From Candidatus Gastranaerophilales bacterium (GTDB taxonomy: Bacteria > Cyanobacteriota > Vampirovibrionia > Gastranaerophilales > Gastranaerophilaceae): a stretch of DNA of 41,182 nt. Made by a program: the position numbers and the translations under genes. Of the stretch, positions 1 through 41,182 are shown piece after piece; positions within the stretch are counted from its first letter, which is position 1, and each line of letters starts with the position of its first letter. The notes under the pieces were generated by a model. The model had not been told where the DNA came from and ran no database searches. It worked only from the letters and a program-made list of their open reading frames with translations. The DNA is taken from the NCBI GenBank assembly GCA_944326475.1, contig CALVEC010000019.1:1-41182 (forward strand), read 5' to 3'.

Positions 1-500
1 CTTAAAAATTCCTGCAAATTATAAACTTTTTCTACTATAAGGTCTTTCGTAACTATGGTTTGACAGACATTGCAGGATTTTGATTTTTGGGAACCAATAG
101 GGCTGTGTTTTAAATATATAGTCGAAATTTGCTAAAAATAAAATTCTTGAACTGGTTGTCAAATATTCCTGAACTGGTTGTTCTTTTACAACGGAGCTTG
201 AGATGTTATGGGCTCGCTCGTCCTTCGGACTCGACTACGCCCTGCAGAAAATCCGTCTCACTCGCATCTGTATGCAAACAAGTTTACTACATCTGCGGTT
301 TACTGGTCAATTTGCATTCGCAAATCACCCAGCACTCAGGCACTCTACGGCTCATTCTTCGCCTAGATTGCCGTTGCGAGTCCAATCCGGGGCATGTTTT
401 TCAGCTCGTAGTATATGTTAAATCAATTTATTAGAAAATTTATTTATACAATTGATATTTATAACAATCTTTGCTATTATTAAGATATATATTGTTATAA
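1..500. other. Gene-poor left edge with direct repeats and a GC-richer block
   Basis: I see no convincing gene here. An 11-base word (GAACTGGTTGT) occurs at 149-159 and 171-181, so the surrounding sequence repeats with a 22-base period. From about 190 to 420 the sequence is clearly richer in G+C than its AT-rich surroundings and holds several short inverted words, such as GTCC-TTC-GGAC near 221-230. Two overlapping open frames in this block have no ribosome-binding site, use odd residues, and resemble frames read through intergenic repeats. The block may be a copy of a dispersed intergenic repeat, which one window cannot show. Confidence 0.35.
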
Positions 501-512
501 ATGGGGTATTTT

Positions 513-749
513 ATGAACGTATCTTTAACACCGACATTAGAAAAATTCGTACAGGATAAAGTCGCATCCGGGTTATATAATTCCGTAAGCGAAGTCATCA
601 GAGAAGCTTTAAGAATGATGGCTTCCCGGGATAAAATGTCTCAGGAAAGAATTGCGCAGTTAAATAAAGAGATTGAGGAAGGCTGGAACGATACAGGAAT
701 TTTAGACGGGCATTCAGCTATGGAAAAATTGATTAAAAAATATGAATGA
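513..749 (+). CDS. parD: ParD-family antitoxin (ribbon-helix-helix)
   Basis: This 78-residue protein is the antitoxin half of a ParDE type II toxin-antitoxin pair. It should bind its own promoter as a dimer and neutralise the ParE toxin. The N-terminus MNVSLTPTLEKFVQDKVASG is the typical ParD beta-strand and first helix, followed by the SEVIREALRMM helix that closes the ribbon-helix-helix fold. The acidic C-terminal tail would wrap the toxin. An ATG lies four codons upstream at 501, but a GGGG stretch sits about 7 bases before 513 and family members begin MNVSL, so 513 is preferred. The end overlaps the toxin start by 8 bases, which is usual for the family. Confidence 0.88.
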   Translation: MNVSLTPTLEKFVQDKVASGLYNSVSEVIREALRMMASRDKMSQERIAQLNKEIEEGWNDTGILDGHSAMEKLIKKYE

Positions 750-1045
750 TTTAAAACTTGAAATTACAAGTAAAGCATATAACGATATTGAAATAATTGC
801 AGATTATATAGCCAAAGATAATAAAATTGCAGCAACAAGATTTGTAAAATTATTCTACAAAACATTTAGAACTTTATGTAAATACCCTTATCTTGGTAAA
901 TCAAGAGACGATTTTACATATTTGGATGTTAGATTTTATGTTATTAAAAAAAATTTATTTGATAATTTATAGAATTATTGATAACAAAACACTGAGAATA
1001 TTGAGAATTTTAACGACTTATCAAGATATTTGTTCGATACTGTAA
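742..1045 (+). pseudogene. parE: ParE-family toxin, frameshifted in an A8 run
   Basis: This is the RelE/ParE-superfamily toxin partner of the preceding antitoxin. The first 70 or so codons read as ParE (SKAYNDIEIIADYIA, then CKYPYLGKSRDDF), but the frame stops at 970-972 after 76 residues, short of the usual 95-100. The break lies at eight A residues, 946-953. Moving one base at that run opens a frame that restores the missing C-terminal strand (IYLIIYRIIDNKTLRILRIL) and ends at a TAA at 1043-1045. The toxin is therefore probably inactive, or made only by slippage on the A run. A sequencing or assembly error in the homopolymer would look the same. Confidence 0.8.
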
Positions 1046-1323
1046 TACTCAGACTCTATGTCAAAAATAATCAAATAGACTGTTTATTTATAATAAATTC
1101 AGGGCAGGCTCTGAACTCGTTTCTGAATCTTATAACTATAGACTTTTAGCCAATTTGTACAGGTTGGATGTTTCCTGACGCAGTGTTCTAAAACAGCCAG
1201 GAATCGGACATTATTAGGATTTAAAAATTACAAAGAATATTTTCAAATTAGGCTAGAAAATTCCGAGTCCGATTAATGTCCAATTGTATTGTTGGGCACA
1301 TATGCACAACCTAAATACTTTTT
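1046..1323. other. Intergenic gap with competing inverted repeats
   Basis: No gene is visible. Two overlapping inverted-repeat pairs share bases: AATCGGAC (1202-1209) with GTCCGATT (1267-1274), and GGACATTA (1206-1213) with TAATGTCC (1274-1281). Only one pair can form at a time. The loops are long (over 55 bases), so a structural role is uncertain. Confidence 0.3.
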
Positions 1324-1926
1324 TTATTTAAAGTATTTAAACAGCTTGTTGGTAATTGCTTCAATAATAGTTTTAGCAGTATCTCGAATCACATTAACAT
1401 CTCCATGACTATAATTATCTTTCATAATTATCTGAGTTGCTATATTCTTAAATCCGGGAACATCAACAAACTTTCCGCATATTGAATCAATTGTTTTATC
1501 AATTGCTGTATATGTAGCCAACGAACTATCTCTTAGTGCAGAATTTTCTTGAGCAACTCTTTTTAATAAATCTACAACATTTTGACTTAACGGTATTGAT
1601 ACTTTTTCCACTTCTTTTATCGTTGAAAAATCAGCGTTTTTTAACTCTTTTTTATCCAGAATTAGTGGAAAATCATTTACATTTATAAAGGAAATCCCCT
1701 CCGGGCAACCCGGAATTTTATTTTTTATATTTTCATAATGAATTGCTAAAAGTTTGTCATCAGAATTTTTATCAATTACGTGTTCAAATCTATCTAAATC
1801 CTTTTCACCTAAATTGTTTAAACGCATAGTAATTGCATACACTTCGCCATCAGCGTTTTTATGTCTTGCTGCAAATATGTTATCATATCCTTTAAACGAT
1901 AAATTTGAATTATTTATCATATTCAT
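1324..1926 (-). CDS. Hypothetical protein with N-terminal NLSFKG motif
   Basis: I do not recognise this 200-residue protein. It has no signal peptide or membrane segment and is rich in Lys, Asn, Asp and Ile, so it looks soluble. Residues 6-12 read NSNLSFKG, a short aromatic-lysine motif near the N-terminus that recurs in other orphan proteins of this window. The C-terminal half contains long amphipathic helices. The start is supported by AAGGA five bases upstream. It stands alone on the minus strand, and a hairpin at 2173-2200 separates it from the next gene upstream. Confidence 0.65.
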   Translation of the reverse strand: MNMINNSNLSFKGYDNIFAARHKNADGEVYAITMRLNNLGEKDLDRFEHVIDKNSDDKLLAIHYENIKNKIPGCPEGISFINVNDFPLILDKKELKNADFSTIKEVEKVSIPLSQNVVDLLKRVAQENSALRDSSLATYTAIDKTIDSICGKFVDVPGFKNIATQIIMKDNYSHGDVNVIRDTAKTIIEAITNKLFKYFK

Positions 1927-2172
1927 AAATGTCCTTTTTATATTCTTTACTACAGTTTAAAACTCCTGAATATTTTTTTGCTGTTTTAATTAATACAATA
2001 TTGTTTTTTTATCATCTCCATCCATTGCTCAACAGAGTCCTTTTAATTTACCTCAACAAAAATGTTTCGGTAATTATCTGGCAGGCTGTGCTAAATTTAA
2101 AATTACAGCAGCAAAAAGACAGGTTTTGGTAACTTAAAATATATTCCGACAGTAATAGCAATACCACAAAAC

Positions 2173-2200
2173 AGTAGGGTGCATTTTATTGCACCCTACT
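2173..2200. terminator. Perfect 11-bp hairpin, probable terminator
   Basis: AGTAGGGTGCA (2173-2183) pairs fully with TGCACCCTACT (2190-2200) around a 6-base loop. It lies downstream of the minus-strand gene ending at 2258. The T-run is weak on the minus strand and better on the plus strand, so direction is uncertain. Confidence 0.6.
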
Positions 2201-2257
2201 TACTAAATATTTTTTTGCAAAATAAGCAGCTTAAATTGTAAATTGAAGATTATTTCC

Positions 2258-2656
2258 TTATTTTACAAATAAATCTTTTGTAAGTTCGTCAGTCCAAAAA
2301 TCATTAGACTCTTTTCCGACAAGAAATTCAAAAACTTTATCAAAAGTATTTTGTATTACATTATTACCTGTCTTAAACGGAAAGCTCCTTATGTGCATAG
2401 ATTGAGGATTAAATACATCCAAGACTTCTTCATTGTAACTAGTAGGTCTTAATGAAAGTTCAATCACTTGATTTGGATGTAAAATTTTGAATTTTTCGAT
2501 ATTTTCTCTTAGGTTCTTTAAACTGAGATCTTTGGTCTTAGGATCATCTTTGATTGATAATTCTTGTGCAAATAATGTTTTAATCTCCGGCGAATTAATT
2601 TTTAATTTAGCGCCAAACGATTTTTGATAGTTATACTGATTACTGTTTATTTTCAT
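2258..2656 (-). CDS. Hypothetical protein with N-terminal KSFGAKL motif
   Basis: This 132-residue protein is unrecognised. It starts MKINSNQ and has KSFGAKLKI at residues 13-21, close in pattern to the start of the orphan at 22929-23435 (MKINS, then SFKMKL). No signal peptide or transmembrane helix is seen. A strong AGGAGG lies five bases before the ATG, so translation is likely efficient. It is probably monocistronic, with a hairpin about 60 bases past its stop. The shared N-terminal pattern suggests a lineage-specific family or targeting motif, but no function can be assigned. Confidence 0.68.
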   Translation of the reverse strand: MKINSNQYNYQKSFGAKLKINSPEIKTLFAQELSIKDDPKTKDLSLKNLRENIEKFKILHPNQVIELSLRPTSYNEEVLDVFNPQSMHIRSFPFKTGNNVIQNTFDKVFEFLVGKESNDFWTDELTKDLFVK

Positions 2657-2818
2657 TTTTTCCTCCTGTCTGTATGGGTATAAAATTTGTAAATATTTTT
2701 TTTGCTAGTCTGCAGATAAAAGTTACAAAAAATTAACAGCTTCGTATAATGTTTATCCCAAAATAAACAAGGATAGAATAAAAGATAAAACAGACACTGT
2801 AAGATTTAATACACCAGA

Positions 2819-3529
2819 TTAGTTGCTTTGTCCGGCTCTGTATCCGCACCATGCATAAATTGCGGGAAGGACTTTTTCCGGATGAAGCTTGTCAATAAAG
2901 GGGAATTTTGCAAGAGCAAAAACACCAAGAGCGTCATCAATATTTACAACTGCATCTTTCATTGTCAGTTTTCTGTCAGGAACTTTGTCATGAGGATCTA
3001 TAACAAGATTTGAGATTTTGGCAGCGAGGAACATACCGCCTGTTAAACCGACGACCGTATTAATCACGCTTACGATTTTATTTTTCGCAAATTTTGTTTT
3101 GTCCTGAATTTTTGTCAAACCGGCAAACACAAGCGGAGGAACTGACGCATTGAAGAATTGGAAAATACCTTCGTTTATTTTGTTTTTATGATTTTTTGAT
3201 TTATCCGAAAGAATACCGCCCAATACGCCGCCCGCAATAGAACCTGCACCGACTGTAATCATTTCTGCCAGACCAAAATTAAGGTTATAAATTTTTGCAT
3301 TCTGACGTTTTGCAAAATAAATCATCGGCAAAACAGTACCGGCAACGGAACCGATAATAACCCCGCTTTTTTCCCAGAATCCGAGTTTGTGTGTTGTTGA
3401 TTTAACACGCATTTCTCTCAATCCGCCATGTGCCGGCAGATGAAGATTTGCCGAGGTCTGGAATTTCTTAAATACATTCCTCTTTGTCTGATATTTCGTA
3501 TTATCCGTATTTTTTATCGAGCTTATCAT
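2819..3529 (-). CDS. Hypothetical glycine-rich membrane protein
   Basis: This 236-residue protein has a basic N-terminal region of about 50 residues followed by at least four hydrophobic segments: near 54-73 (IIGSVAGTVLPMIYFA), 83-107 (a glycine-rich ITVGAGSIAGGVLGGIL helix), 122-140, and 152-172. Glycine zippers suggest tight helix packing in a membrane. The last 70 residues look soluble. I cannot name a family. A modest AGGA precedes the ATG. It lies alone on the minus strand, divergent from the TPM operon that begins 200 bases away. Confidence 0.65.
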   Translation of the reverse strand: MISSIKNTDNTKYQTKRNVFKKFQTSANLHLPAHGGLREMRVKSTTHKLGFWEKSGVIIGSVAGTVLPMIYFAKRQNAKIYNLNFGLAEMITVGAGSIAGGVLGGILSDKSKNHKNKINEGIFQFFNASVPPLVFAGLTKIQDKTKFAKNKIVSVINTVVGLTGGMFLAAKISNLVIDPHDKVPDRKLTMKDAVVNIDDALGVFALAKFPFIDKLHPEKVLPAIYAWCGYRAGQSN

Positions 3530-3731
3530 ATTCCTGTTTCTATTAAAGCGAAAAACCTGTTTTTTTGCCAGTTATCAATAAATATTTACATTTTATTACA
3601 ATTATCTTATTGACATGTTAAATATACTACAAACATATTTTTTTACATAATTTCGTTTGTGGACTGCTTTTTGTTGGTACGAAAAATGTCTAATTGTAAA
3701 AACATATAAAAGGCTCTATAATTTTTTTGAG

Positions 3732-4445
3732 ATGAAAAAAAATATTATTTTAATACTTTTTATATTTCTGTTTTTTACGACGAATTTAGTGTTTGCGAGT
3801 GAAAAGATAGAGTTTAACGGATTTGTTGCTGACAATGCAAATCTGATTTCACCTGCTGTTGAGGAAAAAATTAATGCATTTTTGTGGGATTTGCAAAGAA
3901 AAACAACCTCCGATGTCGCTGTCGTTACACTAAATTCTCTGGACGGACGCTCGATTGAAGAAACAGCGCTCAAAATCGGCAGAAATATGAAAGTCGGTGC
4001 AAAAGGAAAGAATAACGGAGCTGTTATACTTGTTGCACCTAATGAAAGAAAAATGCGAATTGAAATAGGCTACGGGCTGGAAGGCGCAATCACGGACGCC
4101 CATGCCGGGCGAATAAGAGACAACGATATGCTCCCCTATTTCAGCCGCGGGGACTACGAAAACGGAATTTTAAGAGGCAGCTACACCCTTGCCTCGGATA
4201 TAGCAAAATCTTACGGTACAACTATAAACTCCGACGAAACAATTCCTCCGCCGCTAAGCAGCGAAAGCGACTATACACTGTTTATTTTAGTGCTGATAGT
4301 TATTATTTCACTCAGCATTAGAGGTGGTTTTTTCCCGCTGTTTTTAGGCGGCGGATATTCAGGCAGCGGCTTTTCCTCCGGAGGCTTTGGCGGATTTGGG
4401 GGCGGCGGCGGTTTTGGCGGCGGCGGAGCTTCAGGAGGATGGTAA
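3732..4445 (+). CDS. TPM-domain (YgcG-family) membrane-anchored protein
   Basis: This 237-residue protein has a signal peptide (residues 1-23, ending VFAS), then a TPM domain (about 27-160, the Psb32/YgcG fold) with the characteristic GRNMKVGAKGKNNGAVILVA and IEIGYGLEG blocks. A transmembrane helix follows at about 182-197, and then a Gly/Ser-rich tail ending GGGASGGW. TPM proteins of this layout often occur with LemA, as here, and sit in the envelope. Their biochemical role is poorly known; an acid phosphatase activity was described for a plant member. The frame opens earlier at 3657, but the signal peptide argues for the ATG at 3732. The stop overlaps the next start (TAATG). Confidence 0.87.
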   Translation: MKKNIILILFIFLFFTTNLVFASEKIEFNGFVADNANLISPAVEEKINAFLWDLQRKTTSDVAVVTLNSLDGRSIEETALKIGRNMKVGAKGKNNGAVILVAPNERKMRIEIGYGLEGAITDAHAGRIRDNDMLPYFSRGDYENGILRGSYTLASDIAKSYGTTINSDETIPPPLSSESDYTLFILVLIVIISLSIRGGFFPLFLGGGYSGSGFSSGGFGGFGGGGGFGGGGASGGW

Positions 4446-5137
4446 TGGAAAAATTTATCGATAATTTGAAAAATATTTTGCAAGAACGTTTGATATCTGT
4501 TTTTATGTACGGTTCAAAGGTGAAATATTCTCAGGAGCTTGTAAAAACAGATATGAACGTTATGGTTATTGTTAAAAATCTTTCCGGAAGCGACATTCGG
4601 GCGTGTTCTGAAATCGTAAACAAATGGATGAAGGCGAAAAATCCAATTCCTGTCTTTATGGACAGGGAAGAATGGTTTCATTCCTCGGATGTATACGCAA
4701 TGGAATATGCAGATATAAAAGCGGAACACAGAATTTTGTACGGAGAAGATTTGATTTCAGATTTAAACGTTGACCCTGACAACATCCGTTTTCAGTGTGA
4801 ACAGGAGACAAAAAATTTGCTTATGCGCTTCAGACAATTTTATCTCGAAAACGCGCATTCGCCGAAGCGATTAAAAGATAGTTTTGTACCGCTTGCAAAA
4901 ACCTGTAATGCCATATTTAAAGCTATTTTAAGGGTAAAATTTACAGATATACCGTCTGAAAAAGAAGATATTATAAAAAAGCTCGCGGAAATATCGGGAC
5001 TTGAGGCAAGTACTTATATAAAATTGCTCGGTTACAAACGAAAACAGTGCAAAATGAACGACAAAGAGACTATCGCGTTTGCAGATGAAATTGTAGACGC
5101 TCTTACAAAGCTTTTAGATTACACAAATAATATGTAA
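4445..5137 (+). CDS. Nucleotidyltransferase-like protein between TPM and LemA genes
   Basis: This 230-residue protein begins like a Pol-beta-type nucleotidyltransferase: a helix, then SVFMYGSKVKYSQ with the Gly-Ser pair at residues 23-24, then TDMNVMVIV. In active enzymes the latter strand carries an Asp-x-Asp metal site; here it is Asp36-Met-Asn38, so the second acid is missing. The C-terminal half is alpha-helical and could be a HEPN- or substrate-binding-like bundle. AGGAGG at 4433-4438, inside the TPM gene, sets the start at 4445, so translation is coupled. The placement suggests work with the envelope pair, perhaps as a binding or regulatory protein. Function is unknown. Confidence 0.72.
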   Translation: MEKFIDNLKNILQERLISVFMYGSKVKYSQELVKTDMNVMVIVKNLSGSDIRACSEIVNKWMKAKNPIPVFMDREEWFHSSDVYAMEYADIKAEHRILYGEDLISDLNVDPDNIRFQCEQETKNLLMRFRQFYLENAHSPKRLKDSFVPLAKTCNAIFKAILRVKFTDIPSEKEDIIKKLAEISGLEASTYIKLLGYKRKQCKMNDKETIAFADEIVDALTKLLDYTNNM

Positions 5138-5149
5138 GGAGTGCGAAAA

Positions 5150-5725
5150 ATGAACAAAACAGTATGGATTATTTTAGGAGTTGTGCTGCTTCTTGCGGTA
5201 ATGATTGCCGGCTCGTTTATCGGTGCATACAACGAACTGCAAGTTATGGATGAGCAAATTAACGGTCAATGGGCGCAGGTCGAAAACCAACTGAAACGCA
5301 GAAATGACCTTATTCCAAACCTGGTGGAAACAGTAAAAGGCTACGCAGCACACGAAAAAACAGTGTTTACCAATATTGCAGATGCACGCTCAAAACTCTC
5401 AGGTGCTATGAACAAAAACGATGTTAAAGCCGTTGAAAACAGCAGCAATGAACTGACAGGCGCGCTATCAAGACTTCTTCTTGTCGTCGAGCGATATCCG
5501 CAGCTCAAGGCTGATAAATCTTTCACAGCACTTCAAGACGAACTTGCCGGCACTGAAAACCGTCTGACTGTAGCAAGAATGGACTACAATGAAAGCGTAA
5601 AAGCGCTTAATGCAAAGATAAGAACCTTTCCGACATCCGTTGTTGCGGCAATTTCCGGTGTAAAAGCCCGTGAGTATTTTGAAATAAGCGAAGCTGAAAA
5701 AGCCGTTCCTCAAGTAAAATTTTAA
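5150..5725 (+). CDS. lemA: LemA family membrane protein
   Basis: This 191-residue protein has one N-terminal transmembrane helix (residues 5-27) followed by the LemA helical bundle: GAYNELQVMDEQINGQWAQV, then QLKRRNDLIPNLVETVKGYA, the family signature, then a helix hairpin ending YNESVKALNAKIRTFPTSVV. LemA proteins are anchored with a short N-terminus outside and the bundle on the other face; their role is not settled. AAGGAG at 5136-5141 lies 8 bases before 5150, so this ATG is preferred to the in-frame GTG at 5141. It is the last gene of the operon and is followed by a terminator at 5734-5769. Confidence 0.92.
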   Translation: MNKTVWIILGVVLLLAVMIAGSFIGAYNELQVMDEQINGQWAQVENQLKRRNDLIPNLVETVKGYAAHEKTVFTNIADARSKLSGAMNKNDVKAVENSSNELTGALSRLLLVVERYPQLKADKSFTALQDELAGTENRLTVARMDYNESVKALNAKIRTFPTSVVAAISGVKAREYFEISEAEKAVPQVKF

Positions 5726-5733
5726 CTTGATAT

Positions 5734-5769
5734 GCTGACCTCTGCACTAAATGCAGGGGTTAGCCTTTT
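5734..5769 (+). terminator. Intrinsic terminator of the TPM-NTase-LemA operon
   Basis: GCTGACCTCTGCA (5734-5746) pairs over 13 positions, with two G-T pairs, with TGCAGGGGTTAGC (5752-5764), followed by CTTTT. It overlaps the 3' end of the convergent gene at 5760-6194 and may serve both. Confidence 0.75.
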
Positions 5770-6194
5770 AAGAACGGAATTTTTGTTGTTAAAACACGTG
5801 CGGCATTTTTTATGTGCATAATCAGCTTATCCCTTTTGCACCATAGTGCAAGTCCTCCTAATGTAAAAGCTGCCGCTGTAAGAAAACTCTTTTTTTTATT
5901 TGTTTGTTTTTTGGGCGGAGTTTGGTGAAGTGAGTGCAGAAGCGTTTTCATATAATTTTTACTAAATTCACTGTCTAAATGTGCGGCTTCCCTAACAGAG
6001 AATCTGTAAAAGAATTGCGGCGGATTCAAAACAACATTTTCTTTGGGTACGGTAAAATTCGGATTTGCATTTAATCCTTGCGCTCCTGCGGCTCTGCCCA
6101 AGTCTTTGTTTGCAAATTCAAGCGCAGAGGATAGCTTAACCTGTGCAGACGGTGTCTGATTTTGAAAAGTTGTGTTTGAAACGGAATTAGTCAT
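5760..6194 (-). CDS. Hypothetical protein with C-terminal membrane helix
   Basis: This 144-residue protein is unrecognised. It has a polar, Asn/Gln/Ser-rich N-terminal region (MTNSVSNTTFQNQ), a middle section without clear motifs, a basic Pro/Lys stretch at about 91-101, one hydrophobic helix at about 102-117 (SFLTAAAFTLGGLALW), and a basic tail. This arrangement suggests a tail-anchored inner-membrane protein. The frame extends upstream to 6233, but AAAGGTGAA just before the ATG at 6194 decides the start. It converges on the lemA operon and shares its terminator. Confidence 0.6.
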   Translation of the reverse strand: MTNSVSNTTFQNQTPSAQVKLSSALEFANKDLGRAAGAQGLNANPNFTVPKENVVLNPPQFFYRFSVREAAHLDSEFSKNYMKTLLHSLHQTPPKKQTNKKKSFLTAAAFTLGGLALWCKRDKLIMHIKNAARVLTTKIPFLKG

Positions 6195-6344
6195 GACTTC
6201 ACCTTTCCGCCTATAATAAAACAAAATCCGCATTTTTTTTGATAAAAAATATTAATATTGTTACAAATATAAATTCTCTATATAAATTTTCTGTTTGTTT
6301 GAGTACAATTGTATTACACAAGACGCAAAAGTTAGGACGGACAG

Positions 6345-7625
6345 ATGGAAAGATTTACGGGTATTATAGGAATATTACTGATTTTCGGTATTGCATACGC
6401 ATTTTCAAACAACAGGAAAGCAATATGTTTAAAGACAATAATACCCGGATTTATATTGCAGATTGTACTTGCAGTATTTGTCCTGAAAATCCCGTTGGGT
6501 AAAACTATTTTCCACGCAATCGGTATGTTTATCCAAAAAATTCTCGATTTTTCAAATATGGGCGGCAATTTTGTGTTTGGAGCATTAACCGGAAAGCCTG
6601 AAAAAATGATAGAGATTTTTGGTCAAGGTGCAGATTTTATCTTTGCCCTAAAACTCATTCCGACAATTATATTTATATTGATTCTTGTTAATATTTTATA
6701 TTACTACGGTATAATGCAGCGTGTTGTTGCATTTTTTGCAAAAATTATGTACAAAATCATGAATGTAAGCGGGGCTGAGTCTCTCTCGAACATAGCAAGT
6801 GCGTTTGTCGGACAGGTTGAAGCTCAAATTATGATAAAGCCATACCTGGCAACAATGACAATGTCTGAACTGCTGGCTTCCATGACTGGTTCAATGGCTT
6901 GTATTGCAGGCGGTGTTATGGCAATGTACATAGGTATGGGGATTCCTGCAGAATATCTTTTGGCGGCGTCAATTATGGCTGCTCCCGGCGCATTAATTAT
7001 ATCAAAAATCGTCTATCCCGAAACAGAAGAATCTCAGACAAAAAATGAAGTCAAAGTTGAAATAAAAAGAAACCATGTAAACCTTATAGATGCAATAGCA
7101 CACGGCGCTAGCGACGGTATGAAAGTTTCCATAAATGTTATTGCCATGCTTATTGCTCTTATTGCCTTAATTTCAATGATAGACTGGGTTTTGGGCGGTA
7201 TTGGAAGCTTTCTTTATAACACCTTTCATTTTAATCTGAACTTTATCGGTATCGACCTTGCTCATTTATCTTTGAAAGAAATTCTGGGCAGCATTTTTTC
7301 TCTGTTCTCTCTTGCAATGGGGGTTCCGCTAAAAGAAGCAGGAACTGTCGGTTCGCTTATGGGCACAAAACTTGTATTTAATGAGTTTATTGCATATCTT
7401 GATTTATCAATGCTGAAAGATACGTTAAGCCCTAAAAGTGTTATTATTGCCAGTTTTGCTCTTTGCGGATTCGCAAACCTCGGCTCTATTGCAATACAAA
7501 TCGGCGGTATCGGAGAGCTTGCGCCAAACAGAAGAAAAGATCTGGCAAAACTTGGTGTTAAAGCTCTTTTCTGCGGGACTCTGGCGTCGTACCTTTCTGC
7601 CTGCATAGCAGGAATATTGATGTAA
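6345..7625 (+). CDS. nupC: Concentrative nucleoside transporter (CNT / NupC family)
   Basis: This 426-residue polytopic protein imports nucleosides by cation symport. Hydrophobic segments run through the whole length. CNT hallmarks are present: an N-terminal IIGILLIFGIAYAFSNNRK helix, the gate region MGGNFVFGALTG, GQVEAQIMIKPYLATMTMSE in the middle, MTGSMACIAGGVMAMYIGMG, and a C-terminal region with CGFANLGSIAIQIGGIG. The length matches the family. It would supply nucleosides for salvage. It is transcribed alone, and a hairpin at 7658-7690 separates it from the convergent dapL. The exact substrate and cation are unknown. Confidence 0.93.
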   Translation: MERFTGIIGILLIFGIAYAFSNNRKAICLKTIIPGFILQIVLAVFVLKIPLGKTIFHAIGMFIQKILDFSNMGGNFVFGALTGKPEKMIEIFGQGADFIFALKLIPTIIFILILVNILYYYGIMQRVVAFFAKIMYKIMNVSGAESLSNIASAFVGQVEAQIMIKPYLATMTMSELLASMTGSMACIAGGVMAMYIGMGIPAEYLLAASIMAAPGALIISKIVYPETEESQTKNEVKVEIKRNHVNLIDAIAHGASDGMKVSINVIAMLIALIALISMIDWVLGGIGSFLYNTFHFNLNFIGIDLAHLSLKEILGSIFSLFSLAMGVPLKEAGTVGSLMGTKLVFNEFIAYLDLSMLKDTLSPKSVIIASFALCGFANLGSIAIQIGGIGELAPNRRKDLAKLGVKALFCGTLASYLSACIAGILM

Positions 7626-7657
7626 TTTCAGACTCCGGTTTATTCAAAAGCAAGTAC

Positions 7658-7690
7658 GCTGAAATTTGCATTGTTCATGCGATTTTCAGC
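7658..7690. terminator. Hairpin between convergent nupC and dapL
   Basis: GCTGAAA at 7658-7664 pairs with TTTCAGC ending at 7690, with an inner GCAT/ATGC pair. It sits between the ends of two convergent genes and may act as a shared terminator, although no long T-run follows. Confidence 0.45.
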
Positions 7691-7720
7691 CAAACTCTGA
7701 TATGTGATTAGAGTCTGCGT

Positions 7721-8890
7721 CTAAGAAAATATCTTCTCAAAACGCTCCATTGCTTCTATGGTATTTTCTTTTGAACCAAAAGAAGTCAAACGGAAGTAGC
7801 CCTCTCCGTTTTTACCGAAACCGGCACCGGGCGTTCCGACAACCTGGATTTTTTCAAGAAGAAAATCAAAAAACTCCCATGATGACATGTTGTTCGGGCA
7901 TTTTAGCCAGATGTAGGGCGAATGCTTTCCTCCGACATGCCAGATGCCGCATTTGTCAAGGGTTTCAGAGATAATTTTTGCATTTTCTTTGTAATAATTT
8001 ATATTTTCTTTAATTTCAAGCTGACCTTTTTCGCTGAAAACAGCTTCCGCGCCGCGTTGAATTATATAGGGAACACCGTTAAATTTTGTAGTTTGGCGGC
8101 GGAGCCAGAACTTGTTTAACTTTCCGAGAGCCTTCGGTACAATTGTGTAGCCGCAGCGGGTGCCTGTAAATCCGGCTGTTTTTGAAAGTGAGCAAAATTC
8201 AATTGCACAATTTTTTGCACCCTCAATTTCATAAATACTTCTGGGCAGCGAATCATCGGAAACAAAGCACTCATATGCAGCGTCAAAGAGAATAACTGCT
8301 TCGTTTTTGAGTGCATAATCAACCCATTTTTTTAGCTGTTCTTTATTATACACAGCGCCGGTCGGATTATTCGGCGAACAAATATATATGATGTCGGCTT
8401 TTACACTTTCGTCCGGCAACGGAAGAAAAGAGTTGCCGCCGTTTGCGTCCGCAAACATAACTTTTCTGCCTGCCATTACATTTGTATCAACATAAACAGG
8501 ATACACCGGGTCAGGAACGAGAACTGTGTTGTCTTTAGAAAAAATATCGAGAATATTTCCGATATCACTTTTTGCACCGTCAGAGATAAAGATTTCATCA
8601 AGTTCAAGCGTAACATTTCGTTTCATGTAATACTCAGAAACCGCTTTTCTTAAGAAATCGTATCCTTGCTCCGGACCGTAGCCTCTAAAGGTCGCCTGAA
8701 CACCCATCTCGTCGACAGCTTTGTGGAGAGCTTCGATAACTGCCTTGCACAGAGGACGCGTAACATCACCGATACCCAGTCTTATAACTTTTTTATCAGG
8801 ATTTTTTTGCACAAATTCGTTTACTTTTTTTGCTACGGTTGAAAAAAGATAGCTTTCTTCCAGATTTTTATAGTTTTCGTTAATGTTCAT
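7721..8890 (-). CDS. dapL: LL-diaminopimelate aminotransferase
   Basis: This 389-residue PLP enzyme converts tetrahydrodipicolinate directly to LL-2,6-diaminopimelate with glutamate as amino donor, on the route to lysine and peptidoglycan. It has fold-type I aminotransferase features: SPNNPTGAVY at about 172-181, DAAYECF at about 203-209, the PLP-binding lysine in SLSKTAGFTGTRCGY (Lys237), and an Arg in the FRLTSFG region near the C-terminus. The N-terminus (NENYKNLEESYLFS) is typical of DapL. The frame extends to 8953, but AGAGGA before 8890 fixes the start. The DapL route occurs in cyanobacteria, plants, chlamydiae and some anaerobes. It is divergent from the PPi-PFK gene. Confidence 0.93.
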   Translation of the reverse strand: MNINENYKNLEESYLFSTVAKKVNEFVQKNPDKKVIRLGIGDVTRPLCKAVIEALHKAVDEMGVQATFRGYGPEQGYDFLRKAVSEYYMKRNVTLELDEIFISDGAKSDIGNILDIFSKDNTVLVPDPVYPVYVDTNVMAGRKVMFADANGGNSFLPLPDESVKADIIYICSPNNPTGAVYNKEQLKKWVDYALKNEAVILFDAAYECFVSDDSLPRSIYEIEGAKNCAIEFCSLSKTAGFTGTRCGYTIVPKALGKLNKFWLRRQTTKFNGVPYIIQRGAEAVFSEKGQLEIKENINYYKENAKIISETLDKCGIWHVGGKHSPYIWLKCPNNMSSWEFFDFLLEKIQVVGTPGAGFGKNGEGYFRLTSFGSKENTIEAMERFEKIFS

Positions 8891-8930
8891 ACTTTCCTCT
8901 TTTCCGGGCATTTTTGTATTTATATAGTAA

Positions 8931-8936
8931 ATTATA
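8931..8936 (-). promoter_or_regulatory. Likely -10 element of the dapL promoter
   Basis: On the minus strand the sequence reads TGTGTATAAT, a consensus TATAAT with an upstream TG, about 40 bases before the dapL start. No good -35 is seen, as is common for extended -10 promoters. The same GTGTATAATTTA string lies before the helicase gene at 19692-19697. Confidence 0.5.
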
Positions 8937-9000
8937 CACAAAAAATTTTTCATGCTAGAATTTATTTGTATAAATTAAAGAGACATGAGGTATTACGATT

Positions 9001-10680
9001 ATGAAAGAACTTTCACCATTGCAAAAAGCCAGATTGGGCTTCAAACCGGTTCTTCCCGCTACACTCGCAGCCGGAATCAAAAGCATTGAAGTCGTTGAAG
9101 GCGAAAAGACAGAATGTGTAAAAGATCAGGCTGACATAAAAAAACTGTTCCCAAACACATACGGAAAATGTACGGTCACTTTTAAATCAGGCACAGAGCA
9201 GACTTTTGCTGCAAGAAATGTCGGTGTTATTCTCTCCGGCGGTCAGGCTCCCGGCGGACACAATGTAGTTGCCGGTTTATACGATGCGCTGAAACAGGCT
9301 AACCCTTCGAGCAAATTATACGGATTTTTAGGTGGTCCTTCAGGTATTATTGACGGTCAGTACATCGAGTTCACAGATGAAATCATTGACGCATACAGAA
9401 ATACCGGCGGTTTTGATATAATCGGCTCCGGAAGAACAAAACTTGAAACAGAAGAACAATTTGAAAAATCTCTTGAAAATTGCAGAAAGCTTAACATCTC
9501 CGGTATAGTAATCATTGGCGGAGATGACTCAAATACAAACGCAGCAATGCTGGCTGAATGGTTTGTTCAAAAAGGCGCAGGCATTCAGGTTATCGGATGC
9601 CCGAAAACAATTGACGGCGACTTGAAAAACGAACAGATTGAAATTTCTTTCGGCTTTGATACAGCAACAAAAACTTACGCAGAGCTTGTCGGTAATATTC
9701 AAAGAGACGTAAATTCAGCAAAAAAATACTGGCATTTTGTAAAGGTTATGGGAAGAAGTGCTACTCACGTTGCTCTTGAAGTTGCACTTCAAACTCAGCC
9801 CAACATTACACTTATCTCAGAAGAAGTTGAACAAAAAAATATGTCCTTAAAACAGATTGTGGACTATATGGCTGACGTTATTGCAAGACGTGCAAATGCC
9901 GGCAAAAACTTTGGGGTTGCACTGATTCCCGAGGGATTGATTGAGTTTATCCCGGAAATGAAGACAATGATTGCAAACCTGAATGACGTTATGTCAACAC
10001 TTGAGCAGGACGCGTCTTACAACAAACTTACAGTTCCGGCTGACAGATTTAACTTTATCGAAAGCAGACTGGATGAAGAAAACGCAAAAGTGTTTGAATC
10101 TCTGCCTGTTTTGATTAAGGCTCAACTGCTTATGGACAGAGACCCGCACGGAAATGTTCAGGTTTCAAAAATTGAAACAGAAAAACTTCTTATTGAAATG
10201 ATTAAAGTAAAACTCGATGAAATGAAGGCACAAGGCGAATTTATGGGTAAATTTTCCGACCAGTGCCACTTCTTCGGCTATGAAGGACGCTGCGCATTCC
10301 CGTCGAACTTCGACGCAAACTACTGCTATGCTTTAGGTTTTAATGCTTACGCGCTGATTCAGTCAGGATTGACAGGATACCTTTCATCAGTAAGAAATCT
10401 TACTGCGCCGTCAACAGAATGGGTCGCAGGCGGTGTTCCACTTACAATGATGATGAATATGGAAAAACGACACGGTCATTTCAAACCCGTTATCCAAAAA
10501 GCCCTTGTTAAACTCGACGGACCTGTCTTTAAAAAACTCGAGGCAAACCGCGAAAACTGGGCAATGAATGATGAGTACATGTTCCCCGGTTCAATTCAAT
10601 ACTGGGGTCCTTCTGAAGTCTGCGATATAACAACCCAGACTCTGAAACTCGAAAGAGAAGCTGCACTGGCTTCTGTATAA
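9001..10680 (+). CDS. pfp: PPi-dependent 6-phosphofructokinase (PFP)
   Basis: This 559-residue enzyme reversibly phosphorylates fructose 6-phosphate with pyrophosphate instead of ATP (EC 2.7.1.90). The N-terminal domain carries [10 protein letters not shown] (79-88), [10 protein letters not shown] (110-119), the key GGDDS (173-177) and PKTIDGDL (201-208). Asp at the fourth position of GGDDS, where ATP enzymes have Gly, is the mark of PPi specificity. The long form with inserted regions matches the PfpB-like group. The reaction is near equilibrium, so it can serve glycolysis and gluconeogenesis and saves ATP. A strong terminator follows. The class II aldolase gene lies about 0.8 kb downstream and uses the product. 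Confidence 0.94.
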
Positions 10681-10693
10681 CTGTAAAAAAAAT

Positions 10694-10731
10694 AAAAAGC
10701 CGGCGTCTCCACTCGGAGGCGGCGGCTTTTT
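10694..10731 (+). terminator. Intrinsic terminator after pfp
   Basis: AAAAAGCCGGCGTCTCC (10694-10710), a 4-base loop, and GGAGGCGGCGGCTTTTT (10715-10731) form a 17-bp stem with one mismatch and one G-T pair. The A and T flanks make it bidirectional. Confidence 0.9.
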
Positions 10732-10880
10732 GTATTTTATATAATATAAACGCACAACAAAAAAAATTAGCCCCAAAGTGCAATACTTATTCCCAAAAAC
10801 GGGGATTTTCGCTTCTGCTGGTGCTGTTATACTTTTTTTGTGCCAAAAATGAAAAATAGCGGCACTGAAAGGAGTTAAAA

Positions 10881-10988
10881 ATGGAAAAAGGTATGAAAAA
10901 GCAGCCTGCACATACAAAAGATGCAGCTAAAAAACCGGCAACAAAAACCAAAAAGCATTCTAACGATACAAAAACATCAAAAAAATAG
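10881..10988 (+). CDS. Small lysine-rich basic peptide (35 residues)
   Basis: This short gene encodes 35 residues of which about 40% are lysine; there are no Arg, aromatic or Cys residues (MEKGMKKQPAHTKDAAKKPA and a similar tail). AAAGGAG lies 6 bases before the ATG, and a good terminator follows at 11008-11038. It therefore has every sign of a real, separately transcribed small gene placed between the pfp and fba genes. Its composition resembles disordered histone-H1-like tails or small nucleic-acid-binding peptides. No family is recognised and the function is unknown. Confidence 0.7.
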   Translation: MEKGMKKQPAHTKDAAKKPATKTKKHSNDTKTSKK

Positions 10989-11007
10989 ATTTTAATTGAG
11001 TGCGAAG

Positions 11008-11038
11008 CGGCGGAGACAATATATGTCTCCGCTGTTTT
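11008..11038 (+). terminator. Intrinsic terminator after the small basic peptide
   Basis: CGGCGGAGACA (11008-11018) pairs with TGTCTCCGCTG (11024-11034), with one G-T pair, then TTTT. The loop is ATATA. Confidence 0.85.
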
Positions 11039-11039
11039 A

Positions 11040-11426
11040 ATTCAATTTTTTTCATATAGTCAACTGACCCCGATGAAATAACTATACGGCACGGAGAAAC
11101 TTCGTTTCTCACTCAGCCTCCCTCTAAAAAAACGATACTTAATCGTTTTTTCAGAGTTCTTGGGTGCATAAAACAAGTTTAACCTTTGTTTTAATACCGG
11201 CGCAAGCAACAAGTACATGGTGTCACCCTCACAGAAACAATACTTAATTTTTTCTTCGTCAGAGTGTAAAATGACAGACTTGGTGCCACTCGCACTCAGT
11301 GTACCATTTTTACAAGCGAGGTCACTCTCAGACAATATTATCGGAACTTGACTGAAAACTTATGCATGGTCTTGCCCTTAACTTTTGTTTGCGCTAAATT
11401 TTTATTAGCGAGTTATCTTCCGCATG
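11040..11426. other. Intergenic region rich in hairpins and degenerate repeats
   Basis: I see no credible gene. Perfect inverted repeats are GAGAAAC-TTC-GTTTCTC (11094-11110), AAAAAACGAT-ACTTA-ATCGTTTTTT (11127-11151), and CGCTAA/TTAGCG (11392-11397, 11405-11410). Between 11218 and 11340, words like GGTGTCACCCTCA, GGTGCCACTCGCACTCA and GAGGTCACTCTCA recur three times in degenerate form. A 91-codon minus-strand frame runs through these repeats without a ribosome-binding site and is not accepted. The block looks like a dispersed intergenic repeat or a decayed element. Confidence 0.4.
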
Positions 11427-11448
11427 TTATATAAAAATTTTTATATAA
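11427..11448. promoter_or_regulatory. 22-bp perfect palindrome in the fba leader
   Basis: The 22 bases from 11427 to 11448 are identical to their reverse complement (TTATATAAAAA followed by its mirror). The site lies 26 bases before the fba start. It could be an operator or part of the -10 region (TATATA or TATAAA are inside it). AT-rich palindromes of this length can also arise by chance in such DNA. Confidence 0.4.
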
Positions 11449-11473
11449 AGTAGTAAAAAGAGGAGACATGACT

Positions 11474-12433
11474 ATGTCAGAAAGAAAATTAGTTGGAACA
11501 AACGAAATGTTCAAAAAAGCACTCGCAGGCGGTTATGCTATCGGTGCTTACAACGTTAACAACATGGAAATTTTGCAAGGTATTGCAGAAGCTGCAGAAG
11601 AAACACAATCTCCGATTATTCTTCAAGTATCTGCAGGTGCAAGAAAATATGCAAATCAGACTTATCTGATTAAACTTGTTGAAGCTGCTCTTGCTACAAC
11701 AACTGTACCGATTGCATTACACCTTGACCACGGTGCCGATTTTGAAATCTGCAAAGCTTGTATTGACGGTGGTTTTTCATCTGTTATGATTGACGGTTCA
11801 AGATTCCCGCTTGAAGAAAACATTAAGTTAACAAAACAGGTTGTTGACTATGCTCATCCGCGCGGAGTTTCAGTTGAAGCCGAACTCGGAAAACTGGCAG
11901 GTGTTGAAGATGATGTAAAAGTTCACGCAAAAGATTCAACTTACACAGATCCGGAAGAAGCTGCAAGATTTGTTAAAGAAACAGGCTGTGATTCGTTGGC
12001 TGTAGCTATCGGAACATCTCACGGCGCATACAAATTCAAAGGCGAAGCTAAACTTGACTTTGAAAGACTTGCTGCAATCAAAAAAGCTGTTAACGAAGCT
12101 GTTGGTTATGATTATCCGCTTGTTCTTCACGGATCTTCATCAGTTCCTGCTGAGTTCGTTGCAAAATGCAATAAATTTGGCGGCAACCTCCCTGATGCTC
12201 AAGGCGTTCCGGAAGATATGCTTAACTATGCTTCAAAACACGGTGTTGCAAAAATCAACATCGATACAGATTTGAGACTTGCTATGACATCAACTATCAG
12301 AGAGTTCTTTGTTGAACATCCTGAAAAATTTGACCCCAGAGAATATATGGGTCCCGGCAGAACTGCTGTTAAGGAAATGGTTAAACACAAAATGGTTGAT
12401 GTTCTTGGTACTGCAGGTCACGCAAAAGACTAG
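11474..12433 (+). CDS. fba: Class II fructose-1,6-bisphosphate aldolase
   Basis: This 319-residue zinc enzyme splits fructose 1,6-bisphosphate to dihydroxyacetone phosphate and glyceraldehyde 3-phosphate. It shows AYNVNNME (25-32), IALHLDHGAD (80-89; His83, Asp85 and His86 hold the metal and catalysis), VMIDGSRFPLEENI, VEAELGKLAG, AIGTSHGAYK with a metal His, and VLHGSSSVPAEF. It completes a glycolytic pair with the PPi-PFK gene upstream. AGGAG ends 8 bases before the ATG at 11474, an ideal spacing, whereas the ATG at 11468 is only 2 bases away. Two terminators follow. Confidence 0.95.
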   Translation: MSERKLVGTNEMFKKALAGGYAIGAYNVNNMEILQGIAEAAEETQSPIILQVSAGARKYANQTYLIKLVEAALATTTVPIALHLDHGADFEICKACIDGGFSSVMIDGSRFPLEENIKLTKQVVDYAHPRGVSVEAELGKLAGVEDDVKVHAKDSTYTDPEEAARFVKETGCDSLAVAIGTSHGAYKFKGEAKLDFERLAAIKKAVNEAVGYDYPLVLHGSSSVPAEFVAKCNKFGGNLPDAQGVPEDMLNYASKHGVAKINIDTDLRLAMTSTIREFFVEHPEKFDPREYMGPGRTAVKEMVKHKMVDVLGTAGHAKD

Positions 12434-12448
12434 TATCACTTATTTACA

Positions 12449-12477
12449 AAAAAGCTCCGGTTTTTCCGGGGCTTTTT
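12449..12477 (+). terminator. Intrinsic terminator after fba
   Basis: AAAAAGCTCCGG (12449-12460) pairs with CCGGGGCTTTTT (12466-12477) with one G-T pair. The loop is TTTTT. Confidence 0.9.
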
Positions 12478-12500
12478 ATTATTATATGTTTAAACACACA

Positions 12501-12536
12501 AAAAAGACTCCGACAAGAAAAAAGAGGAGTCTTTTT
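12501..12536. terminator. Second, bidirectional terminator between fba and convergent orphan
   Basis: AAAAAGACTCC (12501-12511) and GGAGTCTTTTT (12526-12536) form a perfect 11-bp stem with a 14-base purine-rich loop. It likely ends transcription of the minus-strand gene at 12574. Confidence 0.75.
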
Positions 12537-12573
12537 AAAAACCCGTTTAAATTTATAGAGTTATGGCAGCCTC

Positions 12574-12897
12574 TTAGTATTTAAACGAGCGTTCAATATT
12601 CTTTTCGAGCATTTGTTCACAAGATTCAAGCTCAGTATTAATCATCTGGATTTTTTCCTTGTAGTGCTGCATTTGCAAGTCAAGTTCCTTTTCCATAATA
12701 TGAAGCCGCTCTTTTCGTGCCTCAAGCTTTTTGACCAGCGGGTCGTCAGAGTCCAAATCAGACCCGACGTTCAGCAAATCAGAGACAGTTTTTGACAGAT
12801 TCATCTTAGCTTCGGCAACAAGATGTTCTTTGTATTCAAGATCGAGCCTGTATGCAGTGAGGTACATCACTCGCATTTGAGCTATTGCCAATCCCAT
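12574..12897 (-). CDS. Small coiled-coil protein, short form of the MGxAxxQxR head/tail family
   Basis: This 107-residue, mostly helical protein starts MGLAIAQMRVMYLTAYRLDL and ends NTELESCEQMLEKNIERSFK. Both ends align without gaps to the 324-residue protein encoded at 13699-14673: M1, G2, A4, Q7, R9, A15, E21, Y22 and V27 at the head, and TELES, NI and FK at the tail. It is thus a version of that protein lacking the central domain. Heptad-like spacing from about residue 50 to 100 suggests a coiled coil. There is no signal peptide. It lies downstream of another orphan on the same strand and is divergent from its long relative. The family is unknown to me by function. Confidence 0.72.
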   Translation of the reverse strand: MGLAIAQMRVMYLTAYRLDLEYKEHLVAEAKMNLSKTVSDLLNVGSDLDSDDPLVKKLEARKERLHIMEKELDLQMQHYKEKIQMINTELESCEQMLEKNIERSFKY

Positions 12898-12948
12898 TTT
12901 GGACCACCCTTATCTAGTTTTTTTGACTTTCACACAATCCTTTTTGGA

Positions 12949-13221
12949 TTATCTTGTAGTATTGAATTTGTTTCCGTAGAGGAAAACATGTTCGTTGTTT
13001 TCTGCAATCAGCTTTTCCATCTGCTCAAGTTTGTACATCTGGTAATTAACTCTATATTTTGCCATTTTAAGCTTTTTACCCATAGTAAGGTAATTTTTAA
13101 GAATTTCAGCAAACATATTAGCTATTACAACTACAGGGTTATTTCTCTTAAGGTAAGAAATCATATACCCTATGAAGTTCAGCATATTCTGCAGATTGTA
13201 CTGAATTGCACTTTGTAACAC
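12949..13221 (-). CDS. Small hypothetical helical protein
   Basis: This 90-residue protein is unrecognised. The N-terminal half is hydrophobic and helical (MLNFIGYMISYL, then VVVIANMFAEIL) and the second half is basic and coiled-coil-like (YRVNYQMYKLEQMEKLIAEN). It could be a membrane-associated or partner-binding helix bundle. The ribosome-binding site (AAAGGAG) lies upstream of the ATG. It is followed 51 bases later by the short head/tail family gene on the same strand, and the two are likely cotranscribed. The pair is divergent from two plus-strand orphan genes, so the four look like one locus. Confidence 0.6.
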   Translation of the reverse strand: MLQSAIQYNLQNMLNFIGYMISYLKRNNPVVVIANMFAEILKNYLTMGKKLKMAKYRVNYQMYKLEQMEKLIAENNEHVFLYGNKFNTTR

Positions 13222-13698
13222 TTACTTGCTCCTTTACGGGTCTACATAACTATAAAAACATTGAACGTTGATTTATTGCCTATGTACAAAAATTTTTTAA
13301 TAATTCTTTACTTTTCGTCTGCTTTAGCCGTTATCGGGCTGCTTCCCTGTTGATTTATAAAATCATAATAAATCGTTCGTTCTATGTTATTTATCGGCAT
13401 TCTTTTCCGTTTTCTTTAATTAAATTTCACCAAAAATAAAAAAATTGAAACAAAATGTTACATTCAAAAATGAATAAACCTATTTTCCGGCTTAAAAAGA
13501 AATATTTCTATAACCAAACCTTTATAAGTAAAAAACTACATTGTCTGTATGATTTTAAACCAAAAAACTTTAAAACCCCTGAAAAAGCGGATATAATAGG
13601 AAAGTAACATTAATTAATATAAAATACGAGAAATATTGACTAATTTACAAACGTCATTAAATACAAAATAGGAAGTTAATTAATACGGAGACACAAAT
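13222..13698. other. Divergent promoter region of the orphan locus
   Basis: This gap of 477 bases holds no gene. It is very AT-rich from about 13250 to 13690. A consensus TATAAT sits at 13592-13597 on the plus strand, with a weak -35 (TTTAAA, 13569-13574) at 17-bp spacing, giving a leader of about 95 bases before the 13699 start. CGGAG lies 8 bases before that ATG. A promoter for the minus-strand pair must also lie here, but I cannot place it with confidence. Confidence 0.45.
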
Positions 13699-14673
13699 AT
13701 GGGTATGGCAGCTTCTCAAGCCAGATATTTAGGTATCCAGGCAAGAAAAACAAATGTAGAATACGAAGGTCAACAGGTAAACCAGCAGCGTACAGCACTT
13801 GCGAACCAGAGTGCAAATCTTTTCAGAAGATTGTTGACGCTTGAAGTTCCGACACCTCCTGACCAGACAAATTATAAAACCAGCAACTACACCTTCTCGG
13901 ATGCAACAAGTTCAGACGGAAACGCAACAATAGAAGAAATAACCGCAAATGAAGGCACAGATCCTCAGACTTATACTGTCAATATTCGCAGAAACGTAAC
14001 GGTGCCGCAGTATGGCGCAATGACGAATCAAGAGGTTTCTGTTATAAAAGACGGCGATACCTACAAGATGAATCTTTCAAACGGCACGCAATTCACTCTT
14101 AACGGACCTATAACCCCGCTTAGTGAAACCTATGTAAATGCTTTTAATGAACTTGGTTCTACCGAGTACGAAAACAGCACTGACGATACATATTACCGTT
14201 ACACAAACCCGGCTACAGGCGCAACTTACTACATAAACGCAACTCAAACCGGTTTTAACCCTGATGTACAGACGAATCAGACTATTGATATGTTTTCTAT
14301 GATATCAGGAACGGAACAACAGTATCAAACTATTACGAATGCTACACTGGGTAAAAGTGAAGAAGGTATTTATACATCAATTTATTGGACAGACGACGAA
14401 GGCTCTCACAGCTATAATCTCACTCCGTCCTCGGAATACGATGATGCAGCTTACGATGCTGCAATGAATCAGTACAACTATGACAAAGAACTTTATGACA
14501 AAGAAGTTGCTGATATAAACGCAAAAACACAGGAGCTTCAGGAACAAGACAGAACGCTTGAACTCCGTCTTGCGCAGCTTGATACAGAGCAGCAGGCTCT
14601 CCAAACAGAGCTGGAATCAGTTAAAAAAGTTATTGATTCAAACATTGATAATGTATTTAAAACATTCCAGTAA
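13699..14673 (+). CDS. MGMAASQAR head/tail protein with large central domain
   Basis: This 324-residue protein has three parts. The helical head (1-50) starts MGMAASQARYLGIQARKTN. A Thr/Asn/Tyr-rich, probably beta-rich centre spans about 55-265 (for example NYTFSDATSSDGNATIEE). The C-terminal coiled coil (about 266-324) contains LAQLDTEQQALQTELES and ends NIDNVFKTFQ. Head and tail align without gaps to the 107-residue protein at 12574-12897. Conserved terminal helices around a variable middle resemble the layout of flagellin-like or other filament or secreted-tip proteins, but no sequence match to flagellin is claimed. There is no classical signal peptide. The next gene starts 29 bases downstream and is likely in the same operon. 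Confidence 0.78.
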   Translation: MGMAASQARYLGIQARKTNVEYEGQQVNQQRTALANQSANLFRRLLTLEVPTPPDQTNYKTSNYTFSDATSSDGNATIEEITANEGTDPQTYTVNIRRNVTVPQYGAMTNQEVSVIKDGDTYKMNLSNGTQFTLNGPITPLSETYVNAFNELGSTEYENSTDDTYYRYTNPATGATYYINATQTGFNPDVQTNQTIDMFSMISGTEQQYQTITNATLGKSEEGIYTSIYWTDDEGSHSYNLTPSSEYDDAAYDAAMNQYNYDKELYDKEVADINAKTQELQEQDRTLELRLAQLDTEQQALQTELESVKKVIDSNIDNVFKTFQ

Positions 14674-14702
14674 TCCCGGTCTTTTAGATATGCGAGGTCA
14701 AT

Positions 14703-15518
14703 ATGTCTTACAAAAATGACGGATATCTTGTAATAGCAAACAAATTCGGAACGGCAAGTTCAGATGCCAAAGCACAGTTGTTTGAAACTTATGACAGACT
14801 GCGCGACATAACAGTCAGCGGTTCAGCTCTGGACGGCGCCGGTTTTGGTACAGCCGGAAGTTTTCTGTGGCAAATAGCAAGACTTATTGCACCAAGTGCA
14901 TTCATGCCTGTTATGGGCGGCAATACAACGATGAACATCCCAGGAACATCATATTGGTCTCCGATTAGCGGCGGCAACTCTATCCTTGACAGCGGAAGTG
15001 CGGCATTTGGTATAACCGGGCTTGGCAACTACCCCGGGTTTCCGTCAGGAGCTGCCCCGATAACATGGGGGTTCGGCTCTGAAAGCGGAATAGCTACAGG
15101 AGGTGCGTCAGGTCTCTACGATGCTGCAAACATAGGAGGCTCTGTCGGTGTAAACGCAGCTGCTTACGGTGCCGGAGTTGCGTCGGGATTTGGTGTACCC
15201 GGAACAAGCTGGGTTCTTCCGACTGCAGGTGTTGTATCCGGTGTAGCCGGCGTTGTGCAAGCAATGGCACCTTATATGGGTGTGTTCGGACTTGGTGCTA
15301 CAGTTGCAGGTAACCTTTTGCAAGGTACCACATCAGCAGCTCTTGCCGCTTATCAGAATATTTCCGGTCAAATCGTTGCAAATGCGGATTCTATTTTATC
15401 CAATAAAGTAAGAAATATTGAAACTGTCGTCAAAATGCTTGACACGCAGGGCGATATTGTTAAAAAGATGCTTAAAGACTCCATTGAAAGTGACAGCAAG
15501 CAAGTTCAAAATATGTAG
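14703..15518 (+). CDS. Hypothetical Gly/Ala/Ser-rich protein with hydrophobic hairpin
   Basis: This 271-residue protein is unrecognised. A short helical start (NKFGTASSDAKAQLFETYDR) is followed by a long low-complexity Gly/Ser/Ala/Pro region (about 45-175). A hydrophobic glycine-rich pair of helices follows (about 180-215, with GVVSGVAGVVQAMAPYMG), and then a helical, coiled-coil-like tail (SNKVRNIETVVKMLD to the end). Hydrophobic hairpins inside otherwise polar proteins occur in membrane-inserting secreted proteins, but this is only an analogy. GAGG lies 5 bases before the ATG. It follows the 324-residue head/tail gene closely and probably works with it. Confidence 0.7.
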   Translation: MSYKNDGYLVIANKFGTASSDAKAQLFETYDRLRDITVSGSALDGAGFGTAGSFLWQIARLIAPSAFMPVMGGNTTMNIPGTSYWSPISGGNSILDSGSAAFGITGLGNYPGFPSGAAPITWGFGSESGIATGGASGLYDAANIGGSVGVNAAAYGAGVASGFGVPGTSWVLPTAGVVSGVAGVVQAMAPYMGVFGLGATVAGNLLQGTTSAALAAYQNISGQIVANADSILSNKVRNIETVVKMLDTQGDIVKKMLKDSIESDSKQVQNM

Positions 15519-15544
15519 CAGCATATTCTTCATGTTGTAGCCAG

Positions 15545-16447
15545 CTAAAATGCAGATTCTTTTGCTTTAATAATATCGTAGACTACCCTGTTATACGGTA
15601 CATCAACTGAATACTTTTCTGCAAGTTTTATTATTGTGCCTGCAAAAATGTCTGCTTCTGTCGGTCTTTTGGCTTCAATATCCTGCAGCATTGACGTTTT
15701 TGTCTCCGGCAGCATAGACATTATCGTCTGTACAGCCTCAGGCAGCATTTTTTCTGCATTTTTGACTCCCTCAAGTTTTGCAAGCATTTCTGCCTCCTTC
15801 ATCAAATTCTTTGCAAAATCCATAGCAGGCTTTGATTCCTGAAAAAGCTTGTAGGGTGCCGTTAAAACTGCTGATGCCTGATTGGTGCCGACATTTATCA
15901 TAAACTTGTACCATCGGGAATAATCCATATCCTCCGGGATTTCATAAGAAATGCCTGCTCGGTCAAAAAGTTCTTTAATCAACAAAACCCGCTTTGACAA
16001 AACTTTATTTTCTTTTTCGCCAAAAACAATTTTACCAACTCCGTCAAATGTAATATTTCTGTCGAGCCTTGTACTTGTATGCCCGACAAAATACGAATCA
16101 AGCACCTTCTCGTCTCCGAACTCTTTTCTCAGGATATCTTCGCTTTCAATACCGTTTAACAATGACAAAATGAGTGTAGAATCGTTAACAAAAGGTTTTA
16201 TGGACTCGACTGCCCGTAAAAAACCGTTGTTTTTTGTTGCAATTATAATTAAATCAGCACAGTCTTCCGGACCTGCATAATTAAATTTGCAGGCTTTGCC
16301 GTTAAAAATCGTAGGGTTTTGTTCGTATCTAAGACGGCGTGAGTCATCTGCAATAACCTTAAAGTCACAGACTTCATTAAGCTTCAATGCATAAATCGTT
16401 CCGATTGCACCGAGTCCGCAAAGCATTACTTTTTTAATCTTATCCAT
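15545..16447 (-). CDS. panE: 2-dehydropantoate 2-reductase (PanE/ApbA family)
   Basis: This 300-residue NADPH-dependent reductase would convert ketopantoate to pantoate for coenzyme A synthesis. The Rossmann motif GLGAIGTIYA lies at 11-20. The C-terminal all-helical domain has the family lysine region (RWYKFMINVGTNQASAVL) and SMLQDIEAKRPTEAD, the signature with the substrate-binding Glu. The family also includes close homologues with other 2-ketoacid substrates, so the reaction is likely but not certain. GAGG 6 bases upstream favours 16447; an ATG at 16459 would overlap the helicase stop (ATGA) but lacks a ribosome-binding site. It is cotranscribed with the helicase. Confidence 0.85.
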   Translation of the reverse strand: MDKIKKVMLCGLGAIGTIYALKLNEVCDFKVIADDSRRLRYEQNPTIFNGKACKFNYAGPEDCADLIIIATKNNGFLRAVESIKPFVNDSTLILSLLNGIESEDILRKEFGDEKVLDSYFVGHTSTRLDRNITFDGVGKIVFGEKENKVLSKRVLLIKELFDRAGISYEIPEDMDYSRWYKFMINVGTNQASAVLTAPYKLFQESKPAMDFAKNLMKEAEMLAKLEGVKNAEKMLPEAVQTIMSMLPETKTSMLQDIEAKRPTEADIFAGTIIKLAEKYSVDVPYNRVVYDIIKAKESAF

Positions 16448-16455
16448 ACATTGCC

Positions 16456-19400
16456 TCATTTTTGCAGGCTGTTTAAGGTTTGCTTAATTCTGTCAATGCA
16501 GGCTGCAGAGCTATGTGACCATTCACGAACGGATACTCGTTCAACCCGATAGCCTGCGCGTTCAAGAATCGTCTGTTTTTTTGTGTCGGGCATGCCTGTT
16601 TTTACGCTGTCTTCTGCCCCGTCACACTCCAACTCCAGTTCGCTGCCGTACTCGTCTTTTATCAAAAGGTCTGTTACCACCCCGGCTGCCTCAACGCCGG
16701 CTCTGACATCAAAACCTTCCATAATAAAGGCTTCAGCTACTGTTCTTTCAAAATCGTTTTTGTACACATTTTTTTGAAATTCATCGGTTTTTGCCTGATT
16801 GATATATCTGTCAATGTATTCAATGTAATCCTTTAAAAGCCCTTGCGGCAAAAGTTTCGGATCTCTTGAAAGAAAACATATCAGCTTTTTGCGTGCTCTT
16901 GTTATTGCAACATTAAAGAGGTTTGGTTTCTGCATAAACGTAAGGCTCTGAACGTAGCTGTTATCTGCAACAGCCCATGACAGAATCATAACGTCCCTTT
17001 CATCGCCCTGAAATGTATGCGCGGTACCGACATCAATTTGATGTTTGCGGATTGTCGTTTCTGTCAAGACCTGCGAAATTGCTTTTTGAATAAGGTCAAC
17101 TTGCCCCCTAAACGGTGAAATAACACCGATACTTACCGGATGGTCGTCGTTGCCTTCGTCTGCAAGTATAAGTTCCTGTATTCTTCTCAAAACAGCCTCA
17201 ACTTCCGGCATATTCCTCGTACAATCGCTGTCTACCCTGCCGTCTTTGACAATATGCAGCTCAAGAACGTCATTTGTACCTGCGTCCTTTGTCATAATAC
17301 GTATTCTGTTGCCGTAAAATTCCTCATTACTGAACTGAATTATCGGGTAATAACTTCTGAAATGCTCATCAAGAAGCACGGGGTTCATTGAATAGTAGTT
17401 AGCTAAATCAAACATTGAATTTGTTCTGAAACGCCACATAAGCTGGTACTTATCAGGAATTTCATACTGACTTAAGAAAGATTGTTCTTTCGCTTTTTCA
17501 AGGAAAGATAAATGCGGAAGCTGCTTATCATCCCCGACAATTACAGCGCGTTTTGCTCTGAACAAAATCGGGAAACAGCTTGCTATGTCGCACTGTGAAG
17601 CCTCATCTATTATCGCAACATCAAACAGTCCCGGCTTCATCGGCAGTGAGCCTGAAATTGCATAAGTCGTAACACACCAGCATGGAAACGCCTCAAGCAG
17701 CGGTTTAAAATCTTCATACTCAAGGATTCTGTTCTGGAGATTGCGTTTACGCTCAACCAGCGATTTTGTATGAACAATCAGTCTCTGTCTTTTAATCTGA
17801 TCTCTTAAAAGCCCTTTGAGCGCTTCCCTTCTCTGGCGTTTGAGTATATCGACTGCAAGAACTTTCTGTTTCTTTTTAAGCTCTTTGATTTGCGTAAGAA
17901 GCTGGTGTATGTTACCGATTTTATGGATTCTTGTCTCTATAATCCTTGCCTCGCAATCCAATTCAGAAACCTTAAGTTCCTGAGAGAGCCTGTACAAAGA
18001 TTCCTCATGCAGTGCAAGGTTTGGAAGATTCAAAATCTTTTTGAGTTTCATTGTGTTCATAGAATTAGAAAAACCGCTCAAAAAGCTCCTTTTTTCAATA
18101 TTTTTTTCAATATTATCGAGAAGTTTTTTTACCGTGTCGATTTCATCTTTCTGAAGCCGCTTTGTTATAAAAAGATTTTTTCCGAGTGTTTGCTCCAGTT
18201 TAGATTTATCCTCAATAACCCGCCGCCAGTCGTTTTCAAAAGCAATAATCTTTTCGCATTTTGCTTCCAGTTCTTTTATGGAATTTAAAAGCGAGCGCAT
18301 ATCATCTGTGTCCACTAGGATTGCCTGCTCGTAACCCGTATCAATATCAACTTTTCCAGACAGCAAATCTTGCAGTTTGAAGCTGAGCTGCTTCTGGTAA
18401 TTCAGTCTGCCTGCGCGAAGCGCAAGGAAAGGCGCGCCAAGCTCGTTAAGACGTTCAGCTACAACATCAACCGCTTTATCCATCCTGGAGGCAACTAAAA
18501 CTGTTTTTCCGTTTGCAATTAAATGTGCGACAAGATTCACAATCGTCTGCGATTTTCCTGTACCCGGAGGTCCGTATACCGCAACCAGCGGATTTGATTC
18601 AATTTTTCTTATGACATCTTCTTGCGAATCACTTAAAGAAAGAGGAGTTACCGGGAAAAAGTCTTTCTCTTGCTTTTGGGATTTTGACGGTTTGTCAAAA
18701 AGTTTACCCACTCCTCGCAAATATTCCTCATTTACTACAGAAAGAGCGGTTTCTCTGAATATTCCGCTGGGTTTTTCCGCAATTTGCGTTAATTCATGCA
18801 AAACTCCTGCGGTAATCGACGGTCTTTTTGTTAGTATAATTGCACTTTGACCGGTCAAAGCCACTTTTGCAAGTTTGTAAGACGGTTTTGATGAATGAAT
18901 ATCCTCCGTAAACTCGTCTATATTGTCAAAATTTATCTTTTGTGCTGAATAAAAATCCTCAGCGTCACGCTCTACATAGTTTTCCGACTCGTCTTCTTCA
19001 TGATTCAGACTTATTTCAAGATCGGGCAGTAGTGATTTTAAAGTTGTTAAAAAGATATTCAGCTTTTCTTCAGTCAGCGGTAAATCAGGTACAACCTCGA
19101 GAAGTCCGTCCAGCATGTGTTCCATTTCGTCTTCATCGTCAGTTTTCCGCATTAGTGCCGTTAAAGCTCCCGTATTCAGCGATAGCAATTCATCCTGCAA
19201 AATACATTTTATATTAACACCGTCACGTTCAAGCCGGCACGGCATGTACAAAAGCGGGGTTAAAAATTCGTTTTTTCTGCGGGATTTTGAGTTGCTTCCG
19301 ACAAGAAACAAGTAACCGTATATCAGATATTTGTCCTTCTGGCTCAATTCGCTTTGTATCATCAGTTCTGTAAGGCTGCTGTCCGAGCCGTCAAGAGCAA

Positions 19401-19596
19401 GAGGAGTATCAAAGTTGGTAAACAGCTTTTCGTCGCCCTGCAAAAAAATCCACTTATTATCCTTGTCCTGCTTAAGATTTCTAAATGTTGAGCTTTGAAC
19501 TTCTTCGCGTACACAGTCGTGAAGATAAAGACTCAACCTTTTTATAAAACTATCGTGAAATGCTGATTGTATAATTTTTGTGGCTTCTTGTAACAT
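16456..19596 (-). CDS. SF1 (Upf1-like) helicase with C-terminal nuclease-like domain
   Basis: This 1046-residue protein joins an N-terminal region of about 320 residues with no clear motif, an SF1B helicase core, and a PD-(D/E)xK-like tail. Walker A is YGPPGTGKS (341-349), motif II is DEAS (664-667), motif III is GDDKQLP (688-694), and later motifs are GTAHTFQGDERD and NVAITRARKK. A long helical insert (about 430-630) separates motifs Ia and II, as in AAA_11/AAA_12 proteins. The tail has VTDLLI and ELELECDG, followed by AGYRVERVSVREW, like REase_MTES_1575/DUF559-type nucleases. Such fusions are thought to act in DNA repair or defence. AAACGGAAG precedes the ATG. Confidence 0.88.
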   Translation of the reverse strand: MLQEATKIIQSAFHDSFIKRLSLYLHDCVREEVQSSTFRNLKQDKDNKWIFLQGDEKLFTNFDTPLALDGSDSSLTELMIQSELSQKDKYLIYGYLFLVGSNSKSRRKNEFLTPLLYMPCRLERDGVNIKCILQDELLSLNTGALTALMRKTDDEDEMEHMLDGLLEVVPDLPLTEEKLNIFLTTLKSLLPDLEISLNHEEDESENYVERDAEDFYSAQKINFDNIDEFTEDIHSSKPSYKLAKVALTGQSAIILTKRPSITAGVLHELTQIAEKPSGIFRETALSVVNEEYLRGVGKLFDKPSKSQKQEKDFFPVTPLSLSDSQEDVIRKIESNPLVAVYGPPGTGKSQTIVNLVAHLIANGKTVLVASRMDKAVDVVAERLNELGAPFLALRAGRLNYQKQLSFKLQDLLSGKVDIDTGYEQAILVDTDDMRSLLNSIKELEAKCEKIIAFENDWRRVIEDKSKLEQTLGKNLFITKRLQKDEIDTVKKLLDNIEKNIEKRSFLSGFSNSMNTMKLKKILNLPNLALHEESLYRLSQELKVSELDCEARIIETRIHKIGNIHQLLTQIKELKKKQKVLAVDILKRQRREALKGLLRDQIKRQRLIVHTKSLVERKRNLQNRILEYEDFKPLLEAFPCWCVTTYAISGSLPMKPGLFDVAIIDEASQCDIASCFPILFRAKRAVIVGDDKQLPHLSFLEKAKEQSFLSQYEIPDKYQLMWRFRTNSMFDLANYYSMNPVLLDEHFRSYYPIIQFSNEEFYGNRIRIMTKDAGTNDVLELHIVKDGRVDSDCTRNMPEVEAVLRRIQELILADEGNDDHPVSIGVISPFRGQVDLIQKAISQVLTETTIRKHQIDVGTAHTFQGDERDVMILSWAVADNSYVQSLTFMQKPNLFNVAITRARKKLICFLSRDPKLLPQGLLKDYIEYIDRYINQAKTDEFQKNVYKNDFERTVAEAFIMEGFDVRAGVEAAGVVTDLLIKDEYGSELELECDGAEDSVKTGMPDTKKQTILERAGYRVERVSVREWSHSSAACIDRIKQTLNSLQK

Positions 19597-19669
19597 AATT
19601 CTTCCGTTTTCTAAACTCTTTAACCATGCGGTTTAAACAATTTTGTGTCCCGTGATGGTTGGACAGACT

Positions 19670-19684
19670 GTACCAAACCGGTAC
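19670..19684. promoter_or_regulatory. Inverted repeat at the helicase transcription start
   Basis: GTACC-AAACC-GGTAC forms a 5-bp-arm palindrome just downstream of the predicted -10 of the minus-strand helicase promoter, where a repressor would block initiation. The short arms make it tentative. Confidence 0.3.
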
Positions 19685-19691
19685 TCACTAA

Positions 19692-19697
19692 ATTATA
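19692..19697 (-). promoter_or_regulatory. Likely -10 element of the helicase-panE promoter
   Basis: On the minus strand the sequence reads GGTGTATAATTTA, a consensus TATAAT with TG upstream, about 95 bases before the helicase start. The match to the dapL promoter (TGTGTATAATTTA) supports it. Confidence 0.5.
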
Positions 19698-19758
19698 CAC
19701 CATAAATATATTGTTGTATCATTTGTTTAACTTAATCGATTAAAAATGCTGTGAATAC

Positions 19759-19790
19759 AAAAAACGGCATGTTTTTGCATGCCGTTTTTA
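19759..19790. terminator. Bidirectional terminator after rpoD
   Basis: AAAAACGGCATG and CATGCCGTTTTT (19760-19771 and 19778-19789) form a perfect 12-bp stem with TTTTTG loop bases and flanking A and T runs. It lies 25 bases past the rpoD stop on the minus strand. Confidence 0.92.
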
Positions 19791-19813
19791 TTGTTTTAAG
19801 CTATTTTCTGGAT

Positions 19814-20884
19814 TTAAACCTCAACATATTCTCTGAGGCGTTTACTTCTGTTCGGATGTCTGAGTTTTCTCAGAGCTTTTGCTTCAATCTGTCTGATACG
19901 TTCTCTTGTTACACCGAAAAGCTGTCCGACTTCTTCCAGAGTTCTTTGTCTTCCGTCATCCATACCGAATCTGAGTCTCAAAACATCTCTTTCTCTCGGT
20001 GAAAGACCGCTTAAAACTTCTGCCAGATCTTCTCTTAAAAGTTCATGAGCAACTGTTTTTACGGGAGCATCTGCGTCTTTGTCTTCTATAAAATCACCGA
20101 GCCTTGAATCTTCTTCTTTACCGATAGGAGTTTCAAGAGAAAGCGGTTCTTGTGCGACTTTTATAATTTCTCTCAGTTTTGAAATTGAAATATTCATTTC
20201 CTGAGCAAGTTCTTCTTCGGTCGGCTTTCTGGAAAGCTCTTGTGCGAGTTTTCTTGTAACTTTTTTAAGTTTGTTAATTGTTTCAACCATGTGAACAGGG
20301 ATTCTGATAGTTCTTGCCTGGTCTGCGATTGCTCTGGTGATAGCCTGTCTAATCCACCACGTTGCGTAAGTTGAGAATTTATAACCCCGTTCGTGGTCAA
20401 ATTTTTCAGCGGCTCTGATAAGTCCCAGATTTCCTTCCTGAATCAAATCAAGGAAAAGCATACCTCTGCCTACATATTTTTTAGCGATACTTACAACAAG
20501 TCTCAGGTTTGCCTGAACGAGTTTTCTTTTTGCAATAGCGCCGACATTTCCGCCCTGGATAATTTTTCTTGCTAAATCAATTTCTTCATCAGCAGTTAAA
20601 AGTTTAATTCTGCCGATTTCTCTTAAATACATTCTGACCGGATCATCAAGCGAAACACCTTTGGGAACACCGACTTCAGCCGTTTCATCAGATTCTTCAT
20701 CTTCTGAATCCATAAACATTTCATCATCTATGGAAGAAGTCTTGCCGATAACGACATCCATTGAACCGGCAGTAATAGTTTCAGGTTCGCTAAAAAGATC
20801 GTCTCCCGCAACATCATCTGTTTGAAGTTCATCTTCATCGATTGTACTTACGAGTGACTTATCTGACATTCTTTTTCTGCTCAT
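19814..20884 (-). CDS. rpoD: Primary RNA polymerase sigma factor (sigma-70 family)
   Basis: This 356-residue protein is the housekeeping sigma factor. It has an acidic N-terminal stretch of about 75 residues, region 1.2 ([15 protein letters not shown]), region 2 with the -10-recognition block ([20 protein letters not shown] and [20 protein letters not shown]), region 3 ([12 protein letters not shown]), and region 4 with the helix-turn-helix ([20 protein letters not shown]) for the -35. It is shorter than E. coli RpoD because the large non-conserved insert is absent, as in cyanobacterial and Gram-positive SigA. It overlaps the dnaG stop (TAATG) and is preceded by GGAGA. The dnaG-rpoD order is the classic macromolecular synthesis operon without rpsU. 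Confidence 0.97.
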
Positions 20885-22764
20885 TAATTGTCTCCAGTTC
20901 TTAGCTTATTTTTAATTTTTTCTCTTAGTTGCATTTGATATTCAATTGCTTGCAAGTCATCGTCATTTACTTTTTTGTACATTGAACGTAAATGACTTTG
21001 TTCTTCTTTTAATTTATATGTATTAATAGTTTCGATATTCTCATTAATTACTGTTTTAAAATCCTTTTCTGACAAGCCTTTGAAACTGTCGGATAAATAT
21101 ATCAAATCGGTTATTAATTCTTTTATTTCATTGTTGTCGGCAAATGCCGTATACAGGGTATCAGTCAATTCTTTAACATTATTTACCGTAAGTATCAGTT
21201 TGTCAATTGTATCTTTTACAATTATTAACTTTTCATTCGTATAGTGTATATTTTTTAAAATAGCATTTAACGATTGAAGACTATAAATACTTTCATTTAT
21301 TAAATATAGAGACAATAAATTTTTTTGCGCTTTTTCCGAGATATTTAAAGTTTTGTTAACTACAGGTGCACTTAGCGGTTGTTTTTTAGGCGCAGCGGGC
21401 AAGGATTTTCTGAGTTCCTTTCTCAAAGACGACTCGTCTATCTCAAGTTTTGAGGCAACAATTTTTACATATTCATCTCTAATTATGTTGTTATTAATTT
21501 CATCTAAACAAGGAACAACTTCTTTTACAATATTACTTTTATCAAGCGGAGACATGCCCGGTGTTTTTTGTTTTAAAATTTTATTAATCTGATAATCCAA
21601 AAGCAGCGGTGCATTTTTTACATAATTTTTATATTCGTCAGCTCCGTGTTCTTTTATAAACTCATCCGGATCCTTACCCTCAGCAGGTACAACGACTCTA
21701 ATCTCGCAGGCGTATCTGTCATTGTTCATCGATGCATAATTTTCGTCGAACTGTTTTATATTGCCGAGTCCGCTGAATGCCTCTTTTATAACCTGAGCAC
21801 CGCGTTGAGTCGCTTTTTGTCCGGCTGAATCAGTATCGAATGCCAGATAAATTTTTCGTGACGGGCTGTATCTTGAAATGAGTTTTACATGGTTTTCCGT
21901 AAGAGCTGTCCCGCAGGCGCCGACGCAGTTTTCAACTCCGTTTGTCTGGGCTGAAATGACGTCAAAATAGCCCTCCATTATAATCACCGAGTCTTCTTTT
22001 TTTATTGCCTCTTTTGCGTGGTACAATCCGTACAGTATATGACTTTTATTGTATGCAATGGTTTCAGATGAATTGAGATATTTCGGATTTTGACCCTCCT
22101 CTATTGCTCTTGCGCCAAAAGCAACAACGTTTCCTTTTTCATCAAAAATTGAAATCATAAGACGATTTTTAAATCTGTCGACATAACCGCTTGTGCTTTC
22201 TCTTTTCACGGCAAGACCGGCTTTTTCAAGAATTTCTAAAGGAAAATCTTTTTTAAGGTGGTTTGTTAATGCTTCGTAACTGTTAGGAGCAAGCCCGAGT
22301 TTGTAACGGGTAATAACAGCATCATCAAATCCTCTTTTTTTTATGTATTGATAACCGTTTGAAGTTTTATCAAGCAAAAGGTTTCTTGTATAAAAATCAG
22401 AAGCAGCCTTCATTGCTTCAAGAACCTGTGTTTTTATGCCTTGAGATTCTTTTGAACCGTCAAAACTTGAAGGCAGAGGTATACCAAGAATTTCAGCCTG
22501 TTCTTTTATAACTTCGCTGAAAGACTGGTTGTTAATCTTCATAAGAAAGCTTAAAACATCTCCGCCTTCACCGCAGCCAAAACATTTATAAATCTGTTTT
22601 GCCGGATTAACACTGAATGACGGAGTTTTTTCACCGTGAAAAGGACACAATCCCCAGTAGTTACCGCCGCTTTTTCTTAGTATTACATATTTTGATACGA
22701 CATCAACTATATCCAGTTTGTCTTTTATTCTGGCAATGACGTCTTGATAGGATATATCACTCAT
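20884..22764 (-). CDS. dnaG: DNA primase DnaG
   Basis: This 626-residue enzyme makes RNA primers at the replication fork. The zinc-binding domain has CPFH (Cys40, His43) and CFGC (Cys61, Cys64). The catalytic core carries the RNA-polymerase basic motif ([24 protein letters not shown] region) and a Toprim fold with [23 protein letters not shown] and [12 protein letters not shown]. The C-terminal part (about 440-626) is divergent and helical and would bind the DnaB helicase. There is no Shine-Dalgarno site before the ATG, and a TATACT with TG upstream (22775-22780) would start transcription only a few bases before it, so the mRNA may be nearly leaderless. Confidence 0.96.
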
Positions 22765-22774
22765 TTCAAACTAC

Positions 22775-22780
22775 AGTATA
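22775..22780 (-). promoter_or_regulatory. Possible -10 element of the dnaG-rpoD promoter
   Basis: The minus strand reads TGTTATACT ending 10 bases before the dnaG ATG. Initiation about 7 bases further on would leave almost no leader. No consensus -35 is seen. Confidence 0.35.
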
Positions 22781-22928
22781 ACATAAAGATATTTTGTACG
22801 GAAAAACTTCGCACAAAAATTCTTTGTAAAAAATAATATTGTAAAAAATCTTTTCGTTTTTTTTATTCGTTTTGCAAATTTTTTTTTGTTCAAGCTATGA
22901 TTATTTCATAAGGAGAATATATTAAATT

Positions 22929-23435
22929 ATGAAAATAAACAGCGTTGCACCGGTCAGCTTTAAAATGAAGCTTGATAAAAATTTACAGGAAAAAATAAAA
23001 AAAGAAGAATTTAGAAACAGTGATAAAAGACTTCAAAATTATAATAAACTTTTTGAAGCTGCATACCCCGGAACAGAAGATACAACAGTTCTTAATGCCG
23101 TCAAAAACTCCAGGGGTGACTATGAACTTTATATGTCCACAGAATTGGCACCCGGACAAAATTATCTGTTTGAAATTTTGGAAAAGCCGAAAAACCTCGC
23201 AAAATCACTACTGCTGCTGTGTAACAAAACTGTTGAAAATGCGGAAAAAAGACTTTTTCTTAAAGTTATAAGAGAAAAAGTCAGAAACTATGAAAATGTA
23301 CGTGACATCAGGGATATAGCTGATAATTTTGAGAAAAATAAAATTGCAAAACGCGACGAATTTGAACAAATGCTCGATGATGAAATCGGTATACAAACCC
23401 AGCTCACAAACATGGGCGGCGGATTGAGCTACTAA
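22929..23435 (+). CDS. Hypothetical protein with N-terminal MKINS...SFK motif
   Basis: This 168-residue protein is unrecognised. It begins MKINSVAPVSFKMKLDKN, similar in pattern to the orphan at 2258-2656 (MKINS, then SFGAKLK). The rest is charged and helical (Lys, Glu, Asn), with no signal peptide or membrane helix. The last 10 residues are Gly-rich. AAGGAG lies upstream of the ATG (at about 22911). It is flanked by the divergent dnaG gene and the convergent transpeptidase gene, so it is probably transcribed alone. No function can be given. Confidence 0.65.
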   Translation: MKINSVAPVSFKMKLDKNLQEKIKKEEFRNSDKRLQNYNKLFEAAYPGTEDTTVLNAVKNSRGDYELYMSTELAPGQNYLFEILEKPKNLAKSLLLLCNKTVENAEKRLFLKVIREKVRNYENVRDIRDIADNFEKNKIAKRDEFEQMLDDEIGIQTQLTNMGGGLSY

Positions 23436-23482
23436 TTAAAAACCGATTTACATCAAAAAGAATCTGAAAAATAAAGTTTGGC

Positions 23483-24166
23483 TTATCTTTGCATTACTAC
23501 TATATCGCCGGGTTTAACAAGGTTTGCCAAGTATTTAATTATAGTATTATCCATTCTTACACAGCCCAAAGAAGCGTATTTGCCAAGGCTTGCCGGATTG
23601 TTATTGCCATGAATAAATTCGCCGGTTTTGCCTCTCGCTCCGGTTTTCGGGTCGACAGTCTCCAGACAAATTACTCTGGGACCATAATCCCACGGCTTTT
23701 TGTATCGTTTTGTTTTTGGAGAAGCTGTTTTGTATGGATAGCGTTCAATATGTGTAACAACTCTTATTCCTGTATCTGTCGGATATTTTTTCTTACCGCT
23801 TGCAACAAGATATGCACAAAGAGGAATACCTGTATCATGGTAAAAATACAGTACATTTTTTGACAAATCCACAACTATTTTTGCTTTTTTACGTTCTCCC
23901 GCAATATAAACTACAGGACTCGGCGCCTCTGCAAGTACTGCTTCATCACTTGTACCGGTTGCCGGGACTCGTGCGATTGCCGGTATGGAATCTTTAGTAA
24001 CCGTTTTTTGCGGCAGTTCTACAGTATCTTTTGAAAACTCAAAGGTGTCTTTCATTAGCATTATATTTTGCGATTTTGTGACTGCCGGCGCGGCAAAGGC
24101 GATTGACCCCGCGGCAAGTGTAATTCCCAAAGCTTTTTTTATTCCGTTAAATGGTAAAATTTTCAT
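23483..24166 (-). CDS. L,D-transpeptidase (YkuD family), exported
   Basis: This 227-residue protein has an N-terminal signal peptide (basic FNGIKKA, then LGITLAAGSIAFAAPA), a linker of about 60 residues, and a YkuD catalytic domain (about 94-227). The active site is HGN at 186-188 and SLGCVRM at 199-205, with Cys202 as nucleophile. Such enzymes form 3-3 diaminopimelate cross-links in peptidoglycan or attach proteins to it, in the periplasm. The frame continues upstream to 24205, but the signal peptide fits the ATG at 24166. Neither start has a clear ribosome-binding site. DapL elsewhere in the window supplies the diaminopimelate pathway. Confidence 0.9.
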   Translation of the reverse strand: MKILPFNGIKKALGITLAAGSIAFAAPAVTKSQNIMLMKDTFEFSKDTVELPQKTVTKDSIPAIARVPATGTSDEAVLAEAPSPVVYIAGERKKAKIVVDLSKNVLYFYHDTGIPLCAYLVASGKKKYPTDTGIRVVTHIERYPYKTASPKTKRYKKPWDYGPRVICLETVDPKTGARGKTGEFIHGNNNPASLGKYASLGCVRMDNTIIKYLANLVKPGDIVVMQR

Positions 24167-24205
24167 AGCATTTATTTTAAAATACAAACAAAATTTTTTT
24201 TGCAT

Positions 24206-24430
24206 GAAATTTTAAATGAAAAAATAAAAAAATATTCTGAATTTTTAAAAAAAATGCAAATTTTGATTTTCCAAAACACAAGAATAACAAGTTTTTTTGT
24301 GATTTAATGAAACAAATTTTTTTTCAAAAAAATAAAAAAATTTTTCACAAAAAATTTGAAAAGTAAACAAAAAATTTCGTTAAGTTTGTAAAAAAAATTT
24401 TTGTTCAGTAAAACCGATAGGCATGGTCAA
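24206..24430. other. Extremely AT-rich spacer
   Basis: This stretch upstream of the transpeptidase gene is dominated by A and T runs of 5 to 9 bases. I see no gene. It may be curved DNA that helps the promoter at 24459-24487. Confidence 0.5.
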
Positions 24431-24450
24431 TTGTAAAACTATTTTTACAA
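24431..24450. promoter_or_regulatory. Palindromic operator-like site upstream of the ncRNA promoter
   Basis: TTGTAAAA-CTAT-TTTTACAA has perfect 8-bp arms and a 4-base spacer, the size of a CRP/FNR-type dimer site but not a match to either consensus. It ends 8 bases before the -35 and is centred about 53 bases before the expected start. Confidence 0.45.
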
Positions 24451-24458
24451 AATTTCGC

Positions 24459-24487
24459 TTGTAAACAAAATCATATTTTTGTATGAT
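24459..24487 (+). promoter_or_regulatory. Strong sigma-70 promoter of the ncRNA candidate
   Basis: TTGTAA (24459-24464) and TATGAT (24482-24487) are separated by exactly 17 bases. A second inverted repeat, AATCATA-TTTTTG-TATGATT (24469-24488), covers the -10 and might be a repressor site. The start would be near 24494. Confidence 0.65.
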
Positions 24488-24493
24488 TTACAT

Positions 24494-24776
24494 ATCGAAT
24501 TTAAGAGAGGAGTGATGGTACAGCACCGGGGATTAAGAAAGTTAGAAGGAATTGGAAAGACTGAAAATTGAAAAAACTTAATGGTTTGGCTGTTAGAGTT
24601 TGGGGAGGCTTAGAAAAAGCCAAAGAATGGTTAAGCTATTAGATTTGGGGATATAGAAAAGTCAAGGGAATTGGCTAGTAGAAAAGGGGGAGGAGCAAAT
24701 CCGAAAAAACGGGTTTGTGAAAGACTAAAGGTCTAAAATATTTTAAAAAGTTCTGTAAAAATTACAGAACTTTTTT
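24494..24776 (+). ncRNA. Candidate GGA-rich non-coding RNA
   Basis: About 280 bases lie between a good promoter and a strong terminator with no credible gene. The plus strand is rich in G and A and poor in C, unlike its surroundings. Nine GGA trinucleotides fall between 24500 and 24695, several within GGGGA or GGAGG. Two imperfect repeats of about 43-46 bases (24580-24625 and 24626-24668) share AATGGTT, TTAGA, TTTGGGGA and TAGAAAA. Hairpins include GGCTT/AAGCC (24607-24621), CAAATCCG/CGGGTTTG (24696-24717) and AGAC/GTCT (24722-24734). RNase P, tmRNA and SRP hallmarks are absent. Many GGA sites recall CsrA-titrating RNAs, but that is a guess. A tiny frame at 24514 (18 codons) follows AGAGGAG. 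Confidence 0.5.
24745..24776 (+). terminator. Intrinsic terminator of the ncRNA candidate
   Basis: GTTCTGTAA (24750-24758) pairs with TTACAGAAC (24762-24770), extended by flanking A and T runs, then TTTTTT. The A flank lets it also serve the convergent minus-strand gene ending at 24796. Confidence 0.88.
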
Positions 24777-24795
24777 GTGTGTGGAAATTTATATT

Positions 24796-27219
24796 TTATT
24801 TTTTTATTTTTATAGCAACAAAACTCTCCGGCGCAATTTCTTTTTTTTCATAATCGGAGATTTCTTCCTCCATTGCATTTAAGTATACAATTTTTGAATA
24901 AGGAAGTTCCGTGCTGAAGTCAAATATACGCGGTGCTTTTGAAGGATTTACGAATCGCAGTATAAGATTATTTTTTTCGTCTGATTTTATAGCAGAAATT
25001 TCAAAGCCTTTTGCTTTTGCAAATTGTATATTTTGAAAATCCGAAAACTCAGCAAACGTCTTTCCGAAAAATTTATCCACGCTTTTTTTCATTTTTTTTG
25101 TATCAAATAAAACGGCAAAACGCACAGACATTGCACCCTTCATCTGCAGCTCAGGAGTATCCAGCGGAGGTCCTGCCGGGGTTCCCCGTGTCGGATTTTC
25201 CGGATTGGATATTGTGCCTGTAGACCTTAGAACAGTCAACATTATTGCATTTTTATAAATCTCGTATTCTTGCAATCCCTCTGTGATTATTCCGGCATTG
25301 TTTGCACAGACATATTTTTGAAGCGGGGCTGTATTGTATTTAAGTTCAATTCCCCGCGGCGCCGGAATATACTTATAAATATCATAATTCGGGTCAAATT
25401 CACGAATAACCTCGGATATCAAATCGTCAGAAATTGTCTCTGTTATTTTATTTTCAAAATTAAATTTGAATTGCAAAATATGATTTTCCGATTTGTTTAC
25501 CCAGTCTGTTTTTATTTCAGCAAAATTGCTGCCGTTTTCAATCGAAACAAAAATATTTAGTTTATGTCGTAGTGTTTTTTTACTTCTGCCTTTGTTGTTT
25601 GAGGTTTTGGGGATGTCTATTTCTGCCGTGAGTTTCAGAATGCATCTGGAAAAACCCTTTTCAAAAACTTCGGATTTCAAAATTTTTGCTTTTATTTCCC
25701 TGTCTTTTTTTAAGGCGCCAAAATTATAGCTGTCTCCTATATCGGCACGGTCAATTATGTCTATAAAATTTTTGTACTCTTTGTTTTGCTTTTTATCTAC
25801 TGCACAAATCTTTTTGTTTTTCAGATAAATTTTTATATTTTCGTTTTCTACAGAAGATTCTGTTACTCTTAAGTCAGAGTTTTTTTGTAAAAATTTACCC
25901 TCAAGTTTCGTGGCTGAAAAAGCCGGGATATTTTTTACATCAACAAGATATTCATATATATCGCAAAAATCTTCTGTAACAGGGATTTTGTCAACAGGAT
26001 ATAATTTTTCGTCAGGAAACCCTTTTTGCACTCCAATTAACTGAAAATCTTTTAAATTTTTTTCTGAATAAAATTTAATTGCGCCTGAAAAATCAGTATC
26101 AGAGAAATTAAAGACAGTAAGATTGTCTCCTTTAATATCTCTGAAAACGCTTTTTTCTATTGCATGTGCAGTCTGAAATATTTTTTCATATCTGATATTG
26201 TTTTCTCTGTGGACCGCATCGGTGCTGCAGCCATAGATGCTGTCATGTGCATGATTTTTCATAAGCATTTTATATGCATAATCTATTTCACGCTGATAAT
26301 TTCTTGTTCTTGAAAGATAAGAGGTTAAAGCTTGCAGCGGTTCGATTTTTTTTGTTAAAAGCCACTGAGCCTTTGTATTTTTTTGTTTCAAATCAATTCG
26401 AGAGGAGTATACACCGGGCAGAATAAAATTCCTTTCTCTGCTTCTCTGTTCATCTGACACGTACTTTTTGAAATTATCTCTTACCTGCTCAAAATATTCA
26501 AACGGTTCAGACAAAACTATTTCATAGTCATCAAGATATTTATTCACTTGCGCTATTTGTTCTTTTATATTTTCCGCTGCAGCTAAATGGTCTGCTCCTA
26601 AAGGGAGAAGAAGATTAGCCGAGCTGTATTTGGCAATTCTGTCAAGAGTCCGTTTTATTCCCGACGCTTTTTGGTCGTAAGACACATTCTGCGACAGTTC
26701 GTCATGAAAATAGCCTTCAATAAGATACGTTGTATTCAGCCCGTTGAAATTAAACTCTGAAGGATTGCACCCGCAGCCGCGCCAGAAAATCCCGTAGTCT
26801 ATATTGAAATAATTTACTATTTTGGGCATGTCTTTGCTGTGCCCGAAAGTATCTGCGTGATATGCGATAAAATCTTTACAGCCAAAATGACGTGAATAGT
26901 TTATGCCGTATTGCAGATTTCTGATTAATGATTCTCTGTCGACAAGCAGGCTGTCCGTAGAACAGTAGTAAGGACCTATGTATAATTTTTTTTGTGCAAT
27001 CAATTTTTCAACTTCACACTTGCGCTCGGGATAAATCTCTAAAAAATCTTCAAGAGCAGCAGTTTGTCCGTCAAAATAAAAACAATCAAGTGTCCCTGAG
27101 TGAAGTTTCTGCAAGACATCTTCAAAAACCTCGATAAGCCTGATACGAAATTCTTCAAACTCTCTGTACCACTCCCTGTCCCAGTGGGTATGAATATATG
27201 CATAAACTTTTTTCTTCAT
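24796..27219 (-). CDS. Glycoside hydrolase family 38 alpha-mannosidase
   Basis: This 807-residue enzyme should release alpha-linked mannose. The N-terminal catalytic domain has THWDREWY (His12 and Asp14 as zinc ligands), FYFDGQTAALEDFLE, and HADTFGHSKD with Asp123 as the likely nucleophile. NHAHDSIYGCSTDAVH follows near 320-340 and supplies another zinc histidine. Beta-rich C-terminal domains follow, with the family block NPTRGTPAGPP. No signal peptide is present, so it acts in the cytoplasm on imported oligosaccharides or a modified (for example phospho-) mannoside. No transporter or other sugar gene is beside it. The ATG follows a short AT-rich gap without a strong ribosome-binding site. 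Confidence 0.93.
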   Translation of the reverse strand: MKKKVYAYIHTHWDREWYREFEEFRIRLIEVFEDVLQKLHSGTLDCFYFDGQTAALEDFLEIYPERKCEVEKLIAQKKLYIGPYYCSTDSLLVDRESLIRNLQYGINYSRHFGCKDFIAYHADTFGHSKDMPKIVNYFNIDYGIFWRGCGCNPSEFNFNGLNTTYLIEGYFHDELSQNVSYDQKASGIKRTLDRIAKYSSANLLLPLGADHLAAAENIKEQIAQVNKYLDDYEIVLSEPFEYFEQVRDNFKKYVSDEQRSRERNFILPGVYSSRIDLKQKNTKAQWLLTKKIEPLQALTSYLSRTRNYQREIDYAYKMLMKNHAHDSIYGCSTDAVHRENNIRYEKIFQTAHAIEKSVFRDIKGDNLTVFNFSDTDFSGAIKFYSEKNLKDFQLIGVQKGFPDEKLYPVDKIPVTEDFCDIYEYLVDVKNIPAFSATKLEGKFLQKNSDLRVTESSVENENIKIYLKNKKICAVDKKQNKEYKNFIDIIDRADIGDSYNFGALKKDREIKAKILKSEVFEKGFSRCILKLTAEIDIPKTSNNKGRSKKTLRHKLNIFVSIENGSNFAEIKTDWVNKSENHILQFKFNFENKITETISDDLISEVIREFDPNYDIYKYIPAPRGIELKYNTAPLQKYVCANNAGIITEGLQEYEIYKNAIMLTVLRSTGTISNPENPTRGTPAGPPLDTPELQMKGAMSVRFAVLFDTKKMKKSVDKFFGKTFAEFSDFQNIQFAKAKGFEISAIKSDEKNNLILRFVNPSKAPRIFDFSTELPYSKIVYLNAMEEEISDYEKKEIAPESFVAIKIKK

Positions 27220-27307
27220 GTTTTATATTTTAGAATTTTAAAACATTAATGGCAAAAATTTAATTTTAATTTACCTGTTAGTATAAATTTAGTCTATAAT
27301 ATATCTA

Positions 27308-29074
27308 ATGAAAAAATTTTTACCGATAATTTTAATACTTATATTTTGCACTTTTGCTTATCTTTGGATAAATGAAAGTGACGGATATAAAATAATTAAA
27401 GTAAATTCTGCAGATGAATTTTATATAGACTACAACAAAAATCAGATACCCGAAGAAAAAGAGCTTTGCATCTTGTATTATGTAAGAAGCTTTAAACCGC
27501 AGCAGGATTCAGAATATAATCAGGTTGAAACAGCAAAATTGTCTTATCTTGCAGACGAATTTGCGCGTAAAAAACTATTAAACAAAACTCCTGTAATACA
27601 ATATGATGAATACCGCAGAGTAAAAACCGTAACCATTGACGGTCAGGATTATGCAAAAATCCTTATGGATAAAGGTTTTGCCAGTGCAAATACATCAATC
27701 GAAAATAATCCTTATTTTGAAATTAAAAACAAAATACAAATTGCGAATAATTTGAGTACTGCCGCAAAATTACAACTCGTTAGTTTTAATCCGCACTCCA
27801 AAAACTATCACAAACTTGACTGCAAACACGCTTTTGACGCAGCATCCGTTATTATACTTGAAGAAAAAGATTTGCCCAAAGATGCAAAAAAATGCAAAAT
27901 ATGCCATTCAAAAAAAGTTAAAAAGTCTTATCCGAGAACGGTGCTTGAAAAATATAAACCGCTTTTTGTTAACGATGTTATAGAAATATATGTCTCGGAT
28001 TTTACAAAATATTTTTATCCGTCTTCGCATTGTACAACGACTGTATGCAAATCACTTCTTAATCGTATCAATAACTCGAAAGAGACTATTGATTTTGCTG
28101 TGTATGGGATTTATAACCAGCCGGAAATAATAAATGCGCTAAAAAAAGCGAAAGACAGAGGGGTAAAAATCAGATGGGTTTATGACCTTGATTCTGCCGG
28201 CAATTCAATATATCCCCACACAAAGAATACGGTCGTCCTTCTCTCGAATGCCCGTTCTGATATAGAAAACCGTTATCCGAATGCAATTATGCATAACAAA
28301 TTTTTTATCTTTGACAACAGTTCTGTATGGCTCGGATCTGCAAATATCAGCGATACAGACCTTTCAGGTTTTAATGCAAACACTGTCTTATATATAAAGT
28401 CGGCAGAAATTGCATCCATATATAGAAAAGAATTTGAGCAGATGTACAGCGGAAGTTTTCACAAAGATAAATCAAAAACGCTAAACAACGAAAATATAAA
28501 ACTTGGGCAGTCTGTAGTTTCTGTTTATTTTTCTCCTCAAGACAAATCGATGACAAAGAAAATAATTCCGCTTGTCCAAAATGCTAAAAAGTATATTTAT
28601 ATACCGATTTTTGTAATCACCGATAAAATCCTGATACAAGAGTTAACAGAGGCAAAATCAAGAGGGGTTGACGTTCTTATACTTACTGACGCAACCGGGG
28701 CTGCAAACAAATATTCACCCATTGCAGAGCTTCGTAAAGCGGGATTTAAGGTAAAAGTTGAAGACAGACCGGGTAAATTACACACAAAGGCAATGATTAT
28801 TGACGATGAGTATTTGATTGCAGGGTCAATGAATTTTTCAAAAAGCGGCGAAAATTACAATGATGAGAACATTGTGATAATTAAAGACAAAGAAATTGCC
28901 CGTATATACAAAAGACATTTTATGCATCTTTGGAACAGCGTTCCGGACAAATGGCTTTACAAAAGCCCTTCCGCAGAATCCTTCAGCTCTATTAATTCCT
29001 GTTATGACGGTATTGACAATGATTTTGACGGAAAAATAGACGCAGAAGACGACGGTTGTAAAATAAAACACTAA
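27308..29074 (+). CDS. Secreted or anchored PLD-family protein with SNase-like and zinc-motif regions
   Basis: This 588-residue protein is a mosaic. An N-terminal hydrophobic anchor or signal (3-20) is followed by an SNase-like region (about 28-150, with DGQDYAKILMDKGFA). Next comes a zinc-type motif of His168, Cys172, Cys196 and Cys199, like the Ada-type motif often found behind SNase domains. Two phospholipase D half-sites follow: His329-x-Lys331 with Asp336, and His492-x-Lys494 with Asp499, each followed by GSxN (GSAN, GSMN). The tail has CYDGIDNDFDGKIDAEDDGC (565-584), a calcium-loop-like motif. PLD and SNase folds suggest an envelope nuclease or phosphodiesterase. The SNase catalytic residues are not all evident, so it may be inactive. 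Confidence 0.85.
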   Translation: MKKFLPIILILIFCTFAYLWINESDGYKIIKVNSADEFYIDYNKNQIPEEKELCILYYVRSFKPQQDSEYNQVETAKLSYLADEFARKKLLNKTPVIQYDEYRRVKTVTIDGQDYAKILMDKGFASANTSIENNPYFEIKNKIQIANNLSTAAKLQLVSFNPHSKNYHKLDCKHAFDAASVIILEEKDLPKDAKKCKICHSKKVKKSYPRTVLEKYKPLFVNDVIEIYVSDFTKYFYPSSHCTTTVCKSLLNRINNSKETIDFAVYGIYNQPEIINALKKAKDRGVKIRWVYDLDSAGNSIYPHTKNTVVLLSNARSDIENRYPNAIMHNKFFIFDNSSVWLGSANISDTDLSGFNANTVLYIKSAEIASIYRKEFEQMYSGSFHKDKSKTLNNENIKLGQSVVSVYFSPQDKSMTKKIIPLVQNAKKYIYIPIFVITDKILIQELTEAKSRGVDVLILTDATGAANKYSPIAELRKAGFKVKVEDRPGKLHTKAMIIDDEYLIAGSMNFSKSGENYNDENIVIIKDKEIARIYKRHFMHLWNSVPDKWLYKSPSAESFSSINSCYDGIDNDFDGKIDAEDDGCKIKH

Positions 29075-29865
29075 ACATGATTTTTGTTGTGATAATTAAT
29101 CATAATTAAAAACAAAATTCCGAGAATTATGGCAAATCCTGATACAAGCTGGGCAACCGGAACCCCAAAAACATCCAGAACACTGTCTATACGTAAAAAT
29201 TCAATAAAAAATCTGCCGGCAGAATATAATATTAAATAGCTAAAAAACACTGTTCCGTCAGCAATTTTTGGTATTTTTCGTATTCCGAAAAGTAAAATAA
29301 AGAAAACTAAAATATTCCATATTGATTCATACAAAAATGTCGGATGGAAATATTCAAAATGAAGATATTCGTATGGACGATATACGGTCGGTATAAAAAG
29401 TCCGAAAGGCAAATTTGTAGGCAGACCAAAGGCTTCACAGTTAAAATAATTTCCGAAACGCCCTGTTGCCTGACCGATTAGCAAGCCGTATGCAAAGACA
29501 TCAGCATATTTAAGAAAATTAAGTTTGTGTTTTTTTGTAAGGATTATACCTGCCGTGATACCTCCTATAAGTGCTCCGTGAATAGACAAACCGCCTCTCC
29601 AGACTGCAAAAATTTCATTAAGGTGCTTTGCATAATATTGAATATCCATAAGTACATAATAAATACGGGCACCTAAAATGGCGGATATTATAATCACAGG
29701 CAGGATATCTAAAATCTTTTCGGTATCAACTTCCCTGTAGTAACGTTTTGCAATTGCAAACATAGTACCGATTCCAAAAAGAATAGCAAAAAACATTATT
29801 ATCCCATAGAAATGCACATCAAACTGCCCTATTGAAAAGGCGATAGGTGACTGAGGCGATTGCAT
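29071..29865 (-). CDS. lgt: Prolipoprotein diacylglyceryl transferase
   Basis: This 264-residue polytopic inner-membrane enzyme transfers diacylglycerol from phosphatidylglycerol to the lipobox cysteine of prolipoproteins. About seven transmembrane helices are visible. Family blocks are WRGGLSIHGALIGG and the signature GQATGRFGNYFNCEAFG with the essential Arg; YESIWNILVFFILL and GRFFIEFLRID follow. It begins one base after the stop of the TPR gene, with CGGAG inside that gene, so the two are cotranscribed. Its 3' end overlaps the convergent PLD-family gene by 4 bases. Likely clients in this window are the two Tat lipoproteins at 37046-39594. Confidence 0.95.
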   Translation of the reverse strand: MQSPQSPIAFSIGQFDVHFYGIIMFFAILFGIGTMFAIAKRYYREVDTEKILDILPVIIISAILGARIYYVLMDIQYYAKHLNEIFAVWRGGLSIHGALIGGITAGIILTKKHKLNFLKYADVFAYGLLIGQATGRFGNYFNCEAFGLPTNLPFGLFIPTVYRPYEYLHFEYFHPTFLYESIWNILVFFILLFGIRKIPKIADGTVFFSYLILYSAGRFFIEFLRIDSVLDVFGVPVAQLVSGFAIILGILFLIMINYHNKNHV

Positions 29866-30486
29866 TTATTGCTCCGCCGGAGTATCTTCTTCCGGAGAAT
29901 AGTTTTTCAGTTCATCAGTCAATGCGTTTATTTGATTTTCTATTTTTTCTTTATCTTCAGCATCCGGTTTTTTTATAAGGTATGTATTATAATTTTCAAT
30001 TGCTGAATTTATATTGTCTGATATTTCTTTTTTGTCTTCATCGGAAAGCGAATCATCATTTTCTGAAGGTTCCGCAGCTTGTTCAGCATCAGATTGCTCT
30101 GCAGGTGTTTGTATATCTTCCGAGCTATCTTCTGTTTCTGCTTTCTTGTTTATTTTTTTATAAGCCAGTTCTTCTTGCGCAACAGCAAGAGAATAATAGG
30201 AATCAGCAAAATCAGGTTTTAATTTTATTGCATTTTCGAGTGATTTTGCAGCTTCATCGTACTGCTTTGCAGAGATGAGTGCGACTCCGAGATTGTAGTG
30301 AGATTCAAATACGTTTGCATCTAAATCTATACTTGAACGAAGTCTGCATATTGCTTTTTCAATATCTCCGGCTTCCATATATTCCTGAGCCTTGGAGTTC
30401 AGCTCTTGAACCGCAAGATTATTTATACAAGCGGTACTTATAACCGATACAAACAAAACCGTTATTAACAGGATGATTTTTTTCAT
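29866..30486 (-). CDS. TPR-repeat lipoprotein-like protein
   Basis: This 206-residue protein has a hydrophobic N-terminal signal ending in Cys20 (SVISTAC). This could be a lipidation site, although the residue three before the Cys is Ser rather than the usual Leu. Three tetratricopeptide repeats follow (about 30-130: QEYMEAGDIEKAICRLRSSI, SHYNLGVALISAKQYDEAAK, DSYYSLAVAQEELAYKK). A long acidic Glu/Asp/Ser/Ala tract (about 117-160) interrupts the C-terminal part before a last helix pair. TPR proteins mediate protein-protein contacts; the partner is unknown. It precedes lgt in the same operon and is divergent from the zinc-finger operon. Confidence 0.82.
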   Translation of the reverse strand: MKKIILLITVLFVSVISTACINNLAVQELNSKAQEYMEAGDIEKAICRLRSSIDLDANVFESHYNLGVALISAKQYDEAAKSLENAIKLKPDFADSYYSLAVAQEELAYKKINKKAETEDSSEDIQTPAEQSDAEQAAEPSENDDSLSDEDKKEISDNINSAIENYNTYLIKKPDAEDKEKIENQINALTDELKNYSPEEDTPAEQ

Positions 30487-30549
30487 ATTACTTACTAATT
30501 CAACTTAACATCTTCAATTATTGCAATATGATAATCAAAATAAAAGTAT

Positions 30550-30578
30550 TTGGCAACATGGTTAAAATAAGATACAAT
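30550..30578 (+). promoter_or_regulatory. Promoter of the zinc finger-HEAT-ruvX-yrzB operon
   Basis: TTGGCA (30550-30555) and TACAAT (30573-30578) are separated by 17 bases, which places the start near 30585, about 25 bases before the first gene. Confidence 0.7.
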
Positions 30579-30609
30579 AAATGAAGTAGATTAAAAGGTC
30601 AAAAAAGAT

Positions 30610-30870
30610 ATGTCAAATGATGAAAAGGTAGTCTCCTTGCAGAGAAACAAGAAACACAAAGCCGATGAAGAAAATGTAAAGAATAATGAACTTGTGTATT
30701 GCAGTTTTTGCGGACGCCCTAATACGCAGGTCGTAAAGATGGTAAAAGGACCCGGGGTAAGTATTTGTTCGGAATGCACAATGATAGCTGTTCAATATCT
30801 TATTCTGGAAGACAAAATGCCGACAGGAGAGGCTCAAAAAATTCTGGATGCATTCTGGAGTAAGGTTTAA
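30610..30870 (+). CDS. Stand-alone ClpX-type zinc-finger protein
   Basis: This 86-residue protein consists of a basic N-terminal tail (KKHKADEENVK) and a ClpX-type C4 zinc domain: Cys31-x2-Cys34, then Cys53-x2-Cys56 (YCSFCGRP and SICSECTMIA). In ClpX this domain dimerises and binds substrates and adaptors; here no AAA+ ATPase part follows. The C-terminal helix (EDKMPTGEAQKILDAFW) is extra. It could act as a ClpX adaptor, a competitor, or an unrelated DNA- or RNA-binding protein. It is the first gene of an operon whose next gene starts 1 base after its stop. A GG-containing sequence lies upstream, and the start is the only ATG in range. Confidence 0.8.
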   Translation: MSNDEKVVSLQRNKKHKADEENVKNNELVYCSFCGRPNTQVVKMVKGPGVSICSECTMIAVQYLILEDKMPTGEAQKILDAFWSKV

Positions 30871-30871
30871 T

Positions 30872-32497
30872 ATGGCAGAGAACAAACTTCAAATAAGAGC
30901 AAAACTTCTTTCTGCTATTGATGAATTGCTGTCTCTTTCCGAAAAACAAACCGAAGTGCCGGCAAAACTCATTAGCGAACTTAAGGAAATTGAAGACAAA
31001 AAATCCGTTCTTGAGATATTGGTAAAAGAACTGTTAAAAGACTCGTCAGAGAACAAAATAATTGTGCTTACTTTTCTTTTGCAAGAGCTTGCAGACAAAG
31101 AGGAAACGGAAAAAGCTGTCATTGACGAACTTGTAAACCCCAAAAATACGGATAGGACAAAAACAAAACTGGTAAATGTTTTGCGTTCGCTGGGGCGTCA
31201 TGTAAATTATGAAGAATACACCACTTTTTTTGAAAATCCCGATGAAATAATTGATTCAGACACGTCTGTTCTTTTAAAAAAAGCTATAGTAAACCCCGCA
31301 GCCCAGGTAGATTTTTTAGATTTTTTAAGGGCGCTTCCGGAAACAGAACAGGAAATGCTGATTGGCTCATTAAATGAAGATTATGACGGAGACAATATTG
31401 CAAATATTTTAACCCCGGTAATTCTTTCAAAACCTTATTCCGAACTTGCAAAAACCGCAGTTAAATATATCGGAGAATCAAAATCAAAGCTCGCTGTTCC
31501 TACTTTGCATTGGGTTATAGACAATATTGAAGACGAATCCATCCGCTCTTTGGCGCAAAAAAGTCTTAACATGTTAAAACTGGCGGGATTTGCAAAAGAC
31601 GAAACCGAAGAATTTTACAAAGAAATGCTTAAAGATTATCCCGTATACAAATGCTATGCCAGCTTGCCTGACGGTCACGGCAACATAGGGATTATATTCT
31701 CAAGGAAAACGCCGGCAAATCTTATTCACATGTTCTCGGTTATTGTGAATGACACGGACGGTGTTATTGAGTGTTTTGGATTCAATGATATATCTGACCA
31801 GGAATTTTCGAGAATTGTAAAAAGATTTTATGAAAATGACATAATTGTTGAAGTTCCTGCAGAGTTTTGCAGATACGAGACTGAAAACGCAGAGAAGCTG
31901 ACCCGACTTAAATACAGAGATATTTCGTATGAATATATAGCCTGGAAAACACTGCTAAAAGACATTCCTCCGGGAAATATCGATCTCACAGAAGGTTTAA
32001 AAGATACGGAGCTGTCTGTTGAAGCGCTCAATATGATTTATAATGCGGGTTATTTCAAAAACTGGTTTTTTGCCTCAAATGACAGCGATGAATATGACAA
32101 ATTTACCGGATTAATAAAGACTTTTGACAGAAATAATTTTTATCAACAGCTTTCCGGTGCGCTAAAAGATAATTTTGATACAATTTTTAATCCGGTAGAA
32201 ACAAAAAAACTTAATCACAGACTGCTTGTAACAGCTTATCTCTTAAAACGCTCAGGCACGGAAAATATTGCAAATATGATTTATTCCTTAATTGAAACAT
32301 CTGATTACAAGTTTATTTTCCTTGACAACATGCTTAAAAAAAGCGTTTATGAATATTTTCTGAATGAAAAAGAAAAGTATTATGATTTGAAAAAATCCCA
32401 GTCTATATTCACAAGAAAAAGGGATAGTAATATTGATATAAATTTTGTGGAATTTGTTATTTCTGAAATAGAAAAACACTGGGTGGCAGATGAATAA
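30872..32497 (+). CDS. Hypothetical protein with N-terminal HEAT-like helical repeats
   Basis: This 541-residue soluble protein has an N-terminal half (about 1-230) made of regular helix pairs resembling HEAT or armadillo repeats (ELLSLSEKQTEVPAKLISEL, VPTLHWVIDNIEDESIRSLA). The C-terminal half mixes strands and helices and contains a stretch with a strand-rich core (IGIIFSRKTPANLIHMFSVI and VIECFGFNDIS). No catalytic motif is seen. AAGG 6 bases before 30872 sets the start. It sits between the ClpX-type zinc finger and ruvX, and overlaps ruvX by 8 bases, so translation is coupled. Scaffold or regulatory function is inferred from the repeats only. Confidence 0.72.
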   Translation: MAENKLQIRAKLLSAIDELLSLSEKQTEVPAKLISELKEIEDKKSVLEILVKELLKDSSENKIIVLTFLLQELADKEETEKAVIDELVNPKNTDRTKTKLVNVLRSLGRHVNYEEYTTFFENPDEIIDSDTSVLLKKAIVNPAAQVDFLDFLRALPETEQEMLIGSLNEDYDGDNIANILTPVILSKPYSELAKTAVKYIGESKSKLAVPTLHWVIDNIEDESIRSLAQKSLNMLKLAGFAKDETEEFYKEMLKDYPVYKCYASLPDGHGNIGIIFSRKTPANLIHMFSVIVNDTDGVIECFGFNDISDQEFSRIVKRFYENDIIVEVPAEFCRYETENAEKLTRLKYRDISYEYIAWKTLLKDIPPGNIDLTEGLKDTELSVEALNMIYNAGYFKNWFFASNDSDEYDKFTGLIKTFDRNNFYQQLSGALKDNFDTIFNPVETKKLNHRLLVTAYLLKRSGTENIANMIYSLIETSDYKFIFLDNMLKKSVYEYFLNEKEKYYDLKKSQSIFTRKRDSNIDINFVEFVISEIEKHWVADE

Positions 32498-32903
32498 AAT
32501 TATGGGACTGGACGTAGGAACAAAACGTATCGGGGTATCATTGAGTGATGCCCTTGGTTTCACTGCGCAGCCTTATGAGACCATACCTCGTCAGCCGGAA
32601 GAAAATGCGATAGCAGCAATAAAAAAAATTTGCACTGAAAACAATGTAAAAAAAATAGTAATAGGACTACCCAAAATGATGAACGGCACCATCGGCGAAC
32701 AAGCAGAGGATTGCATAAAGTTTTCTGATTTGCTAAAATCAGATTTTGAGATTATATTTGAAGACGAAAGACTAACAAGCCGGCAGGCAGAAAAGATACT
32801 TGCATTGCAAGGCAAAAAATACACAAAAAACAAAGGTTTGGTAGATTTAAAAAGTGCTTGCATTATACTGCAGCAGTATTTAGACAGAAACAGTATTAAC
32901 TAG
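32490..32903 (+). CDS. ruvX: Holliday junction resolvase-like RuvX / YqgF (pre-16S rRNA nuclease)
   Basis: This 137-residue protein of the RNase H fold matches YqgF, the enzyme that processes pre-16S rRNA 5' ends and is also annotated as a putative Holliday junction resolvase. Acidic catalytic positions are Asp8 in MGLDVGTKRIGVSLSD, Glu in FEDERLTSRQAE, and Asp in VDLKSACIILQQYLD. IVIGLPKMMNG is also typical. The length is normal. It overlaps the previous gene by 8 bases and is followed after 14 bases by yrzB. The ruvX-yrzB pairing matches the order known from Firmicutes, which supports both calls. Confidence 0.93.
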   Translation: MNKIMGLDVGTKRIGVSLSDALGFTAQPYETIPRQPEENAIAAIKKICTENNVKKIVIGLPKMMNGTIGEQAEDCIKFSDLLKSDFEIIFEDERLTSRQAEKILALQGKKYTKNKGLVDLKSACIILQQYLDRNSIN

Positions 32904-32917
32904 AAAGCGAGAAGAAT

Positions 32918-33235
32918 ATGACACATCAGGAAGAAAATATAGAAGAACAGCTTATTGAAACAGTAGACGAAGACGGTAATGTTGTAAACTTTGAACTATT
33001 AGATATTATTCAGGTTGAAGATGATGAATCAATAAAAGACAATGAATATGCGCTTTTGCTTCCTATTGATGACAAAGAAGCAGAAAGTGATGAAGAAAAA
33101 GAAGTTGTTCTTATGAAGCTTAAAAAAGACGGAGAAGATTATATTTTTGAAGCAATTGAAGACGATACAGAATTTGACAAAGTTGTTGAATACATAAACA
33201 TTCTTCAGTCTCAGGAAAATAATGAAGACGAATAA
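32918..33235 (+). CDS. yrzB: DUF1292 (YrzB-like) acidic protein
   Basis: This 105-residue, strongly acidic protein matches the DUF1292/UPF0473 family: ETVDEDGNVVNFELLDIIQV, YALLLPIDD, then VVLMKLKKDGEDYIFEAIED. The fold is small and beta-rich, and the function is unknown. Its place just after ruvX is the same as in many Firmicutes, where the ireB-ruvX-yrzB order is common. GCGAGAAG precedes the ATG. It is the last gene of the operon, and a hairpin follows at 33272-33313. Confidence 0.88.
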   Translation: MTHQEENIEEQLIETVDEDGNVVNFELLDIIQVEDDESIKDNEYALLLPIDDKEAESDEEKEVVLMKLKKDGEDYIFEAIEDDTEFDKVVEYINILQSQENNEDE

Positions 33236-33271
33236 CACTCTCCTGCTTCAATAGTGAAAATTTTCGCAAAT

Positions 33272-33313
33272 AATCAGGAATAAAACACAAATACTGCAGG
33301 TTTATTCCTGATT
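33272..33313. terminator. Hairpin between yrzB and convergent orphan
   Basis: AATCAGGAATAAA (33272-33284) pairs perfectly over 13 bp with TTTATTCCTGATT (33301-33313) around a 16-base loop. The right arm overlaps the stop of the minus-strand gene. The T-run is poor, so it is a weaker terminator. Confidence 0.55.
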
Positions 33314-34003
33314 TATTAATATATTAAAGAGTTCACTGTCCATTTCTACGTTTTTCAGTACTTCATTTCTGTGAAAATCAAAATATTCACACCCATGCGC
33401 ATCTTTTTTCACAGATGAACGCAGTATTTTTGCAACATTTTCGTCAAAAGAACCGACTCTGCCTGCCCAGTACATTCCTTCTTTGAACATCTCGCTGTCA
33501 AAAGTTTCATAGGGCTGTCCCTTAAGCTTGCACAATTCACAAAGATTTGCAAGTTCCCGCGAGGAGAAATAACCTTTTCCGGGTACAAATTCTTTACGCA
33601 TCTCTTTTAAAAATTCAAAAATTCCCGTTGAAAAATCGTATCCCTTTTTGGTCAACATAAAAGTAGAACGATAGAGTCTGTTATCAGGTGTATTAGGAAT
33701 AGAAATGTATCCTTTTTTATACTTTTCTTTGTCAAGTTTCGACGTATCAATATCGTATTTCGGCACATCGGTCAGTGTATAATTTTCTAAATATTTTCTT
33801 TTTACAATAGGTTTTCTATATGCATAAACTGGAAGATCGTTTAAATCATATTCCCGGTAACGGCTGTCCGCTTTGTCTCTTGTTTTGTCAAAAAGCTCAT
33901 CATCTCTAAAGCAGTCCGGCGAATGTTCTTCTTGTTCCGGTTGAACTTTTTTGAAATTTATTCCGTGGTTTGTTAAATTTGTTATTTTATGAACAGATAC
34001 CAT
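33302..34003 (-). CDS. Hypothetical protein with N-terminal INFKKV motif
   Basis: This 233-residue protein is unrecognised. Near the N-terminus it reads NHGINFKKVQPEQ, another instance of the aromatic-Lys pattern in the orphan genes of this window. The centre is rich in Tyr, Asp, Lys and Pro (YREYDLNDLPVYAYRKP) and probably lacks regular structure, while the last 100 residues look like a folded helical domain. There is no signal peptide. A strong AAGGAG lies before the ATG. It is transcribed alone on the minus strand and converges on yrzB. Confidence 0.68.
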   Translation of the reverse strand: MVSVHKITNLTNHGINFKKVQPEQEEHSPDCFRDDELFDKTRDKADSRYREYDLNDLPVYAYRKPIVKRKYLENYTLTDVPKYDIDTSKLDKEKYKKGYISIPNTPDNRLYRSTFMLTKKGYDFSTGIFEFLKEMRKEFVPGKGYFSSRELANLCELCKLKGQPYETFDSEMFKEGMYWAGRVGSFDENVAKILRSSVKKDAHGCEYFDFHRNEVLKNVEMDSELFNILINQE

Positions 34004-34075
34004 GTTGCTTCTCCTTTATGTTAGCACCAAAAAGTAAAAATAATATTTTTTGCTATTTTGATGTAAAATGTAATT

Positions 34076-34237
34076 ATGGAATTTAAATATCTTAATAAAA
34101 ACAAGCTGAAAAAGAAAAAACCGCCGGAAATAAGTACAAAAAATATGGGTGTAAATATTGATAAAAATGAATACAGAGAAATTGTGCTTTCAAATTCTGC
34201 ACACCCTGAAGCAACGTACTTCGACAAATACAGATAA
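34076..34237 (+). CDS. Small hypothetical basic protein (53 residues)
   Basis: This short frame encodes 53 residues starting MEFKYLNKNKLKKKKPPEIS and ending HPEATYFDKYR. It is Lys-rich at the start and uses codons like its neighbours. No clear ribosome-binding site is seen, and the upstream AT-rich sequence could be a -10 region. It lies in the gap between two accepted genes and may be a real small gene or chance. Function is unknown. Confidence 0.45.
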   Translation: MEFKYLNKNKLKKKKPPEISTKNMGVNIDKNEYREIVLSNSAHPEATYFDKYR

Positions 34238-34286
34238 ATAACTCAGAATTTGTTTCTTGTGCTACAATAATCAAAAGGAGATTTAT

Positions 34287-34778
34287 ATGAAAAAGATTAT
34301 TCTGGCATTGTGTGTTATGGTATTGTTTGCAACTTGCGCATTTGCCTTCGGCGGAAAGCCATCTAAAGGCGAATTAAGAAAAGACCTTGAGGAACACTCT
34401 CTTGTTGTGTTTAAAAACGGTGAAAAATCCGTCTATAACGGTAAAGGCATCAGACCGCTCGTAGATTACCTTGAAACAGACGACCTTGAAGGTGCTTATG
34501 TTGCCGATAAAGTTATAGGCAAAGCTTCCGCACTTTTACTTGTATACGGAGGTGTAAAGGAAGTCTACACACCATTAATGTCTAAACCCGCCAAAAAGGT
34601 TTTTAAACGTAACCATATAAAATATAACGCTGATAAAGTGGTGGATGAAATAATCAATCGTGCCGGCACAGATATTTGTCCGATGGAAAAGAAAGTCAGA
34701 AATATAGACGACCCGAAAACCGCTTATGATATGTTCAAAGAAATGTTTGTAAACTTCACTCCCGCGACTTTTCAATAA
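34287..34778 (+). CDS. Secreted DUF1893-domain protein
   Basis: This 163-residue protein has a signal peptide (MKKIILALCVMVLFATCAFA, cleavage near 20) and a DUF1893 domain (about 28-145): SLVVFKNGEKSVYNGKGIRP, KVIGKASALLLVYGGVKEVY, then a C-terminal INRAGTDICPMEK. DUF1893 has a cytidine-deaminase-like fold with no proven activity, and cytosolic versions are common, so the exported form here is notable. The Cys in ATCAFA might instead be a weak lipobox. AAAAGGAG at 34273-34280 sets the start, 6 bases upstream; an earlier in-frame ATG at 34257 has none. The 3' end overlaps the convergent tatC by 23 bases. Confidence 0.8.
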   Translation: MKKIILALCVMVLFATCAFAFGGKPSKGELRKDLEEHSLVVFKNGEKSVYNGKGIRPLVDYLETDDLEGAYVADKVIGKASALLLVYGGVKEVYTPLMSKPAKKVFKRNHIKYNADKVVDEIINRAGTDICPMEKKVRNIDDPKTAYDMFKEMFVNFTPATFQ

Positions 34779-35490
34779 TGCCTGCGGCGAACAGTCCGAC
34801 CTCAAACAACAGCCACGTCGGAACCCCAAGCATTAGCTGACTCACTATATCAGGCGGCGTAAAAATTGCCGCAAGAATAAGTATAATAACTATTATATAA
34901 GGTCTTGCGTTTTTTAATGTGTCAACACTAACTAGTCCGAATTTTACACAAATCAGAACTGCAAGCGGAAATTGAAACATCAATCCAAACGCCAAAATCA
35001 TTGCAGCAGAAAGGTTTATAAAATTCTCAAGTCCCAGAGTCGGTTGAAGCTGTGCAGTTGAAAAAGCAGCAGAAAAATTCATAATTAAAGGCAGTATTAA
35101 AAATATACAAAAAGCACTCCCGGCAACAAATAAGATTGTAGCAAGCGATATGAGCCAGCCTAAAAATTTACGCTCGTTATCATAAAGTGCCGGCAGCACA
35201 AACTTCCTCACCTCATACACAATATACGGAAATGCAATTACAAAACCGAGAACCAAACCCGTTTTCAACTGAATTACAAAAACCTCCATAGGAGAAAAGT
35301 AATGCAGTTTGCCGATACTTTCCGGTATGGTATGTTTTATTAAAAAGTCAATACACCGGGGTGCAATATAAAATCCGGGTATCGAGAATAATGCAACCGC
35401 AGACAAAGAATGTATCAACATACTCCGCAGCGCTTCTAAATGTTCAATAAAAGTCTGGTCTTTATTATTGGGCGACTGTTGTTGAGTCAT
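34756..35490 (-). CDS. tatC: Sec-independent protein translocase TatC
   Basis: This 244-residue inner-membrane protein binds twin-arginine signal peptides and forms the Tat receptor. After a short N-terminus comes the family block [16 protein letters not shown], then six transmembrane helices, with [17 protein letters not shown] and the conserved Glu loops between them. The last helices include [21 protein letters not shown] longer frame runs to 35550, but the ATG at 35490, preceded by GGAAG within tatA, gives the usual length, so the start lies inside tatA by 26 bases. It ends a run of genes that encode twin-arginine proteins. Confidence 0.94.
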
Positions 35491-35689
35491 CTTTTTTTGC
35501 TTCCGCTTCTGCTGCTTTTTGCGCACTCTCTGAAAGTTCTTGAGCTTCACGTTTCAGCGTTTCTTTTGCATTTTTAAATTCATAAGCAGCTTTGCCCATT
35601 GCTTTAGCCAGCTCAGGTATTCGTTTTGAGCCGAAAAGAAGCAGCACAACAACTAATATTAAAAGTATTTCTGTAAAACCTATAGACAT
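35465..35689 (-). CDS. tatA: Sec-independent protein translocase TatA
   Basis: This 74-residue protein has one short N-terminal transmembrane helix (about 5-20), the [16 protein letters not shown] hinge and amphipathic helix, and a charged, Ala/Lys/Glu-rich tail. TatA oligomers open the pore for folded substrates. No TatB is seen nearby, so this looks like a minimal TatAC system. AAAGGAG lies before the ATG at 35689; the frame extends to 35707, but that ATG lacks a site. It overlaps tatC and follows the polyferredoxin gene after 37 bases. Confidence 0.92.
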
Positions 35690-35726
35690 TTTCTCTCCTT
35701 TATACAATTAAAATTTATAATACATA

Positions 35727-37046
35727 TTATATCTGACTTTGTTCATTTATGGAAATAATTTCTATTGCACCTGCCTGACAAATATTTTCACAAGCTCCGC
35801 AGCCTATACATTTTGCGGCTTTGTAAACCGGAGTTTTTCCGGGTTTGTGTTCAAATGCCTCTTTCGGACAAATATGTGCACAAAGCCCGCATTTTGTGCA
35901 TTTTTCATAATCCAGCATAACAAGTCCAATCCTGCAATTCTGCTTTTCTTTAAGTGTCATCTTTTTTATTGCGCCGGTCGGGCAAACATCTGAACAATTT
36001 TTGCAGTCATACTCGCATTTTCCGCTGCTGTAATCAATATGCACGGTGTCATACTCTGCATCCGGCTTTTTAAGAATTTTTCCTTTGCAATGTTCAACGC
36101 AAAGTCCGCAATTTGTACAGCTCATTGCGAAACGTTCGGGTGAACCGGCACCCGGGGGACAGATAGGACGCTTTTTAAATGTTTCAACAATTGCCCCTGC
36201 AACTTCTTTTCCTTTTGCAAAAACAGCAATTGCGGCAGCAGCAATTATTCCTGTTGCAATAAAATTACGCCTTGACGGAATAAATTCGATTTTTTCTTCT
36301 TTTTGCCCAAAAAGTATTCCTCCGCCCGGACACTTTGCAATACAGCGCATACAGCGTATGCAACGCTCATTATCAAGAGACTTGGCTTGTGAATCAATAG
36401 CTCCGGTCGGGCATTCCTTTTCGCATTGACCGCAGCCTTTGCATATTCCATCTGAAATATAGAGTTTGTACGGACTGAATTTTGAACATACTCCCAAAAT
36501 AGTTCCGACAGGACATATTGTTGTACAAAATATTCTGTTTTTCCATAAAACAAGCGCCCCAATAATTATTAAAGGCAAAAATGTCCAAAAAGACGCTGAT
36601 TTTATATTCAAAAATCCGGTTAAAATATTTCCGAAGTTTGAATAAGGATCTACAAACCTTAACACTGCAGTAGTTCCCGCAAGCATCAAAGCAATAACTA
36701 CAGCTAAAACAAAATACCTTACATAATGTAAATTTTTTGTTTTGCCTGATTTTCTTCTTGCGAGAGCGCCTATAATGTCTTGCAAAATACCGAAAGGGCA
36801 CACAACCGAGCAGTAAAAGCGTCCGAACAAAAACGCCGCAAGCATATTCACAATAACAATTAACAGTGTTACTATGGAAAAATTCATTATCAGCTTTGCA
36901 CAGGCGGCGCCAAAGTTAAGCTGCAGCACATAAGCAAGCGGCTTGCAAAAAGGTGTAAAAGCCAGCACCGTCACGGTAAACATCACAAAAGCAATGCTCA
37001 ATCTGATGATATAAGGTTTTTTGTTCCCTCTGAATTTTTTAAACAT
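35727..37046 (-). CDS. NapH-NapG-like fused membrane polyferredoxin with internal Tat motif
   Basis: This 439-residue iron-sulfur protein has two halves. The NapH-like half (1-250) has membrane helices, two CxxxCP loops (79-84, 174-179), and 4Fe-4S sites at Cys202/205/208/212 and Cys229/232/235/239. It is followed by SRRNFIATG (258-266), a twin-arginine motif, and a hydrophobic helix to about 280. The NapG-like half (292-439) starts RPICPPGAGSPERF and holds four more clusters at Cys310-320, 344-355, 383-393 and 413-423. In nitrate reduction NapH and NapG pass quinol electrons to the periplasm. Here no nitrate reductase is near, so the electrons probably reach the adjacent iron-sulfur aldo/keto reductases. 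Its start overlaps the preceding stop (TAATG). Confidence 0.85.
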   Translation of the reverse strand: MFKKFRGNKKPYIIRLSIAFVMFTVTVLAFTPFCKPLAYVLQLNFGAACAKLIMNFSIVTLLIVIVNMLAAFLFGRFYCSVVCPFGILQDIIGALARRKSGKTKNLHYVRYFVLAVVIALMLAGTTAVLRFVDPYSNFGNILTGFLNIKSASFWTFLPLIIIGALVLWKNRIFCTTICPVGTILGVCSKFSPYKLYISDGICKGCGQCEKECPTGAIDSQAKSLDNERCIRCMRCIAKCPGGGILFGQKEEKIEFIPSRRNFIATGIIAAAAIAVFAKGKEVAGAIVETFKKRPICPPGAGSPERFAMSCTNCGLCVEHCKGKILKKPDAEYDTVHIDYSSGKCEYDCKNCSDVCPTGAIKKMTLKEKQNCRIGLVMLDYEKCTKCGLCAHICPKEAFEHKPGKTPVYKAAKCIGCGACENICQAGAIEIISINEQSQI

Positions 37047-38284
37047 TATGCACCCGCAAGTCTTTTATATTCTTTATCTACTTTTTCTAATAGAGTTGGG
37101 ATATCAAGTTGTTGAGGGCATTTAGCTTTGCATAGTCCGCATTTTATACACTTATCAGCACGTTCTGACTCTCTTAATGCGCCATAATGGCTGATGAAGC
37201 CGACTTCTCCCATGCCTGTTGTATCCTGTTTATACTGATTGTACAGAGAAAATATGCTTGCAATATCGACTCCGACCGGACATTCACAGTATCTGCAGCC
37301 GGTGCAGCCGATTGTCTGGTTTTTAAGGTGTGCTGCAAGCGCCTCGTCATAAACTTTTTGTTCTTCTTCTGAGAGCGGTTTTAGATTTTTAAATGTTTTA
37401 ATATTGTCATCAAGGTGCTCGGGTTCAGTCATGCCGCTAAGCATTGTAAAAATACCGTCTAAACCCGCAAGCCATCTGAACGCCCAGGCTGCAGGCGATA
37501 TATCCGGATTGTAGTCTTTGAGAATTTTGACTGCTTCCGGGTTCAGATTTGCAAGAGCACCGCCTCTTAACGGCTCCATAACAACAATCGGAAGTTTTGC
37601 TTTTCTTGCTATGTTATACTGTTCTTCACCGCGGCATGTCTTCCAGTCTATTCTGTTAATCTGAAGCTGAACAAACTCCCACTTATCATAATAGTCAATA
37701 ATTTCCTGCAAGAGCTCCGGCGTATCGTGGTGTGAAAAACCGAGATATTTAATTTTTCCTTCTTTTTTCATTTTTTCTAAAAAAGGAATTACATTGAATT
37801 TTTTTGTATTTTCCCAGTTATGCTTATTCAGACAGTGCACCAGATAAAAGTCAAAATGGTCTGTTTGACAGCGCTCAAGCTGCTCATTAAAAATCCGCTC
37901 AACATCTTCTTCTTTTTCAAGCATCATGACAGGCATTTTTGTCGTAAAATTAAACGAATCTCTGTCATACTTCTTGAGAGCGTCCCCCATAGCCTTTTCG
38001 CTCTTTCCGTTCATGTACATATATGCTGTATCAAAATAGTTTATTCCCGCATTGATAGCTGTTTCAACCATTTTTTTATTAAGCGCATCGTCGATATTTC
38101 CATTTGCATCGGTTGGTAGCCTCATTGCCCCAAAACCAAGCTTTGAAACGTTAATGTTTTTGAATTTGGAAACAGCAACCCCGCCGGTCACAGCAGGCGC
38201 CTCTGATTTTAAAGTGCAGCCGCTCAACAAAACTGCGCTGCCGGCAGCTAAAATAGAATTTTTTATAAACTCTCGTCTGTTCAT
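37046..38284 (-). CDS. Tat-exported aldo/keto reductase lipoprotein with ferredoxin tail (copy 1)
   Basis: This 412-residue protein begins MNRREFIKNSILAAGSAVLL with the twin-arginine motif at 3-4 and a lipobox SGC at Cys23. The aldo/keto reductase barrel follows, with the catalytic tetrad Asp85, Tyr90, Lys116 and His150. The C-terminal domain has two 4Fe-4S-type Cys clusters, CTGCRYCECP (about 333-342) and CIKCGLCKAKCP (about 379-390). This type of enzyme uses NAD(P)H in the cytosol; outside the membrane electrons would have to come through the iron-sulfur clusters. It shares a TAATG overlap with the polyferredoxin gene and lies 80 bases after its paralogue, all on the minus strand. The substrate is unknown. 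Confidence 0.88.
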   Translation of the reverse strand: MNRREFIKNSILAAGSAVLLSGCTLKSEAPAVTGGVAVSKFKNINVSKLGFGAMRLPTDANGNIDDALNKKMVETAINAGINYFDTAYMYMNGKSEKAMGDALKKYDRDSFNFTTKMPVMMLEKEEDVERIFNEQLERCQTDHFDFYLVHCLNKHNWENTKKFNVIPFLEKMKKEGKIKYLGFSHHDTPELLQEIIDYYDKWEFVQLQINRIDWKTCRGEEQYNIARKAKLPIVVMEPLRGGALANLNPEAVKILKDYNPDISPAAWAFRWLAGLDGIFTMLSGMTEPEHLDDNIKTFKNLKPLSEEEQKVYDEALAAHLKNQTIGCTGCRYCECPVGVDIASIFSLYNQYKQDTTGMGEVGFISHYGALRESERADKCIKCGLCKAKCPQQLDIPTLLEKVDKEYKRLAGA

Positions 38285-38364
38285 TTTTTCACTCTAACTT
38301 TAATTAAGTACCCTTACACTAACATGCTATCACTTGATACTTACTCTAAGTCAAGTAGTTTGTA

Positions 38365-39594
38365 TTACATTCCTTTGAGGGTCTTGTATTTTTTATCTAT
38401 TTTTGCAAGTAATGAGGGAATATCTAGCTCTTGCGGACATTTGGTTTTGCAAAGTCCGCATTTTACACATTTATCCGCGCGTTCGGATTCTTTTAATTTT
38501 TCATAATTATATACAAATTGCTTTCCGCCATAAAAATTATTTACTGCAAATATTTCAGGAATATTTACGCCAATTGGGCATTCGCAATATTTACAGCCTG
38601 TACATCCAAGAGAAACTGTTTTCAAATATGTATTTATTGCTTTTGTATAAATCTTGTCTTCTTCATCTGAAAGCGGTTTGAAATTTTTAAAAGTTTTTAT
38701 ATTATCTTCTAAATGTTCCGGCACTTTCATCCCGCTCAGTATGGTCATAATACCATCTAAACCGGCAAGCCATCTGAATGACCAGGATGCAATACTTGCA
38801 TTAGGATTGTAATCTTTAAGAATTTTGGCGGATTCTTCATTTAGCATGCCAAGAACACCGCCTCTCAACGGTTCCATGACAACAATCGGAAGTTTAGATT
38901 CTCGTGCAATTTTATATAATTTATCAGCTTTATTTCTTTCCCAATCCAATTTATTTAGCTGTAATTGTACAAAATCCCAAGAATCAGTACAGCTAACAAC
39001 CTCCTTAAGAAGTTCGTCATTTCCATGGTGAGAAACCCCAAGATATTTAATTTTCCCCTCTTTTTTCATTTTCTCTAAAAAAGGAATTATATTATGCTTG
39101 CGCGCATGTTCCCAATTCGTTTTTCGTACTGCATGAAGCAGATAGAAATCAAAATAATCAACCTTACATCGTTCCAGTTGTTCATTAAAAATCCGATACA
39201 AATCATCTTCTTTTTTTACAGATAGAATAGGCATTTTTGTCGCGAGATTAAATGAATCGCGTTTGTACTTTTTTAAAGCTTTGCCCATTGCCTTCTCGCT
39301 TTTTCCGTCTATATAGACGTATGCGGTATCAAAATAATTAACACCTGCTTTAATAGCTGTATCAACCATTTTTTGGTTAAGCACATCGTCAACCTCTCCG
39401 TCCTTTTTTAACGGTAATCTCAATCCCCCAAAGCCAAGTTTTGATATTGAGAGGTTGTTAAATTTATAGCAATCAATACCCCCTTTTTTTACATCTATAG
39501 AGCCGCCCGACAAGGGGGTCAATGAGCATCCGCTTAGAAAAACCGCACCTGACGCAGCCAGCAGAGAATTTTTTATAAATTCACGTCTATCCAT
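38365..39594 (-). CDS. Tat-exported aldo/keto reductase lipoprotein with ferredoxin tail (copy 2)
   Basis: This 409-residue paralogue of the next gene shares its whole plan. MDRREFIKNSLLAASGAVFL has the twin-arginine pair at 3-4 and a lipobox SGC (Cys23), the barrel has Asp/Tyr/Lys/His catalytic residues (FDTAYVYIDGKSEK, TKMP, LLHAV), and the C-terminal clusters are CTGCKYCECP and CVKCGLCKTKCP. The two proteins are clearly similar over the full length but differ throughout, so the duplication is old. AAAGGA precedes the ATG. It is the first gene of the run that goes on to tatA and tatC. Different substrates for the two copies are likely but not shown. Confidence 0.88.
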   Translation of the reverse strand: MDRREFIKNSLLAASGAVFLSGCSLTPLSGGSIDVKKGGIDCYKFNNLSISKLGFGGLRLPLKKDGEVDDVLNQKMVDTAIKAGVNYFDTAYVYIDGKSEKAMGKALKKYKRDSFNLATKMPILSVKKEDDLYRIFNEQLERCKVDYFDFYLLHAVRKTNWEHARKHNIIPFLEKMKKEGKIKYLGVSHHGNDELLKEVVSCTDSWDFVQLQLNKLDWERNKADKLYKIARESKLPIVVMEPLRGGVLGMLNEESAKILKDYNPNASIASWSFRWLAGLDGIMTILSGMKVPEHLEDNIKTFKNFKPLSDEEDKIYTKAINTYLKTVSLGCTGCKYCECPIGVNIPEIFAVNNFYGGKQFVYNYEKLKESERADKCVKCGLCKTKCPQELDIPSLLAKIDKKYKTLKGM

Positions 39595-39780
39595 ACTATC
39601 CTTTCTGTTTTTAGTATTTTTATGTCTAATATTATCTTTTTAACCTGCAAATTTGGCAAGTAATTAAAAAAATTTTATATTTGATAAATATTTTTCAAAT
39701 CCGGTGCTTGATTTTAAAAATTGTCTATGGTAATTTTATAAATGCAAAAGCAAGGGGCTGTTATAGGGCTGTTGGTTTTG
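39595..39780. other. AT-rich gap upstream of the Tat run
   Basis: No gene is seen. GGGCTGTT occurs twice within 12 bases near 39757-39775, echoing the GGGCTGCT start of the tRNA copy. The promoter for the minus-strand Tat run should lie in this gap but cannot be fixed. Confidence 0.4.
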
Positions 39781-39884
39781 TAATGAAAAGAGAATAGCAA
39801 TGTGATGGGCTGCTAGCTCAGGTGCCCCAGGAAGCGGAGCTTCCGAAGTTAGATTATGCGCACGGTGCGCTCTAACAACCTGAG
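39781..39884. repeat. Scrambled partial copy of the tRNA-Ile region
   Basis: The segment 39781-39824 repeats the leader and first 18 bases of the tRNA-Ile gene (GGGCTGCTAGCTCAGGTG at 39807-39824, identical to 39911-39928). After a 39-base insert with hairpins GGAAGC/GCTTCC and GTTAGA/TCTAAC, the sequence at 39864-39884 is an inverted copy of the tRNA D-arm region (20 of 21 match 39921-39941). It cannot make a functional tRNA. It looks like a product of template switching or element insertion. Confidence 0.75.
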
Positions 39885-39910
39885 TTAATGAAAAAAGAAT
39901 AAAAAGAAAT

Positions 39911-39987
<77 letters not shown>

Positions 39988-39994
39988 TTTAATC

Positions 39995-40021
39995 AAGAGG
40001 CTTGTTTAAAGCCTCTTTTTT
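39995..40021 (+). terminator. Terminator after tRNA-Ile
   Basis: AAGAGGCTT (39995-40003) pairs with AAGCCTCTT (40009-40017), then a run of T. Confidence 0.88.
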
Positions 40022-40146
40022 AGTACAAAAATTGGGGATAAGAGTAATTAATATGTTTCTGGGACATTGAGACGGAGAAAATTTAATAAAATATCAAACA
40101 GACAGCACGATTGAGGCTGTTTTTTAGTATTGAGATGTATGGGACA

Positions 40147-40277
40147 TTTTTTGCACTCAACTACTCATTTTTTGCACTCTTTTGCACTAATTTTCTGTCA
40201 CCCTGAATTTATTTCAGGGTCTATCCTACTCACAAAGCCTATTTTAGCCCAGTGCAAGAAAGTGCAAAAAAGTGCAA
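40147..40277. repeat. Palindromic repeat element flanked by inverted TTTGCAC/GTGCAAA words
   Basis: Three copies of TTTTGCAC-type words (40147-40187) face three AGTGCAA words (40251-40277) in inverted order around a central palindrome CCCTGAATTTATTTCAGGG (40201-40219). The centre matches the widespread intergenic palindrome whose chance translation reads CHPEFISGS. A 63-codon frame through it is therefore rejected as a gene. The whole can fold into a long hairpin and looks like a REP- or MITE-like element. Confidence 0.65.
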
Positions 40278-40332
40278 TTTTATTTTTACTTGCAATTTTA
40301 GATACCCTAAATTATCAATAAGATTTGGATAT

Positions 40333-40638
40333 TTACGCAATTTCTAATTCATAACCTAATTCATGGAATATTTTTACAATGGTTGAAAATTTAGGTTCCT
40401 TTTCATTTTTAAATAAACTGTATAAATGAGTTCTGGACATTCCAATTTTCTTTGCAAAACCTGAAATTGAATTTCTTGATTTGATGGCAATTTCTAATGC
40501 ACGATAAAAAGAATTAAAATCACCATCTTCAATATAATCTTTTAAACTTGCATTTAGATATAATTTAATATCTTCATCAGTTTTTAAGTCGTTAACTATA
40601 TAATTTTCTAAATCTATTGTATGTTTTAATTCTTTCAT
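40333..40638 (-). CDS. higA: HigA-like antitoxin (HTH, addiction module antidote)
   Basis: This 101-residue protein is a helix-turn-helix antitoxin of the putative addiction-module antidote family. The N-terminal part (KLYLNASLKDYIEDGDFNSF) is typical, followed by the DNA-binding SGFAKKIGMSRTHLYSLFKN and PKFSTIVKIFHELGYEL. It should repress its own promoter and bind the toxin. GGAG nine bases upstream favours the ATG at 40638, which overlaps the toxin stop (ATGA); an ATG at 40653 has no clear site. The toxin-first order is the HigBA arrangement. Confidence 0.88.
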   Translation of the reverse strand: MKELKHTIDLENYIVNDLKTDEDIKLYLNASLKDYIEDGDFNSFYRALEIAIKSRNSISGFAKKIGMSRTHLYSLFKNEKEPKFSTIVKIFHELGYELEIA

Positions 40639-40958
40639 TGTAAGTTTCTCCATTCTTGAAGTATACTTTTTGCTTTTAGGATATCTTTACTTTGTGTTGA
40701 TTTATCGCCACCATTAATAAGTAAAACTATTATATTATCTATTTCAGTATAATAAATCCGATATCCGGACCCAAACTTAAATCTTAATTCAGATATTTCA
40801 TTGTCTATTTTCTTATGGTCTCCAAAATTATTTTCCAATAATCTTGTTAACCTGCTTTGTATCCTTATTTTTGTATTTTTATCAAGCGAATTCATCCATT
40901 CTATAAATGGAGCTTTGTTATTTGCTAATTGGGCAATTTTTACAACTCGCTTATTCAT
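40635..40958 (-). CDS. higB: HigB-like toxin (RelE/ParE superfamily, Gp49-like)
   Basis: This 107-residue protein is the toxin of the HigBA-type pair. The family blocks are APFIEWMNSLDKNTKIRIQS, then FGDHKKIDNEISELRFKFGS, then GYRIYYTEIDNIIVLLINGG ending with GDKSTQSKDILKAKSI. Members are ribosome-dependent mRNA endonucleases. The frame opens with a GTG at 40985, but the sequence between the two starts overlaps the promoter, so the ATG at 40958 is preferred. No Shine-Dalgarno site is present before it, and the predicted transcription start falls at or next to the ATG. Confidence 0.87.
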   Translation of the reverse strand: MNKRVVKIAQLANNKAPFIEWMNSLDKNTKIRIQSRLTRLLENNFGDHKKIDNEISELRFKFGSGYRIYYTEIDNIIVLLINGGDKSTQSKDILKAKSILQEWRNLQ

Positions 40959-40964
40959 ATTTAT

Positions 40965-40993
40965 AGTGTAAACTATAGCAGACACTTTGTCAA
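40965..40993 (-). promoter_or_regulatory. Promoter of the higBA pair
   Basis: On the minus strand a consensus TTGACA (40988-40993) and TACACT (40965-40970) are separated by 17 bases. Initiation 6-7 bases further falls near 40958, the toxin ATG, which suggests a leaderless mRNA. Confidence 0.6.
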
Positions 40994-41182
40994 TTTTCTA
41001 AGTGCTTATTCTTAATAAGTTCTTAATAAAAAGTTTTGAGCAAATGACTTGACTTTTATTGCTACAAGAGCGATTAATGTGTGTGTAATAGTCAATAAGG
41101 AGGTATTAGAAAGGATAAAATAAGATAAATTACATTTAACAGAATATGTATAGGCTGATGGTCCCAGTCCACTGAGTGCATG
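40994..41182. other. Right edge without a recognisable gene
   Basis: An AAGGAGG lies at 41097-41103, but no good start codon follows at the right distance before the window ends. A TTGACT near 41051 could be a -35. A gene may begin beyond the edge. Confidence 0.3.

Follow-up and report, generated by a model that had tools for sequence, protein, structure and literature searches.

The window analysed here, 41,182 nucleotides of a Candidatus Gastranaerophilales bacterium, carries two divergently encoded proteins of 107 and 324 residues that resemble each other at both ends and differ by a long middle. This raises the question of whether they form one family and, if so, what such a family would do for the cell.

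Shared ends of a short and a long protein

BLASTP aligned the short protein (P0001) with the long one (P0002) in two colinear ungapped matches, one covering residues 1-42 of both (E 5e-4), the other residues 52-106 of P0001 and 267-321 of P0002 (E 2e-7). The first-pass annotation had described such ungapped alignments at the ends of these two open reading frames, both of which lie where it had placed them, and the nine head identities it had named (M1, G2, A4, Q7, R9, A15, E21, Y22 and V27) are all correct. Coiled coils may match by composition, and we therefore built head-only and tail-only profiles from long proteins alone and tested them on 30 short proteins, with shuffled short proteins and background open reading frames as controls. 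The head profile scored a median of 18.1 bits (18.4 for P0001) against maxima of 3.7 for shuffles and 3.9 for background; the tail profile scored a median of 24 bits (28.5 for P0001) against 9.4 and 10.9. Every short protein was thus recognised far above the controls in the profile search that had been proposed. When profiles were compared by hhalign, head matched head (96.2%, E 2.5e-9, 44 columns) and tail matched tail (95.3%, E 2.2e-8), while crossed pairs of head and tail gave no match. Because the profile scores and the hhalign matches agree at both ends, the assignment of P0001 and P0002 to one new protein family, which we call HT (head/tail), is secure at the level of sequence comparison.

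In an alignment of the long proteins the share of sequences carrying the majority residue is 0.83 for the head and 0.73 for the tail, and falls to 0.33-0.49 in the middle. This bears out the earlier suggestion of a single family whose ends are conserved while its middle varies, and supports the description of its conservation profile as flagellin-like. That no known family is named by the sequence also held: there was no credible match in Pfam or NCBIfam, where Pfam returned weak matches to generic coiled-coil families, and a sequence search of solved structures with queries A1, A2 and A3 gave nothing credible. Among the Pfam matches of the 30 short proteins there was no needle or translocator family. 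A hydrophobic signal sequence is absent from the first 40 residues of HT proteins.

The HT gene block

The features of the locus are collected in Table 1. We searched 84,980 species genomes with the 271-residue neighbour of the long protein (m271) and found 340 relatives, of which 80 were kept; their labels include Gastranaerophilales and a Cyanobacteria MAG. All 76 loci with enough upstream sequence have a long HT gene immediately before m271. The p90 and short HT genes occur together downstream of the ~271-residue gene in 41 of the 74 loci with enough sequence, and p90 adjoins the short gene in 41 of the 41 loci that have either. In the closest relatives the block is co-directional, in the order long HT, ~271 residues, ~90 residues, short HT, and G041, from a different family of the order, has the same block.

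Table 1. Features of the HT locus in the window.
Feature	Coordinates	Strand	Evidence
P0001, short form (107 aa), predicted to fold as a helical hairpin (H2-45, H53-105)	12574..12897	-	BLASTP, profiles, hhalign, AlphaFold
p90, ~90 aa, accompanies the short gene; no family match	12949..13221	-	gene block
Intergenic region between two divergent gene pairs	13222..13698	.	comparison with close relatives
P0002, long form (324 aa), with predicted helices at 2-47 and 249-323 around a beta-rich middle (about 57-247)	13699..14673	+	AlphaFold, VIA
m271, Gly/Ala/Ser-rich, hydrophobic stretch near residues 167-203, conserved C-terminus	14703..15518	+	alignment, gene block

The divergent arrangement noted at first is therefore a feature of this window and not of the family, whose genes run one way in relatives. 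Compared with the three closest relatives, positions 12574-13400, holding the short gene and p90, are inverted and moved, and a breakpoint falls at about 13401-13546, within the intergenic region. The inversion may be a real rearrangement or a fault of the draft assembly. A tail common to m271 and HT was considered and rejected, the score being only 8-10 bits and not above the best background. Elsewhere in the window (37046-39594) lie two adjacent aldo-keto reductase-like paralogues whose C-terminal ends are rich in Cys and ferredoxin-like.

The window's own genome (G000), a draft of 2.14 Mb in 35 contigs, holds five HT members by the profile criteria (102, 107, 226, 324 and 337 aa). The copy count in related genomes that had been proposed returned HT matches in 57 of 59, often many in each and up to 23 per genome; the open frames range in length from about 180 to about 990 aa.

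A second export machine and its co-occurrence with HT

The window's own genome encodes two FlhA proteins that are 37% identical. One is flagellar (857.6 bits, above the FlhA cut-off of 772.1); the second reaches 699.7 bits, short of the flagellar as well as the injectisome cut-off. The second FlhA gene adjoins genes resembling FliF, FliH and FliI and one with weak similarity to FliG, and a separate cluster encodes a ~211-aa protein, a tandem-SpoA protein (SctQ), FliO, FliP, FliQ and FliR. In G041 a whole operon is found, with FlgF/G-like, FlgB, FlgC, FliE, FliF, two FliG-like, FliH, FlhA and FliI genes. Thirteen genomes without flagellin keep the second FlhA, FlhB and the tandem-SpoA protein; FliE-FliF-FliG-FliH, FlgB/C/F/G-like rod genes and FliOPQR are present in those of them that were examined, and the SpoA-FliOPQR part also occurs in flagellin-less G009 and G010. 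Judged by this gene content, the second FlhA is part of a predicted, complete second flagellar-type export machine. In the second gate FliQ and FliR are separated by a small protein with a likely signal peptide (L193:9662-10003); at the corresponding place G009 has another, of 122 aa (L195:5492-5860). A further FlhA-related protein, of 490 aa in the window's own genome (L046:9387-10859, contig C1), joins an FlhA cytoplasmic domain to an unrelated N-terminal part, and proteins of this kind, with the cytoplasmic domain only, occur in nearly every related genome.

Judged by flagellin, P-ring, FliG torque domain and FlhA score, the second machine does not classify as a flagellum: neither the P-ring protein FlgI nor the torque domain (FliG_C) was found in the 13 flagellin-less genomes. 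Nor does it classify as a non-flagellar type III secretion system (NF-T3SS), its FlhA and FliI scoring below the NF-T3SS cut-offs. We considered a dedicated secretin and rejected it, as there is one secretin per genome and that of the window's own genome adjoins a PilB/GspE-like ATPase; no outer-membrane channel and no SctF were identified for the machine. It resembles the secretin-less, early-branching NF-T3SS of Myxococcales (Abby and Rocha 2012, PMC3459982), being presumably flagellum-derived, free of motility parts and without a recruited secretin, but unlike that system it retains FlgB/C/F/G-like rod proteins and FliE. The second cluster is also similar to the 'partial flagella gene sets' of Gastranaerophilales (PMC3787301, PMC4040986, PMC5877343), with two flgG, flgC, fliF, fliH, flhA, fliI and a second flhA. 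The available passages of these papers treat the sets as flagellar, complete or reduced, and make no mention of the HT/m271/p90 block; in the available text of Soo et al. (PMC4040986) such sets are held insufficient for a functional flagellum. In a literature search that covered mainly openly accessible papers we found no publication linking Gastranaerophilales with a type III system of their own.

The presence of HT genes follows this second machine. Of the 382 genomes sampled from the class, 286 belong to the order Gastranaerophilales, and HT was found in every one of these. In the 96 genomes outside the order it occurs in exactly 18, the same 18 that have the second FlhA (in one of them only a fragment), and it is absent from 24 genomes with only the flagellar-type FlhA and from 54 with neither FlhA. 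This co-occurrence spans few families and therefore represents few independent events. Seven genomes of the order (G137, G212, G236, G294, G322, G340 and G363) have HT with no second FlhA detected; these absences are perhaps assembly gaps. HT persists in the 13 genomes without flagellin.

Gene linkage is partial. In one clade the HT block lies ~5 kb from FliE-FliF-FliG-FliH-FlhA in five genomes chosen for close coordinates, and among the 80 loci fetched regardless of linkage it lies ~5 kb from a FliE-FlhA operon in five. FliI adjoins a long HT gene in one locus (L111) and is 2.6 kb from one in G040. In the window's own genome the HT genes are not adjacent to core T3SS genes. In the clade where block and operon are linked, a ~211-aa protein adjoins the short HT gene, and a 42% identical orthologue stands beside SctQ-FliOPQR in the window's own genome. 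Proteins of this type (~211-231 aa; L193:5985-6680 and L051:7233-7868), found beside the export gate or beside a short HT gene, are candidate chaperones or sorting factors. Presence tracking, together with linkage in some clades, supports a link of HT to the type III export machine.

Two readings that would separate HT from a second secretion machine can be weighed at this point. HT proteins could be additional parts of an ordinary flagellum (cap, junction or sheath), with the second cluster a flagellum in decay, and the available part of PMC3787301 does suggest ongoing genome reduction. We consider this improbable: flagellin-less genomes keep both HT and the second FlhA, HT is missing where only the flagellar-type FlhA occurs, and the window's own genome has both FlhA types, of which only the flagellar one passes the cut-off. 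The missing signal peptide and the weak coiled-coil matches would instead suit an intracellular coiled-coil scaffold without any link to secretion. This too we hold to be improbable, given the T3SS linkage, the exact co-occurrence and a fast-varying beta-rich middle set between conserved terminal helices.

Predicted structures and the likely role of HT

Structure prediction of each protein, which had also been proposed, gave a two-helix hairpin for P0001 (pLDDT 89.9, pTM 0.70) and, for P0002, two terminal helices that pack together in the model around the variable middle (pLDDT 85.5, pTM 0.48). When the P0002 model was searched with VIA-align, flagellar axial proteins filled 16 of the 17 top rows with both helices aligned together, including FlgL (117 residues at 2.1 Å, Z 7.9) and flagellin (109 residues at 2.4 Å, Z 9.2). 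The flagellin-like layout suggested at first is thus reproduced in the models, although with long helices Z values of 6-9 may stem from an arrangement that is common and are only modest evidence. Foldseek searches of the PDB with either model gave no match with E < 0.001. For P0001 the first Foldseek row was the IpaB coiled coil (TM 0.83-0.88), which at E 0.014 is not significant, hairpins being common, and the VIA list was filled by generic hairpins. P0001 resembles injectisome needle and translocator proteins (SctF, the IpaB coiled coil) as a two-helix hairpin, a generic fold. The helical proteins LapA3 and LapA4 were among the same Foldseek rows, which would fit HT proteins leaving the cell by a different route, in the manner of the LXG/Lap-type helical substrates of type VII secretion. 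We regard this as very improbable, as that list is full of generic helical hairpins without a significant E-value and HT presence follows the second FlhA.

HT proteins are like flagellin and other axial proteins (FlgL, FlgE, FlgG, FliD) in their conserved terminal helices, which superpose in the predictions, in their variable middle and in their tie to a flagellar-type export machine. They differ in having no detectable sequence homology to these proteins at either end, in being present in flagellin-less genomes and in including a 107-aa form without a middle. At the level of sequence we rejected descent from flagellin (FliC), for which there was no Pfam match and hhalign of the ends against flagellins of the same order stayed below 1%. 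Descent of the head from flagellar rod and hook N-termini, suggested by a resemblance, was rejected as well: hhalign against 47 rod and hook N- and C-termini gave at most about 1%, and Pfam found neither the Flg_bb_rod N-terminal motif nor Flg_bbr_C in HT. An identity as the filament cap FliD was dismissed at 15.4 bits for FliD_N against a cut-off of 24.8. The window's own genome has 23 Flagellin_N matches; the frames that hold them include several of only 160-190 aa and others above 600 aa.

We favour the reading, at a probability of roughly 0.55, that HT proteins are extracellular structural substrates, that is, axial needle, filament or tip subunits, of the second, non-swimming flagellar-type T3SS. 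The gate and ATPase of this machine (second FlhA, FlhB, FliPQR and FliHI) would export them in unfolded form, with no Sec signal involved. Once outside, the conserved terminal helices would pack as a coiled coil and the subunits would polymerise: the short hairpin would be the smallest unit of the shaft, and the long forms would expose their variable beta-rich middle at the surface. m271 may assist as a helper or as a partner of the translocator type; chaperone or sorting functions may fall to p90 and the ~211-aa protein.

The main rival makes HT proteins effectors or adhesins secreted through the second T3SS, their ends being export or chaperone signals and the middle a payload, with no appendage built. 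The association with the machine would be identical, and the many paralogues, long frames and poorly conserved middles would fit such substrates. We nevertheless think this unlikely, because the tail is conserved nearly as well as the head, axial proteins can be superposed on both ends, a payload would not fit into the short form and m271 always has the long gene upstream of it.

If HT proteins are structural substrates, common gut bacteria of the cyanobacterial lineage keep a further type III machine equipped with appendage proteins of its own, and this machine would offer a living example of a flagellum turned into a non-motile secretion device. More tentatively, and with the odds against it, Gastranaerophilales and three related families may build a non-rotary, flagellum-derived appendage in which the unrelated HT proteins replace flagellin on a retained rod, a type III form between flagellum and injectisome that possibly contacts host or neighbouring cells. 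If the structural reading is true, the family would supply a set of candidate surface proteins for contact with the host or with other microbes.
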